Source: Terriglobia bacterium (GTDB lineage Bacteria; Acidobacteriota; Terriglobia; Terriglobales; Acidobacteriaceae). Taken from it: DNA of 64,000 nt. The notes below the pieces were generated by a model. It ran no database searches and was not told where the DNA came from. It was given only the letters and a program-made list of their open reading frames with translations. Positions 1-64,000 of this stretch are shown here, in pieces. The stretch spans positions 558,001 through 622,000 of the forward strand of contig JAIQGE010000001.1 in assembly GCA_020072815.1 (NCBI GenBank), written 5' to 3'. The position numbers were made by a program, and so were the translations under genes. Position 1 is the stretch's first letter. Every line of letters begins with the position of its first letter.

Positions 1-856
1 CGAAGCGGGCTTCGAGCTCTTTGGCGTCAGCGGCGCGGGCGATGCGAATGTCCACTTCGGCACAGGCTTCCGCAGCCACCACGTTGGTCCGCGTGCCGCC
101 CTGGACCACGCCGGGGTTTACCGTAATGCCACGGGCCAGATCAGTAAACTTGGCCACCTCCAGGACCTGGCGCGCCAGCTCCACCACGGCGCTGTGGCCT
201 TTTTCAAAATCCACGCCGGCGTGGGAGGCGCGTCCGCGAACGCGAATGGTGAAGTCGCCCACACCTTTGCGCGCGGTCTTCAAGCAGCCTTGCACGCCTT
301 GCGACGGCTCCAGGACCAGCGCGGCCTCGCAATTCTTGGCCGTGGCTTCCACCAGAGGACGGCCGGTCGCGCTGCCGACTTCTTCGTCGCTATCCAGCAG
401 CACGGTCACCGGGCGATGGGCGGCGCCGCTGGTGCGCAACGCGCGCAGCGCAAACAGCATCATGGTGATGCCGGCTTTCATGTCATAGACGCCGGGGCCG
501 AAAGCGCGTCCGCCTTCGATGCGGAACGGCATCTTCCTGAGCGTGCCCAGGGGCCACACGGTATCAAAGTGGCCGAGCAGCAGCACCGGTTTGTCGGCCG
601 TACCAGGAATCGCTGTGCCGGGGAACTCAGCTTTCAGGTTGTCTCCGGCGTCCTTTTGCCGATCAAAGGTGACCTTGCCGCCCAGACGCTCAAACTCCTG
701 GGCCAGGTATTCGCCCAACTGGTCGAGCGCCGGCTTGTTGTCACTGGGCGACTCCATCTCCACCAGGCGTCTGAGCGTTTCCAGCATGTCTGGCAAGTGC
801 TGCTGGCAGAATTGGTGGTAGGCGACCACGGATTGTCCGGCGCTCGGGTTGGGCAT
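1..856 (-). CDS. M20-family metallopeptidase (carboxypeptidase G2/ArgE-like), C-terminus cut by window edge
   Basis: Reading the minus strand from an ATG at 856 gives an open frame to the window edge, beginning MPNPSAGQSVVAYHQFCQQH. It carries the landmarks of M20 peptidases: LLLGHFDTVWP (first metal ligand His and catalytic Asp), GPGVYDMKAG (bridging Asp), SDEEVGS (catalytic Glu pair) and the start of the dimerisation domain (GRASHAGVDFEKGHSA). Family members are dizinc exopeptidases or deacylases that release glutamate or acyl groups from peptides and amino acids. The DTVWP variant is most like carboxypeptidase G2. About 285 residues are visible; the final metal-ligand region lies beyond position 1. 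It is divergent from fabZ. Confidence 0.85.
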   Translation of the reverse strand, partial: MPNPSAGQSVVAYHQFCQQHLPDMLETLRRLVEMESPSDNKPALDQLGEYLAQEFERLGGKVTFDRQKDAGDNLKAEFPGTAIPGTADKPVLLLGHFDTVWPLGTLRKMPFRIEGGRAFGPGVYDMKAGITMMLFALRALRTSGAAHRPVTVLLDSDEEVGSATGRPLVEATAKNCEAALVLEPSQGVQGCLKTARKGVGDFTIRVRGRASHAGVDFEKGHSAVVELARQVLEVAKFTDLARGITVNPGVVQGGTRTNVVAAEACAEVDIRIARAADAKELEARF

Positions 857-950
857 GTGGCGAAGGAATGATAAATCGTAGGGGATGAGGAAGGCGAGAT
901 TCGCTGAACGGCCGATCAGGCGGTTGGTAGGCTTTGCGCAGTAAATCCTC

Positions 951-956
951 TATAAT
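951..956 (+). promoter_or_regulatory. -10 box (TATAAT) of the fabZ-lpxA operon
   Basis: A perfect TATAAT lies 10 bases upstream of the fabZ ATG at 967. Transcription would start near 963, leaving almost no leader, and no Shine-Dalgarno sequence is visible. No good -35 is present at 17 bases; TTGGTA at 924-929 is 21 bases away. The assignment therefore rests on the -10 alone. Confidence 0.45.
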
Positions 957-966
957 TCGCGACTGA

Positions 967-1515
967 ATGAGTGAGACAGCCACTTCGCAAAAAGCTGACG
1001 CGCCCGCGGCCGACGGCCAGGCCGGGCTGCTGGACATCACGCAGATCCAGGCCATTCTGCCGCACCGCTACCCTTTTCTTCTGATTGACCGCGTGCTGGA
1101 GATTGAACGCAAGAAGAAAATCGTGGCCATCAAGAACGTCACCATCAATGAGCCGTTCTTCCAGGGACATTTTCCCGGCGTCCCCGTCATGCCCGGCGTG
1201 CTGCTGGTGGAGGCCATGGCCCAGACCGGGGGCGTGCTGCTGCTCACCGAAGTAGCGGACCGCGGCGACAAGCTGATTATGTTCACCGGCATTGAGCGGG
1301 CGCGCTTCCGCCGGCCGGTGGTGCCCGGCGACCAGGTGCGGTTTGAAGTAGAACTGCTGGCCTGGAAGGAGACGCACGGCGCCATCATCGTGCGCATGGC
1401 GGGCAAAGCGCTGGTGGAAGGCAAGCTGGCGTGTGAAGGCACGGTGAGCGCGCAACTGGTCAGCCGCGAACGCGGACGCCAGGATTCCGGTTCGGCGTCC
1501 AACCCAAACGCATGA
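967..1515 (+). CDS. fabZ: 3-hydroxyacyl-ACP dehydratase FabZ
   Basis: FabZ dehydrates (3R)-hydroxyacyl-ACP to trans-2-enoyl-ACP in fatty-acid elongation, and balances the 3-hydroxymyristoyl pool between phospholipid and lipid A. The 182-residue protein has a single hot-dog domain. [10 protein letters not shown] lies near residue 33. The signature [20 protein letters not shown] includes catalytic His68 and Glu82. The first 20 residues are an Ala-rich extension beyond the usual start, and the C-terminal tail is also non-conserved. Its stop overlaps the lpxA start by 4 bases (ATGA), so the two are translationally coupled. The TATAAT close to the ATG suggests a nearly leaderless message. Confidence 0.97.
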
Positions 1516-2285
1516 TCCATCCCACGGCAGTCATTGATCCCAGCGCCAAGGTCCCGGCGTCCTGCATGGTTGGGCCGCATTGTACGATTGGCGCGCACGT
1601 TGAACTGGGCGAGAGCTGCGAGCTCATCTCCCACGTGACGATTCACGGCCCGGCGAAGATTGGCGCGCGCAACCGCTTCTTCCCCTTCTGCGCGATTGGC
1701 GGCGAGCCCCAGGACCTGACCTACAAAGGCGAGCCGACCCGCCTGGAAATCGGCGACGACAACCTGTTTCGCGAGTTCGTCACCGTAAACCGCGGCACGG
1801 TGAAAGGCGGCGGGCTGACGCGCGTGGGCAGCCACACGCTGATCATGGCGTACGCCCACATCGCCCACGATTGCGTGGTGGGCGACCACGTGATCATGGC
1901 CAACGCCGCCACACTCGCCGGACACGTCACGATTCAAGAGTGGGCGTCAGTAGGAGCGTTTTCCGCGGTCCACCAGTTTGACGTGGTGGGCGCGCACGCC
2001 TACATCGGCGGCGGGACGATTGTCACGCGCGACGTTCTGCCTTTTTCCAAGACCGTGGCGCCACGCGACGCCAAAGCCTACGGAGTGAACTCCATCGGCC
2101 TGGAACGCCGCGGCTTCAGCAAAGAGCGCATACAGAAAATCCAGAAGGCGTTCCGAATCCTGCTCAATTCCAAACTCAACACCACCCAGGCGCTGGAAGA
2201 ACTAAAGGCCTCAGGCGACCAGGGTGAAGACGTGGCCATGCTGATTGCGTTCATTGAGAAGTCTGAGCGCGGCGTGATCAAATGA
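1512..2285 (+). CDS. lpxA: UDP-N-acetylglucosamine O-acyltransferase LpxA
   Basis: LpxA transfers 3-hydroxyacyl from ACP to the 3-OH of UDP-GlcNAc, the first step of lipid A synthesis in the cytosol. The 257-residue length is normal. The N-terminal two thirds are hexapeptide repeats of a left-handed beta-helix ([18 protein letters not shown] onward). The catalytic His region reads [20 protein letters not shown], and the family segment [14 protein letters not shown] follows. The C-terminal part (from about residue 190, [20 protein letters not shown]) is the helical domain. It overlaps fabZ by 4 bases, the standard gram-negative pairing. Confidence 0.97.
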
Positions 2286-2293
2286 CCGCGGCA

Positions 2294-2319
2294 AAACCTT
2301 ACCGCTGATGAACGCTGAT
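2294..2319 (-). repeat. Dispersed intergenic repeat, copy 1
   Basis: These 26 bases just after lpxA match, in reverse complement, positions 19147-19172 with two mismatches. Each copy contains two spaced ATCAGCG words followed (in the 19147 orientation) by GTAAGGTTT. Both copies lie outside genes. Confidence 0.6.
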
Positions 2320-2377
2320 ACACGCAGATCAAACGCAAAATCTCGCACGCTGATGCCTTTCGGACACTTGATACACT

Positions 2378-3247
2378 GTGACCGTGCCCTCTGACAAAAA
2401 ACTAGGACTCATCGCCGGCAACGGCAGCTTTCCCCTGTTGCTGCTCGACGCTGCGCGGGCGCAAGGCGCAGAGGTTATCGTGGCGGCGATCAAGGAAGAA
2501 ACATCGCCCCTGATTGAGCAACGCGGCGCTGCGGCGGTGCACTGGATGTCCCTGGGTGAACTGGGCAAGCTGATTGACACTTTCAAGCGCGAAGGCGTGA
2601 CCACCGCCGTGATGGCCGGGCAGGTCAAGCACAAGCAGATTTTTTCCAGCATCCGGCCCGATTGGCGGCTGGCCAAGGTGTTGTTCTCCCTGGGCACGCG
2701 CAACACCGATTCGTTGATTGGCGCGGTGGCCAAGGTCCTGGAAGAGGAAGGCATCCATCTGATCAGTTCCACTTCTTATCTGGAGCCCTTGCTGGCCAAG
2801 CCGGGCGTGCTCACCAGGCGCGCGCCGAGTGAGGCCGAGCAGAAGAATGTCGCTTACGGACGCCAGGTAGCGCGGCATCTTGCGCAATTCGATATCGGCC
2901 AGACGGTGGTCATTGCGGAAGCGGCGTGCGTTGCGGTGGAAGCCATGGAAGGAACCGATGCGACCATTGCGCGCGCGGGCGAGATCATGAAGAGCCTGGG
3001 GAATGACGCTCACGCGGCCGATGCCGGTCCGGCGGCACTAAGCCGCGCTCTCACCGTGGTAAAGGTTGCCAAGCCGAACCAGGACATGCGCTTTGACGTG
3101 CCGGTGGTTGGCGTGAAGACCATTGCGACCATGCAGCAGGCCGGCGCGACCTGCCTGGCCGTGGACGCCGGAAAATGTTTGTTTCTCGACGGCGACAAAA
3201 TCACCACCACCGCCGACCAGGCGGGGATCGCGATTACTGCGGAATAG
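2378..3247 (+). CDS. lpxI: UDP-2,3-diacylglucosamine pyrophosphatase LpxI
   Basis: LpxI (DUF1009) hydrolyses UDP-2,3-diacylglucosamine to lipid X and UMP, replacing LpxH in many bacteria. The 289-residue protein shows the family layout: an N-terminal KLGLIAGNGSFPLLLLDAAR (residues 8-27), MAGQVKHKQIF in the middle, and a C-terminal catalytic domain with EAMEGTDATIARAG and KPNQDMRFDVPVVGVKTI. The start is a GTG at 2378; a second GTG at 2384 is equally possible. It follows lpxA after 92 bases, so a lipid A cluster is likely. Its last 14 bases overlap the convergent dehydratase gene. Confidence 0.93.
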   Translation: MTVPSDKKLGLIAGNGSFPLLLLDAARAQGAEVIVAAIKEETSPLIEQRGAAAVHWMSLGELGKLIDTFKREGVTTAVMAGQVKHKQIFSSIRPDWRLAKVLFSLGTRNTDSLIGAVAKVLEEEGIHLISSTSYLEPLLAKPGVLTRRAPSEAEQKNVAYGRQVARHLAQFDIGQTVVIAEAACVAVEAMEGTDATIARAGEIMKSLGNDAHAADAGPAALSRALTVVKVAKPNQDMRFDVPVVGVKTIATMQQAGATCLAVDAGKCLFLDGDKITTTADQAGIAITAE

Positions 3248-6200
3248 GCGCAGCGCCGGCTCGCCGGGCGAGCATGGAAGCGTACGTCCGGCTGAGCAGA
3301 TCACACACCACAGCTTCCTGCTCATGGTGCCGCGAACGGAACATGCGGTTCAAATGCATGTGCGCGAAGTTGGCGGCCAAATCTGGAATCGGTTGACCAA
3401 GTTCCTTGGCTTTTTGCAGATTTTCCAGTTGCTCGCGGATGGTTTGCAACCGGGCGGAGTAGCGCTCCAGCGCTGCGACGGCTTTCTCCGGAATGATTGC
3501 TGCCTTGTCGGCTTCGGCAGCCTGGCCCACCGTCTTTCCTGTCTCGAATTCCGCGATCAAGGCGGACAAAGTTTGCCGCTGGGTGCGAAAGGTTTGTGCC
3601 ATTTGCTGCTTGTAATCCTGATCAATCACAAATTGCTGTTCGCGGGCCCGCGCCATGTTTCGGGCCAAAGATTCCTTTTCCTCGAGAGCCAGGCCGAGCG
3701 TGGAGAGCAAGCGGTCCACGCCGCAACAGGCCAGTTGCCAGCGCAAGTCAGCGTCGCCAAGATCGGAGATGAGCTGGAGCAAGTCAAGGCACAGTTCGCT
3801 GTCCACTTCAAAGAGATGCTCGGCAATCCCGACGCCGGCTGGGCCGCCATAGCGCTCAGCCTCAGGCTCGTAAGCGTCAAATTGCAGCCGCCACAAAGTC
3901 CCCTGGCGCTGGTGGTCTTCCGCCAACTGTCGGAGCCGCGGCAGCACATGAAGGTTGAGCAGCGCGGGGTTGCCGTGAAAGCGGAGCCGCAAGTGCCAGT
4001 TAGGATCGCCATAGCGGAGGAAGAACCAGCGATCAGCCAGACCCGCGGACATCACTTCCGCCACCAGCGGCTGGACCAGCTCGAGCAGGAGCCGGTCCGC
4101 GTGCGATGGGCTGCAGTAGAGCTTGGCGAACAGCCAGTCTGATCCCATCTCCAATGGTGAACCAGGCGACGCCGCTCTGGCTGGGAGCGCGGCGGAAGCG
4201 GGCTGGCTGTCCTGTGCCGGCGACGCTTCCAGCGGCTTGCCGACAGCAGGCGCCTCGGTTGCCGGTGCAGGGACTGCCGGCCGCGTGCGCACCATCGGCA
4301 GAATAATTTCATGGACAAAGCTGCCTTCCGGCCCGCGGACCGACAATGCGTCCGGCGGTGGGAACATTTCCACCAGCACCGTCTCCGTCTGCTTTCTGAT
4401 GTGTTCAAGGAACGTTTCCACGGCCAGCGGGTTTTCAAAATCAATAAGGAGTTGGTTGTCGAACTCGGCGATATAGGCAAAGCGTGGGACCAGGTTTGCT
4501 TGGCGCCATTGCGGAACAGAAGTGCGACCCTGAGCGAGATCGAGCGCCGTTTCCTGGTTGATGCGCCAGCAAGCCAGCGAAAAAACGATGTTGCCCAGCG
4601 TGACGCGCGGCAAGAACGCGGCTTTTCCCGCGGCTCCCCAGTCCCAAAACAAGTCAGAGAGAGTTCCCTGACTCTGCAACAGGCAAAGAAATTTGTAGAG
4701 CTTCAAGCTGCGGGGACTGCCAAAGTTGTGCGCCGAGGTCAGCCGGGGCAACACCTCAGCGCCCAGGCGTCGCGAGCGAAGAACGATGCGGCCATCGCGC
4801 AGCGATACCGTCAAATCAGAGAGCGCGATCTGCCTCTCCGCCGGCACTCCGGGCGTAGCCAGCAGAGGAATTTCGTACTGCCGCAGTACGGGCCGGCAAA
4901 GCACGTTGCCCACGCGGCCCTCGGGGAGATGGACAATCTCAGCGAATACAACGCCGCTCGCATGGATGGCTTCTTCAGCGTTGATGTGCGCTTGCACAAA
5001 CTCCGCGAGTCGCTCGTCGGCATGGCGGAAACGGGCCAGGAGGTTGACGCCCGAAGGACCAAAGATGGTATGCGCGTAAAAGCTTGGCTGGCCACCGGGC
5101 GAGCGAAGCGAAGCGCCCATGACGGAGAAGGCGTCCGGCAGAGGGAGCGGATTGGCGGCTTTCAATTGGTCCAGTATCTCGGGGTCCAGATCGAGGACAA
5201 TTTCGTTCTTCGCGCGTAGCTCTTCCAGGCGGCGCTCCAGAACGAGCCGGCGCGGTTGGGCTTCGTCGGGCGGCGCTTCTTCGACCGGACGAAAATCAAT
5301 GCCGTCGAGCAGCGGCTCGGCGGTAGGGTTGTCTTCATTCTCAAAACCAATGCCGACTTCGTCATCGAGCGCCTCCAGGAGTGAAATCTCCTGGTCGCGA
5401 TAGCGATCTTGAAATTCCTCCTTGAATTGCTGGAAGGCTGAAGGGCTGGCAACGTCGAAGATGGAATGGAGCGTTTGAATCGCGGCCAGAACGTCGTTCA
5501 CCACCTGCCTGTCCAACGAAGCCGCTGCGGCCGGCTTGATGACATCCACCTGGACCAGCCGTCCCGGCCGGAATTCACCGCCCAGGCTGGAGACGGCGTT
5601 CACGATCCGGTCATAGGCGGCAGGGTCGGCGCCCAGGCCGCTGCGGTCCAGGGCACGCAGATCTTCGGCAAGCGCGCGCAGTTGGGCGGCGAGGCTTGGG
5701 GCTTGCGCCTGCTCGATCTGCTCAATCATGTGCAGAATGGCTTCGGCGCCGGTGACCGGAGGCACCAGGTCGGCGACCAGGAGTTGTGATTCAATGAGCC
5801 GGCCAACGAATTCGTCTGCTTCCTCGGGCTTGATCTCAGGGTCCCTTGCTGCCAGAGCGAAGCCCAGTTCGCCCGCCGTAGCGCCGGAAGCGGCCCGCGA
5901 CAACGTTGCATCCAGAGCGGGTGTGGGATCGGTGGCAACCAGTTGAAAGACGTGGTCGCCCTGCTGCCAGTCGCCCCGCACATGGTGGTACTTGCCGGCA
6001 GCCAGATGCAGCGTGGTGTTGCAACGAAACCGGAGATTGCCGCGCAACGCCGGATCAGCCATCAGGTGGTCAGCCAGACCGCAGAGGTATTCCATGTCCA
6101 GGCGAGTGCTGCGGCGGTATTGGCTGCTGGGGCCAAGCTCCAGGCGGGTTACGTCCGTGATCTCGCCGGTGCTGCAGCCGGCGAAGGCGCCGAAGGGAGT

Positions 6201-6518
6201 TGCCCGCGCCGTCATGCGAGCCAGGTAACGATACAAGGCCTGCTCTATCTTCCTGCCCTTTGCGCCTCCCGGATCATCCCGCCAGGTGGTAAGCGATTGC
6301 GAAAATTCCGGGGAGGCGATCCACAGGGCTTCGCGCACCTCCGGACGTTCGACCCAGCGGCGGAGATGGGTGCGGGCCGCTGCACGGTCATCGACCGCCG
6401 CGGACTGGCCGGGCGGAGAATCCGCCGCCAGCGAAGAGAGCTTCAGATATTCCTCAATAGGAAGCAGCGGCGTGCGCAGGACAAAAAATCCTGAGCTGGC
6501 GTATTCATCGCTTAGCAA
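3234..6518 (-). CDS. LanB-type lantibiotic dehydratase (full-length, glutamylation plus elimination domains)
   Basis: Class I LanB enzymes dehydrate Ser/Thr in a precursor peptide by tRNA-dependent glutamylation and elimination. The 1094-residue protein has both parts. The N-terminal domain (about 1-745) contains VREALWIASPEF (61-72) and RMTARATPFGAFAG (101-114). A Pro/Ala-rich linker (about 745-790) joins it to a SpaB_C/thiopeptide-type elimination domain (about 793-1094) with RYGDPNWHLRLRFHG (835-849) and AYEPEAERYGG (882-892). The start is a TTG at 6518 preceded by AGAGAAGAA; no better ATG is in frame. It lies 49 bases downstream of a Thr-rich heptad-repeat gene on the same strand, its likely substrate. 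No LanC cyclase, transporter or leader protease is adjacent. Confidence 0.88.
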   Translation of the reverse strand: MLSDEYASSGFFVLRTPLLPIEEYLKLSSLAADSPPGQSAAVDDRAAARTHLRRWVERPEVREALWIASPEFSQSLTTWRDDPGGAKGRKIEQALYRYLARMTARATPFGAFAGCSTGEITDVTRLELGPSSQYRRSTRLDMEYLCGLADHLMADPALRGNLRFRCNTTLHLAAGKYHHVRGDWQQGDHVFQLVATDPTPALDATLSRAASGATAGELGFALAARDPEIKPEEADEFVGRLIESQLLVADLVPPVTGAEAILHMIEQIEQAQAPSLAAQLRALAEDLRALDRSGLGADPAAYDRIVNAVSSLGGEFRPGRLVQVDVIKPAAAASLDRQVVNDVLAAIQTLHSIFDVASPSAFQQFKEEFQDRYRDQEISLLEALDDEVGIGFENEDNPTAEPLLDGIDFRPVEEAPPDEAQPRRLVLERRLEELRAKNEIVLDLDPEILDQLKAANPLPLPDAFSVMGASLRSPGGQPSFYAHTIFGPSGVNLLARFRHADERLAEFVQAHINAEEAIHASGVVFAEIVHLPEGRVGNVLCRPVLRQYEIPLLATPGVPAERQIALSDLTVSLRDGRIVLRSRRLGAEVLPRLTSAHNFGSPRSLKLYKFLCLLQSQGTLSDLFWDWGAAGKAAFLPRVTLGNIVFSLACWRINQETALDLAQGRTSVPQWRQANLVPRFAYIAEFDNQLLIDFENPLAVETFLEHIRKQTETVLVEMFPPPDALSVRGPEGSFVHEIILPMVRTRPAVPAPATEAPAVGKPLEASPAQDSQPASAALPARAASPGSPLEMGSDWLFAKLYCSPSHADRLLLELVQPLVAEVMSAGLADRWFFLRYGDPNWHLRLRFHGNPALLNLHVLPRLRQLAEDHQRQGTLWRLQFDAYEPEAERYGGPAGVGIAEHLFEVDSELCLDLLQLISDLGDADLRWQLACCGVDRLLSTLGLALEEKESLARNMARAREQQFVIDQDYKQQMAQTFRTQRQTLSALIAEFETGKTVGQAAEADKAAIIPEKAVAALERYSARLQTIREQLENLQKAKELGQPIPDLAANFAHMHLNRMFRSRHHEQEAVVCDLLSRTYASMLARRAGAAPIPQ

Positions 6519-6567
6519 CGAATTCTTCTCTTCCGCGAGGTCTGCTTGCTTGCCCCGGCCAACAAGC

Positions 6568-7158
6568 TTATTTGGGGACGGCGGCGCCTTTAGTCACCTG
6601 CTGATTGCCCTTGGTTATCTGCTGATTCCCCTTGGTGATCTGCTGATTCCCCTTGGTTATCTGCTGATTTCCTTTGGTAATCTGCTGGTTTCCTTTGGTC
6701 AGCTGCTGATTGCCTTTGGTCAGCTGCTGATTGGAACGAGCTTGGCCGGGCGGCGGCGGCGTGAGCTGCTTGTTGGCGTTGTTTCCCTTGGTAATCTGCT
6801 GGTTGCCTTTGGTGATCTGCTGATTGCCCTTGGTTATCTGCTGGTTGCCCTTAGTCAGTTGCTTGTTCTGAGTTTGGCAGCCTTCCGAGTATCGGCAGGT
6901 ACCGGTGTTTTGACCAACGGCTTTTTGCGGCTGGCCGCTTTTCGCGGCGACGCCGCTCTGGTTCTGCTGACGCAGGGTCTGCTGTTTGACCTGAAGCTTG
7001 CCGTTGTTGGCGGCAGGCGCTTGACCAGCGGTCTTGGCGGTGTTGGGCTTGCTCGTCGCCGCCGGGGGCTTGCTGCCCTTCAGCACCTGCGACTCCATCC
7101 GCATGCCGCCTCCGGCCAATCCCAGCATGGACAGCAACGCGACCCAATGTTTGCGCAT
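6568..7158 (-). CDS. Heptapeptide-repeat protein (NQQITKG)n, candidate RiPP precursor of the adjacent dehydratase
   Basis: No known family was recognised. The 196-residue product has a short basic and hydrophobic N-terminus (MRKHWVALLSMLGLAGGGM) that resembles a signal peptide. A Lys/Gln/Ala-rich region follows, then two cysteines (Cys88, Cys94), then eleven NQQ(I/L/V)TKG units: four at residues 98-125 and seven at 143-191. The spacer between the blocks contains TPPPPG. Every unit offers one Thr, flanked by an aliphatic residue and Lys-Gly. The start ATG has a strong AAGGAG. The LanB gene begins 49 bases downstream, which makes a substrate role plausible. The signal-like N-terminus argues for an exported repeat protein instead; both could hold. 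Confidence 0.72.
   Translation of the reverse strand: MRKHWVALLSMLGLAGGGMRMESQVLKGSKPPAATSKPNTAKTAGQAPAANNGKLQVKQQTLRQQNQSGVAAKSGQPQKAVGQNTGTCRYSEGCQTQNKQLTKGNQQITKGNQQITKGNQQITKGNNANKQLTPPPPGQARSNQQLTKGNQQLTKGNQQITKGNQQITKGNQQITKGNQQITKGNQQVTKGAAVPK
6586..6732 (-). repeat. 21-bp coding tandem repeat, block 2 (7 units)
   Basis: Seven 21-base units encode NQQLTKG twice, NQQITKG four times and NQQVTKG once. Units differ at third-codon positions while the peptide stays constant, which suggests selection on the protein. Confidence 0.9.
6784..6867 (-). repeat. 21-bp coding tandem repeat, block 1 (4 units)
   Basis: Four 21-base units encode NKQLTKG once and NQQITKG three times. They are separated from block 2 by 51 bases encoding an Asn-, Pro- and Gln-rich spacer. 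Confidence 0.9.
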
Positions 7159-7364
7159 GATTCTTCTCCTTGGATTTTCCCGCTTCGCCCCTTCGAACGC
7201 GGAACAGGGTTACTCTACCATCTTGCGGCGCGAAATACGGCAACTTTTCTAGCAAGCTTCAACCCGGCCCGGCGGCGAGAGTTGCTGTGGTCAGCCCTGT
7301 GCTGGCCGAAATTCGGAAGCTGTGGGTAGTTCCAGAAGGTCTCCGTGGCAGCTAGAATGGACGC

Positions 7365-7901
7365 ATGGCCATCCCGTTTAGCGACTACGCGGCGCTCGTG
7401 CAGGAACGTCTGGAGAAAGTCTACGGAATCCCGGTGATCACCCGGGACATTCCCGACCCGCTCACCGGCGACCTGGACGGCGCGGAGATTGACATTGACT
7501 ATCTCACCACACCGGAGCAGCGTCTGTTCCTGCTGGGCCACCTTTTCGGCCACACCGTGCAGTGGGACACCGACCCCGGCTCGTTTGAGCTAGGCAAGCA
7601 GGTGCAGCCTCCGGTGGACGAAAAACTGTTTCCCGCGATCCTGGCCTACGAAGGCGAAGCCGGCCGCTACGGGCTGACCTTGCTGCGCGAATCCGGCGTT
7701 ACCAGCGCGGACGTGCACCAGTGGTTCTCCAACTATACGGCCAGCGACCAGGCCTACCTGCTGGACTTCTACCGCAGCGGCGCCAAGCACCACGACTTCA
7801 AGAGCTTCTGGCGGGACAACGCGCCGCTGGTGGAGCCCAAGCCCATTCCGCCCTTCAAGCCGAAGAAAAGAGTGTTCCGGATGGACGGCGTGGTGATCTG
7901 A
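7365..7901 (+). CDS. M78 (ImmA/IrrE)-like protein with altered catalytic motif
   Basis: The 178-residue soluble protein resembles ImmA/IrrE zinc peptidases. The helix LFLLGHLFGHTVQW holds His59 and His63 in the place of HExxH, but the catalytic Glu is Leu60. AYEGEAGRYGLTLL (residues 94-107) matches the downstream helix carrying the third metal ligand Glu. The layout fits a member that may still bind metal but cannot use the usual catalytic Glu. Active relatives cleave repressors in SOS or radiation responses. It is divergent from the heptad-repeat/LanB genes, so shared control is possible. The ATG at 7365 is the only sensible start. The family assignment is by eye. Confidence 0.55.
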   Translation: MAIPFSDYAALVQERLEKVYGIPVITRDIPDPLTGDLDGAEIDIDYLTTPEQRLFLLGHLFGHTVQWDTDPGSFELGKQVQPPVDEKLFPAILAYEGEAGRYGLTLLRESGVTSADVHQWFSNYTASDQAYLLDFYRSGAKHHDFKSFWRDNAPLVEPKPIPPFKPKKRVFRMDGVVI

Positions 7902-8085
7902 AGGCCACTTCAAAACGCGTTCCGCTCTGTGTCGCCCCTCCGGGGCTCGACTTCGTCTCGACGCCAACCCACCCTTCCGGCTTCGCTTGCGCTCGCCTCA
8001 GGACGCCACCCCAGCGCACGAAGCGTGCGCCGGGGACCCCGGGTGGGCTAGGCTGTTTCGCGCCTTCGGCGCTTGACCCTCGTCT
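7902..8085. other. GC-rich intergenic segment with several short hairpins
   Basis: This gap between two convergent genes contains small perfect hairpins, for example GCGCCTTCGGCGC, CGCACGAAGCGTGCG and CCGGGGACCCCGG. No T-run terminator or convincing frame is present. It looks like a member of a structured repeat family, but only one copy lies in this window. Confidence 0.4.
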
Positions 8086-9219
8086 CTAGCGAATGCTGCA
8101 CAGGGGCACGATGTCGCCATAAGCGGCGCCGCGCGTCCAAGCCTCGTTAGGCAGGAACTGCGTGCCATCAGAGCGGCGAACGTCAATGCGGTTGGTATTG
8201 ACGGCAACAGCATCGGCCATGCCGTCGCCGGTGACGTCTACAAAATAGGTCCCAACTCCGCCGTAGAACGGCCCGACGATCCACAAATAAGGCGGCAGAA
8301 ACCGTTGGCCATCCGAGAGGCCCACCAGGACGCCTTCGGTGGTCACCATGATGGCGTCGGCTTTGCCATCACCGTTCACGTCAGCGAAGTAGTAAGCAAG
8401 CACTTTGCCTCTGGGGCGGTCCCAATCGCGGCTGCGGTCGCGGTCGCGGCCGCGGTCCCGGTCGCCCCAACGGTTTCGGCCTCCCTGGAACAGGCCTTCC
8501 ATCCAAAGTTCATTGCCCATAAACCTCCGGCCATCGGAGCGGCGGACGGTGATCCCGTTGCGGTTCACGGCGATGGCATCGGCGCGGCCGTCGCCATCCA
8601 CATCGGCAAAGTAAGTGCCCAGCTCTCCGTAAAAAGGCTCGTTGGTCCAGGCTTCATTGGGAAGGAACTGCCGGCCATCGGAACGCCGCACCACAATGCC
8701 GTCAGGGTTGACGACGATGGCATCGGCGCGGCGGCGGGCGCGGCCGCCTGTAACGTCGGCAAAGTAGAGGTTGTGGCGCCCGTACAGGCTGCCGAAGAAC
8801 GGGCCGTTGGTCCAAGCCTCGTTGCCCAGGAACCCGCGGCCGTCAGAGACGCGGACGTCAAGGCCGTTGAGGTTGGAGACAATGGCGTCGGCGCGGCCGT
8901 CACCCGTGACGTCGGCAAAGTAGATGTTAGCGGTGCCGGATTCGTCGCTGCCGAAGAACCCGCGCGGGGACCAGGTGTTAGGACGCAAGAAACGCGAGCC
9001 GTCAGACGGGCGGACGGAGATTCCGTTCTTGTACACGGTGATGAGGTCAGCCCTGCCGCTGCCGGTGACGTCAGCAAACTGCGTGCCCGCAGACATTGGC
9101 GAACAGCCTCCCGGCCCTTGCCCGACTGCCAAAGCCGTGAGCAGCGCGCACGCCAGCGCCAGCCCGACGATGTATTGAAGAGTGTTGCGTTGCCAAGAAT
9201 TCATTTTGCCCATGTTCAT
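8086..9219 (-). CDS. Secreted FG-GAP/VCBS repeat protein
   Basis: The 377-residue protein begins with a hydrophobic signal segment (YIVGLALACALLTALAVG, about residues 15-32). It then has six repeats of about 55 residues, each built around F(A/V)DV(T/D/N)G.G.AD(A/L)(I/V), the calcium-binding loop of FG-GAP beta-propeller blades. Each repeat also carries an SDG..FL core. The third loop is disrupted (TGGRARRRADAI), and an Arg/Asp-rich insert (RDRGRDRDRSRDWDR) separates repeats 4 and 5. FG-GAP proteins act in adhesion or carbohydrate binding outside the cell; the ligand here cannot be told. The start ATG has GGAGGGG upstream. Confidence 0.85.
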   Translation of the reverse strand: MNMGKMNSWQRNTLQYIVGLALACALLTALAVGQGPGGCSPMSAGTQFADVTGSGRADLITVYKNGISVRPSDGSRFLRPNTWSPRGFFGSDESGTANIYFADVTGDGRADAIVSNLNGLDVRVSDGRGFLGNEAWTNGPFFGSLYGRHNLYFADVTGGRARRRADAIVVNPDGIVVRRSDGRQFLPNEAWTNEPFYGELGTYFADVDGDGRADAIAVNRNGITVRRSDGRRFMGNELWMEGLFQGGRNRWGDRDRGRDRDRSRDWDRPRGKVLAYYFADVNGDGKADAIMVTTEGVLVGLSDGQRFLPPYLWIVGPFYGGVGTYFVDVTGDGMADAVAVNTNRIDVRRSDGTQFLPNEAWTRGAAYGDIVPLCSIR

Positions 9220-9388
9220 TTTGCCCGCCCCTCCGAGGCATGTGGTGAACCGAAGATCAGTTTACCCCGCGAGCGCGGCAGGCGGCAAAGCACCTGCGGT
9301 GATACGGTGATTGCCAACATGCTTGGTGCTTACTGATGAGCATGCACAAGCGGAACTGCGCCTGCGAGTTATGCGCGCATGCGGCGGC

Positions 9389-9820
9389 TTATTCAGCTGA
9401 GGCTCGCGACTGCAAGAACGCCTGAAGGATCAGGACGGCGGCCATGCGGTCTACGGCTTTAGCGCGCTTTTCGATACTCAGGTCGGCTTCGCGCAGAAGG
9501 CGGTTGGCTTCCGCGGAAGTAAGCCGCTCGTCGAAGAGGTGGACGGGAAGCTGGAACTTCTTCCGCAGCTCTTCGGCAAACTCCGCCACCTTTTGCGACT
9601 GGCGGCCTTCTTCGCCGCTCATGCGCAGCGGATTGCCCAGCACGATCTCCTGCACCTGGTATTCACGCAGCACGCGCTCCAGGCGGGCAAAGTCGCTGCG
9701 CTTGTTCTTGCGCTCGAGCGTGTCAATTCCCTGCGCGGTAATCCCCAGCAGATCAGACACCGCCAGCCCCATGCGGCGCAAGCCGAAATCAATGGCCAGG
9801 ATGCGTCCGGGAGAAGGCAT
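9389..9820 (-). CDS. ruvX: Putative pre-16S rRNA nuclease YqgF/RuvX
   Basis: The 143-residue RNase H-fold protein has the family motifs ILAIDFGLRRMGLAVSD (catalytic Asp near residue 11), IVLGNPLRMSGEEG, and VHLFDERLTSAEANRLL with a second acidic site, then KAVDRMAAVLILQAFL. The family processes the 5' end of pre-16S rRNA and was earlier described as a Holliday junction resolvase. Length is normal and the ATG start is clear. It is a single gene, with the 0.8-kb AT-rich gap upstream. Confidence 0.94.
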   Translation of the reverse strand: MPSPGRILAIDFGLRRMGLAVSDLLGITAQGIDTLERKNKRSDFARLERVLREYQVQEIVLGNPLRMSGEEGRQSQKVAEFAEELRKKFQLPVHLFDERLTSAEANRLLREADLSIEKRAKAVDRMAAVLILQAFLQSRASAE

Positions 9821-10617
9821 GATGGGATTATACGGGGCGTTGGAGTTTGGCAGATGCGGGGTGATCTGGCCAGGAACTTGTCGTCAAAGCTCATCTTCTT
9901 ATGATGCAGGGGCGGGTTGCGGATGCATTTGTGTCACCGCCTGCAGATTTGAAGCGCTGATTGCGAATGTGCTGAAGCTCTCACTCCAGCGATTAGGCTT
10001 CTCTTAGGATCGCTCTCCATGCGCTTGATGAAATGCAATGCTACTATTTCACGCCGACGATAAGACTTCTCTAAGCACTCTATCCATTCAATGGGCCAAA
10101 TGCTAACTGATGATAGTTTGCTATGTAAATCATTTTTCACATCAACCATAAGACTTCTCTTATGAACTACTCTTGCCGTTTAGATAAGACTAATCTCATC
10201 CTATTTTGGAACTAGCTCAACATAGATTTCATAACTTCTCACACCAATAGGTGACTATCATCACAGTGTAGTTACACCTCGCTAGTTAGTGTGTAGCTCA
10301 ACACGGTGCGCGTGAAGAAGAATTTCCCGCGCAAGTTCGACAAGTAATCTTTCACCCCTCGTTGTAAGTGATGACGCCGTCTCCATTCAGATTGGCCCTC
10401 AGTTCGACGCGGTTTGACAACGATCATGACAGCCGTCTGGCCCGCGAGCCTGAAGATGGCCCAAAGAACCAGCAAGAATTCGGTTCTAAATTTGGGACTC
10501 ATTTTTTGCGCAGGCAGGGAGAAGACATTCAGCGAGAAGCCTTGGTCCTTCTGTTCAGGCAAGGCCAGCCGGTTGCGAAACTAGAGCTCGAGATCCTCGA
10601 GCAAAGAAAGGAATACC
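9821..10617. other. AT-rich intergenic region with a series of inverted repeats
   Basis: No convincing gene is seen in these 797 bases, which are clearly lower in GC than their flanks, especially 9990-10300. The region holds four related imperfect palindromes, listed separately. It must contain the promoters of both the ruvX gene (minus) and the beta-helix gene (plus). Confidence 0.6.
9991..10200. promoter_or_regulatory. Four related imperfect palindromes (AAGActtcTCTT type)
   Basis: Sites lie at 9991-10011, 10059-10075, 10147-10164 and 10183-10200. The third, CATAAGACTTCTCTTATG, is a perfect palindrome with 7-base arms and a 4-base centre. The others keep the TAAGA or TTAGG half and a CTTCTC or CTAATC centre. 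Repetition in a promoter region suggests operator sites for a dimeric regulator; small RNA hairpins are the alternative. Confidence 0.5.
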
Positions 10618-11583
10618 ATGCTGTTCACATCCAAAAAGTCTCTCATAGGCCGGATCATTTCCGGCAGCCTGCGCCTTGTGTTTTTCAGCCTGCTTGCAGC
10701 AGCCTTCATTTCCAGCGCGGCCTTCGCGCAGGATGTAGTGCCCACACCCATTATCGACTGCGGCACGGTGATCACCCAGCCAGGACTATACATTCTGGCC
10801 AACGACCTGAATTGCGGCGCCCCTGTGGCCCCCACGACAAACGGGCCAAGTGCTCTAAGCACCGTGTTGTCGCAGGTCCCCAGCACTTTGTTTGGCAGGA
10901 CGGCGCCCACGGCAAATCCTCCTGCTACGGTAGACGGTATTGACATCGTTGCCGACCATGTGACGCTGTTGCTCAACGGCCACACGATTTCCGGCGATGG
11001 CAATAACACTGCCATCGGCATCTCCGTTGGGGTCTTCTTAGGCGATCAAGGGAACTCCCACGTAGCCATTAATGGGCCGGGAACGATTACCGGCTTCTTC
11101 TTGGGCGTGGCGTTTAACCTGACCTCCCATTCCTCAGTCAAGGATGTGACTCTCATAGGCGCTGGCGCCGAGGAATTCTTGTCCTTTGGGATTGTGACCA
11201 TCGGCGGCTCGAATGCGAACTGTAGTGACCCGACGACCTGTCCATCCTTTAATCATTTTGAGGGAAACAATGCCAGCGGCTATTTTGCCGGGTTCCTGGC
11301 AGTTGGCAATGGCAACACGTTCCGCGACAACACCGCCAGCAACAATCTTGACGGCATCCTGATCGGCGGCACGAGCAATGATGTGCGGTTCAACACCGCC
11401 AACAACAACTTCGACGTGGGAATCGGCATCGGCTTCATCGAGAACAGCACCAACAACAGCATTTTCTTAAACACGGCACTGAACAATGGGAATTTTGACC
11501 TGGCAGACACCAACGCCAATTGCGACAGCAACACGTGGAAGCACAACACCTTTGGCACGGCCAATGAAACCTGCATTCACTAA
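10618..11583 (+). CDS. Secreted right-handed parallel beta-helix protein (NosD/PbH1-type)
   Basis: The 321-residue protein has a signal peptide (LRLVFFSLLAAAFISSAAFAQ, cleavage near residue 38). The mature protein begins IIDCGTVITQPGLYILANDL, the usual start of acidobacterial beta-helix proteins. Repeats of the PbH1 type follow: GIDIVADHVTLLLNGHTISG, GNGNTFRDNTASNNLDGILI, TSNDVRFNTANNNFDVGIGI and NNSIFLNTALNNG. Such folds occur in polysaccharide lyases and NosD, but no catalytic residues can be assigned. AAAGGA precedes the ATG. The mature protein carries several cysteines, expected for the periplasm. Confidence 0.85.
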   Translation: MLFTSKKSLIGRIISGSLRLVFFSLLAAAFISSAAFAQDVVPTPIIDCGTVITQPGLYILANDLNCGAPVAPTTNGPSALSTVLSQVPSTLFGRTAPTANPPATVDGIDIVADHVTLLLNGHTISGDGNNTAIGISVGVFLGDQGNSHVAINGPGTITGFFLGVAFNLTSHSSVKDVTLIGAGAEEFLSFGIVTIGGSNANCSDPTTCPSFNHFEGNNASGYFAGFLAVGNGNTFRDNTASNNLDGILIGGTSNDVRFNTANNNFDVGIGIGFIENSTNNSIFLNTALNNGNFDLADTNANCDSNTWKHNTFGTANETCIH

Positions 11584-11629
11584 AGACGCCAGCATGCTGA
11601 TGTTTTCTTGAAGCAGCACTGCTAAACTG

Positions 11630-11653
11630 GGGCGCTCCGCAAAAGGAGCGCCC
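11630..11653 (+). terminator. Hairpin downstream of the beta-helix gene
   Basis: GGGCGCTCC and GGAGCGCCC form a perfect 9-base stem with a GCAAAA loop, 47 bases after the stop. No clear T-run follows, so efficiency as an intrinsic terminator is uncertain. Confidence 0.5.
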
Positions 11654-11674
11654 TGACCTAAAGGCTTTGTTGTA

Positions 11675-11723
11675 TTGCTGCTAATTGCTAACCGCTGACT
11701 GCTGATTGCTGATTGCTGACTGC
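11675..11723. repeat. Microrepeat of TTGCTGA/GCTGATT words
   Basis: A run of 7-9-base words (CTAATTGCTAACCGCTGACT, GCTGATTGCTGATTGCTGAC). A related remnant (AGTTGCTAATTGC) occurs at 19458-19470. It extends into the 3' end of the DUF374 gene. Confidence 0.6.
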
Positions 11724-12428
11724 TTCTTCCGCCTTCAACCGGCAACGCTCCAGCGTCTCCTGCATCTGCTGGTGAAATGCGGCCATCTGCTCGTCGCTAG
11801 CGTCGGGCGGAACAATGATCGGGCTGCTGGCAAAAAACATCGCCCGCGAGAACGGTTTGGGAATCATCATCCGGTCCCAGGATTTCAAGATCCACGCACG
11901 CTCCAGGGCAATATAAAAACACCCGATCGGCGTGCCGGTTTTTTTGGCCAGCAACACCGGGCCGGGCTTGGCCACGTATCTTGGCCCGCGCGGACCATCA
12001 ATGGTAAAGGCCACCGTATGTCCCTGCTCCAATTGGCGGCGCATCCCCATCAGCGCGCCCACCGCGCCCCGCGAGCTGGATCCCCGCACCGCTCTGAATC
12101 CCAGCTTGTGGATGATGCGGGCGATGTATTCGCCGTCATAGCTGCGGCTGGTCATCACCGCGATCTTCTGGTTGCGGAAACGATACGCCGCCGGAATCAC
12201 GCAGCGATGCCAGAAGCTCCAGATGGAGAGCGCTGTTGGCCCGTGGTCGTTCGCCAGACAGCCTGGCTCGGGAATGAACGTGTAGCGCAGTGTAGGTCCA
12301 ACCAGCCGGATCAGCAGGTAGCCCACCCAGGTGATCAGAAACAGGGACAGGCGTTCGCGCCAAGAAAAAGAGCGAGTAGCATTCTCGCTCCTGATTTCTT
12401 GTTCAGCGGTCTGGGCCACAGGTTCCAT
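11688..12428 (-). CDS. DUF374 family acyltransferase-like protein
   Basis: DUF374 proteins are lysophospholipid-acyltransferase-like and are linked to lipid A or outer-membrane lipid modification at the inner membrane. The protein has the family pattern: a membrane-proximal N-terminus (LSLFLITWVGYLLIRLVGPTL), the FWH segment with HRC in place of the usual HxxxxD box, RGSSSRGAVGAL, and FTIDGPRGPRYVAKPGPVLLA. The ATG at 12428 is preferred, giving 246 residues; a TTG at 12452 is possible. The last nine residues (SNQQSAVSG) are encoded by the intergenic microrepeat, so the original C-terminus has been replaced or extended. It lies 31 bases after the ABC permease. Confidence 0.85.
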   Translation of the reverse strand: MEPVAQTAEQEIRSENATRSFSWRERLSLFLITWVGYLLIRLVGPTLRYTFIPEPGCLANDHGPTALSIWSFWHRCVIPAAYRFRNQKIAVMTSRSYDGEYIARIIHKLGFRAVRGSSSRGAVGALMGMRRQLEQGHTVAFTIDGPRGPRYVAKPGPVLLAKKTGTPIGCFYIALERAWILKSWDRMMIPKPFSRAMFFASSPIIVPPDASDEQMAAFHQQMQETLERCRLKAEEAVSNQQSAVSG

Positions 12429-12459
12429 CAGAAGTGATTTTACCTGCGGCAATTCCCGG

Positions 12460-13743
12460 CTACGCGTATTTGATCCACTTCAAGATTTCCGGCAGCGTGG
12501 GCTTCTTGCCGTACATGAGGATGCCGACGCGGTAGATGCGTCCGCAGAGCCAGGCGCATCCGAATACCGCGGCCACCAGCAGCGCAATGGACAGGGCAAT
12601 CTCCCACGTATGCGGCGGCTGCAGAGCAAGCCGCGTCAGCATGATCAGGGGAGAAGTAAAGGGAAACAGCGACGCCCAAAACGCCAGCGGGCTGGACGGG
12701 TACTGGATGATGTTGACCATGATGATGACGGCAAGGATCAACGGCATCATCACCACAATCTGCAGTTGCTGGGCTTCCTGTTCGGAATTCACCATGGCGC
12801 CAATGGCCGCGCACAAGGTGCTATAGAGGGCAAAGCCAAGAAGGAAATACACGGCAAAATAAACGAGCAGCTTGGTACTGAGCACACCGCTGAACGTGCC
12901 AGCTGAACTGGCAACCAGCAGCGGCAACGCGCCCGCTACCACGGACCAAATGCCGACTTGGGTAAGCCCCACGGCGCTGACGCCCAGGATCTTGCCGGTC
13001 ATCATCTGCTGCGACGTGGCGGTGGAAAGCATGACTTCCATCACGCGGGACGTTTTTTCTTCCAAGATAGCGCGCATCACGTTGACGCCATACAGCAGGA
13101 TGGTCATATACAGCACCATCACCAGGGCCAGCACGGTCAGGAACAGCTTCTGCGGATCGGGTTTGTCTTTGCCTTCAGGACTAATGGCCGCAAGGTCCAC
13201 CGGCTTCAGGGCATTCTGGATGTCAGCGTCCGTGAGGCCTTTGCCCTTGAGCATTTGCCGGCGCACGCCGACGCTGATGGCCCGCTCCAGGATGGAAGTA
13301 TCAATGAAGCTGGAAACGTTCAGCGTAATGTAGTCAAACTTCCGGGAAGCCAGCGCTTCATCGCTGGCCCAGATAACGCCATCCAGTTGCTTGGCCTTCA
13401 CTTTCTCTGTGAAGGCGCGGCGGGACGCGTCGGAGACGTCCGTCTCTACCGTAACGTCGTAGTGCGTGGTGGTCAACGGACCGCGCTGGCCACCTGGCAT
13501 ATCCGCCTCTTTTTTCGGCTTGTTGAGGTCCAGGAGTTCCTCGCGCAGGATCGCGCCGGTCTGCGGGTCGGCGGTTACCAGAACAATCTTCTTGGTTCCG
13601 CCCGAGGACCGGGTGGCGATCAGAGACGGCACAACCGAAACGCCAATCATCAGCGCGGGGATCAGGATGGTCATGATCAGGAACGACTTGGCGCGGACCC
13701 GCTCCAGGTATTCGCGCTTGGCGATAATCCAAACATTACGCAT
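12460..13743 (-). CDS. ABC-2 type transporter permease (NatB-like)
   Basis: The 427-residue integral membrane protein has one N-terminal membrane helix (KSFLIMTILIPALMIGVSVV, about 19-38) and a large extracytoplasmic domain (about 40-200). A C-terminal bundle of about five helices follows, including LTVLALVMVLYMTILLYGVN, VGIWSVVAGALPLLVA and IVVMMPLILAVIIMVNII. This is the layout of NatB sodium exporters and related ABC-2 permeases. EEKTSRVMEVMLSTATSQQMMTGKILGV is the conserved cytosolic segment that contacts the ATPase. Its start overlaps the end of the ATPase gene by 8 bases. The substrate could be Na+ or a small toxic compound; the sequence does not decide. Confidence 0.9.
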   Translation of the reverse strand: MRNVWIIAKREYLERVRAKSFLIMTILIPALMIGVSVVPSLIATRSSGGTKKIVLVTADPQTGAILREELLDLNKPKKEADMPGGQRGPLTTTHYDVTVETDVSDASRRAFTEKVKAKQLDGVIWASDEALASRKFDYITLNVSSFIDTSILERAISVGVRRQMLKGKGLTDADIQNALKPVDLAAISPEGKDKPDPQKLFLTVLALVMVLYMTILLYGVNVMRAILEEKTSRVMEVMLSTATSQQMMTGKILGVSAVGLTQVGIWSVVAGALPLLVASSAGTFSGVLSTKLLVYFAVYFLLGFALYSTLCAAIGAMVNSEQEAQQLQIVVMMPLILAVIIMVNIIQYPSSPLAFWASLFPFTSPLIMLTRLALQPPHTWEIALSIALLVAAVFGCAWLCGRIYRVGILMYGKKPTLPEILKWIKYA

Positions 13744-14638
13744 CGGTCTTCCCCACCACTTCTTTGAAGATTTCTTCCATGGACGGTTCCATCAGCTCAA
13801 AGCGGTTGACGCGCACGCGCTCCAAGGCCAGCCGCAACAGGTCCTGGGGATCAGCCCCAGGCGCCAGCTTCACTTCCACGTAGTTACCGTAGTCGTCGCA
13901 AGAGGCGACGAGCGCTTTGTTTTGCAGAAAGCCCCCGCCGCCTTCGTACTGGATCTGGACGTTGCGCTTGCCGTAGCGCGACTTCACTTCCTTCAGCTCC
14001 CCTTGCAGAACCGGCCGGCCTTTATCGATGAGGCAAATGCTGTCACAGAGCCGTTCCACCTGGTCCATGCGGTGGGTGGAAAACAGAATGGTCTTGCCGC
14101 TCTTCTTCAGGTCCATCAGCACATCTTTGAGCAAGCCGGCATTGACTGGATCGAGCCCGTAAAACGGCTCGTCCATGATGACGAAGTCCGGTTCGTGCAA
14201 CAGGGCGGCGATGAACTGGATCTTCTGCTGCATTCCCTTGGAAAGCTCTTCCACCTTGCTTTGCAGTTTCTCCGCAATCTCCAGCCGCTCGCACCATGCG
14301 ATGGCCTTCTTCCGGGCGACGGCAGCGTTCATGCCGTGCAGTTCGCCCAGAAACACCAACTGGTCCACGATCTTCATCTTCTTATAGAGCCCGCGCTCTT
14401 CGGGAAGATAGCCGATGTTGTGCAGGCTGGTGCGCTCAAACGGCTTGCCGAAAACGCTTATGCTGCCGCTGTCCGGCGCGGTGATGCCGATCATCATGCG
14501 GATGGTGCTGGTCTTACCCGCGCCGTTGGGGCCCAGCAGCCCAAATACGGCGCCTTCGCCAATACTGAACGAAAGGTTGTCCACGGCCACAAACTGGTCG
14601 TAGGTCTTGCGGACCTGGCTGAGTTCAATGGTGTTCAT
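13736..14638 (-). CDS. ABC transporter ATP-binding protein (NatA-like)
   Basis: The 300-residue ATPase has Walker A GPNGAGKT (36-43), a Q-loop-equivalent region near GYLPEERGLY, signature LSKGMQQK (132-139), Walker B VIMDEP (153-158) and switch His in STHRMDQVE. The C-terminal extension (about 215-300) is the NatA/DUF4162 type. It energises the permease encoded 8 bases into its own 3' end. LPEERGLY is typical of NatA-like exporters. It starts 48 bases after the PilZ gene on the same strand. Confidence 0.93.
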   Translation of the reverse strand: MNTIELSQVRKTYDQFVAVDNLSFSIGEGAVFGLLGPNGAGKTSTIRMMIGITAPDSGSISVFGKPFERTSLHNIGYLPEERGLYKKMKIVDQLVFLGELHGMNAAVARKKAIAWCERLEIAEKLQSKVEELSKGMQQKIQFIAALLHEPDFVIMDEPFYGLDPVNAGLLKDVLMDLKKSGKTILFSTHRMDQVERLCDSICLIDKGRPVLQGELKEVKSRYGKRNVQIQYEGGGGFLQNKALVASCDDYGNYVEVKLAPGADPQDLLRLALERVRVNRFELMEPSMEEIFKEVVGKTDA

Positions 14639-14686
14639 GAGGAAAGAATTGGCTCCTGAAACGATACGCAGGACGTGGCGTTCAGG

Positions 14687-15382
14687 TTACATGATTTCCA
14701 GATAATGATCTATCCAGCCGCGAACGCGGAAGCGGCGCTCGTCGGAAGGATCAAAGCGCAGGCCGTAGGTTTTTTCGTTCTCGCGCTTCCAGCAGATGAA
14801 AGCCCGCAGCACCAGCCGGGGAAGCCCGGGCAGGGTCAGGGTGACTTTGACCGGGTCGGTGGACGAGAGATTCGCCGGGCAGCGCACGGACAGCCCGCCG
14901 GAACTGATGTCCATGGTCACGGCAGCCGCGCTGCCAGAGCCGCCTTCAATCACCGTCTCAGAAATTACCGGGACGCGCACGTAACGGCGCAACTCGTGCA
15001 GCACCAGCAGGTGCGTGGAGCGGACAACTTTCAACACGCTCTGCCGGTCCAGAGGCTCGTCCAGGATGGCATTCACGCCGAAGTTGGAATGCAGCAGCGC
15101 TTCATGGGCGCTGCGCGCGATGCCGTAAATCACCATGCGGCGGTTGGAGGTGGAGTTGCGCGCGGCACTGAGGATGCGCTCGGCTTCGGGATCGTAAAGC
15201 CGCAGCACGCAGGCTTCAAACTTCTGGTGGCCAAACATTTCCGCGGCGTCTCCGGGCACGGCGACAATTTGAATTCCGAACTGGCGGAAACAATCGTGCA
15301 GGAAAGCGTTGCAGACGTTGTCAATATGGACGCTGGCGGCGCGGGCGATAATCTTCCCGGGGATCGGTGTGGCGCTGCTCAT
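14687..15382 (-). CDS. Degenerate receiver-PilZ protein (c-di-GMP effector)
   Basis: The 231-residue protein has two parts. Residues 1-125 form a receiver-like alpha/beta domain without the usual phosphorylation pattern (LRLYDPEAE, GVNAILDEPLDRQSVLKVV). Residues about 128-231 are a PilZ domain with both c-di-GMP motifs: RRYVR (132-136) and DISSGG (158-163). It probably senses c-di-GMP and passes the signal through the receiver-like domain. The gene starts 17 bases after the stop of the GGDEF gene, so maker and reader of the second messenger are co-transcribed. Confidence 0.85.
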   Translation of the reverse strand: MSSATPIPGKIIARAASVHIDNVCNAFLHDCFRQFGIQIVAVPGDAAEMFGHQKFEACVLRLYDPEAERILSAARNSTSNRRMVIYGIARSAHEALLHSNFGVNAILDEPLDRQSVLKVVRSTHLLVLHELRRYVRVPVISETVIEGGSGSAAAVTMDISSGGLSVRCPANLSSTDPVKVTLTLPGLPRLVLRAFICWKRENEKTYGLRFDPSDERRFRVRGWIDHYLEIM

Positions 15383-15399
15383 GGGACCCTATACCTGTT

Positions 15400-16893
15400 C
15401 TACCTGGATGCGGACAATTCCTTCTTGGTGGAGGCGGCGGCAATCCGGTTGCGGCCCTCCTGTTTGGCCACGTACATGGCAGCGTCAGCGGCGGCCACCA
15501 CTTCGTCGCGGGTAATACCGTGGGTCGGGTAATCGGCAACGCCGCAGCTGATGGTCACCGGCCGCGGCACCCCGGGAAAATGATGGTTGGCGATCTGGCG
15601 GCGCAGCTTGTCCGCCACGCGCATGGCGTTTTCTCCGGTGGTCTCCGGCACAATGATGGCGAACTCTTCTCCGCCGTAGCGGCACACCAGGTCCACCTTG
15701 CGCAGTTGCTGCTTCAGCAGCATGGAGACGGAGCGCAGCACTTCGTCGCCCAGCAGATGGCCGAATTCATCGTTCAAACGCTTGAAATTATCAATGTCCG
15801 CCATGATCACGGACATGCGGCCCTGGAAGCGCGCGGCGCGCTCGAGTTCTTCCACAATCCGCATTTCAAAGAAGCGGCGATTGTGGATTCCGGTGAGCCC
15901 GTCCACGTAGGCCAGTTGCTTCATGCGGTCAAAATAGCTGGCGTTCTGCATGGCCGCGGCGCAGATATCGGCCACCGATTCCAGCGGCTGCTGGTCTTCC
16001 TTGTCAAACGCGTTCTTGCGGGCGCTGTCCAGGGCCAGCACGCCCAGTTTCTCGCCAAAGAAAATCAGAGGCACGCACATTTCCGATTGCGTTTCCACAA
16101 AGCCGGCGATGTAGCCTTCCACTTTGCTGACGTCGTTTTCAATCACGCTGCGGCCGGTGGCCAGCGCGCGCGCGGCCAGGCCGGCGCCCGGAGCCAATTG
16201 CGCTCCCATGGCGACCGAGGGCGTCAAGCGCCCTTCATAAGCGCGCACCCGCAGTGAATCGCCTTCTGCAATCAGCACCGCCACGTGATCAATGCCGTGG
16301 AACCATTCCAGCAGCAGGCGGCACACCACGGTGAGCAACTGGTCAAGCTCCAGCAGGGCCGTGGTCTGGCGGGCCACGGCGTTGATGGCTTCCAGTTGTT
16401 CGGCGCGGCGGCGCTCCAGGGAATACAGCCGCGCATTTTCCAGCGCCATGGACGCCTGCGTGGAAAACAGCGTGAGCAAGTCAATCATGCCGGCGTCAAA
16501 AAAGTCGGCTTGCTCGCTCTGAAAGTCCAGCACGCCCACGACTTCGTCGCGCACCATCAGCGGGATGGCCACTTCCGACCGCGTTTCCGGCACTTTCATC
16601 AAGTACCGGGGATCTTGCGACACGTCGGCCGCGTAGATGGGCCGCTTCAAGCGCGCGGCTGCGCCGGTGAGCCCCTGGCCCATGGGCACACGGAAACCAA
16701 TGTCCTCGGCGCTGCGGCCAATTTGCGCGCGGACAAAAAGCTCTTCCCGGGTCTTATCCAGCAACAATACCGCGCCGTTTTGCAGCTGGAAATAATCGCG
16801 GATGATGGTGAGAATCTGGTTGAGTACTTCGTCCAGGTCAAACGTGGAAAGGACCGCCTGGCTGGCGTCGTACAAAATGGCGATCTTTTGCAT
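15400..16893 (-). CDS. Diguanylate cyclase with two GAF domains
   Basis: Residues about 5-155 and 165-320 are two GAF sensor domains. The GGDEF domain spans about 325-490 and makes c-di-GMP from two GTP. The active site is intact: DIDNFKRLND, and RYGGEEFAII with GGEEF at 407-411. A product-inhibition site RKVD lies five residues before it (398-401). The C-terminal GVADYPTHG and AADAAMYVAKQEGRNR complete the domain. No membrane helix is present, so sensing is cytosolic. An ATG at 16893 is used; a TTG at 16905 would add four residues. It heads a run of minus-strand genes ending with the DUF374 gene. Confidence 0.93.
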   Translation of the reverse strand: MQKIAILYDASQAVLSTFDLDEVLNQILTIIRDYFQLQNGAVLLLDKTREELFVRAQIGRSAEDIGFRVPMGQGLTGAAARLKRPIYAADVSQDPRYLMKVPETRSEVAIPLMVRDEVVGVLDFQSEQADFFDAGMIDLLTLFSTQASMALENARLYSLERRRAEQLEAINAVARQTTALLELDQLLTVVCRLLLEWFHGIDHVAVLIAEGDSLRVRAYEGRLTPSVAMGAQLAPGAGLAARALATGRSVIENDVSKVEGYIAGFVETQSEMCVPLIFFGEKLGVLALDSARKNAFDKEDQQPLESVADICAAAMQNASYFDRMKQLAYVDGLTGIHNRRFFEMRIVEELERAARFQGRMSVIMADIDNFKRLNDEFGHLLGDEVLRSVSMLLKQQLRKVDLVCRYGGEEFAIIVPETTGENAMRVADKLRRQIANHHFPGVPRPVTISCGVADYPTHGITRDEVVAAADAAMYVAKQEGRNRIAAASTKKELSASR

Positions 16894-17280
16894 GGACTCG
16901 AGCAAACGAATCTAGTTCTCCTATTTCGGAAAACAACCATGCGCTTCCCGGCAGAAGGTGTCCGCGCAGCTTTGCCGTAGGGGGTGAGAGCACATACCTG
17001 GCTTAATTAATTGAAATTTTACCGCCGATTAAGACTTTCAGAAAGGCCTTTCGTGGCGCCGGGTCCCCGCCCTAGTGTTTTAACCTCATGACGAAGGGGT
17101 AATGTCTTTACCTGACTGCACTTCAGCCAGTGCGACGACGGTCAGCCAGGCTTGCTTTTGAGCTTTGTATCCCCAGGCTTCGCCAAACCCGGGGCCCCCA
17201 GCGCGCCCGATGTTGGCGCGGCGCGGTGGAAAGCCGGCGAAAGCCTGGGCTACCTCGTCCGCGCTCACGTTCGCGAAAAT
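16894..17280. other. Intergenic region between the ThyX-like and GGDEF genes
   Basis: These 387 bases contain no gene I can support. A 60-codon minus-strand frame at 17086-17268 has no recognisable homology or strong start signal. The TTAATTAATTG stretch near 17003 is AT-rich and could hold the promoter of the GGDEF operon. Confidence 0.4.
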
Positions 17281-18861
17281 CTAGCGCTTCAGCAAATCCA
17301 CCGGCTGGCGCGCGTCGGTCACGCGGAAGTACTGGGCCAGCGAAGGATGTTTCCGTGCCACCTCCTGATACATGGCGTAGGCCACGTTGCGATAAGAAAA
17401 ATGCCCCGCCGGAGCGCTACGCAACTCGGCAATGTACAAAGCTTCAGCAAAATCCATTTTGAACAGGGTGCGTTTGCGGAAGGCCATGGGCAGCAGATAG
17501 AGGTCGGCGTGTGTGGGAGCGGACGCATTCATCTCACTGCTGGCATGCGCGACGCGCTGCATGGCGGCTTTGTAGCGGTCACCCAACCCGGCGGCCACGA
17601 TGTCATCAGGCGTGTCATAGCCGTGATGACGCGTGAATCCCTGCTCGATCTGCGTGCAGCGACGGTGGCGATGCATGTCGCGAAAGCCGCCAATGTCCAT
17701 CAGGATGTCAAAGCAGAACTGGTGTCCGGCGTGAAACGACCGCAGCAACTCATCATGAGCGCCACGATGCCGCATGCCGAGCGCGATGATCTCCTGGCGT
17801 TGCGCGCCGCTCATGGCCTGCACCCGTTCCCGCACCTGGCGGTAAGGATAATGGCAACCGGAATAGAGCAACGTGGTCGCCAACGCCAATTCAAGCGGCC
17901 CTTCTTCGACGAGGTCCACCAGCGGCGCGGGCTGCACCGGCACGCCTTCCATCAACTCCGCGGCGGCGAAGACCAGGTCGTGGTGCGTTTTGATTTCGTA
18001 GTCGCTGGCGTTGGCGTACTTCACCAGCGTGGGCGCCACTTTCACCGGACGCATCAACTGCTCTTCTGCGCGCGCGCCCAGCGCCGGGTCGGCGGCTTTG
18101 ATTTCTTCCACCAGCCCGCGCAGCCATTCGGCCTGCGCGTTGAACGCCGGCTCTTTCGCAGCTTGCTTGAGCAACTCGCCCAAATGCCGGACTTCACTGT
18201 ACGGACTCCCCAGCAGCCGCGCGATCTGCGTTTCCAGCGTGCGCGCGTTCACGATCTGCCCCAGCGACGTGTTGGTGGCCAGCGGCAGCAGGTAACGCGA
18301 ATTGTCGAAAGCCCGCGCGCGCAGGGTGCGCGTGTAGGCGTCCTCCGGCATGTCCACCGGCTGCGCGACCCGCGACTTGTAATAGCCCAGCATCTCCTGG
18401 GTGAAGGCGTCATATTCGGCGAAGAGAAAATCCACGGTGGCGCGGTAGTTCTGCTCGGAAGCCTGGTCGCCGCCAAAGTCGGGGACGAAATATCCGCTCT
18501 TCTTGAAATTCTGGTAGCGCGTGGAGCGCTCCTGGCCGTCCCAGCGCTGCTCGTCCACCAGCACAATCGCCGCCAGGATGGACAGCTTCTCCACCGCCAT
18601 GGCGATGTGCGCCAGGTCAGCAATGGAGCGGTGGCCGTACTGGAAATAAAACGTGTTCAGGAACTGCTCGGCCTTCTGGTCGCTGATCTCCTTGAGCGAC
18701 TCCTTCATGGACAAGGCCGACCGCGAATACTTGGCCATGGCGTAGGCCTGGACCTCGGGGTCCACGCCGTGCACGGCAAAGACGTTGACCTGGGGGCCGG
18801 GAGAGCCGTTTTTTTCGGCGACCGGAGATTTGGCGGCGGTGGTGGTTTCAGGCGTGCTCAT
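17281..18861 (-). CDS. Tandem ThyX-like protein (FAD-dependent thymidylate synthase family)
   Basis: ThyX makes dTMP from dUMP using FAD and methylenetetrahydrofolate, normally as a 220-250-residue tetramer subunit. This 526-residue protein contains two ThyX-like halves. The first (about 25-240) has YGHRSIADLAHIAMAVEKLS and, in place of the ThyX signature, QRWDGQERSTRYQNF (105-119). The second (about 275-526) has MHRHRRCTQIEQGFTRHHGY (396-415) and a normal-looking end with ALYIAELRSAPAGHFSYR. Neither half keeps the exact RHRxxSxNExSxR motif, though the second is closer. It may be an active divergent ThyX or have another flavin role. It is a single gene. Confidence 0.82.
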   Translation of the reverse strand: MSTPETTTAAKSPVAEKNGSPGPQVNVFAVHGVDPEVQAYAMAKYSRSALSMKESLKEISDQKAEQFLNTFYFQYGHRSIADLAHIAMAVEKLSILAAIVLVDEQRWDGQERSTRYQNFKKSGYFVPDFGGDQASEQNYRATVDFLFAEYDAFTQEMLGYYKSRVAQPVDMPEDAYTRTLRARAFDNSRYLLPLATNTSLGQIVNARTLETQIARLLGSPYSEVRHLGELLKQAAKEPAFNAQAEWLRGLVEEIKAADPALGARAEEQLMRPVKVAPTLVKYANASDYEIKTHHDLVFAAAELMEGVPVQPAPLVDLVEEGPLELALATTLLYSGCHYPYRQVRERVQAMSGAQRQEIIALGMRHRGAHDELLRSFHAGHQFCFDILMDIGGFRDMHRHRRCTQIEQGFTRHHGYDTPDDIVAAGLGDRYKAAMQRVAHASSEMNASAPTHADLYLLPMAFRKRTLFKMDFAEALYIAELRSAPAGHFSYRNVAYAMYQEVARKHPSLAQYFRVTDARQPVDLLKR

Positions 18862-18966
18862 GGCAGAGAGATTCTAGTTCAAGAAGGTTGTGGGAAACGG
18901 GGGAAGAAAATCGGTGGCCTCCGCGCTTCTCTCTGTGTCCTCCGTGGTTGAGGGTTTTCCGATGTC

Positions 18967-19000
18967 GGCGATGTCGGCGATCACGTGCGATCTCGGCGAT
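18967..19000. repeat. 34-bp direct repeat, copy A
   Basis: The segment beginning GGCGATGTCGGCGATCACG recurs at 19187-19220 with two substitutions (T for C at both). The word GGCGAT recurs inside each copy. Confidence 0.7.
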
Positions 19001-19146
19001 GTGCCAGGCCGTTTGCCTTTTAACCATCAATTTTGGCAACCTGTCCCGGCTAGCCGTGGATTCCGGCGACCTGTCCCGGCGAAGCCGTGGATTTCGGCAA
19101 TCTCTACTCAATTATCTCTTGCTCCCCTCGTTCCTAAATCAGTGTC

Positions 19147-19172
19147 ATCAGCGTGGATCAGCGGTAAGGTTT
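19147..19172 (+). repeat. Dispersed intergenic repeat, copy 2
   Basis: Matches 2294-2319 in reverse complement with two mismatches. It contains ATCAGCG twice and ends GGTAAGGTTT. Confidence 0.6.
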
Positions 19173-19186
19173 GCCTTTCCGATCAC

Positions 19187-19220
19187 GGCGATGTCGGCGA
19201 TCACGCGCGATCCCGGCGAT
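19187..19220. repeat. 34-bp direct repeat, copy B
   Basis: Second copy of the repeat at 18967-19000, 220 bases downstream in the same orientation. Confidence 0.7.
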
Positions 19221-19978
19221 CCCCAGCCCCTCCCGCTTCATCCCCGGAAAATATAGACTTAGCCCAACTCATCCCCGGCGATACCTTTTTCCGATCACCC
19301 GATGCCCCGATCACCCGATCTTCCGATTGGGATCCCCACACCCCTCCCCTATTCATCCCAATGGTCCCAATAAACAAAGGACTTAGCCGACGGCGATCCC
19401 AATCGGGTCCCAATCAATCAGCTGAGAGGCGCCAGCTTTGGCTAGCCGCTAGCCGCCAGTTGCTAATTGCTTTATTTTCAATGATCTCGGTTCTTTCACG
19501 CCCTGAGGCGCAGCTTATAATATCGCATTTCAAATAGCGAATCAAGTGCGAAGTAGTACACCATTGACAAGGCGGCTTCGTGGAAGTGTTCGTTTTCGCT
19601 CATCGCGAAGCAAACGCTCTCGGAATATAGTCGTTGAGCGCAGTTCTGAAAGTTCACCTGCCGATGCCAGGAATCGGAGGTCTAAGCGAAAAGCTGAAGA
19701 TCGTCGACATCACCCGACACGTCGCCGTGATCGGAAAGCAAAACAGGTTCCTCCCCTTCGGCAAGCTCCGGATCGGAATGACAAAATCATTGCGACCGCC
19801 GGAATGACAAAACTCTCGCCACGTCACACTCGAGATGTGCATCGGTAATCCGGCACCGTCTTTTTGTAAGACTTGTGTAATACCATTCAACCGCAACCGT
19901 CGCGAGACACAGAAGCCCGGCAAGAATCCTGTTGTCGCGCATTCCAGATGATGGATAATCCCCACGGAGCAACCACCC

Positions 19979-21121
19979 ATGAGCTGGGAAAAAGATCTGC
20001 AACGCTGGGTTGATGCCAACCTGATTGACGCAGCCACCGCCGGGCGCGTACGCGAGTTCGAGCAGGCCGCGGGCAAAGGACGCATGCGCTGGCCGGCGAT
20101 GCTGGCCGTCGGGTTTGGGGCGCTCATGCTGTGCGCCGGCATCCTGCTGTTTGTAGCCTCGCACTGGGACGACCTATCGCCCATGCAGCGCTTCGCGCTG
20201 GTGCTGGGCATGGTGGCGGTGTTCCACCTGGTCGCCAGCCTGCTGGGGCCCAAGGTGCCGGCCATCGGCGTGGCCCTGCACGTGGCTGGGACGGTGTCAC
20301 TGGGCGCGGGCATTTATCTGGCCGGGCAGATTTTCAACCTGGAAGAACATTGGCCCGGCGGACTGATGCTGTGGTCGGCGGGCGCGGTGGTGGCATGGCT
20401 GATTCTGCGCCAATGGCCGCAGGCGCTGCTGGCAGCGGTGCTGATTCCCTGGTGGCTTGGCGGCGAATGGAGCCTGGCGACGGAGAGCTATCGTGGCGCA
20501 TGGAACATTGCCGCGCAGGGGTTTTTGTTGCTGGCGATTCTCTACTTCTCGGCCACGCCGCGCGAACCCAATCGCGCTTTGCGCCTGGGTATGGTATGGG
20601 TTGGCGCATTCGCTCTCATACCGTTCATCGGCGATGTGATGTGGTCGGGCGAAACCTATGACTATTACGGCTCGACGCTGCGTCACCCTGGACTTCCCGC
20701 GCACTTGATGGTGTTGGGCTACGTTGCGGCTTATGTCCCCGCGCTGGGCATTGCCGCGCTGATCAGGAGAAAAGATTCTGTGCCGATGTTCGCCTCCGCG
20801 GTGTGGGTATTTGTGCTGGCCATGCTGAGCCGTCTGCACACCCCATCACATAACCCGTGGCTTTATCTTTGGGTGGCGCTCGGGGCCTGCGGACTTTGCT
20901 GGTGGGGCGTGCGCGAAAATCGCAGGCTGTTCATCAACTTCGGCACCGCGATCTTCGCCCTGGACGTGATCACCTTCTACTTCTCTGACGTTCTGGACAA
21001 GCTGGGCCGGTCCATGGGGCTGATCCTGCTGGGCGTAATTTTCCTGGCTGGAGGCTGGGTGCTGAACCGCTTGCGCGCTGACTTGATCGCGCGCGCCGCG
21101 TCGTCGGGAGGAACACAATGA
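19979..21121 (+). CDS. DUF2157 domain membrane protein
   Basis: The 380-residue protein starts with a soluble segment, MSWEKDLQRWVDANLIDAAT, where DUF2157 proteins begin. It continues with about ten membrane helices (for example MLAVGFGALMLCAGILLFVA and GLILLGVIFLAGGWVLNRL). DUF2157 proteins have no established function. The usual partner, a GDYXXLXY-type protein, follows with a 4-base overlap. GGAG precedes the ATG by 8 bases. Confidence 0.88.
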   Translation: MSWEKDLQRWVDANLIDAATAGRVREFEQAAGKGRMRWPAMLAVGFGALMLCAGILLFVASHWDDLSPMQRFALVLGMVAVFHLVASLLGPKVPAIGVALHVAGTVSLGAGIYLAGQIFNLEEHWPGGLMLWSAGAVVAWLILRQWPQALLAAVLIPWWLGGEWSLATESYRGAWNIAAQGFLLLAILYFSATPREPNRALRLGMVWVGAFALIPFIGDVMWSGETYDYYGSTLRHPGLPAHLMVLGYVAAYVPALGIAALIRRKDSVPMFASAVWVFVLAMLSRLHTPSHNPWLYLWVALGACGLCWWGVRENRRLFINFGTAIFALDVITFYFSDVLDKLGRSMGLILLGVIFLAGGWVLNRLRADLIARAASSGGTQ

Positions 21122-21654
21122 ATGCTTTGGGTAAGGGCGTGGCCGTCGCGCTGATTCACATCTTGATCGTGCTGAGTCTGAGCGGCAAGCTGCTGTATGA
21201 CCGCAAAACGCGTCCGCGTATTTGGGTCCGCACCGCGCAAGTGGACCCGGACATGCCCATCCGCGGGCGTTACATCAACTTGAGTTTGCAAATCCACGCG
21301 CCGGAACACGAGACCAATCCCACGCCGGACCCCAAGTACGCGTACCAGTACAACTCACAGTACGTGCGTGTTTCCGTGGAGAACGGCCAGCTGGTGGCCC
21401 ACAAAGCGGAGACGCCCACAGGGATGAGCGTCTTCACCTGGAGCCGGCAACCCAACCAGCCCGGCAACGATGTTTATCTTTTGTCGCCGAACGTGGCGTT
21501 CTTCGTGCCGGAGCACGCGGAAATGCCGCGCATGAATCGCGCAACGGGTGACGAGCTGTGGGCTGAAGTCACGGTCCCGCGCAAAGGTCCGCCGCGTCCA
21601 ATTCAGTTGGCGATCAAGCGCGGCGCAGAGTGGATACCACTGACTTACCGCTAA
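21118..21654 (+). CDS. GDYXXLXY-like membrane-anchored protein
   Basis: The 178-residue protein has one N-terminal membrane helix (VAVALIHILIVLSLSGKLLY, 9-28) and an extracytoplasmic domain. The family motif GDYxxLxY appears as the variant IRGRYINLSLQI. These proteins are regularly encoded after DUF2157 genes, here with a 4-base ATGA overlap. No enzymatic residues can be assigned. The pair probably forms one membrane complex. Confidence 0.8.
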   Translation: MNALGKGVAVALIHILIVLSLSGKLLYDRKTRPRIWVRTAQVDPDMPIRGRYINLSLQIHAPEHETNPTPDPKYAYQYNSQYVRVSVENGQLVAHKAETPTGMSVFTWSRQPNQPGNDVYLLSPNVAFFVPEHAEMPRMNRATGDELWAEVTVPRKGPPRPIQLAIKRGAEWIPLTYR

Positions 21655-21664
21655 GGAAGCGATT

Positions 21665-21731
21665 TATCGCTAATCGAACGACGTACCGCTAATAGAACGA
21701 CGTATCGCCAATAGAACGAAGTGTCGCTAGG
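21665..21731. repeat. 19-bp tandem repeat, about 3.5 units
   Basis: Units at 21665-21683, 21684-21702 and 21703-21721 (TATCGCTAATCGAACGACG and variants), followed by a partial TGTCGCTAGG. It begins 10 bases after the stop of the GDYXXLXY-like gene. The function is unknown; it may be a slipped-strand expansion or a binding array. Confidence 0.75.
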
Positions 21732-21790
21732 ACTTATCGCGACGCAACGAACGCTTCGCGCGGGCGGCCGCCACATCGGTGAGCGCGGTT

Positions 21791-22225
21791 TTACTGGCAC
21801 GTAAGCTGTGCCATGCCGCTCACGTTTCGCGTCATCATGTTCATCATGGAGAGCGACATGTTCGGGTCCATGGGCGCGGTGGCGACAATCGGAACGGTCC
21901 CTACAAATCCCGAGCAATGGGCCATCCCGTTGGCGTCCAGGCTCACGCCGGCGGGCTGCGGCTGCGCCGAACCGAAAGGCATGAGGGACCACTCAACGGG
22001 CGGCGACATCACCGACATGGGGTTCATGTTGTACATTCCCGTGGCCGTGAACTGCACGCCTCCGGAAGTGCTGGATGCGGTGGCCATGGCCGGGGTGACC
22101 GTGATGCTTTGCAACTGCCGTGATGTGTCCATCATGCCGCCGCCGCAGCTTGCGATGCCCGCAACTGTGACGCAGGCAAATATCAGGGCAAACAGAATTT
22201 TCGAGAGAGTCAATGACTTGGTCAT
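21791..22225 (-). CDS. Small lipoprotein with Ig-like segment
   Basis: The 144-residue protein has a signal peptide with a lipobox-like end (VTVAGIASCGGG, Cys27). LQSITVTPAMATASSTSGGVQFTATG follows, the opening of bacterial Ig-like (Big_2) domains. The remainder is unusually Met-rich (MYNMNPMSVMSPP, MDPNMSLSMMNMM), and two cysteines lie in the C-terminal part. It probably sits on the outer or inner membrane facing the periplasm. Met-rich stretches can bind copper or silver, but that is only a possibility. AGAGGTAAG precedes the ATG. Confidence 0.7.
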   Translation of the reverse strand: MTKSLTLSKILFALIFACVTVAGIASCGGGMMDTSRQLQSITVTPAMATASSTSGGVQFTATGMYNMNPMSVMSPPVEWSLMPFGSAQPQPAGVSLDANGMAHCSGFVGTVPIVATAPMDPNMSLSMMNMMTRNVSGMAQLTCQ

Positions 22226-22603
22226 GTCTTACCTCTTACCAGCCGCCGTTGGAGAGCAGCTGTTCATCGGGTGACGAAGCGCAGGACTGAAAATCGGGTT
22301 TTCCTAGCTGCCAAGTTCCAGTAGCCCGGCAGCAGCAGACTTGATGCTATACCCAGGCGGTCGAGAACGAAAGTCCGAAGGGGCGTGGGCCTTAGTCCCA
22401 TTGGTGCGTCGCCCGCCCGCGAACCCACTCTGCCGAAAAAAACAACGGCCCGGGTTGGGACCCGAGCCGTCATTTTCAATTCCCACCGCCAGCTTCCGGC
22501 AAGCGAAGGGAATCGAACTTGAAACTCCCCATGATTTTGCGTTGTTATTTGTGGCCCGCGCTCCGGCGAATGTCGCTGACCGCAGCGCGGGGTTATGAAC
22601 CAG
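22226..22603. other. Intergenic region with a minus-strand terminator
   Basis: No gene is supported in these 378 bases. The main feature is the hairpin at 22445-22470, listed separately. Confidence 0.5.
22434..22470 (-). terminator. Intrinsic terminator of the large Ig-like protein gene
   Basis: On the minus strand, ACGGCTCGGGT pairs with ACCCGGGCCGT (one mismatch) and is followed by TGTTTTTTT. It lies about 135 bases past the stop at 22604. Confidence 0.8.
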
Positions 22604-25090
22604 CTACTTCAAGCTGATGGCGATGGTGGCGCTGGCGCCGCTCAGGGCCGAGGTGATGCGGAGCGTCTTGGGCGCCACGCACCAGAAGCCGGCGGAATTG
22701 CCCGACGTGTTGCTGGGATTGAGAACGCCTGCGGTGCTGGCCAGGATCTGGTCATACGTCCAGGTCCCGGTTGCATCCACGGTTACGTTGGCCAGGACGG
22801 CGCCTGCCGCGTTGCCGGTGCAAGCGCCGTTGACTTTGTAGGTAGCAACGGTGCCAGGATCGTAGGCGATTCGCATGGTCTGGCCGGCGCTGGGCGATGC
22901 CGTGCCGCTTACCGTCCAGCGACCGGTTTTCGTCGTGTAGATGCCCTTCGCAGGAGTAATGCTCTCCGCCGAGGTCAGCGTTATGGTGACCGTGGCCGGC
23001 GTGGCCGAGGCCACACCTGACTGGTCCACCGCGTTGTAGGTGAAGGTGTACACGCCGCCCACAGCGGTTGCGGGAGGAGTGAAGGTCACCACGCCGCCAG
23101 CGAAGGACGTTCCAGCGGTGATGCCCAGGTTGGCGTTGCCGGTCACGATCACCGCGCGGGCCAGGTCAGCGAAGCCGTCTGGATCGGTGTCATTGGCCAG
23201 CACGTTGATGCTGTTGGGGACTCCACGCAGCGCAGAGCCCGCGTCATTCACGGCCACCGGCGGATCGTTTACCGGAGCAATGGTGATGGTGACGCTGGCT
23301 TCGTTGGAAACCTGCGCGCCCACGATTACGTGGTAGCTGAAGCTGTCCGTCCCATTGGCGTTCAAGTTGGGCGTGTACAGAATGCTGCCGTCGGGGTTGA
23401 CCACGGCGGTGCCCAGCGCTGGCAGGCTGACCAGGCTCACGGTCCCGCCCGCTGCATTGGTGTCATTGCCCAAAACGTTGATGGTGACAGCCGTGTCTTC
23501 GCTGGTAGCTGCACCGTCATTGACGGCGATGGGCAGGATGGGCCCGCCGCCGGCGACCGCGCCGGTGTTCACCTGGAATTCATTCAAGCCGCTGCCTGAC
23601 GAAATCACCCTGATTTTGGCGGGAGGCGCCAGAAGCGGGCTGACCAGCAGTTGTCCGGACGCGGAATCAATGTTGCCCAGACCTTCAACTACCAGGGTCT
23701 GCGCAATCACCTGGTCGCTGGAGTTGGCTTTGACCGAGAGGCTCTGGCTCGCGGGATCATACAGCGCTTCGGTGATGAAGACCTGGTCGCCCAGCAGAGT
23801 CGGAATGAACGTGGAGACCGTCTGGCCCCCGGCGTCAACGGCATTGGCCTGCACGCAGACTTCCTGCGCGATGGCGGCCGGCTGGCTCTGGCCGTAGTAG
23901 TTGCTGCCATTGGCCAGCATCTGCGTCGGGGTGGCTCCGGCGGGCGCGCTAAACGGCGGCCCGGGATTGCCCGCCGCATCCAGAGTTGCGGAGCACGGCA
24001 CGTCAAAGAAGGAAAGATGCGTGGTAATCGGCGCCGGCTGTTGGCCCGCGGGCAGCCGTCCTTGGACGTTGGGGAACGCTGTAGCGTAAACGTCTACCTT
24101 GTTGCCGGAAGCCGAGCGCGCGTAGCTTGCCCGGTCAACCTGCATCCGTCCGGCGATGGCGCCTTCAAAGACCCGTCCCGAGAGGCTGAAGTCGGTTGTC
24201 TCATATACGAAACCGTTGGGGCCTTCGATGCGGAAGATGTTGGCGTTGCGCGTGGTGCCGTCGGGCAGCAGGTAATTGGCAATCGGGCTGCCGGTGATCG
24301 GCCCCAGCCGCTTGGGATCGGCGATGTAGCTTTTCCCGGTTCCCGGATAAGGCGTGGGAACAAATGCGCCGCCAAAGTGGGCCGGATCGCTGTCCGGAGT
24401 CGGGTTAGCAGCCGTCAGCGCTGGCATTTCCGCGCCGCCGGGATTGGCGGAGGGCAGCAGGAACGGTCCAATGCGGCCATTCAGCGCCAAGGTGAAGTCG
24501 CCCGGCGTCAGACCCACGTCTTCGGTGAAGAACAGCCCGCGCGGGTCGCTGGCCAATTGGTTTTCGAACACAAATTTTCCGAACGGCGTGTACACCGTGT
24601 AGGTGCCGTCATAAGGGATGGGTTTGATCTTGATCCGCACGCGGGCGAAGACGATCTGGTTCCCGCTGATCACTGGACCGGTGGCGAATGCGCCTTCCAG
24701 TCCAGCGACCAGAGAAACCACGACCGTCTGGGTTGAGCCGGCGATGGGCGCCCTGAGGGCCCCGGCGTTCAGTCCCCAGTAGAAGTGCTCGTCGGCGAAG
24801 TTGGTGGGAAAAACTTCCGGCGCCGTCGGCGGAACCGGCGGCAGCAACCGGCACCACCCGCCGTTTAGCTCTGCCTGGCTAAGGTTCTGGCAGAATTCCA
24901 TGGTTAGACCGCTGTTGTCCTGGTACCACTGCGGGAATCCGTTGGATGCACTTACAGGCCCCACCCGCTTTAGCTGGGCCTGCGTGGAAGTGGTTGCAAA
25001 GACGATGGTTAAAAGCAGCATCAGCACAAATCCGGAAATTTTCCTGGAAGCTGACGAAGCCTGCAAAGTACGACGTGGCGCACAAGTCAT
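22604..25090 (-). CDS. Large secreted protein with tandem bacterial Ig/cadherin-like domains
   Basis: The 828-residue protein has a signal peptide (ISGFVLMLLLTIVFATTSTQAQ, about 18-39). The N-terminal half (about 40-420) is an unrecognised secreted region with four spaced cysteines. Two Ig-like domains of the Cadherin_5/Big_9 type follow near 520-615 and 618-710. These begin AVNDGAATSEDTAVTINVLG and AVNDAGSALRGVPNSINVLA, with GNDTN and ANDTDPDG calcium-type loops. A C-terminal beta-rich domain (about 715-828) contains two cysteines. It is probably a surface or matrix protein and stands alone with its own terminator. Confidence 0.8.
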   Translation of the reverse strand: MTCAPRRTLQASSASRKISGFVLMLLLTIVFATTSTQAQLKRVGPVSASNGFPQWYQDNSGLTMEFCQNLSQAELNGGWCRLLPPVPPTAPEVFPTNFADEHFYWGLNAGALRAPIAGSTQTVVVSLVAGLEGAFATGPVISGNQIVFARVRIKIKPIPYDGTYTVYTPFGKFVFENQLASDPRGLFFTEDVGLTPGDFTLALNGRIGPFLLPSANPGGAEMPALTAANPTPDSDPAHFGGAFVPTPYPGTGKSYIADPKRLGPITGSPIANYLLPDGTTRNANIFRIEGPNGFVYETTDFSLSGRVFEGAIAGRMQVDRASYARSASGNKVDVYATAFPNVQGRLPAGQQPAPITTHLSFFDVPCSATLDAAGNPGPPFSAPAGATPTQMLANGSNYYGQSQPAAIAQEVCVQANAVDAGGQTVSTFIPTLLGDQVFITEALYDPASQSLSVKANSSDQVIAQTLVVEGLGNIDSASGQLLVSPLLAPPAKIRVISSGSGLNEFQVNTGAVAGGGPILPIAVNDGAATSEDTAVTINVLGNDTNAAGGTVSLVSLPALGTAVVNPDGSILYTPNLNANGTDSFSYHVIVGAQVSNEASVTITIAPVNDPPVAVNDAGSALRGVPNSINVLANDTDPDGFADLARAVIVTGNANLGITAGTSFAGGVVTFTPPATAVGGVYTFTYNAVDQSGVASATPATVTITLTSAESITPAKGIYTTKTGRWTVSGTASPSAGQTMRIAYDPGTVATYKVNGACTGNAAGAVLANVTVDATGTWTYDQILASTAGVLNPSNTSGNSAGFWCVAPKTLRITSALSGASATIAISLK

Positions 25091-25802
25091 GGGAGTATCC
25101 GTCCTTAAGTTGTTTTTGGAGAGTTGCTGTTATCTGAGCTGCTTCGGAGTTCCGTCGTCCTTTGCGGCTCGCTACCAACAAGAGCTTTTGTGAAATTCTC
25201 TCTGCTGGGTAAGACAGGAAGGCGTTCCGCGTGGAACAGTCCGGCAACATTAATTTTTCAATCTTGCTTCAGATGGCGTAACAGCGGACGCCGGGGAAGA
25301 GGCCCGGAAAGCGAAAGCCCGGGCGGTTAAGCCCGGGCGATTCGTTGCTTCCTGCGTTTGATTGGCGCAAAACGCCGGAAGCGTTTGCCACCGTGGAACG
25401 GGCCACTGCGGCATAGCTGCGCTGTTTCGCGGTGTGATGAGGCACCGATGCGCATGTTCACTCATTGCCGGCCTCACTCGCGTTCCGTCGCGGTGAAACC
25501 GTCGAGCTCTGCGAGGTCATCCGTCTTACGTCTTGAGGCTGCCACTTACCGCTCAGGCAATACAGCTACTCGAGCGGCCCGGAAGACAGCCTCAATGGTA
25601 CCCAGAAGCATGCCTGACTGAATCTGCACCTTCAATCAGGCAACCTTGGCATTTTGTATGGGGTAAAACCTTGACTCTTTTCGCCCAGGGTAATGTGGGT
25701 ATGGCTCCGAAATTGCACGCGAAGCCCCCAGTTGCCGCGCTTTCAGCTTGGCTCCTTATATAATGCGCAGTTACTTTCCCCGGAAGGAGGCCATCAGCCA
25801 AC
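25091..25802. other. Intergenic region between the Ig-like protein and fabG
   Basis: No convincing gene was found in 712 bases. A hairpin of two GCCCGGGC arms with a GGTTAA loop lies at 25317-25338. Near the fabG end there is a TATAAT at about 25756-25761, followed by an AAGGAGG ribosome binding site. The middle (25360-25620) has no structure I could name. Confidence 0.45.
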
Positions 25803-26549
25803 ATGCCGGAAGCAACGAGCCACGTGGCCCTGGTGACTGGCGCTTCGCAGGGAATCGGCCGCGCTTGCGCGCTCAAGCTGGCGGAAAGCGGAGCCTCCGT
25901 CGCACTGGCTGCACGCAATGAGGCCAAACTGGCGGACGTGGTCAAAGAAATCGAGTCGCTAGGCGGCCAGGCGGCGGCCTTTCGCATGGACGTGGCCAAT
26001 GAAGACGAAGTCAAAGCCGCGGTGAAGGCGGCCCAAGACCGCTTCGGCAAGATTGACATCCTGGTTAACAACGCCGGCATCACGCGGGACATGCTGCTTT
26101 TGCGCATGAAACGCGCTGACTGGGACGCCGTGCTCCAGACCAACCTCAGCGGCGCATTCTTCTGCACACAGGCGGTGATCGGCGGCATGCTGAAGCAGCG
26201 CTGGGGACGCATCATCAACATCACCAGCGTCTTCGGCCAGACGGGACAAGCCGGACAGTCGAATTACGCCGCCGCCAAAGCCGGGCTGATCGGATTTACC
26301 ATGGCCATGGCCCGCGAAGTGGCCTCGCGCAGCATTACCGTGAACGCCGTCGCGCCGGGCTACATCACCACGGCCATGACGGAAGGGCTCTCTGAGGACT
26401 TGAAGGCAAAAGTTAGCGAGATGATCCCCCTCGGCCGCCCCGGCACTGATATGGAAGTCGCGCATGCGGTGCGTTTCCTGGCTTCGGAAGAGGCCGGCTA
26501 CATCACCGGCCACGTTCTCAAAGTCAATGGCGGCATGCTGATGGGGTAA
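25803..26549 (+). CDS. fabG: 3-oxoacyl-ACP reductase FabG (SDR family)
   Basis: FabG reduces 3-oxoacyl-ACP with NADPH in fatty-acid elongation. The 248-residue protein has the cofactor motif TGASQGIG (12-19), NNAG (89-92) and the catalytic Ser142, Tyr155 and Lys159 (NITSVFGQTGQAGQSNYAAAK). The C-terminal YITGHVLKVNGGMLMG is the usual FabG end. AAGGAGG lies upstream of the ATG, and a TATAAT is about 45 bases upstream. No other fatty-acid gene is adjacent, so a related SDR substrate cannot be excluded. Confidence 0.9.
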   Translation: MPEATSHVALVTGASQGIGRACALKLAESGASVALAARNEAKLADVVKEIESLGGQAAAFRMDVANEDEVKAAVKAAQDRFGKIDILVNNAGITRDMLLLRMKRADWDAVLQTNLSGAFFCTQAVIGGMLKQRWGRIINITSVFGQTGQAGQSNYAAAKAGLIGFTMAMAREVASRSITVNAVAPGYITTAMTEGLSEDLKAKVSEMIPLGRPGTDMEVAHAVRFLASEEAGYITGHVLKVNGGMLMG

Positions 26550-26573
26550 CGTCCGCGAAAAGGATTGTGCGCC

Positions 26574-27224
26574 ATGTTGCCTGAGCAAAAACCCGCGTTG
26601 CTGGTCCTGCTGACCGTGTTCACCCTGGTGCTGGCGTGGTCCGCCATCCATCCTCACGACTACTTCACCTGGAGTCTTGAAGTCTTCCCAGCGCTGATCG
26701 CCCTGGGCGTGCTGGCTTTTACTTACCGCAGGTTCCCGTTTACGACTTTTGTTTACGTATTGATAACCATCCACGCCTGCATCCTGTTTGTCGGCGGACA
26801 TTACACCTACGCGCTGGTCCCGCTGGGTGACTGGGTACGCGACCACTTCCATCTGCTGCGCAATGATTACGACCGCGTAGGCCATTTTGCCCAGGGCTTT
26901 GTCCCTGCGCTGATTGCGCGCGAAGTGTTGTTGCGCCGCAAAGTTGTTTTGCGACGCGGCTGGCTTTTTTACATCGTATTGAGTATCTGCCTGGCCATCA
27001 GCGCCGCGTATGAACTTTTCGAGTGGCGGATTTCCGTTGCCACCGGCACGGCCGCGGAGTCGTTCCTGGGGACGCAAGGCGATCCCTGGGACACGCAGGA
27101 AGATATGGCCACTGCCTTAGTCGGCGCGCTGGTTGCGCTGATGTTTTTTTCGCGATGGCATGATCGCCTGATCGCCCGGCTTGAAGATCTGCTGTCGCGA
27201 AAGACGAGTGGGGCGCAGGCCTGA
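26574..27224 (+). CDS. DUF2238 (YjdF-like) membrane protein
   Basis: The roughly 216-residue membrane protein has about five to six helices, for example PALLVLLTVFTLVLAW and FVYVLITIHACILFVGGHYTY. The family segment NDYDRVGHFAQGFVPALIAREVL is present, as is the acidic YELFEWR with TQGDPWDTQEDM. These match DUF2238/YjdF, a family of unknown function. The ATG at 26574 is chosen because AAAAGGA lies 9 bases before it; a TTG at 26565 would add three residues. It sits 24 bases after fabG. Confidence 0.85.
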   Translation: MLPEQKPALLVLLTVFTLVLAWSAIHPHDYFTWSLEVFPALIALGVLAFTYRRFPFTTFVYVLITIHACILFVGGHYTYALVPLGDWVRDHFHLLRNDYDRVGHFAQGFVPALIAREVLLRRKVVLRRGWLFYIVLSICLAISAAYELFEWRISVATGTAAESFLGTQGDPWDTQEDMATALVGALVALMFFSRWHDRLIARLEDLLSRKTSGAQA

Positions 27225-27238
27225 GCGGGAGCACAGAA

Positions 27239-27739
27239 GTGCTGACCATCATCCAAGCCGAGACCCCGGAGCACATCGCCACGGCGCGCGAGTTGATGGT
27301 GGAGTACGCCACCTGGCTGGAATACAACCTGTGTTTCCAGGGTTTTGAAGACGAAATGCGTACGCTGCCTGGCAAGTACGCCCCGCCCGGCGGACGCCTT
27401 TTTCTAGCTCTCTGGAATGGCCAGCCCGCTGGAGTGGGCGCGCTGCGGCCGTTGCCGCAAGACATTCCCGGCGTCTGCGAGATGAAACGGCTCTACGTGC
27501 GTTCCCGATTTCGCGGACACGCCATTGGCCGCGCGCTGGCCGAAGAGCTCATCGCCGCGGCGCTGGCCTGCGGATACTCGGCCATGCGCCTGGACACCAT
27601 TCCGGGAAAAATGGACCGCGCGATCAGCCTTTACCGCGAACTGGGATTCAAAGAAGTGGCTCCTTACTACAACACGCCTGTGGATAAAACCGTCTTTATG
27701 GAGCTCAGTCTAAAGTCGTCTCCGCGCCGGTCTGCATAG
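27239..27739 (+). CDS. GNAT family N-acetyltransferase
   Basis: The 166-residue GNAT protein has the acetyl-CoA binding motif RSRFRGHAIGRALAEELI. It begins IIQAETPEHIATARELMVEY, and the C-terminal RAISLYRELGFKEVAPYYNTP is the common DinF/YhbS-like ending. The substrate is unknown. The start is a GTG at 27239, 14 bases after the preceding stop, so it is probably in one operon with fabG and the DUF2238 gene. Confidence 0.85.
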   Translation: MLTIIQAETPEHIATARELMVEYATWLEYNLCFQGFEDEMRTLPGKYAPPGGRLFLALWNGQPAGVGALRPLPQDIPGVCEMKRLYVRSRFRGHAIGRALAEELIAAALACGYSAMRLDTIPGKMDRAISLYRELGFKEVAPYYNTPVDKTVFMELSLKSSPRRSA

Positions 27740-27965
27740 AATCATGCGGATGCTGCGGCAAGCTGAAAGCAACTCGTCAACTCTATTCTCTTATCGCGTT
27801 CAGCCGGGGCAGTCTACAAGATGCTTATTTGGTAACTACATGATTTTGCTTAGTGCGCGCGTCAACAGTCATTGGGATGTGTGCAACAGAATTGTGGCTG
27901 ACGCCGAGTTCCTCGCAGGTTTTGCACGCTTGGCTGACAAAAATTGTGCTTGCAGAAAGCTTGGC

Positions 27966-27984
27966 GCGTGATTACTATTCACGC
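27966..27984. promoter_or_regulatory. Palindrome upstream of the XRE regulator
   Basis: GCGTGATTACTATTCACGC is a perfect inverted repeat with 6-base arms and a 7-base centre, 42 bases before the ATG at 28027. An autoregulatory operator is the simplest reading. Confidence 0.45.
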
Positions 27985-28026
27985 AACCCCGATCGCTGAT
28001 GCGAGCCCTGTTGTGCTGGTTCCCAA

Positions 28027-28377
28027 ATGAATATTGGAGAAACAATCAGGAATTACCGGATGCAGAAAGGTATGTCCCAAGGGGACATTGAGAAGCGTAC
28101 AGGACTGTTGCGCTGCTACCTTTCGCGGGTAGAAAACGGGCATACCATTCCGTCACTGGATACTCTTGCCAAGATCGCCGGCGCTATGGACCTGCCTCTG
28201 GGGCAGTTCTTCGCCGACCACCACTCCAACGGCAACTCCAAGAGCCTGCCGCCACTGAGCGAAGAAGAAGTCCGCTTTCTCAGCCAGATCCGCCGCTACG
28301 CCACCAACTTGAATGACAGCGACCGCAAACTGGTGCTGGCGATGGTCAAGAAGATGGCATCCAGCTCAGGCAAATAA
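28027..28377 (+). CDS. XRE-family transcriptional regulator
   Basis: The 116-residue protein has a Cro/CI-type helix-turn-helix at about 5-62 (GETIRNYRMQKGMSQGDIEKRTGLL, RVENGHTIPSLDTLAKIAGAM). A C-terminal helical part contains VRFLSQIRRYATNLNDSDRKLVLAMVKKM and is a likely dimerisation segment. No ligand-binding domain is present. A clean palindrome lies just upstream. No neighbouring operon on the same strand suggests an obvious target. Confidence 0.9.
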   Translation: MNIGETIRNYRMQKGMSQGDIEKRTGLLRCYLSRVENGHTIPSLDTLAKIAGAMDLPLGQFFADHHSNGNSKSLPPLSEEEVRFLSQIRRYATNLNDSDRKLVLAMVKKMASSSGK

Positions 28378-28400
28378 GTCAGCATTCAGCCCCTAGACAG

Positions 28401-28611
28401 AAATTGGCCGCGAGGCCGACTTGCGCGCCGAGCGGCCCGCAGAGGAGCAGGTTGGCCTCGGCGAAAAGCAGACTCGCCGGCGGTCCGGAGCGAAGTGACA
28501 GGAATATTGGGCCGCGAGGCCGACTTGCGCGCCGAGCGGCCTGCAGCAGGCGCACAAGCAAACTGAGCCCGAAGCTACACTCGCAAGCGGTTTGGAGCGC
28601 AGCGACAGAAA
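28401..28611. repeat. Tandem duplication of about 104 bp
   Basis: GGCCGCGAGGCCGACTTGCG and its continuation at 28406-28442 recur at 28510-28546 with one difference. The following parts (around GGTCCGGAGCGAAGTGACAG and GGTTTGGAGCGCAGCGACAG) also align at the same spacing. It fills the gap between two convergent genes. Confidence 0.75.
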
Positions 28612-28613
28612 AA

Positions 28614-29264
28614 CTACGCCGCGTTGGCCTCACCCAGCGTCATGACGGCCAGCTCCAACCGGTCGCGAACGCCGGTTTTGGTGAAAATGCTCTGCAAATG
28701 CCTTTTCACCGTGTTCTCGCTGATGGACAAGGCCTGACCAATGTCTTTGTTCTTCAAGCCGCGGGCCACGTAATTAGCGATCTGCCGTTCGCGATCAGAA
28801 AGCCTGCCCAGGGCGTGGTTGGATTTATGCGATTCCGCGCTCATGCTGGCCAGCACCTGCTGCGCCCGCTCATCGGAGAACGCGAGTTCGCCCCGGGCCA
28901 CGGTGCGGATGGCCGCGAACAAGGTTTCCGAGCCATCGTTCTTGAGGACCAGCCCGCGCGCGCCGAGTTTCACGGCTTGCGCGTAGTCGGCTTCATTCTC
29001 GGATGACGTTAGCACCACTGCGCCGGCGCGGTTGCCCGCGCGATCCAGCGCGCGCAACACTTCAAAGCCATCGCCGGGAGGAAGGAACTGGTCCAGGATC
29101 AGCACGTCCGGCTGCAGCTCCTGCACCATGGTTAAGGCCTCCGGGCCGGTGATGGCGCAACCCGCCACCTCGAAGTCTTCCTGCGAAGTCAGTAATGACG
29201 CCAGCGACTCGCGCAGCACTTTATGATCGTAGGCGATAATAAGACGAATCCGTTTGGGGGACAT
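28614..29264 (-). CDS. NarL/LuxR-type response regulator
   Basis: The protein has a receiver domain (about 1-120) with IIAYDHKVLRESL (one of the paired acidic residues is Tyr), the phospho-acceptor Asp in DVLILDQFLPPGDG, and the Thr/Lys positions in VVLTSS and GLVLKND. The C-terminal LuxR helix-turn-helix (about 150-210) reads LSDRERQIANYVARGLKNKDIGQALSISENTVKRHLQ. The ATG at 29264 (216 residues) is preferred, because upstream in-frame ATGs at 29279 and 29288 and the longer 29375 frame add no conserved sequence. No histidine kinase is adjacent, so it is an orphan regulator. Confidence 0.9.
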   Translation of the reverse strand: MSPKRIRLIIAYDHKVLRESLASLLTSQEDFEVAGCAITGPEALTMVQELQPDVLILDQFLPPGDGFEVLRALDRAGNRAGAVVLTSSENEADYAQAVKLGARGLVLKNDGSETLFAAIRTVARGELAFSDERAQQVLASMSAESHKSNHALGRLSDRERQIANYVARGLKNKDIGQALSISENTVKRHLQSIFTKTGVRDRLELAVMTLGEANAA

Positions 29265-29406
29265 ATTTACACCATTCATATCTGACATTGGATGCAATCC
29301 AAAGCACAATGAACTGCCTGGACTTTGGGGTAAATTTCGGTAATTTTTCTTATGATATAGTCCGCTCAGCCGCAATCGTGACCGCGGAAGACGGAGTTTT
29401 GCTCCC

Positions 29407-30012
29407 TTGACGATCGACGAAGAACTCTCGATGCTCGAAGATCATCTGCGCCGCCTCAAGGTGGAGTACGACATCTATTTCGGCGGCGGTTCCAAAAAAC
29501 CGCCCCAAGACATCGAATGGAAAGTCAAAAACCTGCTGAAAAAATATTCTGACGGCAGCCGCATGAATTACGGCCAGCGCTTCCGTTATAACACCGCGCA
29601 GCAGAAGTTCGCGCTGTACAACGCTCTGTGGCAGCAGAAACTGCAGATCAAGGAAGAAGGGTACCGCCGTCCCCAGGACGCCGTTCTGGGAATCCAGGGC
29701 CTGCGTCCTGACCAGCAGCATGCCGCCGAGCAGGAGCTTAAGCTGCACGGCTCAGTGGTTGACGCTAAGCCCTTTAGCGTGGCTTTCTCTGACTCCAAGT
29801 CCGACCAGAAGCAGGTCGAGGCCCTGTTCCACGCCCTCTCTGACGCGCGCAAGCATACCGGCGAAAAAAGCTCGGCCAATCTGGACTCCTTCAAGAAATT
29901 CGTCCAGCAAAAGACCTCGCAACTCCGCAAAGAGTACGGCTCCAAATCCGTGGAATACTCGGTGGAGATCAAAAACGGCCAGGTCAAACTCAAAGCCAAA
30001 CCCAAAGCGTAA
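29407..30012 (+). CDS. Conserved hypothetical, coiled-coil-rich protein
   Basis: The function is not recognised. The 201-residue hydrophilic protein opens with an amphipathic helix (EELSMLEDHLRRLKVEYDIYFGGGSKKPPQDIEWKV) followed by NYGQRFRYNTAQQKFALYNALWQQKL. This resembles a domain in myxobacterial and acidobacterial proteins where a helix precedes YFxGxxKxPP. The C-terminal part (DQKQVEALFHALSDARKHTGEKSS) is charged and helical. There is no signal peptide or membrane segment. It is divergent from the response regulator, and the start is a TTG at 29407. Confidence 0.65.
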   Translation: MTIDEELSMLEDHLRRLKVEYDIYFGGGSKKPPQDIEWKVKNLLKKYSDGSRMNYGQRFRYNTAQQKFALYNALWQQKLQIKEEGYRRPQDAVLGIQGLRPDQQHAAEQELKLHGSVVDAKPFSVAFSDSKSDQKQVEALFHALSDARKHTGEKSSANLDSFKKFVQQKTSQLRKEYGSKSVEYSVEIKNGQVKLKAKPKA

Positions 30013-30181
30013 GGGAAATTGGGGATTGTGTAATTTGGTAATCGGATAATTTGCCGATTTGCGTTTTCAAATTACGAAATTACAAAATCATTCAATTACC
30101 AATTCCTCTTCCTCTGTTTGCACGTCGTCGGCCCTCACTGTTACCTTATTCCTTAACCCTTCCCCCTTCCGAGGAAACGCC

Positions 30182-31768
30182 GTGCCCAAAATTCAGCGTG
30201 CCATACTCAGCGTCACCGATAAGACCGGCCTCGTAGACTTCGGCAAAAAACTCTCCGCCCTGAAAGTTGAACTCATTTCCACCGGCGGAACTGCCAAGCT
30301 GTTGCGCGAATCCGGCGTGGCGGTGAAAGATATTTCCGAGCTCACCGGCTTTCCCGAAATGATGGACGGTCGCGTCAAGACGCTTCATCCCAAGGTCCAC
30401 GGCGGGATCCTGCACGTGCGCGACAATCCCAGCCACGTGGCGTCGGCACGCGAGCACGGCATCCAGCCCATTGACATGGTCGTGGTCAACCTTTACGCGT
30501 TTGAAAAGACGGCATCCAAACCGGGCGTGCACTTTGACGAGGTGATCGAGAACATTGATATCGGAGGGCCGTCCATGGTGCGGTCCGCGGCCAAAAACTT
30601 TCGCGACGTGGCCATTGTGACTTCGCCGGATGACTATTCGGCCATCGCCGCGGAGATGTCGGCTTCCGGCGGCGATGTCTCGTTGGCCACGCGCTGGCGT
30701 CTGGCGCAACGGGCCTTCGCCACCACCGCCGCTTATGACAGCGCCATCGCGGCCACCCTGGCGGGCATCACGCTGAATGAAGCCGACGCCGGCCAGTTCC
30801 GGCTTTCTTCATCACAAGCAGCTCCGCCGCAAGCTGACTTCCCCGCGGCGCTACGTTTTTCCCTGAGCAAAGTTATGGACCTGCGCTACGGCGAAAACCC
30901 GCACCAGCGCGCCGCCATGTACTCTGACGGTTCCGCCACCGGCGTGGCCAACTGCCGCCAGTTGCAGGGGAAAGAACTCTCTTTCAACAACATTGTTGAC
31001 CTGCAGGCTGCCTGGGACCTGGCGCAGGAATTCGACCAGACCGTTTGCACCATCATCAAGCATACGAACCCGTGCGGCACGGCCACCGGGCACACTCTGC
31101 ATGAAGCCTACCTGCGCGCGCTGGAAGCTGACCCCGTGTCGGCTTTCGGTGGAGTCATCGGCGTGAACCGGGTGATTGACGGCGCCGCCGCGGAAGAAAT
31201 GGCCAAGCTGTTTGTGGAAGCCATCGCTGCTCCCGGCTTTGACCCCGAAGCCAAGGCCAAATTCGCTGCAAAGAAGAACCTGCGCCTGGTGGAAGTAAAG
31301 CCGGGGCCGGCCAAATTCGTGATGAAGCACGTTTCCGGCGGAATGTTAGTGCAGGACGTTGACATGCGCCCGCTGGCGCCGTCTGATCTGAAGGTTGTCA
31401 CCCAGCGCCAGCCTACCGCCGAAGAACTCCGCGCCCTGCTGTTTGCATGGAAAGTGTGCAAACATGTGAAGTCCAATGCCATTGTTTATGCGCGCGACGG
31501 CCAAAGCGTGGGCATTGGCGCAGGGCAGATGTCCCGCGTGGATTCCTGCAAGATCGGGGCCATGAAAGCGATCTTACCTTTGCCGGGCACGGTGGCCGCT
31601 TCAGACGCGTTTTTCCCTTTCCCGGACGGCGTGGAAGAGATCGCGCGGGCAGGCGCTACGGCCATCATCCAGCCGGGAGGGTCGGTACGCGACCAGGAGG
31701 TCATTGACGCCGCCAACCGCCTGGGGCTGGCCATGGTGCTTACCGGCGTCCGTCACTTCCGTCACTAA
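30182..31768 (+). CDS. purH: Bifunctional AICAR transformylase/IMP cyclohydrolase PurH
   Basis: PurH catalyses the last two steps of IMP synthesis. The N-terminal MGS-like IMP cyclohydrolase domain (about 1-200) has RAILSVTDKTGLVDFGKKL and ELTGFPEMMDGRVKTLHPKVHGG. The AICAR transformylase domain follows, with DLRYGENPHQRA, IKHTNPCGTATG and SNAIVYARDG, ending PGGSVRDQEVIDAANRLGLAMVLTGVRHFRH. The GTG at 30182 with GAGGAAA upstream gives 528 residues, the usual size; the open frame extends 41 codons further upstream without homology. An AT-rich inverted segment (about 30020-30110) precedes it. Confidence 0.97.
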   Translation: MPKIQRAILSVTDKTGLVDFGKKLSALKVELISTGGTAKLLRESGVAVKDISELTGFPEMMDGRVKTLHPKVHGGILHVRDNPSHVASAREHGIQPIDMVVVNLYAFEKTASKPGVHFDEVIENIDIGGPSMVRSAAKNFRDVAIVTSPDDYSAIAAEMSASGGDVSLATRWRLAQRAFATTAAYDSAIAATLAGITLNEADAGQFRLSSSQAAPPQADFPAALRFSLSKVMDLRYGENPHQRAAMYSDGSATGVANCRQLQGKELSFNNIVDLQAAWDLAQEFDQTVCTIIKHTNPCGTATGHTLHEAYLRALEADPVSAFGGVIGVNRVIDGAAAEEMAKLFVEAIAAPGFDPEAKAKFAAKKNLRLVEVKPGPAKFVMKHVSGGMLVQDVDMRPLAPSDLKVVTQRQPTAEELRALLFAWKVCKHVKSNAIVYARDGQSVGIGAGQMSRVDSCKIGAMKAILPLPGTVAASDAFFPFPDGVEEIARAGATAIIQPGGSVRDQEVIDAANRLGLAMVLTGVRHFRH

Positions 31769-31894
31769 GTAGGAAGTGTTATCTACTGCGCGGTTTAGGC
31801 CCAGCCGGGCTAGAATTATGACAGAAGGGTTGACTCCCGGCAGCGCCCGCAGCATCCAAATGAAGGGATTGTATTTTCGGTCCTCATTATTCTT

Positions 31895-33988
31895 ATGAAT
31901 TTCAGCAAACGCTCGTTGCTTAGTTCTCTAGTCCTGCTTCTCTCACTCTCCGCAGTCGCGCAGAAAACGCATCCGCAGGAAAAAGCCCCGGCCGGCAAGC
32001 CGTCCGTCACGTCACAACAGCCCGCGCAGCCGGGCGCTCCCGGAATGCCGGAAGCCGCCAAGAAGGTGGACCACGCAGCTTCGTACTACCACTACTCTCT
32101 GGCTCATATGTACGAAGAGATGATGGCCATGTACAGCCGGTCAGAGTACGCGACCAAGGCCATTGAAGAATACAAGCTGGCCATTGAGAACGATCCCTCT
32201 TCAGAGTTCTTGAACGCCGGGCTGGCCGAGTTGTACTCGCGCACGGGCCGCATCCGTGACGCCGTTCTGGAAGCCCAGGAAATCATCAAGCGCGACCCCA
32301 ACAATCTGCATGCCCGCAAGCTGCTGGGCCGCATCTACCTTCGCTCCATGGGCGACGGACAAAACGGCGCGCCTTCGCCGGAACTCCTCAAACTCGCGGT
32401 TGAGCAGTATGAAGCCATCGCCCGCATCGAACCCAAGAACATTGACAATCATCTTCTTCTCGGGCACTTGTACTTTTTGAGCAAAGACCTGCCCAAGGCG
32501 GAAGTCCAGCTGAAAGCGGCGTTGGAAATTGATCCTGGTTCGGAAGAAGCGGTCGCCCGCCTGGCCTTTCTGTACAACGAGCAGGGCGACAACAAACACG
32601 CCTTGGAAACGCTGAACGCGGTCCCTGAAGCCCGCCGCACCAGCAAGATCTACGCCATGATGGGCTACACTTTTGAGCAGCAGAAGGACTACAAGTCTGC
32701 CATCGCTTCTTACCAGCACGCACTGATCCTGGACAAAGACAATCTGGACGCGCTGCGCGGTTTGGCCCAGAACCTGGCCAACGATAACCAGACCACGGCC
32801 GCGCTGGAACAGTACCGCATGCTGCAGGAAGCTGATCCCCAGGACCCGCAAGCTGCGCTGCGCGTGTCCGATCTTTACCGCCGCATGGGCAAGTTCGATC
32901 TGGCCCTGGAGAGCCTGAAGAAAGCCGAGGCGCTGCAGCAGGACTCGCTGGAAGTCGCGTACAGTGAAGCCAACATCCTGGAAGCCCAGGGCAAACTGGA
33001 CGAAGCCGCGGCCGCCCTGCAAAAGCTGATCGCCCGCTCCACCGCGCCGACTGACCGTCACAATCTGGCGCTCTTCCTGGACCGCCTGGGGAACATCTAT
33101 CGCCAGTCCGGCAAGTATCCGCTGGCGCAGGAAACCTACCGCCGCATCGTGGACATGGGCGGCGAAGAGTCCGCGCGCGGCTATTCCGGACTCATTGACA
33201 ACTATCGCGACCAGAAACTCTGGGCGGACGCCACCCGAACCGCGCAAGAAGCGGTAAAGAAACTGCCCGAAGACAAGAACATGAAGCTGGCGCTGGCCCA
33301 GCAGCTTGCCGACGAGGGCAAAGCGGAAGAAAGCATCAATCTGGCCAAGGCCGTGGTGCAGAGCTTGCCTGACGACCGCGACGCACTGATCTCGCTCTCT
33401 CAGGTTTACGTGCGCCTCAAGCGCTTCCAGGAAGCCGAAGACATTCTGCTGGGAATGGACAAGCAGGCCACGCGTCCGGAAGAACGGCAGGGCATTCGCT
33501 TTATCCTGGGCGCAACCTACGAGCGGGAAAAGAAATTCGATCTGGCCGAACAGGAATTCCGCAAGGTCTTGCAGCAGGACCCCGGCAGCGCCGGTACGCT
33601 GAACTATCTCGGCTACATGATGGCCGATCACAACATGCATCTGGAAGAAGCGCTGGGCCTGATCAAACGGGCCGTGGAACTGGAGCCGGAGAACGGCGCT
33701 TATCTGGACTCGCTGGGCTGGGCCTACTTCAAGCTGAACAACTACGAACTCGCCGAACAGAACCTGCGCCGCGCCATGGAAAAAAATCCCAATGACGCCA
33801 CCATGCATGATCACCTGGGCGAGTTGTATGCCAAGACCGGCAAGCTCAAGATGGCCGTCATGCACTGGGAGCGCGCACTGGCCGAATGGGGCCGCTCCGT
33901 CCCCGCTGACGTTGATCAACAGGATGTGGCGCGCGTCCAGAAAAAGCTGGAAAGCACCAAGACCAAGCTGGCCCAGCAGCAGCATTGA
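31895..33988 (+). CDS. Secreted TPR-repeat protein
   Basis: The 697-residue protein has a signal peptide (SLLSSLVLLLSLSAVAQ, cleavage near residue 23) and a Pro/Ala/Gln-rich linker to about residue 55. More than a dozen tetratricopeptide units then cover nearly the whole length (for example KAIEEYKLAIENDPSSEFLN and AEQEFRKVLQQDPGSAGTLN). TPR arrays assemble multiprotein complexes; a periplasmic or outer-membrane scaffold is likely. The C-terminal region keeps the LGYMMADHN..LEEAL and LDSLGWAYFKL pattern common in large bacterial TPR proteins. It is a single gene. Confidence 0.88.
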   Translation: MNFSKRSLLSSLVLLLSLSAVAQKTHPQEKAPAGKPSVTSQQPAQPGAPGMPEAAKKVDHAASYYHYSLAHMYEEMMAMYSRSEYATKAIEEYKLAIENDPSSEFLNAGLAELYSRTGRIRDAVLEAQEIIKRDPNNLHARKLLGRIYLRSMGDGQNGAPSPELLKLAVEQYEAIARIEPKNIDNHLLLGHLYFLSKDLPKAEVQLKAALEIDPGSEEAVARLAFLYNEQGDNKHALETLNAVPEARRTSKIYAMMGYTFEQQKDYKSAIASYQHALILDKDNLDALRGLAQNLANDNQTTAALEQYRMLQEADPQDPQAALRVSDLYRRMGKFDLALESLKKAEALQQDSLEVAYSEANILEAQGKLDEAAAALQKLIARSTAPTDRHNLALFLDRLGNIYRQSGKYPLAQETYRRIVDMGGEESARGYSGLIDNYRDQKLWADATRTAQEAVKKLPEDKNMKLALAQQLADEGKAEESINLAKAVVQSLPDDRDALISLSQVYVRLKRFQEAEDILLGMDKQATRPEERQGIRFILGATYEREKKFDLAEQEFRKVLQQDPGSAGTLNYLGYMMADHNMHLEEALGLIKRAVELEPENGAYLDSLGWAYFKLNNYELAEQNLRRAMEKNPNDATMHDHLGELYAKTGKLKMAVMHWERALAEWGRSVPADVDQQDVARVQKKLESTKTKLAQQQH

Positions 33989-34290
33989 TCTAAACCCTTA
34001 AACCAATTCTTCACGCTCGCGTGGGCGCGCAAAAACAAGCGGCCCCAGAACAACAAATCTGGGGCCGCTGGCAATAGCGGGCTCATCCGAGTATGTAATG
34101 CTCGCCACCGGCTCACGGCTGGCGGGTCGTTCAAACCGCGGCCGATGGCTTGCCCGCTACTTTCCCGCGCCAACCGCCCGGCGACGACTGCAAGCCGCCG
34201 TGCCGTCATGCGCGGAACTTAAACTCGCCTCAAGTAGCGGCTGGCTGAGCCCCATGAAAGATCAGCCAGCCACATCCTTGGGGGCTAGGG
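33989..34290. other. Intergenic region between convergent genes
   Basis: 302 bases hold the terminator hairpin at 34038-34069 and nothing else I can identify. Confidence 0.5.
34031..34069 (-). terminator. Intrinsic terminator of the multicopper oxidase gene
   Basis: AGCGGCCCCAGA and TCTGGGGCCGCT form a perfect 12-base stem. On the minus strand it is followed by TGTTTTTG. It may also stop the convergent TPR transcript. Confidence 0.8.
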
Positions 34291-36039
34291 CTACCCCACC
34301 ACATCCATCGGGCGCATCATTTCGTTGTCTTCATGCTCCAGGATATGGCAATGCCACACGAATTTGTATCTCTGCCCGGGGACCACGTGCGTTCCCGTAG
34401 GCAGGTCAAACTTCATGACGAGCTTGGTGACGTCGCCCGGAAAGGCCTTCACCACGTCTTTCGCAGCGAACTGCTCTTCAGGAGCCGGCGCCTGCGGCGG
34501 ACCGGTGAATACGATTTGCCCAGTGTTGTCGTAAGTCGTTTGGTCGAACGGCTGGCGGCTGAGAATCCGGAACTGCACCAGGTGAATGTGTTTCGGGTGT
34601 CCGTCACCGGTGTCATTGATCATGTTCCAGATCTCGGTGGATCCGGCTTTCGGATCTTCCGTGACCGGATCGTCCCAGTTCTTGTTGTCCAGCAGGCCGA
34701 TGATGGGGAAGCCGTCCGATGCGCGGTCCAACTCGGTCAGGACCACGTCGCGGGTGCGCGTGGCCGAATTCGGGTTGATGTCCATCGGGTCGGGATTCAA
34801 CACGAACGGAATGGTTGACGTGTCGCGCGACGACAGCGGCTTGGAAACACGGAACATCATGATCTCCGTGGGCACCACTTCACCGCCGCCCGGGAACGGG
34901 GCTGGGCCGTCGTTCTTGAGAACAAAGAACTGTCCACCTTTGCCGGTGAAGTCAATGATCACGTCAAAGCGCTCAGCCGGGGCGTGCAACAGCGTGGTCA
35001 GGGAAACGGGAGCCGGCAAGAGACCGCCGTCCGTGCCGATTACGTTGAACTTCGGGCCCGCCATGCCGTGCGCAGTGCCGTGTGCGTCGGTCTTTACAAT
35101 GCGCATGTTCAGGAAGCGCGCGTTGCTACCGTTGAGCATGCGGAAACGATAACGCCGCGGCTCCACGTCCAGTACCGGCCATGCCTTGCCGTTCACGCAC
35201 ATGGTGTCGCCGAAGAATTCGGGGATCCAGAACTGGTGCGTGCCGTCAAGGGCGACGGGATAGAGGAGAGTTCCATCCGGGTTGAACAAGCGGTCTTGCA
35301 TGATCAGTGGAATTTCAAACTGGCCTTTGGGCAGATTGAGCGAGTCTTCCACCGCGTCGCGAATGATGTAAGCGCCGGCCAGTCCCATGATCATGTTCAA
35401 TCGGGTGATGCCCAGGGTGTGATCGTGATACCAGAGCAGGGTAGATTGCTGGTCGTTGGGGTAAACGAAGGCGTCCGGGTTGAACAGGACTGGGCCAGTC
35501 ACTCCGTCCGGTGAAATCCAAGCTTCGGGATAGCCGTCGCTCTCAGGAAGGATCTTGGCGCCGTGCAGGTGGACAACGTTGCGCACCTGCGGCTTGTCCG
35601 CTTCCGAACCGTGAAGTGTAAAATCCACCGGTAACGGATGCGTGGTCGGCAAAGCATCATTGTGATACTTGATCTTTACCGGCGTGCCCCGGCGTACTTC
35701 CATCGTCGGTCCAGGCCAGATGCCGTTGTAGCCCCAGATCGGCGTGGCGGGAAGATCGCGGTGGATTTTTTGCAAAGCAGGCAACATTCGAATGTGCGTC
35801 ACGCCGGTTGCCGAAGGATGAATCACCGGCATGATCGGCAGTTGGTCAACAAACTGCGCAAGGGTGCCGGCAGCAGTTTTCAGCTGTCCCAGCGGATGGG
35901 AAACGTGACCATGGAAAGTCACTCCGCCGGGCACGGGGACCCGCGTGTTGGGAGTTTGGGCTGATGCAACTTTGGGCAGTACCAGACCTGCGCCCGCCAT
36001 CGCCCCAAGTTTGAGGATATCGCGTCGACTCTTTTTCAT
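34291..36039 (-). CDS. Tat-exported multicopper oxidase (CotA/bilirubin oxidase-like)
   Basis: The 582-residue protein begins MKKSRRDILKLGAMAGAGLV, a twin-arginine signal, so it is exported folded. Three cupredoxin domains follow with all copper ligands visible: VVHLHGA, LLWYHDHTLG, GHPKHIHLVQF and KFVWHCHILEHEDNEMMRPM. The last provides the type 1 Cys-His and an axial Met. The TWGYNGxWPGPTxEVRRG-type N-terminal segment and the LPVDFTLHG spacing are like CotA laccases and bilirubin oxidases. It oxidises phenols, bilirubin-like pigments or metals with O2. The ATG at 36039 with AGGAG upstream is preferred over a longer frame from 36081. Confidence 0.93.
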   Translation of the reverse strand: MKKSRRDILKLGAMAGAGLVLPKVASAQTPNTRVPVPGGVTFHGHVSHPLGQLKTAAGTLAQFVDQLPIMPVIHPSATGVTHIRMLPALQKIHRDLPATPIWGYNGIWPGPTMEVRRGTPVKIKYHNDALPTTHPLPVDFTLHGSEADKPQVRNVVHLHGAKILPESDGYPEAWISPDGVTGPVLFNPDAFVYPNDQQSTLLWYHDHTLGITRLNMIMGLAGAYIIRDAVEDSLNLPKGQFEIPLIMQDRLFNPDGTLLYPVALDGTHQFWIPEFFGDTMCVNGKAWPVLDVEPRRYRFRMLNGSNARFLNMRIVKTDAHGTAHGMAGPKFNVIGTDGGLLPAPVSLTTLLHAPAERFDVIIDFTGKGGQFFVLKNDGPAPFPGGGEVVPTEIMMFRVSKPLSSRDTSTIPFVLNPDPMDINPNSATRTRDVVLTELDRASDGFPIIGLLDNKNWDDPVTEDPKAGSTEIWNMINDTGDGHPKHIHLVQFRILSRQPFDQTTYDNTGQIVFTGPPQAPAPEEQFAAKDVVKAFPGDVTKLVMKFDLPTGTHVVPGQRYKFVWHCHILEHEDNEMMRPMDVVG

Positions 36040-36582
36040 GTTTGTGAGAGCTCCTGAGAGGGGACACTTCAGGCGCGACAAGGCATGGGCGGTTGTCCGC
36101 TTGTGGATGGATCCGTCGTCTGCTTTGTCAGCGCTCGGAGGTCGCGCTTGCTTGTCATTGACGGCCTAAGTGGTTCCGGAAGAGGCCGCTAACGCGAATA
36201 CAAAGTAGCCGAAAAAACAGAGGTAAATCCATAAAATTAGAAAATTTAATGTTTCTTTGGTACCTAATATTGGCAGGTCTTGCCAAAGCTAATGCCAGCT
36301 GCAAGAAACAGTTACATTCTGAAGACAGCAATTGCCGACGCGCTTTAAGTTACTTCAGGACGTGCATATTCGTGACATCAATCTAATAAAGCCTGCGTTC
36401 TCAACGTTCTTAATAGTTACGAAGAGACCCGGATCTCGCCGGGACGCCAAGCAATATTTTGTTAAGTTATTTATTATCTTGCAGTTAACTCCATCTTCAA
36501 ATTAATTACCGCCACCTCCGCACCGTTTTCTCCGAACTGGTCACTATTTCAGCAGAAGAAACATGAAAGGCGGCACGCCGGG
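36040..36582. other. AT-rich intergenic region upstream of the ECF/CHAT locus 1
   Basis: 543 bases without a supported gene. From about 36200 to 36520 the base composition falls well below that of the flanks. TGGCAGGTCTTGCCA near 36270 is a short palindrome. An 11-codon frame (MKGGTPGWREP) starts at 36563, overlapping the next gene in another frame. Confidence 0.5.
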
Positions 36583-37614
36583 ATGGAGAGAGCCTTGACC
36601 GACAGACAGCCAAAACTGAGCGCACGATCCGGCATGTCGAGGAAGGCCATCCCCGAGCAGACCAGGGCTGGGACAGACAGGCGGACTGCGGAGGCGATCG
36701 CTTTGGGCGTGCAATTCATCCTGGCCCAGCAGCAAGAACATCGTTGGATGGAGTTGCAGGGGCGGAACGGAGTTCCCGATCGCTGGGTAACCGCTTACGT
36801 GTTGGCCCGCCTGGGAGATTTGCCGGCGAGCTGTTTCCGCTCGTCTCAGCAACAGCAGATTGTCTTGGCGCTGGAATGGATTCTGCAAGCGCGAAGCGAA
36901 GGCGTCTGGAGCAGCGCCGCTGGCGCACCCGCTGACGCGGAATCCACAGCGTGGGCCGTCATCTCTTTGCGCCAGCATGGTCGCACCGTGTCCCGCTCGG
37001 TCCTGGACTGGCTGCAGCGCTGCCGTTGCGCGGGTGGCGGGTTCGCCGTCCGTCCTAGAACAGAGCTGGAAAGTTCGGACGTGGAAGGCTGTGACTGCGC
37101 GACTCGTCCGGCAACCACCGCGCTGGCCGTCAAAGCGCTCGGGGACCTTGACTCCTCAACCGAAGACTATCTGGCTTCGCATTTGACCATGCCCGCCACG
37201 GCGCAGGCGGGCAACAGTTCTGACCGTTTTTATATCTGTTCGGAAATCCTGGATTGTGATGCGGCGCTGGCGCCGTGGTCGCGGCTGAATAGAGTTTGCC
37301 AGCTGACGGCGCTGGAGAACCCGGAAACTTCGTTCGATGTTGCTCTGCTGCTCCGCTGCTTGTCGCGGCTCCGCATGCGCAGGGCGCGGTCCGTTGCCGA
37401 CAGCTTGCTTGCCCGGCAACGCCAGGACGGATCCTGGCCCGGCACTCCAGTTTTAGGACCGGCTTTGCACGGAGTCCGGTCCGCCCATCAAGCGGTAGTG
37501 GACCAGTCTGGTCTGCTGGCAACAGCGACGGCGGTTTCCGCACTGATGCTGGGTGAAGGCCAGCCTGGGCTGTTTTTCGGCTCGGATCTGCCACGTCCCC
37601 GGAGGCTGTTTTGA
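36583..37614 (+). CDS. Prenyltransferase/squalene-oxidase-like alpha-toroid protein
   Basis: The 343-residue protein is built from repeats of the terpenoid-cyclase alpha/alpha toroid: ALEWILQARSEGVWSS, DAESTAWAVISLRQHG, CATRPATTALAVKALG, and a QW-like element, LLARQRQDGSWPG. It is about half the length of squalene-hopene cyclase and lacks the DxDD protonation motif, so cyclase activity is unlikely. No signal peptide or membrane segment is visible. Eight cysteines are scattered through it. It lies just upstream of an ECF sigma, anti-sigma and CHAT set and may belong to that module. The ATG at 36583 has AAGGCGG upstream; M18 is a later option. Confidence 0.65.
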   Translation: MERALTDRQPKLSARSGMSRKAIPEQTRAGTDRRTAEAIALGVQFILAQQQEHRWMELQGRNGVPDRWVTAYVLARLGDLPASCFRSSQQQQIVLALEWILQARSEGVWSSAAGAPADAESTAWAVISLRQHGRTVSRSVLDWLQRCRCAGGGFAVRPRTELESSDVEGCDCATRPATTALAVKALGDLDSSTEDYLASHLTMPATAQAGNSSDRFYICSEILDCDAALAPWSRLNRVCQLTALENPETSFDVALLLRCLSRLRMRRARSVADSLLARQRQDGSWPGTPVLGPALHGVRSAHQAVVDQSGLLATATAVSALMLGEGQPGLFFGSDLPRPRRLF

Positions 37615-37798
37615 GCGATAGGTAGCTAAGAGTTGTGAGGTGATTTTGATAGGCGCACTGGCAGGAACGAAAGAATCGCGGCAGGGCCGGCAAAAGCTGC
37701 TCCAGCCAAAGGTTCCTTGTGTCTTGCCCAGCGGGCCGGAACGTAAACATGTACGCTCGAAGCGTGAAGTATACTGGTCGCCTACAAGTACAAGACCA

Positions 37799-38386
37799 GT
37801 GGAATTCTTCACCTTTGACGCGGACTACCTCCGGCGGCTTGAGGCCCAGGACCCGGCCACGGAAAATCACTTCGTCGCCTACTTTACGAGCAGATTATTG
37901 CGGCCGAAGTTTGGCAGTCGCGGAGTTCAGGCCGACCAGATTGGCGACTTGGTGCAGGAGACGCTGAAGCGTGCCATTGCGAACATTCGCGGGGGAACGG
38001 GGGTCCGTCATCCGGAGGCGCTCGGCGGCTTTGTCAGCAAGATCGGCGACAACGTCTATCACGAGTACCGGCGTGATGCCCTGCGGCATCTGCATGAGGA
38101 TGTGGACGGGATCGAGATTCCCGCAAAGTATCTTGGACCGGAAGGGCTCTTGCTGCAAAAAGAAACCAAGACGGCAGTGCATGAAATGCTGGAAAAGCTT
38201 TCGCCTCGCGACCGGGGCATCCTGCGCGGGCTTTTTCTGGACGAGAAGGACAAAGACACGATCTGCGAAGAGTTCGGGGTGGACAGGGACTATTTACGCG
38301 GCCTGGTCCGCCGGGCCAAGCAGAAAGCGCGGAAGTACTTGGTTGATGGTAATGCAAAACCGGCGGATGACCACGACGATGAATAG
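37799..38386 (+). CDS. ECF-type RNA polymerase sigma factor (CHAT locus 1)
   Basis: The protein aligns with the ECF sigma at 45634-46374: FTFDADYLRRLEAQDPATENHFVAYF against HQFDASYISKLGARDSEVEAHFAWYF. Region 2 contains DQIGDLVQETLKRAIANIRGG and region 4 contains LEKLSPRDRGILRGLFLDEKDKDTICEEFGVDRDYLRGLVRRAKQKARK. It should direct polymerase to a small regulon and is probably held by the anti-sigma encoded next. The frame is open back to a GTG at 37640, but that part has no similarity. The GTG at 37799 fits the alignment, though it lacks a clear ribosome binding site. A TATACT at 37770 could drive this shorter form. Confidence 0.85.
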   Translation: MEFFTFDADYLRRLEAQDPATENHFVAYFTSRLLRPKFGSRGVQADQIGDLVQETLKRAIANIRGGTGVRHPEALGGFVSKIGDNVYHEYRRDALRHLHEDVDGIEIPAKYLGPEGLLLQKETKTAVHEMLEKLSPRDRGILRGLFLDEKDKDTICEEFGVDRDYLRGLVRRAKQKARKYLVDGNAKPADDHDDE

Positions 38387-38404
38387 ATTGGAACGAGGAT
38401 CTGT

Positions 38405-39079
38405 ATGGAAACCAACGCAATGAACCATAATCACGCAATTAAAACGCAAGCATCTGTGCGCTATTTGCTGAAGGAAATGCGCGACGAAGAGTGCAGCGCT
38501 TTTGAGGAGCACTATATCGGCTGCCGGGAATGCTCTGATGAGGTGAAATTTGGCTTTGACGTCGCCGCTGCTATCCGCGAATCGGCCATGACCGCAGTCG
38601 TGCCCTTGCCGCGCCCTGGCTTGCTGGCCCGCATCATGGCCAGCTTCCGCCAGCCGGCCTTCGCCAGCGCGTTCGCCTTGCTGCTGCTCACCGGGAGCTG
38701 GAGCTCATATCAGAGAACTATGATCACGCAGCTGAAGGAACCCAAGCTCGAATTGCGTTCTACACTGGTAGGGAGTGTTCATGGAGCCGGCGATCCCAAC
38801 CTGATACTTGCGCCGAAGAACAGCATCTTGAGCTTGGCAGTGAGATACCAGCCGAAAGGAGAGTATGTCTCCTACCAAGCGCGGATCAGTGCAGTCTCAG
38901 GCAAGGTGCGGTACGTGGTGCCTTTGCCAGCAAGCCAAACGGGCGATATGGTTACCATCGCAGTGCTGGCTGAATCGTTAGGCGAGGGCCGTTATTCTAT
39001 GGTTGTTACCGGACGCACCAGTGACGGCGCCGTGAAAGAGGTAGGCGGGAGCGATTTCGAATTGCGGTTCATGAACTAA
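38405..39079 (+). CDS. Zinc-finger anti-sigma factor, membrane-anchored (CHAT locus 1)
   Basis: The 224-residue protein has the anti-sigma zinc motif HYIGCREC (His36, Cys40, Cys43) in a short N-terminal helical domain. A single membrane helix lies at about 78-96 (AFASAFALLLLTGSWSSY). The periplasmic domain (about 100-224) is beta-rich, with YVSYQARISAVSGKVRYVVPLP. It should bind the sigma factor encoded 18 bases upstream and release it on an extracytoplasmic signal. GAGG precedes the ATG. Confidence 0.83.
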   Translation: METNAMNHNHAIKTQASVRYLLKEMRDEECSAFEEHYIGCRECSDEVKFGFDVAAAIRESAMTAVVPLPRPGLLARIMASFRQPAFASAFALLLLTGSWSSYQRTMITQLKEPKLELRSTLVGSVHGAGDPNLILAPKNSILSLAVRYQPKGEYVSYQARISAVSGKVRYVVPLPASQTGDMVTIAVLAESLGEGRYSMVVTGRTSDGAVKEVGGSDFELRFMN

Positions 39080-39271
39080 CTGCACCTTACTCTGTCCCCT
39101 CCGCCGCATCCGCCCGCAACTTGTCTCCCCCAGGCGCTATCTCGTGCCACGATGAAGGTAGTACAATCGGTTTCATTCAGTTGGCTGAAGCAGTTGGCTG
39201 GCTTTAGCCTTGCACCATATCGGTGTCCCGATGGGTGTTCTTTATTGCCCCAGCTCATTGGAGAACAAACT

Positions 39272-40135
39272 ATGACTTGCTCGCGCCACCATTCACAATA
39301 TGTATACCATGCTTCGGCATTCGCTTTGGCCGCAGAATTTGAAAGGCCCAAGCAACATAGCCTGCCGCCGCAAGCTTCCACCGTCCTCGCCGGCCACGGA
39401 GGACACGGATCCAACAACCATCCTGGCTTGAAAGTAGATGGATTAGTTTCTTTCGAGAGAGCTTACTCTGAAGTAGGCGGAAGCTACGATGACTGCCACA
39501 ATATTCATACCACTCACGCCTGGTCGGTCCTGGAAGGCGTAAATGTCGCGGACATGCTTACCGCGGACCGTGTGGTCTCCCGCATGGCGGTATATTGTCC
39601 AGCCGACGATAGCGGCGAGGCCAGCTTCGACATCACCGGCAGCTACTTTGAGAACCTGCGCATCGCCGGGCACCAGATCGATGTAGAATTGGACACAAAA
39701 CTGTTTCACGATAACGATACTTACTCAAAACTTATCAAGTCGCACCAGGGCGGGAAGAAAGATCAATGGCTCTTGGGTAGCTGCCTGTGCGACGAGAGCC
39801 CTGCCGAGCGGAAGAGGATTGAAGACGAATACCATGCCCTGCGCGGCATGACCAAGATGGTGCAGGAATGGAAGAAACCTGGAAAGAGACCGGCCGACCT
39901 GGGGCGCTACAGGCTCTCCGCGGCCAACCATCTCGACCTGGCCGACCTCAACAAGACCACCGAGCTCGAAGGCTACGGGTCAATCATCTGCATCCCCAAG
40001 TTTGGCGTGATCCGACTGGCGGAGATGACCGTGACCCGTCATTCCCGTACTCTAACCATGTTTCGTGTGCAAATGTGCTCATCCGGCTACGGAGGCGGCA
40101 CGGGACCTACCTCGTCAGGCAGCGGGCCCGGTTAA
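39272..40135 (+). CDS. Unknown protein between anti-sigma and CHAT genes (locus 1)
   Basis: Not recognised. The 287-residue soluble protein starts MTCSRHHSQYVYHASAFALA (ATG with GGAG 9 bases upstream; an upstream ATG at 39152 is less likely). It has a His/Gly stretch (AGHGGHGSNNHPG) and a conserved-looking domain with GGSYDDCHNIHTTHAWSVLE and IAGHQIDVELDTKLF. It has a Gly/Ser-rich tail, no signal peptide or membrane helix. Its 3' end overlaps the start of the CHAT lipoprotein by 61 bases, which argues for coupled expression and a role as partner, substrate or inhibitor of the CHAT protease. That role is inference. Confidence 0.75.
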   Translation: MTCSRHHSQYVYHASAFALAAEFERPKQHSLPPQASTVLAGHGGHGSNNHPGLKVDGLVSFERAYSEVGGSYDDCHNIHTTHAWSVLEGVNVADMLTADRVVSRMAVYCPADDSGEASFDITGSYFENLRIAGHQIDVELDTKLFHDNDTYSKLIKSHQGGKKDQWLLGSCLCDESPAERKRIEDEYHALRGMTKMVQEWKKPGKRPADLGRYRLSAANHLDLADLNKTTELEGYGSIICIPKFGVIRLAEMTVTRHSRTLTMFRVQMCSSGYGGGTGPTSSGSGPG

Positions 40136-42531
40136 GCTGCGCGCTTTTTGTTATCGCCTGCCTGCTCATTACCGGCTGCAATAGGCGAGCCTCCCTGGAA
40201 AAGCAGGCCCTGGAGGCCCGCCAGCAGTTTCAGCGTGGCTATGACGATCAAGCGCATAAATCTGCGCAAGACGGTATAGCCCGGTCCGCCAAGTATCCTG
40301 AGCTCAACTGGGATTTCCGTATTCTGTTGGCCCATGTTCTTTTGCGCCACGATAAAGCCTACGACGTTCTTCAACTCCTGCATGCTGAACCAGTTTCCGC
40401 GATACCGCCGCAAGCAGTATGGCCCCGGACGCTGGCCCTCGGCTCGGCATACTGCACGCTGCGCAAAGATCCGGAAGCCGACCAGAGTTTCGTGGAAGCC
40501 GTGCGGCTTGCGGGCGCTGACCAGGCCATGCGAGCCGAACTGGCCATGTACCAGGGCCAGTGCCAACTTGCCAGGCGGCGGGAGGATGACGCCGAGAAAC
40601 TCTTTCAGCAGACAATCCAGTCCAAGCATGCTAACGATTTCACCAGAGTGGAGGCCTTCTACTGGTTGGGGGTATGCGCGCTGCGCAAACACCAGAACGA
40701 GAAAGGTAAGGACTGGTTGGTACAGGCGCTGCAATCCAGCCGCGCCTTGCAAGCCGGCTATTTCGAAGAACGCGCTCTGGGAAGGCTTGGGTACGCCTAT
40801 ACGGAGTTGGGGCTCTTCGACAAAGCACTGGAGCAGTCCAAGGCCGCTGAAAAACTCGCCGTCACACTTCATCAGGTCGAAGACCAGGAAAAGTGGCAGC
40901 TGGATATTGGACGCGCCTACGAAAACATGGAGCAGTCGGGTATGGCGCGGGAGTACTACAAGAAAGCGCTCGAGGCAGCTCGGGCACTTGGCGACCAAAG
41001 TATCCAGGCAAAATGCTTGCACAATCTTGTGGGAATCGAACGAGGGTACGGAAACATCCAGCAGGCCGAGCAGTATCATCAGGAATCGAAAAAGCTCAAG
41101 CTCGAAGGCTTCGATCTCCGAGACTGGAATCTTGATGAGGCCTTCATCGCCTCCAAAAAACGCGATTCTCATGCCACCTCGCTTCTCCTTGCGCTGTTGC
41201 CCCAGGTCCGCGATAACCACCGGCTCGAATGGGCCGTTCAAGCTGAACTGGCCCGGATCTACGATCGCCAGGACCAGCCTGTTCAAGCCGACGAGTGGTT
41301 CCAGCGCAGCATCAAGAACATTGATATTGCAACCATGGGCGGCAACTGGCCAATCTTCAACGACTATGTCGCCTTTCTGGTGAGGCGAAATCATCCCGAA
41401 AGATCTCTGCAAGTCGCCCAACTCGCGCGCGCGCGCGCCTTGACGGAACAGCTCGGCGTAAAAGCGCACCGGGAAAATGCGCGTGCTTGGGTGGCACGGA
41501 TACAAACCATGCTGCGGGCCGAAAAGGCCGTGGTCCTGGCTTATTACGAAGCCGAGAATGAGGCCTTTGTGTGGGCCATTACGCCAAATCATCTGGAGGT
41601 AAAGAGGCTGGCAACGGACCAGAATGAGCTGGAAACGTTGGCCGCATCGTACGCGAAGGAGATCAAAGACCAGGCCGGCCTGGATGCCAGCCCGGCACAA
41701 ATGAAGCTCTACCAGATTCTGGTAAAGCCCGTTCGTGATTTCGTCCCGCCCGGGGCCCACGTGGTCCTGGTTGCGGACAGCGCCCTGTATCGGATGAACT
41801 TGGAGACTTTGATCTCCGATGATGGCCGCCCTCATTACTGGATTGACGATGTTGAAATCGAAAACGCCAGTTCGCTGGATTTGCTTCTGGCCGGTCAAGG
41901 CATACATCGCAAGGGACGCGGGCTCCTGCTGATCGGGGCGCCGGAGGAAGTTGATCCGCACTTTCCCAGGCCTCCCCATGCTGTGGAAGAGATGCGCAAC
42001 ATAGAGAAGCACTTCCCTGCCGCCGAGGTCAGAAGGCTTTCTGGAGGGGCGGCGGTTCCTGAAGCGTATCTGGATGGCCATCCGGGTCAATTCAAATACA
42101 TTGACTTTGCCACCCACGGGACCGCCGATCCTTCTGAGCCTCTGGACTCAGCTCTCATCCTTTCCCGGGGCGCGCATGGCGCTCACCAGCTCCTGGCACG
42201 GGACATTGTGAAGGACAATCTCAAGTTGCAGGCTGATCTTGTCACCATCTCGTCTTGCTACGGCGCGGGAACAGACCTGGGAGCGTCAGAAGGCCTGCTG
42301 GGCTTGCAGCGCGCGTTTCTGCGCGCCGGAGCGCACCAGGTAATCGCCGCACTGTGGAACATTGACGACGAGTCCAACCCAAGTGTGATGGACCGTCTGT
42401 ATGCTGGCTTGCACAGACACGAAACGGCTTCTCAAGCCCTGCGCGCCGCCAAACTCAAACTGGTCCACTCGGGTGATTACCACAGCGCCCCCTACTACTG
42501 GGCGCCTCTGCAGGTCTACACCGGCCGTTAG
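40075..42531 (+). CDS. TPR-CHAT protease, predicted lipoprotein (locus 1)
   Basis: CHAT proteins are caspase-like cysteine proteases. This one has a lipoprotein signal (LSCALFVIACLLITGC, lipobox Cys near residue 38), a TPR region (about 45-480) and a C-terminal CHAT domain (about 540-818). The catalytic dyad is visible: His681 in FATHGTADP and Cys728 in TISSCYGAG. The usual VIAALWNIDDES and YYWAPLQVYTG endings are present. The GTG at 40075 is chosen because it begins just before the signal peptide; the frame extends 69 codons upstream in overlap with the preceding gene. It is predicted to act in the periplasm, next to the anti-sigma's sensor domain. Confidence 0.88.
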   Translation: MLIRLRRRHGTYLVRQRARLSCALFVIACLLITGCNRRASLEKQALEARQQFQRGYDDQAHKSAQDGIARSAKYPELNWDFRILLAHVLLRHDKAYDVLQLLHAEPVSAIPPQAVWPRTLALGSAYCTLRKDPEADQSFVEAVRLAGADQAMRAELAMYQGQCQLARRREDDAEKLFQQTIQSKHANDFTRVEAFYWLGVCALRKHQNEKGKDWLVQALQSSRALQAGYFEERALGRLGYAYTELGLFDKALEQSKAAEKLAVTLHQVEDQEKWQLDIGRAYENMEQSGMAREYYKKALEAARALGDQSIQAKCLHNLVGIERGYGNIQQAEQYHQESKKLKLEGFDLRDWNLDEAFIASKKRDSHATSLLLALLPQVRDNHRLEWAVQAELARIYDRQDQPVQADEWFQRSIKNIDIATMGGNWPIFNDYVAFLVRRNHPERSLQVAQLARARALTEQLGVKAHRENARAWVARIQTMLRAEKAVVLAYYEAENEAFVWAITPNHLEVKRLATDQNELETLAASYAKEIKDQAGLDASPAQMKLYQILVKPVRDFVPPGAHVVLVADSALYRMNLETLISDDGRPHYWIDDVEIENASSLDLLLAGQGIHRKGRGLLLIGAPEEVDPHFPRPPHAVEEMRNIEKHFPAAEVRRLSGGAAVPEAYLDGHPGQFKYIDFATHGTADPSEPLDSALILSRGAHGAHQLLARDIVKDNLKLQADLVTISSCYGAGTDLGASEGLLGLQRAFLRAGAHQVIAALWNIDDESNPSVMDRLYAGLHRHETASQALRAAKLKLVHSGDYHSAPYYWAPLQVYTGR

Positions 42532-42557
42532 CTCAGGCTCAATCTCTTGCGATTTGC

Positions 42558-44441
42558 TTACTGCGCCTTGCGCGCGCCGCTTCTCTCCAGAGAAAATCCC
42601 CTTGGCGCGATTCCCGGCAGCGTTACCGGCAGTTTGCCGCGCGGCTGAAGCTCTCCAAACAACACTTTCACCGCGCTCAACTCTGCCCCGGAGATGCTGG
42701 AGTAGGTGCAAAGGTAAGTCTGGACGCCGCCCGCCCCCAGCACCACGTAGGGGTTGCCCATGGCCACCACCGCGGTTTTGGCGGCGGCCACGTCCAGCAC
42801 CTGGCGCAACACGTCACCGGACGCCTGCTCCAGTCCCACGCTGTTGACGAGTTTGCCGTCCACCATCACCTGCTTGCCGGCGGACGGCGAAACATAGATC
42901 GCGACCACGACTTTGCCCGCTTCTTTCACTGCCTGCAGAATCTCCGGCGTTAGCACGGCGGCCAGATTGTTGTCCACATAGAAGACCGTGGCGTCGGCGC
43001 GGCGGGACTTCAAAGCGTTTTCAAACCCGCGTCCCCAGCCGCCGCGCACCGAGTCGCTGATCACGATGGTCACCACCTGCCGGTCCTGCTTGACTTGTGG
43101 GCGGTAGATTTCGCCTTCAGTCGGCGGCGCCTGCAACCGCGTCAGCGGAAGCACCTGGCCGTTGTCGCGGACCAGCGTCACGGCGTCGTCGGTCACCTGC
43201 TGCGCGAATTGCATGTCCTCCTGCCGGCTCACCAGGTACGGGACCTTGTTCAGATCCACGTAGCGCGCTTTGTGCAGACCGACCGAAGCCTTGGCTTCCA
43301 GGATTCGCAGCACGGATTCGTCAATGCGTGCCACTGAAATCTCGCCGCGACGGACGGCGTTGATGACGCCCTGAAACGCTCCGTCCAGATCGGTGGGAAG
43401 CAGCAGCATGTCGTTGCCGGCTTTCACCGAGTCCACCGCAGCCCGGCCCGCAGGATTGCCTTGTCCCGGAGGATACAGGCTGGTCAGCCCGCGCATTTCC
43501 AAAGCGTCGGTCACCACCAGGTTTTTGAAGCCAAGTTGTTTGCGCAACACTCCGTTGATCACCGCCGGAGAGATGGTGGCGACTTTGTTTGGGTCGGGCT
43601 CCAGGGCAGGCACCGTGACGTGAGCCACCATCACGGAATCCACGCCGGCGGCAATAGCTTTCCTGAAGGGCGGCAGCTCCACGCCGGCCATGTGCGCGGC
43701 GTCGCTGGGCACCAGAGCCACGCCCAGATGCGAATCCGTTGCGGTGTCTCCATGTCCGGGAAAGTGTTTGGCGGTGGTCAGCATCCCGTGGGCGCGCGCG
43801 CCGCGAATGAAGGCCGCCACCATGTCGCCCACCGCTATCGGGTCTTCCCCGAAAGAGCGTGTATTGATGATGGGATTGCTGGGGTTGCTGTTGACGTCCG
43901 CTACCGGGAAAAAATTCCAGTGAATGCCCACGGCGCGCGACTCTTCCGCGACAATCGCGCCGAACCGCTCAACGTAAGCGGGATTTCCCGCGGCGCCGAA
44001 TGCCATGGCTTCAGGAAATTGCGGAACGGAAACCATGCGCTGCGCCAGACCACGCTCAAAATCGGCGGCGATGAGCAGCGGCCACTTGGACTCACGCTGC
44101 AGTTGGTTGGTCATCATTGCAGCTTCCAGCGGCGGGCTCTTGAGCAGCGTTGCTCCGTCCACGTGTACGGTAATGACTACGGACCCGATGTGGTATTTCT
44201 GCAGCTGATCGCGGAACTGCTTGTAGGCGTCGCTGTCAAAGTTTTCAAAGTCCATGAAGTAGCGGACGCTGAGCATTTGCCCTACTTTTTCCGGGAGCGA
44301 CATTTTCCTCAGCGTCTGCTGCGCCCAGCGCCGGCCCTCTTTGTCCAGGGACACTGGCCCAGCTTTGGAGTAGCGTTCAGCGGCGTGCGAAGAAAGCAAG
44401 AGGGCAAACAGCGACAGTAGGATTCCCAGGCGCCTGATCAT
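42558..44441 (-). CDS. Glycoside hydrolase family 3 (beta-N-acetylhexosaminidase-type)
   Basis: The 627-residue protein has a signal peptide (RLGILLSLFALLLSSHAAE). The GH3 N-terminal TIM barrel (about 35-370) carries KHFPGHGDTATDSHLG, the NagZ-type loop with the His-Asp dyad, and VVTDALEMRGL with the nucleophile Asp. Unlike short NagZ, a GH3_C domain follows (about 400-620, DDAVTLVRDNGQVLPLTR; GELQPRGKLPVTLPG). It probably removes beta-linked GlcNAc from cell-wall or chitin fragments in the periplasm. It is convergent with the CHAT gene. The ATG start is clear. Confidence 0.92.
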   Translation of the reverse strand: MIRRLGILLSLFALLLSSHAAERYSKAGPVSLDKEGRRWAQQTLRKMSLPEKVGQMLSVRYFMDFENFDSDAYKQFRDQLQKYHIGSVVITVHVDGATLLKSPPLEAAMMTNQLQRESKWPLLIAADFERGLAQRMVSVPQFPEAMAFGAAGNPAYVERFGAIVAEESRAVGIHWNFFPVADVNSNPSNPIINTRSFGEDPIAVGDMVAAFIRGARAHGMLTTAKHFPGHGDTATDSHLGVALVPSDAAHMAGVELPPFRKAIAAGVDSVMVAHVTVPALEPDPNKVATISPAVINGVLRKQLGFKNLVVTDALEMRGLTSLYPPGQGNPAGRAAVDSVKAGNDMLLLPTDLDGAFQGVINAVRRGEISVARIDESVLRILEAKASVGLHKARYVDLNKVPYLVSRQEDMQFAQQVTDDAVTLVRDNGQVLPLTRLQAPPTEGEIYRPQVKQDRQVVTIVISDSVRGGWGRGFENALKSRRADATVFYVDNNLAAVLTPEILQAVKEAGKVVVAIYVSPSAGKQVMVDGKLVNSVGLEQASGDVLRQVLDVAAAKTAVVAMGNPYVVLGAGGVQTYLCTYSSISGAELSAVKVLFGELQPRGKLPVTLPGIAPRGFSLERSGARKAQ

Positions 44442-44503
44442 AAAGGCAAAGATAGCAGAAGCGCCGCAGGCTGGGGCAGAGACGCTCCTTTTGTAGCAAT
44501 GCT

Positions 44504-44965
44504 CTATTTCGCCAGCGCCGCTTCCGCGACCTCAGCGTGGGCGCGCTCATAGCCCACGGCGGCGTAGTAAATCGCTCGGTCAAAGAACTGGTCGAGCAGT
44601 TGGAGCATTTCCAGTTCGCCGCACACTTCCGCCAGGTCGGCGGCAACAGGGCCGTGACGCAGGAATTCCCACAGGTTTTCTTTGGTAAGAACAATGGTCC
44701 AGTTGAGCTGGCTCAGGGGCACGCCTTGCGCGGCGCGTTGCCTGCCGATCTCCAAATAGCGTTGTCCGATGTCGCCCTCGCTGCGACTCAAAAGCCAGTC
44801 GCCCAGGTGGCTGTAGATTTCGCCGACCTTGGCTTTCAAATCCTCCGGGGGGACCTTGTGGTACTCCGGCAGCAGCGGGCACTCCTTGACTTTGGCGACC
44901 AGGCCGGCGGCCAACTCTTCTGAGTGCGATTCAATCGCGCGAACCAGTTTGTAGGTGAGTATCAT
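44504..44965 (-). CDS. RsbRD N-terminal-like helical sensor protein
   Basis: The 153-residue all-helical protein begins MILTYKLVRAIESHSEELAAGLVAKV and contains IYSHLGDWLLSRSEGDIGQRYLEIGRQRAAQGVPLSQLNW, the pattern of RsbRD N-terminal domains. These are globin-like sensor folds of stressosome proteins, and stand-alone copies are common. There is no output domain. GAGGAGGT 8 bases before the ATG at 44965 decides the start over the longer frame from 45001. Its partner is unknown. Confidence 0.7.
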   Translation of the reverse strand: MILTYKLVRAIESHSEELAAGLVAKVKECPLLPEYHKVPPEDLKAKVGEIYSHLGDWLLSRSEGDIGQRYLEIGRQRAAQGVPLSQLNWTIVLTKENLWEFLRHGPVAADLAEVCGELEMLQLLDQFFDRAIYYAAVGYERAHAEVAEAALAK

Positions 44966-45143
44966 GACGTCTACCTCCTCGCAGCAAAGAGCAAACACCA
45001 ACCATGATTGTCCATGAGGTTGCTACTTGGAGGCGGTGACGGTTGTCACAGCGATGGCCAGACTGGGCCAAATGGCCATCATTGGAACAATCTAATGCAG
45101 GGGTTTGCGGCGGGCCCGGATGTAAGCGGCAGGCCGCCGCTGC

Positions 45144-45371
45144 TCAGGCCCGGCGCAGTTCTGGAACCTGAGAGCTTGAGGGTCCGACTTTGCGCTGCAA
45201 GCGCACCAATTCCAGCATGGCGGTGCAGCAGGCGTCCTCCTTGCTGGATGCCTCGTGCTGGACCAGCACTTCTGAAGATCCGTCAATCTTGACTACTACG
45301 TGCCACAGAGACTCCGGCGTGGCTGCCTGGGGGGCGATACTCGCGTGATATGGGTGACGCACAATCTTCAT
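45144..45371 (-). CDS. Small hypothetical protein
   Basis: Not recognised. A 75-residue protein beginning MKIVRHPYHASIAPQAATPE, with a central WHVVVKIDGSSEVLVQHEASSKEDACCTAMLELVR. The adjacent Cys pair and an alternating beta/alpha pattern suggest a small folded domain. AGGTAGTGAG precedes the ATG at 45371; the frame extends upstream to 45506 but without a ribosome site. It is probably real, given its start signal and coding-like codon use. Confidence 0.55.
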   Translation of the reverse strand: MKIVRHPYHASIAPQAATPESLWHVVVKIDGSSEVLVQHEASSKEDACCTAMLELVRLQRKVGPSSSQVPELRRA

Positions 45372-45556
45372 ACTCACTACCTTTCTGGGCCAGCCGAAAA
45401 GGAGGGCGGGGCGAAACTTCCCGCCTATTCTAGCCACAACCAAGGTCTTGGAATGTGAAGTGAATGTTAAAAGCAGGTTAAAATAAGGGCCCAATTTAAA
45501 GTGCAACCAAGCGTGTAAGCGACTCTATCGCAAAGGTTTGAGCGGCCAGAATCGAA

Positions 45557-45587
45557 ATGCCGCGCCCCTGTGGAGAAGACGCGGCAT
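45557..45587 (-). terminator. Hairpin downstream of the ECF gene at 45634
   Basis: ATGCCGCG and CGCGGCAT form an 8-base stem, 47 bases past the stop on the minus strand. Only TTTCGATT follows, so the tail is weak. Confidence 0.4.
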
Positions 45588-45633
45588 CTCAAGCTCATTC
45601 AGATTTTTTCAGGCTAGCCGAGAGCGTTGGAGA

Positions 45634-46374
45634 TCAAGCGTGAGCGGCGACGGCCAGACTGCGGCCGCCCTGGATTACGATCAGCGGAGTTTTGACTTGG
45701 GCCCGTGTTCCGCGATCCACCCTCTGGCAGGCTGCGTTCATGCCCGGCTTGCTGCTGCGGACGGGACGCGTCCTAGCTTTGGACCGCTGAGCTTCCGGTC
45801 TGGTGTTGGCCGTTTTAGTGAAGCGTGCCCGGAACTGCTGCTTGGCGCGATGCAGCAACACTCGCAAGTAGCCCCGGCTGATCCCCAGTTCGCGGCAGAC
45901 TTCATCGCGATCGCGCTCTTCCAGGTACACTGCGCGCAGCAACATTTCCTCGTCGTTCGGCATCTGCCGGAGCACCCCGCGAACCTGTTTTCGGACCTCA
46001 AAGGCGGTGTACATCGCTTCCGGACTGCCGACCGGATCGGACAGCTGAGGCGGCATGTCGTCCAGCGGCTCAAAGCGGTCACTACGGTACGATTCGTAGA
46101 GAACATTGCGGCAAACCGAAGCTACAAACGCCCCAAAGCATTCCGGGCGCCGTATTCCCTGGTCAGAGTGGACCGCCGCCAGGACGCGGGCAAAGGTTTC
46201 CTGGCGAATGTCGTTGATCCGTTCCGTGGAAGCGGCACGACGCCGCAGGCTGCCCGTCATGAAATGGCTGAAGTACCAGGCAAAGTGGGCCTCGACCTCA
46301 CTGTCCCGGGCCCCAAGTTTGCTGATGTAGCTGGCATCAAATTGGTGGAGCGGTAGACACTGCGCTGTGGACAT
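45634..46374 (-). CDS. ECF-type RNA polymerase sigma factor (CHAT locus 2, divergent)
   Basis: The 246-residue ECF sigma has region 2 with ERINDIRQETFARVLAAV and region 4 with LRQMPNDEEMLLRAVYLEERDRDEVCRELGISRGYLRVLLHRAKQQFRARF. A basic, Ser/Arg-rich tail of about 60 residues follows (about 187-246), which is unusual for ECF factors and may bind DNA or a regulator. AAGGAG lies 9 bases before the ATG. It resembles the locus 1 sigma in sequence. It is transcribed away from the second ECF factor at 46669. Confidence 0.9.
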   Translation of the reverse strand: MSTAQCLPLHQFDASYISKLGARDSEVEAHFAWYFSHFMTGSLRRRAASTERINDIRQETFARVLAAVHSDQGIRRPECFGAFVASVCRNVLYESYRSDRFEPLDDMPPQLSDPVGSPEAMYTAFEVRKQVRGVLRQMPNDEEMLLRAVYLEERDRDEVCRELGISRGYLRVLLHRAKQQFRARFTKTANTRPEAQRSKARTRPVRSSKPGMNAACQRVDRGTRAQVKTPLIVIQGGRSLAVAAHA

Positions 46375-46642
46375 ACTGATCCGTCTCCTTACTTCTCTGG
46401 TAAGCGCCCTGACGCTGACCCGGCGAGAAAGACTTGTCGCCTGCCATATCTAACGCCGGGGAGACGAAATCCCCTAAAAAATATCTGGCGCGGACAATGT
46501 TTCTGGTGGGTCGGGTGAACTGACCTGGAAGGTTTCACGGTGTACTTTGGGGTGACCCGGCCGGCCATGCCTGGAACACACTGCCGTCACCGCCAAGATG
46601 GGACACAAAAAACGGGTCGCTGAGGACCCTGCGGGATTGCGT

Positions 46643-46648
46643 TACAAT
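46643..46648 (+). promoter_or_regulatory. -10-like box upstream of the ECF gene at 46669
   Basis: TACAAT lies 20 bases before the ATG. A small palindrome GGGTC-GCTGAG-GACCC immediately upstream (46615-46629) overlaps where a -35 would be, and could be an operator. Confidence 0.4.
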
Positions 46649-46668
46649 CTCACTTCGCAAGCCGCCCC

Positions 46669-47307
46669 ATGGATAACTACCCTGATCTTTCGATTCAGAG
46701 GTTGCTGGAACGTTGTCTCCAACCGGAACGAGATGAAGCTGCGTGGAGTGAGTTGATCCTCAGACTGGAACCCACCATCGCCGGGGTGGTCTACAAGAAC
46801 CTTGCCGGCTGGACCAGGCCAACGCAGGAGTGCGTGGAGGACCTGACCCAAGATACGCTCAAAAAGCTGCTGGATAAAAATGCCAAAGCTCTGCGCGAAT
46901 TTGAATTCCAAAATGGCGACGGGGACCTTTTTAAGTTTGCCAAGACTGTGGCCTCCAACGTCGCGAAAGACTACTACCGCAGCATCGCCAGGAGAAATGA
47001 GGAGCCGCTGGAGGAGTACGTTGACCCGCCTGACCCGCAAAATTTTCAGGTCCGGGCGGAGCGTGACGCTCTGCTCGACCAGATGGACGCTTACCTAAAG
47101 ACGCGGGTGTCTGAAATTGAGTGCAGCATTTTTGGGCTGTATTTCAAGCAAGGTTTTAGCGCCCGGCAGATTGCGGAGATTCCCGGTATCGGAATGAAAA
47201 TAAAGCAAGTTGAATACGCTCTGTGGACCGTCACTCGATTATTGCGCGGCAGGTTCAATGGCCCCGATACGGACCCGCCGGCGGAAGATGAGGAAAAAGA
47301 GGATTAG
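46669..47307 (+). CDS. ECF-type RNA polymerase sigma factor (CHAT locus 2)
   Basis: The 212-residue protein has region 2 with ECVEDLTQDTLKKLLDKNAK and FKFAKTVASNVAKDYYRSIARR. Region 4 reads RVSEIECSIFGLYFKQGFSARQIAEIPGIGMKIKQVEYALWTVTRLLR. It differs clearly from the two other CHAT-linked ECF factors. The following gene encodes a protein with two anti-sigma zinc motifs, its probable inhibitor; the two genes are 55 bases apart, or overlap if the earlier start is used. Confidence 0.85.
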   Translation: MDNYPDLSIQRLLERCLQPERDEAAWSELILRLEPTIAGVVYKNLAGWTRPTQECVEDLTQDTLKKLLDKNAKALREFEFQNGDGDLFKFAKTVASNVAKDYYRSIARRNEEPLEEYVDPPDPQNFQVRAERDALLDQMDAYLKTRVSEIECSIFGLYFKQGFSARQIAEIPGIGMKIKQVEYALWTVTRLLRGRFNGPDTDPPAEDEEKED

Positions 47308-47362
47308 GGTTTCCCCAGGTTGGGACGTTAGCTATGTTGAGAAAGAAAAAAAGGCGGGGACT

Positions 47363-50300
47363 GTGAGCCAGCAATCCAACCACCTAGCGGATATTGAGAT
47401 CAAGGAGTACTTGCGGTCGCGACCCGGCGATAGACCGGACGCCCGCGATGCTCTGATTGATACCCACCTGTCCGAGTGCGGAACGTGCCTGAGTCGCACA
47501 TTGCAACTGCAACGCGCTCAGCTCGGTCTTGAACAGACCAGAGTGGCGCGCGCGCGACACAAGGACTGTCCCAGCAACCAAACAATCGCCAACCTGGCCG
47601 CCGGACTCGTCCCGGCAGAGCTGGTGGCGGCCACTATTCATCACGCAGCCCACTGCGACTTTTGCGGGCCGTTGCTGCAAAGCTACCTGGAAGAATTTTC
47701 TGAAGAGATGCCACAGGAAGCCGCCGCCTTCTTGGCCCAGCGGTCCACGGCCACCGCGGCGTGGCGAGAGAAATTTGTCGCAGAAAATATCCCCGGGCGT
47801 GAACCACTCAACATTGCGGACTGGTTGAAAAAGGTAGCGGGGAGCATGGTTCCGAAGCTCCCGGCGCCGCGATGGGCTGCCGGGGCCGTCGCCGCCCTGC
47901 TTCTCGTGGTGGCGACGACCGGGGTTACGACCTTGATCGTGTCGGGCGTCAAGCCCTCCCCAACCAAGGCCAAAGCCCTGGCGCTTGCAGCCAACCCAGA
48001 ACAAAAGACGCTGGAGATGCGAATCCCCGGCGCTCCCTACGCCCCTTACGAGATCAAGATGGGGCCGGGATCTGAGCCGAAGAGAAGCCTGTCGCTGGTG
48101 AAGGCCGAAGAGATTCTGTTGACCCAGAAAAGCGCTGGCCGCATGGACGCGCAATGGCTTGAGGTGGAAGGACTCACAACGTTGCTTGAAGGCACGGGAA
48201 GCGGCGCCGCCAGAGCCGCCAGCGATTTTGAGCGCGCCCGCGCAGAAGGCCGCGACGATCCCAGCCTGGAAATTGAGCTGGCCATCAGCTACTACGCGTC
48301 AGACCACCCGAATCTGCCGAAGACCATTGACCTGCTGGAGGGCGTCCTCAAGCGGCCCAGGCTTCCCGATGAAGACCGCAAGGCCGCGTTGTACGACTTG
48401 GCGGTTGCCTACGAAAATATTAATGCCTGGGAGCTGGCGGTAGCACGGTGGAACGAATATCTCAAGGCCGATTCATCGAGCGAGTGGGCCAAGAACGCCA
48501 GGACGCGCCTGGAGAGAGCAAAATCAAAAGCACCCAAGCAGCAGAGCCGCAGCCCGGCTGAATTCCCTGACGACGGCCTACTCCAGGCCCAGGTAGAGCA
48601 GTATCAAGACGTCGCCATCCGATATTGGCTTCCCATCGCCGTAAACGACCCTCAGAGCAAAGCCGCCCTCTATACCCGTAAGCTTGCCGACCTGCTGGCA
48701 GAGCAACACTCCGACCCATGGCTCCGTGATTTTCTTAACGCCATTCATCCTGATCAAGCAGACGCAGTCAAAGCACTGGCTGAGGCTTTTGCAAAGAACA
48801 AACAGGGGCTCTACGGGGCGGCTGCAGCCCGGGCCGAACACGCTGCGGGCCTCTTTGCGAAGCATCACAACCTTGCGGGAGAGTTGAGGGCCCGCTATGA
48901 AGACATCTACGCCAACCAGCGCGAAGTGGAAGCCCGAGAGTGTGTTGCACGTTCTGGTGTGCTGCAGAAACAGTTAGCCCTTACCGCCTACCGCTCGCTG
49001 CAGGGCCAGGTGGCACTGGTGAGGGCAACATGCCTGAACCTAAAGGAAGATTTTGAAGCCTCCAAAAATGAGCTCAATGCCAGCCAGGAGATTGCGGGAA
49101 AATTCCGTTTCCCCGTGCTTCGCTTGCGCGTCATGGGAATCAGCGCAGGAATTGAGCGTCTCCAGCACCGTGACGAAGAGTCTTGGCGCAGAGGCGTTGA
49201 CGGGCTTCGCCTTTACGGGGAAGGAGAATATCCAGCCGACCGCCTGTATCAATTGTGCATCGTGCTGGAGCAGTATGCCGAGAAGAAACATCTGCTCTAT
49301 GCACAGCAAGCCTTGCTTGAACAAGCCATCGGCATTCAGGAGGCGTATCCCCCCGAAGATGAAGGTGTGATCCTCAAGGGGACGCTTTATGGGAGGCTAA
49401 GTGCGGTTTCCGTGAACCTGGGACAAGATGACTTGGCAAGAACAGCCACGCGAAAAGCCAACCTGTTTCTGGGCCGGGCGCCTAATGAGCCGTCGGCAGA
49501 TAAGTACGTCTTGTTTGTAAAAATCGGTCTCGCGCAAACCCAATTGAAGATGGGCGATCCGCAAGGTGCGGTAGACACACTCGAGCCAGCCGCCGAACGT
49601 GTACCGAGGATTACTGACGAATTCCTGGTCATGGCATTCCGCACAGTATCCGGAGACAGTTATCGTCATCTCGCCAGGTATGGCGAGGCAGCAGCGGAGT
49701 ACGAAGCAGGAATCGTTATTGCGGAAAAAGCTCTCCCTGCATTAAATGATGAAGCGAAACGGCTTAAGTGGGTCGAAGGGGCAGACCCAGTGTATCGCGG
49801 GCTTGCCTTGGTTCTCTTGCAGCAAGGCAAAGACGTCGACGCTCTGAAGCTTTGGGAATGGTATGGTAGCCGGACGCAACAGGACAGCCATGCCGCGAAG
49901 ACCTCGTGGAAGGAGCAGCAAACGCAGATCTTCCCGCTTCAAGTCTCTCTATCAGAAACGCGCCTGATCTACGCGGTCTTTGAAGACCGCTTGCAGATTT
50001 GGTCGGTCAGCGCAAACGGCATCAAGGGACACGCGGTAAAGATCAATCCATACGAATTGGAACAGAAGGTAAGTGCTTTTGCCCGCGAATGCGCCACGCC
50101 CCCCGGTCCACAATCCAGCCAGGACGACCTCCTCAGGACTGACAAGGCACTGGGCGCTCTTTTCCTGGAGCCTGTCCTGGCCGAAATCTCGCCCGGCCAA
50201 CCAGTGGTCGTTGAGATGGACGAGAAGTTGTCTAGCCTTCCGCTGGTTGCTCTTGTGCGCTCTGATGGACGCTTTTTTGGACAAGACTATGCTGTAACTG

Positions 50301-50911
50301 CGTCTCCGGGAATTTACCGCGAGAACGATCTTCGCCGGTCGGTGCCTGTGGCCAACGGTTCCCCTATGCTGGTGGTGCAAGGCTCGAGCAACTTGCCTGG
50401 TCAAGATGAACTGGTAGACAAGATTGTGGCGGAGTTTTCCCATGCGACGGTACTGACGCCGAAGCACGCTTCCCGCTCAGAGATGGATCTCAAGTTGCCG
50501 GCCAGTGAGATCCTCCTGGTAATAAGCCACGGCATTCACGACGCCTCCGGCACGGTCCTGGTGTTGGGAGATGAGCGAATCCGGGCTGAAGATATTCGTC
50601 CAACACTCCTCAAGCGATTGAAATTAGCGGTGCTGGAAGCTTGCTCCAGCGGAGCAAGCAACGAGAATGGTCCGTCTGACCCCGCAAATCTGGTGCGCGC
50701 ATTTCAGGCTGCGGGCGTCCCGAATGTCATTTCCACCCGCTGGGATGTGGACTCCCAGAGCACATCAGAATTTATGGCCGTCTTCTTTCAACATTTGGGC
50801 AAAGGCGAAACCGCCGCACAAGCCATGTTTCATGCAAGGAACAACGTCCTCCGCGCTCACAGTCATCCTTACTTTTGGGCCGGCCTGGATCTGGCCGGAC
50901 GAGCAAACTAG
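47363..50911 (+). CDS. Anti-sigma zinc fingers-TM-TPR-CHAT fusion protein (locus 2)
   Basis: The roughly 1182-residue protein joins functions that are separate in locus 1. Two HxxxCxxC anti-sigma motifs (His35-Cys39-Cys42 in THLSECGTC, and His94-Cys98-Cys101 in HAAHCDFC) are followed by a membrane helix (about 173-195, AVAALLLVVATTGVTTLIV). TPR-like helices span about 230-830, and a CHAT caspase-like domain spans about 870-1182 with His1056 (VISHGIHDASG) and Cys1094 (LEACSSGA). The topology puts zinc fingers inside and TPR-CHAT outside. Proteolysis could thus be tied directly to sigma release. A GTG at 47363 is used; an ATG at 47288, overlapping the sigma gene, is possible. Confidence 0.85.
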   Translation: MSQQSNHLADIEIKEYLRSRPGDRPDARDALIDTHLSECGTCLSRTLQLQRAQLGLEQTRVARARHKDCPSNQTIANLAAGLVPAELVAATIHHAAHCDFCGPLLQSYLEEFSEEMPQEAAAFLAQRSTATAAWREKFVAENIPGREPLNIADWLKKVAGSMVPKLPAPRWAAGAVAALLLVVATTGVTTLIVSGVKPSPTKAKALALAANPEQKTLEMRIPGAPYAPYEIKMGPGSEPKRSLSLVKAEEILLTQKSAGRMDAQWLEVEGLTTLLEGTGSGAARAASDFERARAEGRDDPSLEIELAISYYASDHPNLPKTIDLLEGVLKRPRLPDEDRKAALYDLAVAYENINAWELAVARWNEYLKADSSSEWAKNARTRLERAKSKAPKQQSRSPAEFPDDGLLQAQVEQYQDVAIRYWLPIAVNDPQSKAALYTRKLADLLAEQHSDPWLRDFLNAIHPDQADAVKALAEAFAKNKQGLYGAAAARAEHAAGLFAKHHNLAGELRARYEDIYANQREVEARECVARSGVLQKQLALTAYRSLQGQVALVRATCLNLKEDFEASKNELNASQEIAGKFRFPVLRLRVMGISAGIERLQHRDEESWRRGVDGLRLYGEGEYPADRLYQLCIVLEQYAEKKHLLYAQQALLEQAIGIQEAYPPEDEGVILKGTLYGRLSAVSVNLGQDDLARTATRKANLFLGRAPNEPSADKYVLFVKIGLAQTQLKMGDPQGAVDTLEPAAERVPRITDEFLVMAFRTVSGDSYRHLARYGEAAAEYEAGIVIAEKALPALNDEAKRLKWVEGADPVYRGLALVLLQQGKDVDALKLWEWYGSRTQQDSHAAKTSWKEQQTQIFPLQVSLSETRLIYAVFEDRLQIWSVSANGIKGHAVKINPYELEQKVSAFARECATPPGPQSSQDDLLRTDKALGALFLEPVLAEISPGQPVVVEMDEKLSSLPLVALVRSDGRFFGQDYAVTASPGIYRENDLRRSVPVANGSPMLVVQGSSNLPGQDELVDKIVAEFSHATVLTPKHASRSEMDLKLPASEILLVISHGIHDASGTVLVLGDERIRAEDIRPTLLKRLKLAVLEACSSGASNENGPSDPANLVRAFQAAGVPNVISTRWDVDSQSTSEFMAVFFQHLGKGETAAQAMFHARNNVLRAHSHPYFWAGLDLAGRAN

Positions 50912-50994
50912 ACCCAAGCCTCCTATAATTGGGCGCGCCCTGGCTAGGGAAAAGTTGCGGGGCTCCGTTTAGTGCTTTAAGGAGAAGAAAGCCC

Positions 50995-52032
50995 ATGGAC
51001 AGACGTGATTTGCTCAGAGGTCTGCTTGCAATGCCCATTGCCAGCACGTTGGGCGCCGGCCAGCATAAAGCCAAAGGCAGCAGCTACCCGCCCCGTCCCG
51101 CAGCGTCAGGAAAGCTAAGTGTCGTAGTTGACGGGGCATTTGCGATCGTGGTGCAGAAGGACCGTGGTTCGCGCATCCGGATATTCACGCCGAGAGAGGA
51201 GAACGATAAGCATCAGTTTTATTTCTTTGATGACCCCAAACGGCGCGACCACAAGGGCCCTCTCAGACCCCAGCCGACGAACCGGGTATACAACTTTGAA
51301 CTGTCGTCTGAAGGGCTGAGAACCCAAACCGAACCGGAGATTGACACAGGACTGGCCTCGTTCAATGTTCGCACTGACGAGTGGTGCCAGAAAGACTATT
51401 TCGTGACCATAGATCTTCCCGTTCCCAAGAGGATCACGTTCACTCCACCGCCAGCGCCGGTGAAATTCAGGCACCATGATCGCCATGGCTGCATGCCGGT
51501 CAATCATGTTCTTGAATACGACGTGACTGACCAGTCCAAGGTGAGGATGATGTTGGGTGAAGATCTGATTGGACCAACGCCTTGCGCCGAGCTGATAAGG
51601 CGGTATCAGGATGAATGCAGGAAGCACGGCGAAGAACGGCCGGGATCTTCCCGCACCGGCGAGGACCACAAACGTGGTGAATGTTCGGACGTGCCCAAAG
51701 AGTATGCGTCCACCTGTCCGGAGTCCGGATGGACGTTCTTTTTCGGGGTTGGCCTGCTGGCAAGCCCCCACGATGAAGAAGAACGGAAGGAGCACGCGAT
51801 CAGGTTTTTCAATAAGCAGATTCTCAAGTCCTTTCCGGGCTTGCAAGAGAGACTTGAGATAGAAAAGCTTGGGCGAAGAGGTGAGCCATGCAAGAATGAA
51901 ACCTATAGCTCACAGGCAACTCTGGCACCCGCGATCCTGAGACCAGGGTTGCTGGGAGAACCCAGGCTTCTTGAAGCCTCACACATCATCGACTGTCAGC
52001 TCACTGGACCTGTGGTGAACTTCCCAAGTTAG
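50995..52032 (+). CDS. Unknown Tat-signal protein downstream of the CHAT fusion (locus 2)
   Basis: Not recognised. The 345-residue protein begins MDRRDLLRGLLAMPIASTLG, a short twin-arginine signal, so export in folded form is likely. The next segment (SVVVDGAFAIVVQKDRGSRIRIFTP) is beta-rich, followed by YFFDDPKRRDHKG. The C-terminal half has eight cysteines, several in CxxC-free spacing. AAGGAGAAG before the ATG at 50995 fixes the start. It follows the CHAT gene by 83 bases and ends in a strong terminator, so it closes the operon. A protease substrate or periplasmic partner is the natural guess. Confidence 0.75.
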   Translation: MDRRDLLRGLLAMPIASTLGAGQHKAKGSSYPPRPAASGKLSVVVDGAFAIVVQKDRGSRIRIFTPREENDKHQFYFFDDPKRRDHKGPLRPQPTNRVYNFELSSEGLRTQTEPEIDTGLASFNVRTDEWCQKDYFVTIDLPVPKRITFTPPPAPVKFRHHDRHGCMPVNHVLEYDVTDQSKVRMMLGEDLIGPTPCAELIRRYQDECRKHGEERPGSSRTGEDHKRGECSDVPKEYASTCPESGWTFFFGVGLLASPHDEEERKEHAIRFFNKQILKSFPGLQERLEIEKLGRRGEPCKNETYSSQATLAPAILRPGLLGEPRLLEASHIIDCQLTGPVVNFPS

Positions 52033-52056
52033 CGAAAACACTTGCCGTAATCCAGT

Positions 52057-52097
52057 CCGGGCTTCCCATACTCACTTTCGGGGAAGCCCGGCTTTTT
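52057..52097 (+). terminator. Intrinsic terminator of CHAT locus 2
   Basis: CCGGGCTTCCC and GGGAAGCCCGG form a perfect 11-base stem followed by CTTTTTG, 25 bases after the stop of the preceding gene. Confidence 0.9.
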
Positions 52098-52293
52098 GTT
52101 GTTTGCTTTGCGTCTTACGGTGTCGTCACGAATCCGCAACGAAAGCGCAACCCGTGGGAGCGTACTGCCCTGCGGAAACGTGGAACTCTCGGCCTTCAGT
52201 CCTCGTATGTGTCTCCATGATGGAGTGCGCCCTATGCTCGGGTGGAATGGTCTCCTCCCGGTTCCGCTCCGTTGTCGCTCAGGAGGCCCTGAA

Positions 52294-52803
52294 ATGACGG
52301 AACGGATTGCAGAAGCAGCACCACGTCTCAAGACCAGAATTTCCAGCCAGCTTCTTCCTCAGCGCGTTGACAATGCTTATCGCGGTCACAAGCTCGCGCT
52401 CTGGCTCTTTGCCCTGCTCATGTTAATGAAGATCGCTATGAGCCTTAACTCCATCTTCAACGGTTACTCGGTGGCGACTTCCGCCGACGGAATCCCCCTT
52501 GACACGTTTCCCTCCGCCGCCGCACAGACGGTGGTTGCCATGTTCGCGATCTGGGGACTCGCCCAGTTCATGTTTTGTCTGCTATGTATCTTGGTTTTGG
52601 TTCGATATCGCAGCATGGTTCCCTTCATGTTTGCGTTGCTTCTACTAGAACACCTGAGCAGAAAATTGGTTCTCCAGTTCATACCTATTGTCAGGACCGG
52701 AACGCCACCCGGCTTTTACGTGAACCTTGGACTCCTGGCAATGATGATCGTCGGCTTGGCGTTATCGCTGTGGAGCCGAAACGATCTTCAGGCACAGGAG
52801 TGA
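52294..52803 (+). CDS. Four-helix membrane protein of unknown function
   Basis: The 169-residue protein begins MTERIAEAAPRLKTRISSQL, followed by four membrane helices (LALWLFALLMLMKIAMSL, TVVAMFAIWGLAQFMFCLLCILVLV, MVPFMFALLLLEHL, NLGLLAMMIVGLALSLW). AGGAGG 8 bases before the ATG at 52294 decides the start. The N-terminus matches the 18-codon remnant at 56117, showing that a paralogue once lay there. No function is assigned. Confidence 0.75.
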   Translation: MTERIAEAAPRLKTRISSQLLPQRVDNAYRGHKLALWLFALLMLMKIAMSLNSIFNGYSVATSADGIPLDTFPSAAAQTVVAMFAIWGLAQFMFCLLCILVLVRYRSMVPFMFALLLLEHLSRKLVLQFIPIVRTGTPPGFYVNLGLLAMMIVGLALSLWSRNDLQAQE

Positions 52804-53169
52804 CCGCACAGCGCCGTTTGTCCCCCTCAGCACTCAGCCCTTCTTGCTTGGTCACGAACATCCCGGTCTGGATTAACCAGAGTTTTTGGAGTGTCTGGCG
52901 AACACGGGCTTGGTCCGAATAACCGACTCGGCGAAGCTAGGATGCCTCGGGTCCAAGAGCGGCGATTGCCAATTTACTCCATTGTTTGTATGGGGATAGA
53001 TGATAATCAAAAAGCAATTGACATTTCATTAGTGTTGTAGTTAACTATAACAGTGTGCTTCGCCTTGGGAATGCTACGCACTGATTCCGAAAATCCCAAC
53101 TGAAATACCTCAGCGATTAGCCCGACCCGAGCCGCACAAGAAGAAATGAATTCGTAAGGAGAATCAAAC
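52804..53169. other. Intergenic region with the promoter of the GntR/ABC operon
   Basis: No gene is seen in 366 bases. The useful content is the promoter and palindrome at 53018-53052. Confidence 0.55.
53018..53052 (+). promoter_or_regulatory. Promoter and GntR-type operator of the lipocalin-like/GntR/ABC operon
   Basis: TTGACA at 53018-53023 is followed after 18 bases by TAACTA. A 20-base near-perfect palindrome, TGTTGTAGTTAACTATAACA (53033-53052), covers the -10. GT and AC at its ends fit the general GntR operator form. Binding there would block the promoter, so control by the GntR protein encoded in the operon is likely. Confidence 0.6.
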
Positions 53170-53781
53170 ATGAAATCTCTTCGTTGTATGCTACCTGTTG
53201 TTCTGCTGTCGTTCTCAACCATCGCCTTCGCGCAGTCCGACGCGCACAAGTCTGCCGCACCGCCGGACGCGCAAAAGACTGCCGCACCGTCCGACGCGCA
53301 AACGTCTTTCGACAAACTCAAAGCTCTCGCTGGTACCTGGCACGCCACAATCACCACTGACCCGCCGATGAAAGAGATGGGAAATGGCGCGATTGGGGAC
53401 GTCACGCTGCGCGTGACCTCCCGCGGCAACGCTCTGGTGCATGAGATGGGCGAGGCCGGAAAAGACGATCCCACGAAGTACGATCATCCGGTTACCATGT
53501 TCTATCTGGACGGTGATCGGCTGCTCTTGACGCATTATTGTGATGCCGGAAACCGGCCTCGTATGGCCGCCAGGGTGTCGCCGGACGGGAAGACCGTGGA
53601 ATTTGATTTTCTCGACGTCGCCGGAAACACCAAGTATGGCCACATGCAGCACGCAGTGTTCACCTTTATCGACGCGAACCATCACACCGAGGACTGGACG
53701 TTTGAGTTGAAGGGCGACAAGCTGATGCACGCGCACCTGGACTTGCAGCGCGCAAATCAGCAAACAGCCGCCGCCCGTTAG
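53170..53781 (+). CDS. Secreted lipocalin-like (DUF1579-type) protein
   Basis: The 203-residue protein has a signal peptide (MLPVVLLSFSTIAFAQ) and a short linker with a repeated Ala/Pro/Asp-Ala-Gln element. A beta-barrel domain begins FDKLKALAGTWHATITTDPP and continues with MFYLDGDRLLLTHYCDAGNRP and KTVEFDFLDVAGNTKYGHM. This GTW...MFY...LTHYC pattern is seen in periplasmic lipocalin-like proteins of Acidobacteria. It is the first gene of the operon, 17 bases before the GntR gene. It may bind a hydrophobic compound handled by the exporter; this is inference. Confidence 0.8.
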   Translation: MKSLRCMLPVVLLSFSTIAFAQSDAHKSAAPPDAQKTAAPSDAQTSFDKLKALAGTWHATITTDPPMKEMGNGAIGDVTLRVTSRGNALVHEMGEAGKDDPTKYDHPVTMFYLDGDRLLLTHYCDAGNRPRMAARVSPDGKTVEFDFLDVAGNTKYGHMQHAVFTFIDANHHTEDWTFELKGDKLMHAHLDLQRANQQTAAAR

Positions 53782-53798
53782 AGGCAACCTGAAACCTG

Positions 53799-54230
53799 AT
53801 GGACCATGAGTGGAATGACAATCAGCCGATTTACCGCCAGCTTCGCGACCGTGTCGTCGCGATGATACTCGACGGCGTTCTCAAGGAAGGCGATCCGTTG
53901 CCCTCCGTGCGCACAGTCGCCGCCGATTATCGCGTCAATCCGCTCACGGTCCTGAAAGGCTACCAGCAACTGGTGGACGAAGGGCTGGTCGAAACCAGGC
54001 GAGGCCGCGGCATGTTCATCAATGCCGGCGCGCGCAGATTGTTGCTGCAGGGCGAACGAGAGAAGTTTCTTGGCGAAGAATGGCCCAGGGTCCAGGCGAC
54101 CATTCAGCGGCTCGGACTGAAGGCGGAAGAGCTCCTCAAGGATGCCGGCGCCGCCGCAAACCGCGGGCCGTCCGCGGACACAGCACCGCCGAAAACCGCC
54201 GAGTCGAATCCCCCCAAGGAGGAACGCTGA
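53799..54230 (+). CDS. GntR-family regulator, YtrA subfamily
   Basis: The 143-residue protein has an N-terminal winged helix (about 9-76, PIYRQLRDRVVAMILDGVLKEGDPLPSVRTVAADYRVNPLTVLKGYQQL) and only a short helical C-terminus, the form of YtrA regulators. These repress their own ABC transporter operon. Genes for the ATPase and permease follow directly. The last about 25 residues are Pro/Ala-rich. The palindrome at 53033-53052 is its probable site. Confidence 0.93.
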   Translation: MDHEWNDNQPIYRQLRDRVVAMILDGVLKEGDPLPSVRTVAADYRVNPLTVLKGYQQLVDEGLVETRRGRGMFINAGARRLLLQGEREKFLGEEWPRVQATIQRLGLKAEELLKDAGAAANRGPSADTAPPKTAESNPPKEER

Positions 54231-54234
54231 AGCC

Positions 54235-55118
<884 letters not shown>

Positions 55119-55122
<4 letters not shown>

Positions 55123-56072
55123 ATACTCAATCCGACGCCGTACCCGAGTCCTCGCTCGAATCGCAGACCGTCGCGCCCACGGTCATCTCGCCGGCCCGCC
55201 TTATGTACTGGTCGATCCGGCGCGAGTTATGGGAGAACCGTTCGATCTATATTGCGCCACTGGCAGCGGCTGCCGTCGTTCTGGTCGCCTTCCTGTTCGG
55301 CATTATTGCTCTGCCGGGACACCGCATGAGTAGGGTGTTCGCGCTCGACCCGGCGAAGCAGCGGGCCGCGATCGTGTTGCCATACGACATTGCGGCGGGT
55401 CTGATCATGGCCACCGCCTTTTTTGTCGGGTTGTACTACTGTCTTGACGCGCTGTACAGCGAGCGCCGCGATCGCAGCATCCTGTTCTGGAAGTCACTGC
55501 CGGTTTCCGATCTCACCACGGTGCTTTCCAAGGCAAGCATTCCGTTCGTTCTCATGTTGTTCTCCTTCGTGCTCACCTTCGTCACGCAGTTCATCATGCT
55601 GCTGCTGAGCAGTGCTGTTGTCCTGGCGGACGGTTTGAACATGGCGACACTATGGACACATGTGTCGTTGCTCCAGAGTTCGCTGATGCTGCTCTATCAC
55701 CTTGTGACCGTGCATGCGCTCTGGTACGCGCCCATCTACGCCTGGCTGCTGTTGGTCTCAGCCTGGGCGAGGCGCGCGCCATTCCTATGGGCCGTCTTGC
55801 CGCCGCTTGCGATCTCCGCCATCGAGAAGATTGCTTTCAACACCTCGCATTTCGGCGCCTGGCTGGCTTACCGCCTTGGGGGCCCCGAGGCTTTCAACAT
55901 CTCATCGGCGCCTGGCCTCTCGGCACAGGCGGGTGGCGTGTCGATGACTGGCATGACATCACTCGATCCGGAAAAGTTCTTCAGCACGCCGGGCCTGTGG
56001 ATCGGACTCATCGTCGCAGTCGCATTCCTCTTCGCAGCCGCCCGGTTGCGCCGCTATCGTGGGCCGATTTGA
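55119..56072 (+). CDS. ABC transporter permease (YtrC/D-like)
   Basis: The 317-residue membrane protein overlaps the ATPase gene by 4 bases (ATGA). It has about six helices, including SIYIAPLAAAAVVLVAFLFG, GLIMATAFFVGLYYCLDALY and FVLMLFSFVLTFVTQFIMLL. The cytosolic YSERRDRSILFWKSLPVSD between helices is typical of ABC-2 permeases of bacitracin or gliding-type exporters. Together with the GntR protein and ATPase it forms a YtrABC-like system, often induced by cell-envelope stress. Confidence 0.9.
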
Positions 56073-56116
56073 TTGGCGTGCAGTCTTGCTCCATCGATCG
56101 CTAAGGAGAAACGAGT

Positions 56117-56173
56117 ATGAGCACAGCCGTGACAGAACGAATCGCAGAAGCGTCGCCGCGCACACAGATCTAA
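56117..56173 (+). pseudogene. 18-codon remnant of a membrane-protein paralogue
   Basis: MSTAVTERIAEASPRTQI then stop matches the N-terminus of the protein at 52294 (MTERIAEAAPRLKTRI). It keeps a good ribosome site (AAGGAG, 8 bases before the ATG). The membrane domain is gone. It could still act as a short translated leader for the next gene, 12 bases on. Confidence 0.6.
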
Positions 56174-56185
56174 AGAGAACATCTA

Positions 56186-56575
56186 ATGAAGCCCAACGTT
56201 ATGCTGACCATCACGTCTCTGCTCTCGATCCTCTTGATGATGTTTCACTGGGCGGACGACATCATCCGCGGGATGTCGCCGGGAGGGGTCTCAGGCCTCG
56301 GCGGGGTGCTCATCCTGGTCGTCTGGCTGTACGGAACGCTGGTGCTCGCCGAACGGCGATCGGGGTACATCATCATGTTCCTCGGGTCGATTGGTGGATT
56401 GGGGGTCCTGGTCATCCACATGAGAGGGGTGGGACTCGTCGGCGGCAGGATCGCCAACTCCAGCGGGGCCTACTTCTTCGTCTGGACGCTCATCGCGCTC
56501 GGCGTGACCGCGCTCTTCTCCGTCATCCTCTCGGTGCGCGGGCTGTGGAGCCTGCAACGGGGCCAGCCCCGTTAG
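56186..56575 (+). CDS. Small membrane protein of unknown function
   Basis: The 129-residue protein has four membrane helices (VMLTITSLLSILLMMFHWAD, GVLILVVWLYGTLVLA, YIIMFLGSIGGLGVLVIHM, YFFVWTLIALGVTALFSVILS). It begins 12 bases after the stop of the remnant frame at 56117. No conserved catalytic residues are seen. It may be the last member of the GntR-ABC operon. Confidence 0.75.
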   Translation: MKPNVMLTITSLLSILLMMFHWADDIIRGMSPGGVSGLGGVLILVVWLYGTLVLAERRSGYIIMFLGSIGGLGVLVIHMRGVGLVGGRIANSSGAYFFVWTLIALGVTALFSVILSVRGLWSLQRGQPR

Positions 56576-56745
56576 TCCAACAACCTGAACATTGGAAAGG
56601 CCCGTCGCACGGTACAACCGTTGGCCTTCCCCGCCTCGTGACCGGACTCGGGGCAGCCGAGTATCCCCCTCGCATCCACGCTGTCGTCCTCAGCAACTTC
56701 GCTCACCCTACAATATCCGTACCCCTCATTCGTCTACAGCCGTAG

Positions 56746-57330
56746 GTGAAGGACGTGGCGAGCCTGGAGCAAATGGCACTCAAACAGGACCAGCGGATCT
56801 CCGAAGTGGTCAAGCGGGAGCAGTCGCGGCTGCGCAATTTCATTCGCCGGCGCGTGCCTGACCCGCGCGACGCCGAGGACATTCTGCAGGACGTCTTCTA
56901 CCGGCTGGTGGAAGCCAACCGCCTGCTGATGCCGATTGAGCACGTCACCGGCTGGCTGTTTCGCGTGGCGCGCAACCGCATCACGGACCTCTTCCGCAAG
57001 AAGAAGCCAGAGGCCTTCAGCGACGCGGCCATCGCGGACGAAGACGGCGAGCTGCTGCAGATCGAAGACCTGCTGCCATCGCCCGATGCTGGGCCGGATG
57101 CGCTCTACGTCCGCAACGTGCTTCTGGATGAGCTGGAACTTGCGCTCGACGAGCTGCCCGGCGAGCAGCGTGAAGTATTCGTGGCGCACGAGCTGGAAGG
57201 ACGCAGCTTCAAAGAGCTGGCCGCCGAGACCGGCGTGAGCGTGAATACGCTGCTCTCGCACAAACGCTACGCCGTGCTGCATCTGCGCGAGCGGTTGCAG
57301 GACATTTACGACGAATTCATGAAGAGGTGA
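56746..57330 (+). CDS. ECF-type RNA polymerase sigma factor
   Basis: The 194-residue ECF sigma has region 2 with DPRDAEDILQDVFYRLVEA and GWLFRVARNRITDLFRKKK. Region 4 reads ALDELPGEQREVFVAHELEGRSFKELAAETGVSVNTLLSHKRYAVLHLRERL. A GTG at 56746 is used; an ATG at 56773 is a plausible later start. TACAAT near 56709 is a possible -10. The small membrane protein 10 bases downstream is the likely partner. No zinc-finger anti-sigma is present. Confidence 0.92.
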   Translation: MKDVASLEQMALKQDQRISEVVKREQSRLRNFIRRRVPDPRDAEDILQDVFYRLVEANRLLMPIEHVTGWLFRVARNRITDLFRKKKPEAFSDAAIADEDGELLQIEDLLPSPDAGPDALYVRNVLLDELELALDELPGEQREVFVAHELEGRSFKELAAETGVSVNTLLSHKRYAVLHLRERLQDIYDEFMKR

Positions 57331-57340
57331 GGAACTGACT

Positions 57341-57712
57341 ATGAGCAACAGACGAAAAAGGCTGTTTTGGATAGCTCCCCTGGCGATTCTGGGGTTGGCG
57401 CTCTTTATCTTTGTCGGCGGCGAGCTGGTGATGCACCTGTGGAATTGGCTGCTGCCGTCGCTCTTCGGATGGCGACTGATCACCTTCTGGCAAGGGCTTG
57501 GAATTCTGGTGCTGTCCCGCATCCTCTTCGGCGGACATGGATGGCACGGTCCCGCTCGCTCTGATGCCCGGCGTCGCATCAAAGAACGCATGGCCGAGCG
57601 CTGGGAGAAGATGACGCCTGAGGAGCGCGAAAAATACCGGCAAAGCTGGCGCGGACGTTGCGGCTTTGGCCCAGAGCCCTCCAGCGGCGAGAGCAAAGGA
57701 CAAGGACAATGA
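57341..57712 (+). CDS. Small membrane protein linked to the ECF sigma
   Basis: The 123-residue protein has two membrane helices (LFWIAPLAILGLALFIFVGG, LITFWQGLGILVLSRILFGG) and a charged cytosolic tail (RRRIKERMAERWEKMTPEEREKYRQSWRGRCG). This helical tail resembles proteins regularly encoded next to ECF factors, where it may act as regulator. It is 10 bases after the sigma gene. Confidence 0.78.
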   Translation: MSNRRKRLFWIAPLAILGLALFIFVGGELVMHLWNWLLPSLFGWRLITFWQGLGILVLSRILFGGHGWHGPARSDARRRIKERMAERWEKMTPEEREKYRQSWRGRCGFGPEPSSGESKGQGQ

Positions 57713-57847
57713 AGTGACAGGCCGGCCAGAGCAAAGGACTTCTTTTCAACCTGAAATTATCTGACGAATTTTCTGACCTGTTGATTTATCTTCGGCAGAA
57801 CCAGCGTGTAGCGGGGACAGGGCGAGAGGATTTAGGATCGACCTTGG

Positions 57848-59935
57848 TTACGCCAAGGCTATGAGGCGCTGCTGGCGCAGTATCTCAATCCCCGCTAAAC
57901 ATGCCTTCTCCGGGGGAACACCCGGGATTTCGATGTTACGTAGCAGGAATTCTCCCGTAATCTCCTGTACCGTCAAGCCTTCTTCGCAAAGGCCCAGCAA
58001 TTCGGCGGAGAGCGGAGTGAGCTGACGAACTTCAGCCGGCCCCGCCGGAGTCCTGCGAATGGCGAGCTTCACTGGTTTCTCGGCAATGTCATGCAACGGG
58101 CCCCTCTGCCGGAGCCGCCGGACAATCTCCTGATAGTCAGCCGGGATCGTGATGACATTGACTCCCCGACGCAGCTGCAGACGGCTGTCGGGAGAAAGCA
58201 GGCCTTCCATATCGTCGGAACTGCTATCGGAGACTTGCCCAGGATTGTCGCCAACGGCGTCCGATTCATGATCGCGGCCAAGCAATGCTGTTTCGTATTC
58301 CACCAGCGCGGTCATGGCCAAAGGCGCCTTGCTGGCAGCAGGGATGTAATGCAGCCGCACAAACCTGAAAAAGTCCGCCGGAAAGCTTGTTTGCGCGTAA
58401 TAGGCGGTGCGATCACCGTTGGAAAAGTGCAGTCCGTTCCTGGTCCGCCATTCCTGCCATTGCTGAAACACGTGCACCACGTTGCCGCTGTCCTGATGCA
58501 GCCCCAGGAGAAGCTTTCGAAACGCCCTCATGCCGCACAGGAGAAAGTCGCGCAACTCCTTGAGAAATTCGCGCTCGAGGTATGGCATGGGAACGGCGTA
58601 AAAGCTGGAAAATATTTCCGGATGCGCGGTAATCATCGCATGGTCCTGCGGCTCCTGCTGCCATCCGCGATAAGACATGTCGGCAACATCGTCATTCAGG
58701 ACCAGCGAATCCTTGTACTGCGTCTGGATGGGCGTACCGGCAAGCGGGGCCAGGATGCTGAGTTGAGGGTCCGCGTGGTCATAGCGCAGTGAATCCACAA
58801 AGAACGCTGCTGTATCGCGCAGGTCGTCCATGGTTTCGTCGGGGAAGCCGGCCATCAATGAGACTGCGGTATTGATCTTGAACTTGTCGCAGGAACGCAC
58901 GCGCTCCGTCGAATCGTTCAATTCCAGGCCCTTGTCAATGATCTTCTGCATTCGCCGCGAGCCGGTCTCAATGCCAAAGAAGATGCCGCGGCAGCCGGCT
59001 TTCGCCATGAGCGCGATCAGTTCTTCGTCAACACAATCCGTGCGCGCGCTGGAGCCCCAGGTGAACTCTTCCCCGCTCTGCAGCAGGGCTTCACAAAATT
59101 CCACGACGCGTTTGCGGTCCACCGTAAACATGTCGTGCACCAGCTCAAAAGAGCTGATGCCGTACGTCTGCTTGACCCGGCGCATGTCGGCTAGCATTTG
59201 CGCCGGACTCTTCAGCCGGAAACGGCGGCGAAAAAAATCGTTGGTCGAACAGAAGGTGCAGGAAAAAGGACAGCCGCGTCCCAGCTCCAGCGGAAAGTGA
59301 CGGCAGAAGCGAACGTCAGGAAAGAGATGAAAAGCGGGAAATGGCAGGGCGTCCAGGTCCGCGACCAGGGGCGCTTCCGGGTTGCGGACGATTCCTCCAT
59401 CACCATTCCCGCGAAAGGTGATGCCTGGGATTTCCGCGAGAGAACGGCCCGCGGTGAGCGCATCCACAAGCTCAGGAAGGGTCTGCTCCGCTTCTCCGCG
59501 CACTACCAGGTCAATCCATGGAAAAGCGCGCAGGGTGGAGATATCCACCACGGAAGCCTGGGGACCGCCTAGTACGACCGCTGACTCGGGATGCGCTCGC
59601 TTGACCTCCGCAGCGATGCGAAGCGTCAGAGGGTAGCTGCTGCAAACCGTACTGAAGCCAAAAAAATCAACGCCGGCAAAGTCGCGGCCGGCAAAGTACG
59701 CTCCGGCAAAGCTGCAAAAACTAGCTTTATCTCGATTCGAATCCTGCAGCCAGCTGTAATAGACGCGATTGAGATCCACAACTTGCGGTTGCAAGCCTTT
59801 GGCTTCCAGCACGGCGGCCAGGCTCAGTATGCCGACGGGAGCAAGCTCGCCCATGATGCGAGCTGCTTCTGTTTCGCCCACGGCACGGCTATCGAACTGG
59901 TTGGCCGTGGGCGCACTGATGAGACAAACTTTCAT
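57848..59935 (-). CDS. Cobalamin-binding-type radical SAM enzyme with PqqD-like C-terminus
   Basis: The 695-residue protein has an N-terminal B12-binding-type domain (about 1-170, PVGILSLAAVLEAKGLQPQVVDLN; VVLGGPQASV) without the DxHxxG cobalamin ligand. The radical SAM domain (about 205-430) has the cluster motif CPFSCTFC (Cys222, 226, 229). The C-terminal part (about 620-695, LTPLSAELLGLCEEGLTVQEITGEF and GIEILRQQRLI) resembles the PqqD/RiPP recognition fold. Upstream on the same strand are two paralogous small peptides ending in NMGC, its likely substrates. The reaction (methylation, epimerisation or crosslinking) cannot be predicted. The ATG at 59935 is used; a GTG at 59944 adds three residues. 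Confidence 0.85.
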   Translation of the reverse strand: MKVCLISAPTANQFDSRAVGETEAARIMGELAPVGILSLAAVLEAKGLQPQVVDLNRVYYSWLQDSNRDKASFCSFAGAYFAGRDFAGVDFFGFSTVCSSYPLTLRIAAEVKRAHPESAVVLGGPQASVVDISTLRAFPWIDLVVRGEAEQTLPELVDALTAGRSLAEIPGITFRGNGDGGIVRNPEAPLVADLDALPFPAFHLFPDVRFCRHFPLELGRGCPFSCTFCSTNDFFRRRFRLKSPAQMLADMRRVKQTYGISSFELVHDMFTVDRKRVVEFCEALLQSGEEFTWGSSARTDCVDEELIALMAKAGCRGIFFGIETGSRRMQKIIDKGLELNDSTERVRSCDKFKINTAVSLMAGFPDETMDDLRDTAAFFVDSLRYDHADPQLSILAPLAGTPIQTQYKDSLVLNDDVADMSYRGWQQEPQDHAMITAHPEIFSSFYAVPMPYLEREFLKELRDFLLCGMRAFRKLLLGLHQDSGNVVHVFQQWQEWRTRNGLHFSNGDRTAYYAQTSFPADFFRFVRLHYIPAASKAPLAMTALVEYETALLGRDHESDAVGDNPGQVSDSSSDDMEGLLSPDSRLQLRRGVNVITIPADYQEIVRRLRQRGPLHDIAEKPVKLAIRRTPAGPAEVRQLTPLSAELLGLCEEGLTVQEITGEFLLRNIEIPGVPPEKACLAGIEILRQQRLIALA

Positions 59936-59964
59936 GGTTGTCACTTAGTTTGAACGCGGCTGAA

Positions 59965-60067
59965 CGATAGTGGGTCATTTATCGATCAGACTGAACCCAC
60001 TATCGAGCGTGAGCGTCCGGCGATTCGCTTGCGAATCGCTGGCCCAGCCCAAGACTTTGGTCTTGGG
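59965..60067. other. Three consecutive hairpins between the peptide and radical SAM genes
   Basis: CGATAGTGGGT (59965-59975) pairs with ACCCACTATCG (59995-60005). GCGATTCGC and GCGAATCGC (60020-60039) form a 9-base stem with a 2-base loop. CCCAAGAC and GTCTTGGG (60048-60067) form an 8-base stem. All are perfect. They could set the ratio of peptide to enzyme mRNA. Confidence 0.7.
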
Positions 60068-60136
60068 TGAGCGCAGCGAATAGACGAACGTTGACACACC
60101 ACCGGCTACGTATCTGCCGGCCGTGATGCATCGCGA

Positions 60137-60442
60137 TTAGGCGGGAGGCTGATCGGTAGGGACGTCGCATCCCATGTTGGCGACCAACGTATTCTCAAAT
60201 GCACTCCTGAGCGCTATAACCTGAACCTGGGTCAACCCCAGTTCAGGAACTGTGCGTACAGCCTCCTGCAGCTGATTGGCTACGTGTCTTGCGAGAACTC
60301 TGGCCCATTCTCTTTCCGAAACGACAGCGTTTTGGGGCATCGCCGCGACGCCACCGAGTATGGACGCCCCGCCTAGTGCAAGCGCGCCACGCATCAAATT
60401 TCGACGATCAACACCTTTCGCTTCATCTTTGGCTTTTGACAT
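60137..60442 (-). CDS. Small Tat-signal-like peptide, candidate RiPP precursor (paralogue 1)
   Basis: The 101-residue product has RRNLMRGALALGGASILGG (residues 13-31), a twin-arginine-like stretch. From Met35 it aligns without gaps to the 63-residue paralogue at 60633: about 36 of 63 positions identical by eye. The shared parts are EWAR.LAR.VANQ and AFENTLV.NMGC.V.T, with one Cys (92) near the C-terminus. The ATG at 60442 has AGGAG; Met35 (60340) could be an internal start. The radical SAM gene lies downstream. A modified core around NMGC with a helical leader is the RiPP reading; a small exported helical protein is the alternative. Confidence 0.68.
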   Translation of the reverse strand: MSKAKDEAKGVDRRNLMRGALALGGASILGGVAAMPQNAVVSEREWARVLARHVANQLQEAVRTVPELGLTQVQVIALRSAFENTLVANMGCDVPTDQPPA

Positions 60443-60632
60443 TTAAGTCGCTCCTGAGCAGATATTTTCGCAACGGAACCTGATCCCTCATTACCGGTTG
60501 TCAAGCCGGAATGAAGGATACTGACGTGTATATCTCTCCAATCTTTCATGGGTATCACGGGTTGGTCTGCGGCTGAATGATGTTGATTCACCTCTGGCCA
60601 GCTATTCCCGGCCCTCGGTGCACCGCGACCAC

Positions 60633-60824
60633 TCAAGGGGTAGTGACTGCGCAGCCCATGTTGGTGACCAACGTATTTTCAAATGCCCTCTGTAGCACAG
60701 CAACCTGGTCGGAGTTCAATTGGATGTCAGGAACTTGGCTTACAGCCTGCGGTATCTGGTTGGCTACGAATCTTGCCAGGGCTCTGGCCCACTCTTGCTC
60801 TACGGTGATGACAGCTTGAGGCAT
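60633..60824 (-). CDS. Small peptide, candidate RiPP precursor (paralogue 2)
   Basis: The 63-residue product starts MPQAVITVEQEWARALARFV. The ATG at 60824 is preceded by GGAGGAACC and is preferred to the longer frame from 60860. It lacks the Tat-like N-terminus of its paralogue but shares QEWAR.LAR.VANQ and RAFENTLVTNMGCAVTTP, with one Cys at 58. Its length, helical leader-like body and conserved Cys-containing end fit a RiPP precursor. It is first in the minus-strand cluster of peptide, peptide and radical SAM gene. Confidence 0.68.
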   Translation of the reverse strand: MPQAVITVEQEWARALARFVANQIPQAVSQVPDIQLNSDQVAVLQRAFENTLVTNMGCAVTTP

Positions 60825-61029
60825 GGTGGTTCCTCCAGATTCATTGAAGAACTCTAACAAAAACAGGACGAGAGTATATACCCGAACGCACGCTTCAAGT
60901 GTGATTTCCAGAAAAATTGCGCGTAAGTCTTAAGAGAACAAGCCCTTAAGAGGATCGGCCGTGCTTGGCAGACAGACTCTCGAATTTTCGCACAAAGCCC
61001 AAATCTGCCAGCCTTCGGCTACAAAAATT

Positions 61030-61064
61030 GGCGTATTTTGCATGAACAATGGCGTGTTTTGCAT
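61030..61064 (+). promoter_or_regulatory. Direct-repeat operator of the AraC-family regulator
   Basis: GGCGTATTTTGCAT (61030-61043) and GGCGTGTTTTGCAT (61051-61064) are direct repeats with a 21-base period, two helical turns, which is the classical AraC-family site geometry. They lie 38 bases before the regulator's ATG. A second pair, CTTAAGAG at 60929 and 60945, lies nearer the peptide genes. Confidence 0.65.
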
Positions 61065-61102
61065 ATCGGAAGACGCTGCGTGCATCTAGACTGAGTAAAA
61101 CG

Positions 61103-63549
<2,447 letters not shown>

Positions 63550-63670
63550 AGCCACGGGCGCTTGATCGAAAAGGACTGTTCCTCCAGCCGTTGAAGTGTG
63601 CGAAAAGACTCGATCTTCTTAGCATGCACCGCCCGTCGTTCTCGCGATATACACTTTCTCAGGAGCTGAC

Positions 63671-64000
63671 ATGACAGCGCTATCAGGCTGGGAGAACTTC
63701 TACGTAATCGTCGGGTCGTCTGCCGGCGCGTTGATCGGACTGCAGTTCGTCGTCATAACCCTCATCGCCACCATGCCCATTGGACAAGGTGCGGCCCAAG
63801 CTGGGCGCGCGTTTGCGACGCCGACCATCGTTCACTTCGGGGCCGTACTGCTGTTGGCAGCGGTCCTATGCGCGCCATGGCACGGGACCGCTCCCGCTGC
63901 AGTTCTATGGGGCCTGATGGGTCTCACTGGCGTAGTGTATGCCGCCATTGTGGCCCATCGTATGCGGCAACAACCTGCATACAAACCTGAGTTTGAGGAC
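63671..64000 (+). CDS. Membrane protein, C-terminus cut by window edge
   Basis: From the ATG at 63671 (AGGAG upstream) 110 codons run to the window end: MTALSGWENFYVIVGSSAGA, then hydrophobic helices (LIGLQFVVITLIATMP, IVHFGAVLLLAAVLCAPW, AVLWGLMGLTGVVYAAIVAHRM). The family is not recognised. The open pattern of three or more helices suggests a small integral membrane protein. Confidence 0.65.
   Translation, partial: MTALSGWENFYVIVGSSAGALIGLQFVVITLIATMPIGQGAAQAGRAFATPTIVHFGAVLLLAAVLCAPWHGTAPAAVLWGLMGLTGVVYAAIVAHRMRQQPAYKPEFED

Follow-up and report, generated by a model that had tools for sequence, protein, structure and literature searches.

Dehydratases of the LanB kind are known from goadsporin and thiomuracin biosynthesis, where they work without a lanthionine cyclase, on short cores and in concert with azole-forming enzymes. 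These LanB-like enzymes from outside the lanthipeptides, GodF/GodG and TbtB/TbtC, are split in two, in contrast to the full-length LanB described here (PMC8546558; this and the other papers cited by PMC number were available to us in part). The available text of the same paper also states that NisB dehydrates without its partners. Class I lanthipeptide leaders in Bacteroidetes follow the pattern LxLxKx5L, many of them with a GG end (PMC7268733). As far as the available part of that survey tells, it starts from LanC and drops ORFs longer than 120 aa, which would make it blind to systems of the type found in our window. A repeated motif that doubles as a repeated modification site has been described for the precursor TvgA, which repeats TVGG and is modified within these repeats, although the enzyme there is a radical-SAM protein that forms cyclopropylglycine from Val (PMC9062424, in the part available). 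A literature search returned no precedent for a Sec signal combined with an internal leader box, and nothing on lanthipeptides with a Sec signal peptide or on a LanB without LanC.

The window, the whole stretch of 64,000 nucleotides that was analysed (G000:C1:558001-622000), comes from an acidobacterial genome, G000, of 5.29 Mb in 32 contigs that is listed as 100% complete. In agreement with the original prediction, a 196-residue repeat protein, here called P0001, is encoded 49 bases upstream of a LanB that has both the glutamylation and the elimination domain, and both genes lie on the minus strand. The features are given below in window positions; positions within the proposed leader box are numbered along 12 residues.

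3234..6518, minus strand: full-length LanB, 1094 aa, TTG start, glutamylation domain at residues 57-702 and elimination domain at residues 795-1079
6568..7158, minus strand: P0001, exported repeat protein and proposed LanB substrate, 196 aa, ATG start
7090..7158, minus strand: predicted Sec-type signal, P0001 residues 1-23, MRKHW followed by a hydrophobic stretch; MRK and such a stretch are present in 6/6 aligned family members
7072..7089, minus strand: QVLKGS, P0001 residues 24-29, kept in the paralogs that are not beside LanB and reading QVIKGS in G153
6961..6999, minus strand: proposed LanB leader box, P0001 residues 54-66, KLQVKQQTLRQQN
6877..6906, minus strand: TGTCRYSEGC, P0001 residues 85-94, two [ST]xxC motifs, possible thioether region
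6784..6867, minus strand: first block, P0001 residues 98-125, 4 x[ILV]TKG units
6742..6768, minus strand: QLTPPPPGQ hinge, P0001 residues 131-139, common to all three homologues
6586..6732, minus strand: second block, P0001 residues 143-191, 7 x[ILV]TKG units

Related pairs were found in two further genomes, G134 and G153. The three loci resemble class I lanthipeptides with LxLxKx5L leaders (available part of PMC7268733), and the classical precursor of the related genome G048, in their full-length LanB, a candidate box of similar pattern (strong in G134, weak in G000 and G153), Ser/Thr close to Cys and, in two of three, a GG after the box. They differ in that LanC was not found in two of the three genomes, that GG stands closer to the box, and that the putative precursor is 160-196 aa long, with an export signal, a Thr-repeat array and a box that is internal rather than N-terminal.

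Eleven NQQ(I/L/V)TKG repeats in two blocks had been predicted. Eleven x[ILV]TKG units are present, with four before and seven after a KQLTPPPPG hinge that splits the array, but one of them reads NKQLTKG, so that ten are exact copies of NQQ[ILV]TKG. The two Cys, at residues 88 and 94, do precede the array, which starts at residue 98. In 100,000 shuffles of P0001 the [ILV]TKG count reached at most 3, compared to the 11 observed. Tandem Repeats Finder (TRF) reported two 21-bp arrays in the gene, and an ORF of 347 aa, longer than P0001, runs antisense through it. Pairwise codon differences among the ten exact units comprised 102 synonymous and 23 nonsynonymous changes, with all 23 of the latter at the I/L/V position. 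Because these differences are mostly synonymous, we favour the minus strand over the antisense ORF; the same frame is common to both P0001 homologues, which align with 63% and 59% identity.

AlphaFold2 predicted P0001 to be disordered (mean pLDDT 41.4, pTM 0.12), from an alignment of only three sequences, and such disorder could fit a role as LanB substrate. The model is also relevant to an improbable alternative, in which P0001 is a secreted structural or ice-binding beta-roll protein and the adjacent LanB acts on something else. Regular Thr heptads would suit a beta roll, and the Pfam profile of the grass antifreeze beta roll gives a weak hit (E 0.003), whereas the predicted lack of a fold argues weakly against it, given the three sequences. 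Also against this alternative are the spacing of the units, which varies from 7 to 9 between homologues, and the conservation of the gene pair among neighbours that otherwise differ. A grass-type beta-roll ice-binding protein as such was rejected (18.1 bits against a cut-off of 30, and no fold predicted).

The window LanB is the sole LanB match in G000 (protein search; PF04738). It aligned to profile positions 1-648 of 649 in PF04738 (459.7 bits) and 1-255 of 255 in PF14028 (224.8 bits). Residues R101, R105, T107, D141, R496, R846 and R889 of the window LanB, mapped to NisB by hand with a PDB chain offset of 3, were invariant across five aligned LanBs. We take their NisB counterparts to be R83, R87, T89, D121, R464, R786 and R826, sites that, together with H961 and R966, are needed for glutamylation and elimination; H1053 and R1058 of the window LanB were assigned to H961 and R966 by motif spacing only. 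We consider it very improbable that full lanthipeptide chemistry is missing from the pair, whether lost or never acquired, for example with a LanB that glutamylates without eliminating or with the locus as a decaying remnant. The invariance of the residues mapped to NisB catalytic sites argues against this, as do the full length of LanB in all three genomes (G000, G134 and G153) and the excess of synonymous over other changes among the repeat units. What would fit such a loss is that G000 has a weaker box and GG than G134 and that no LanC was found in G000 or G153.

LanC had been predicted to be missing next to the pair, and a search with PF05147 extended this to the whole G000 genome, where there was no match anywhere. 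There was also no PF05147 match in G153, whose genome is 92% complete, while in G134 LanC-like genes do occur, though not on the contig that carries the repeat/LanB pair. In two genomes with a full-length relative of the window LanB, G106 and G048, LanB adjoins LanC. Since LanC is a defining feature and gave no match in G000, we do not file the system as a lanthipeptide. Among the nearest neighbours of P0001 and LanB scanned with Pfam (LpxI, an LpxA-like acyltransferase, a FabA-like dehydratase, a matchless ORF, an FG-GAP protein and RuvX), there was no LanT exporter and no LanP/C39 protease; the window holds an ABC-2 pair at 12463-14638, more than 5 kb away. The prediction that no transporter is adjacent thus holds for the nearest neighbours in the window but not for G153, where a DrrA/B-like ABC pair (ATPase and permease) lies just upstream of the repeat/LanB pair. 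The surroundings consist of lipid A genes and RuvX in G000, an AMP-binding/carrier/thioesterase protein (a large upstream ORF) and an alpha-amylase-type protein in G134, and a TPR protein with the ABC pair in G153.

LanB matches were present in 8 of 200 family genomes, with full-length relatives in G000, G134, G153, G106 and G048. P0001 had matches at E<=1 in five of the nine genomes of the genus, and a TKG-repeat protein occurred only in G000, G134 and G153; G106 has a LanB and no match to P0001. In all three genomes that have one, the TKG-repeat protein sits directly upstream of LanB. Widespread occurrence of the repeat protein away from LanB, which would have spoken against a functional link, was not what we found, as all three TKG proteins adjoin LanB and the paralogs located elsewhere lack TKG. 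No further gene was common to the G000, G134 and G153 stretches (20, 19 and 8.2 kb; blastp at 1e-4, ORFs of >=80 aa); in this comparison the antisense ORF masked the G000 repeat ORF, whose homology comes from the alignment, and genes masked likewise would escape. The pairing in 3/3 genomes, the lack of another shared gene in the stretches compared and a LanB-type leader box, clear in G134 alone, support the view that LanB and the repeat protein belong together, and with it part of the earlier interpretation.

From a contig scan that returned 135 LanB relatives we kept 80 loci, 60 of which have a LanC-like ORF, as judged by a model built from two LanCs and with some loci incomplete. In a tree of 41 LanB sequences (one from the window, the others from 40 of these loci; rooted for drawing only), the repeat-linked LanBs of G000, G134 and G153 formed one clade with support of 100/100, and their sister, also at 100/100, was the LanC-linked LanB of G106 (L032). 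The simplest reading of this topology is that LanC was lost from the locus of the repeat-linked LanBs. A repeat filter applied to the 80 loci flagged one of TKG type (L031) and passed over L030, which is known otherwise and falls below the threshold, so others may escape too. Of 398 family genomes searched with a TKG profile, 19 had a match at E 0.05, four of these within the genus. When 9 of the 15 non-genus genomes were examined at one locus each, these proved to be microsatellite DNA, unrelated proteins and a heptad ORF in G155, and a wider TKG family was rejected. Only three genomes thus appear to carry the TKG-repeat/LanB pair, which we count against our main reading.

A profile of 15 precursors, run to look for a different LanB substrate, detected no classical small precursor in G000 or G153. 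Because this profile also misses P0001, its sensitivity is limited and a diverged substrate could escape. The same profile detected the following precursor (E 4.7e-18; its source locus is among the 15 profile rows):

L027 2699-2875: classical precursor in G048, of the same bacterial family

As far as the profile reaches, no rival conserved LanB substrate was found elsewhere in G000; its presence would have weakened the original prediction. In G106 the profile gave many places. We fetched ten, two of which have no box; the other eight are precursors on eight contigs other than the LanBC contig, with Q at box position 6, e.g. KLKLNQETLRNL. None was seen near the sister LanBC itself. Used as a query against G000 and G153, a G106 precursor gave only matches at E 0.7 to 1.7, none of which extended to the box. 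G106 (L186-L192 and L194; LanBC in L025/L032) is of interest in its own right, with at least eight scattered class I precursors of one box type and very different cores, an arrangement that resembles, within class I, the way prochlorosin precursors are dispersed. It carries further LanB- and LanC-like matches, and a 71-aa LanB C-terminal fragment downstream of LanBC (L025 4200-4415) is likely a duplicate remnant.

Small precursors beside LanB relatives carry the box K-L-x-L-x-[KR]-E-T-[LIV]-x-x-L, mostly followed by GG, and the eight G106 precursors have KLxLxQETLRNL. New here is a leader-box-like block in the LanB-linked repeat proteins, which reads KLNLNQQTLRQQN in G134 and KLQVKQ[QG]TLRQQN in G000 and G153. 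Candidate boxes were scored with a matrix from 34 training boxes, chosen by eye from 53 rows with doubtful ORFs and many near-duplicates left out, and the best window fell on the same aligned block in all three proteins. The G134 box scored 17.3 bits, a value reached by 1 of 20,000 shuffles, compared to 12.8-34.4 bits for the training boxes when each was left out in turn. The signal was weak for P0001 (6.2 bits, 288 of 20,000 shuffles, ranking seventh of 339 window ORFs) and was 3.6 bits in G153 (1,079 of 20,000). Three paralogs encoded away from LanB had their best windows elsewhere, with scores of -2.8, 5.9 and 1.75; the second of these, from G198, comes near the P0001 score. A window of 13.8 bits also occurs in the G134 LanB, so long proteins can reach such scores by chance.

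A second matrix, from the eight G106 boxes, gave 19.2 bits for G134 (4 of 100,000 shuffles), 9.3 bits for P0001 (1,900 of 100,000; rank 2 among 679 window ORFs) and 9.3 bits for G153 (1,822 of 100,000), compared to 0.8, -1.1 and 1.1 for the paralogs. Q at box position 6 was found in 3/3 repeat proteins and 8/8 G106 boxes and in 0/34 other boxes (28 K, 6 R), which had been collected with a pattern that permitted K, R or Q there. We conclude that the box is well supported in G134, and that in G000 and G153 the assignment rests on homology.

All four Cys of the three LanB-linked proteins lie in [ST]xxC, and the first Cys follows the 12-residue box at +23 in G000, +20 in G153 and +19 in G134, within the range of 17 to 26 in eight classical precursors. 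Behind the box, G153 has a GG at +7 and G134 at +6, whereas classical precursors have it at +10 to +12 and G000 lacks it. The [ST]xxC motifs, the GG in two of three proteins and the distance from box to first Cys would fit an ordinary class I lanthipeptide, in which only the Cys stretch near residues 80-94 is modified, forming one ring or two, while the TKG array serves as an unmodified basic spacer or carrier. We consider this unlikely, since LanC is unmatched in G000 and G153 and since, of the 28 [ILV]xK sites that follow the box in the LanB-linked trio, 26 have Thr at x (the other two are terminal VPK), while the linkers between units vary in sequence and length.

Paralogs in G000, G153 and G198 that are not beside LanB served as a natural control:

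L012 1195-1716; L022 1273-1653; L023 1501-2067: Lys/Ala-rich QVLKGS paralogs, predicted to be exported

Judged by reading, all three adjoin a kinase-like gene and two have cytochrome oxidase genes nearby; G198 has no PF04738 match in its genome (89% complete). MRK with a hydrophobic stretch, QVxKGS and a final PK occur in all six aligned family members, LanB-linked proteins and paralogs alike, which agrees with the predicted signal-peptide-like N-terminus; the Sec type and cleavage site of P0001 are putative assignments. After residue 29, the paralogs have 0, 0 and 0 TKG and the LanB-linked proteins 11, 10 and 4; Cys number 0, 0 and 0 versus 2, 1 and 1, [ILVM]T 2, 0 and 1 versus 12, 13 and 6, and acidic residues 17, 10 and 19 versus 1, 3 and 1. 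Thr units, Cys and basic character thus track LanB, while the export signal does not. A 376-aa ORF from another genus (L120 487-1617, G074:C53) has a similar start, ...SLPASAQVLKGSKP..., and is otherwise different; from this ORF, the AQVLKGS motif behind an export signal may be more widespread.

Collectively, the pair most likely works like class I lanthipeptide dehydration. We think it fairly probable that the two genes encode an enzyme and its substrate and stem from a class I lanthipeptide system, with docking at the box, Thr dehydration in the array and exit by Sec. The substrate would be a chimera of an exported QVLKGS protein (signal peptide and final PK), a KLxLxQxTLRQQN box, an [ST]xxC stretch and an x[ILV]TKG array. 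LanB would bind the box in the cytoplasm, glutamylate the Thr of the array with Glu-tRNA and then eliminate glutamate, placing a dehydrobutyrine (Dhb) beside Lys about every 7 to 9 residues. In the absence of LanC, rings could close only spontaneously, at [ST]xxC, and the unfolded, strongly basic product would leave through Sec. Binding, dehydration, thioethers, export route and function are what we infer from the sequences. Against this reading stand the weak boxes of P0001 and G153, the G198 score close to that of P0001, the 13.8-bit window in the G134 LanB, the failure of the precursor profile to detect P0001, the closer or missing GG, the LanC-like genes elsewhere in G134 and the lack of a precedent for a Sec signal with an internal box among the papers searched. 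A 2006 work by Kuipers is said, going by its title, to concern Sec-mediated export of dehydrated peptides in Lactococcus.

These comparisons suggest that in some soil Acidobacteria a LanB without its usual cyclase modifies a secreted Thr-repeat protein. If so, LanB chemistry would extend beyond short peptides that are separate from general secretion, and a box behind a Sec signal would let one long chain carry many dehydrated residues outside the cell. Such a chain would also be a naturally occurring template for polymers in which every repeat carries a reactive group. Possible, though doubtful, is the further step that LanB was recruited from small lanthipeptides to decorate a full-length secreted protein, and that the product, a basic, unfolded polymer whose units each place an electrophilic Dhb next to Lys, could cross-link outside the cell through Lys or Cys, as a covalent matrix or adhesive rather than an antibiotic. 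Cross-linking of the repeat product by Dhb and Lys is speculation by analogy. The lysinoalanine of the spirochaete flagellar hook offers a chemical model, a cross-link that joins Lys to a dehydroamino acid outside the cytoplasm, with the difference that it forms from Cys or Ser of FlgE (PMC10691653, in the part available).

Two observations unrelated to the pair were made along the way. The heptad ORF of G155, a genome without a LanB or LanC match, encodes 168 aa with about 17 [NDM]-type LTRG heptads (SANLTRG/SADLTRG; L139 2369-2875 on G155:C217, the same as L113 1306-1812). It is divergent from a gene for an HExxH M50/HlyD protein (NF041824, 114 bits, below the cut-off of 300), and is possibly another repeat RiPP precursor, although its 21-bp array is open in several frames. 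In the window itself, about 50 kb from the repeat/LanB pair, 57848-59944 on the minus strand encodes a 698-aa B12-binding radical SAM protein, for which the best NCBIfam match is the RiPP maturase ApyD at 356.6 bits (cut-off 750).
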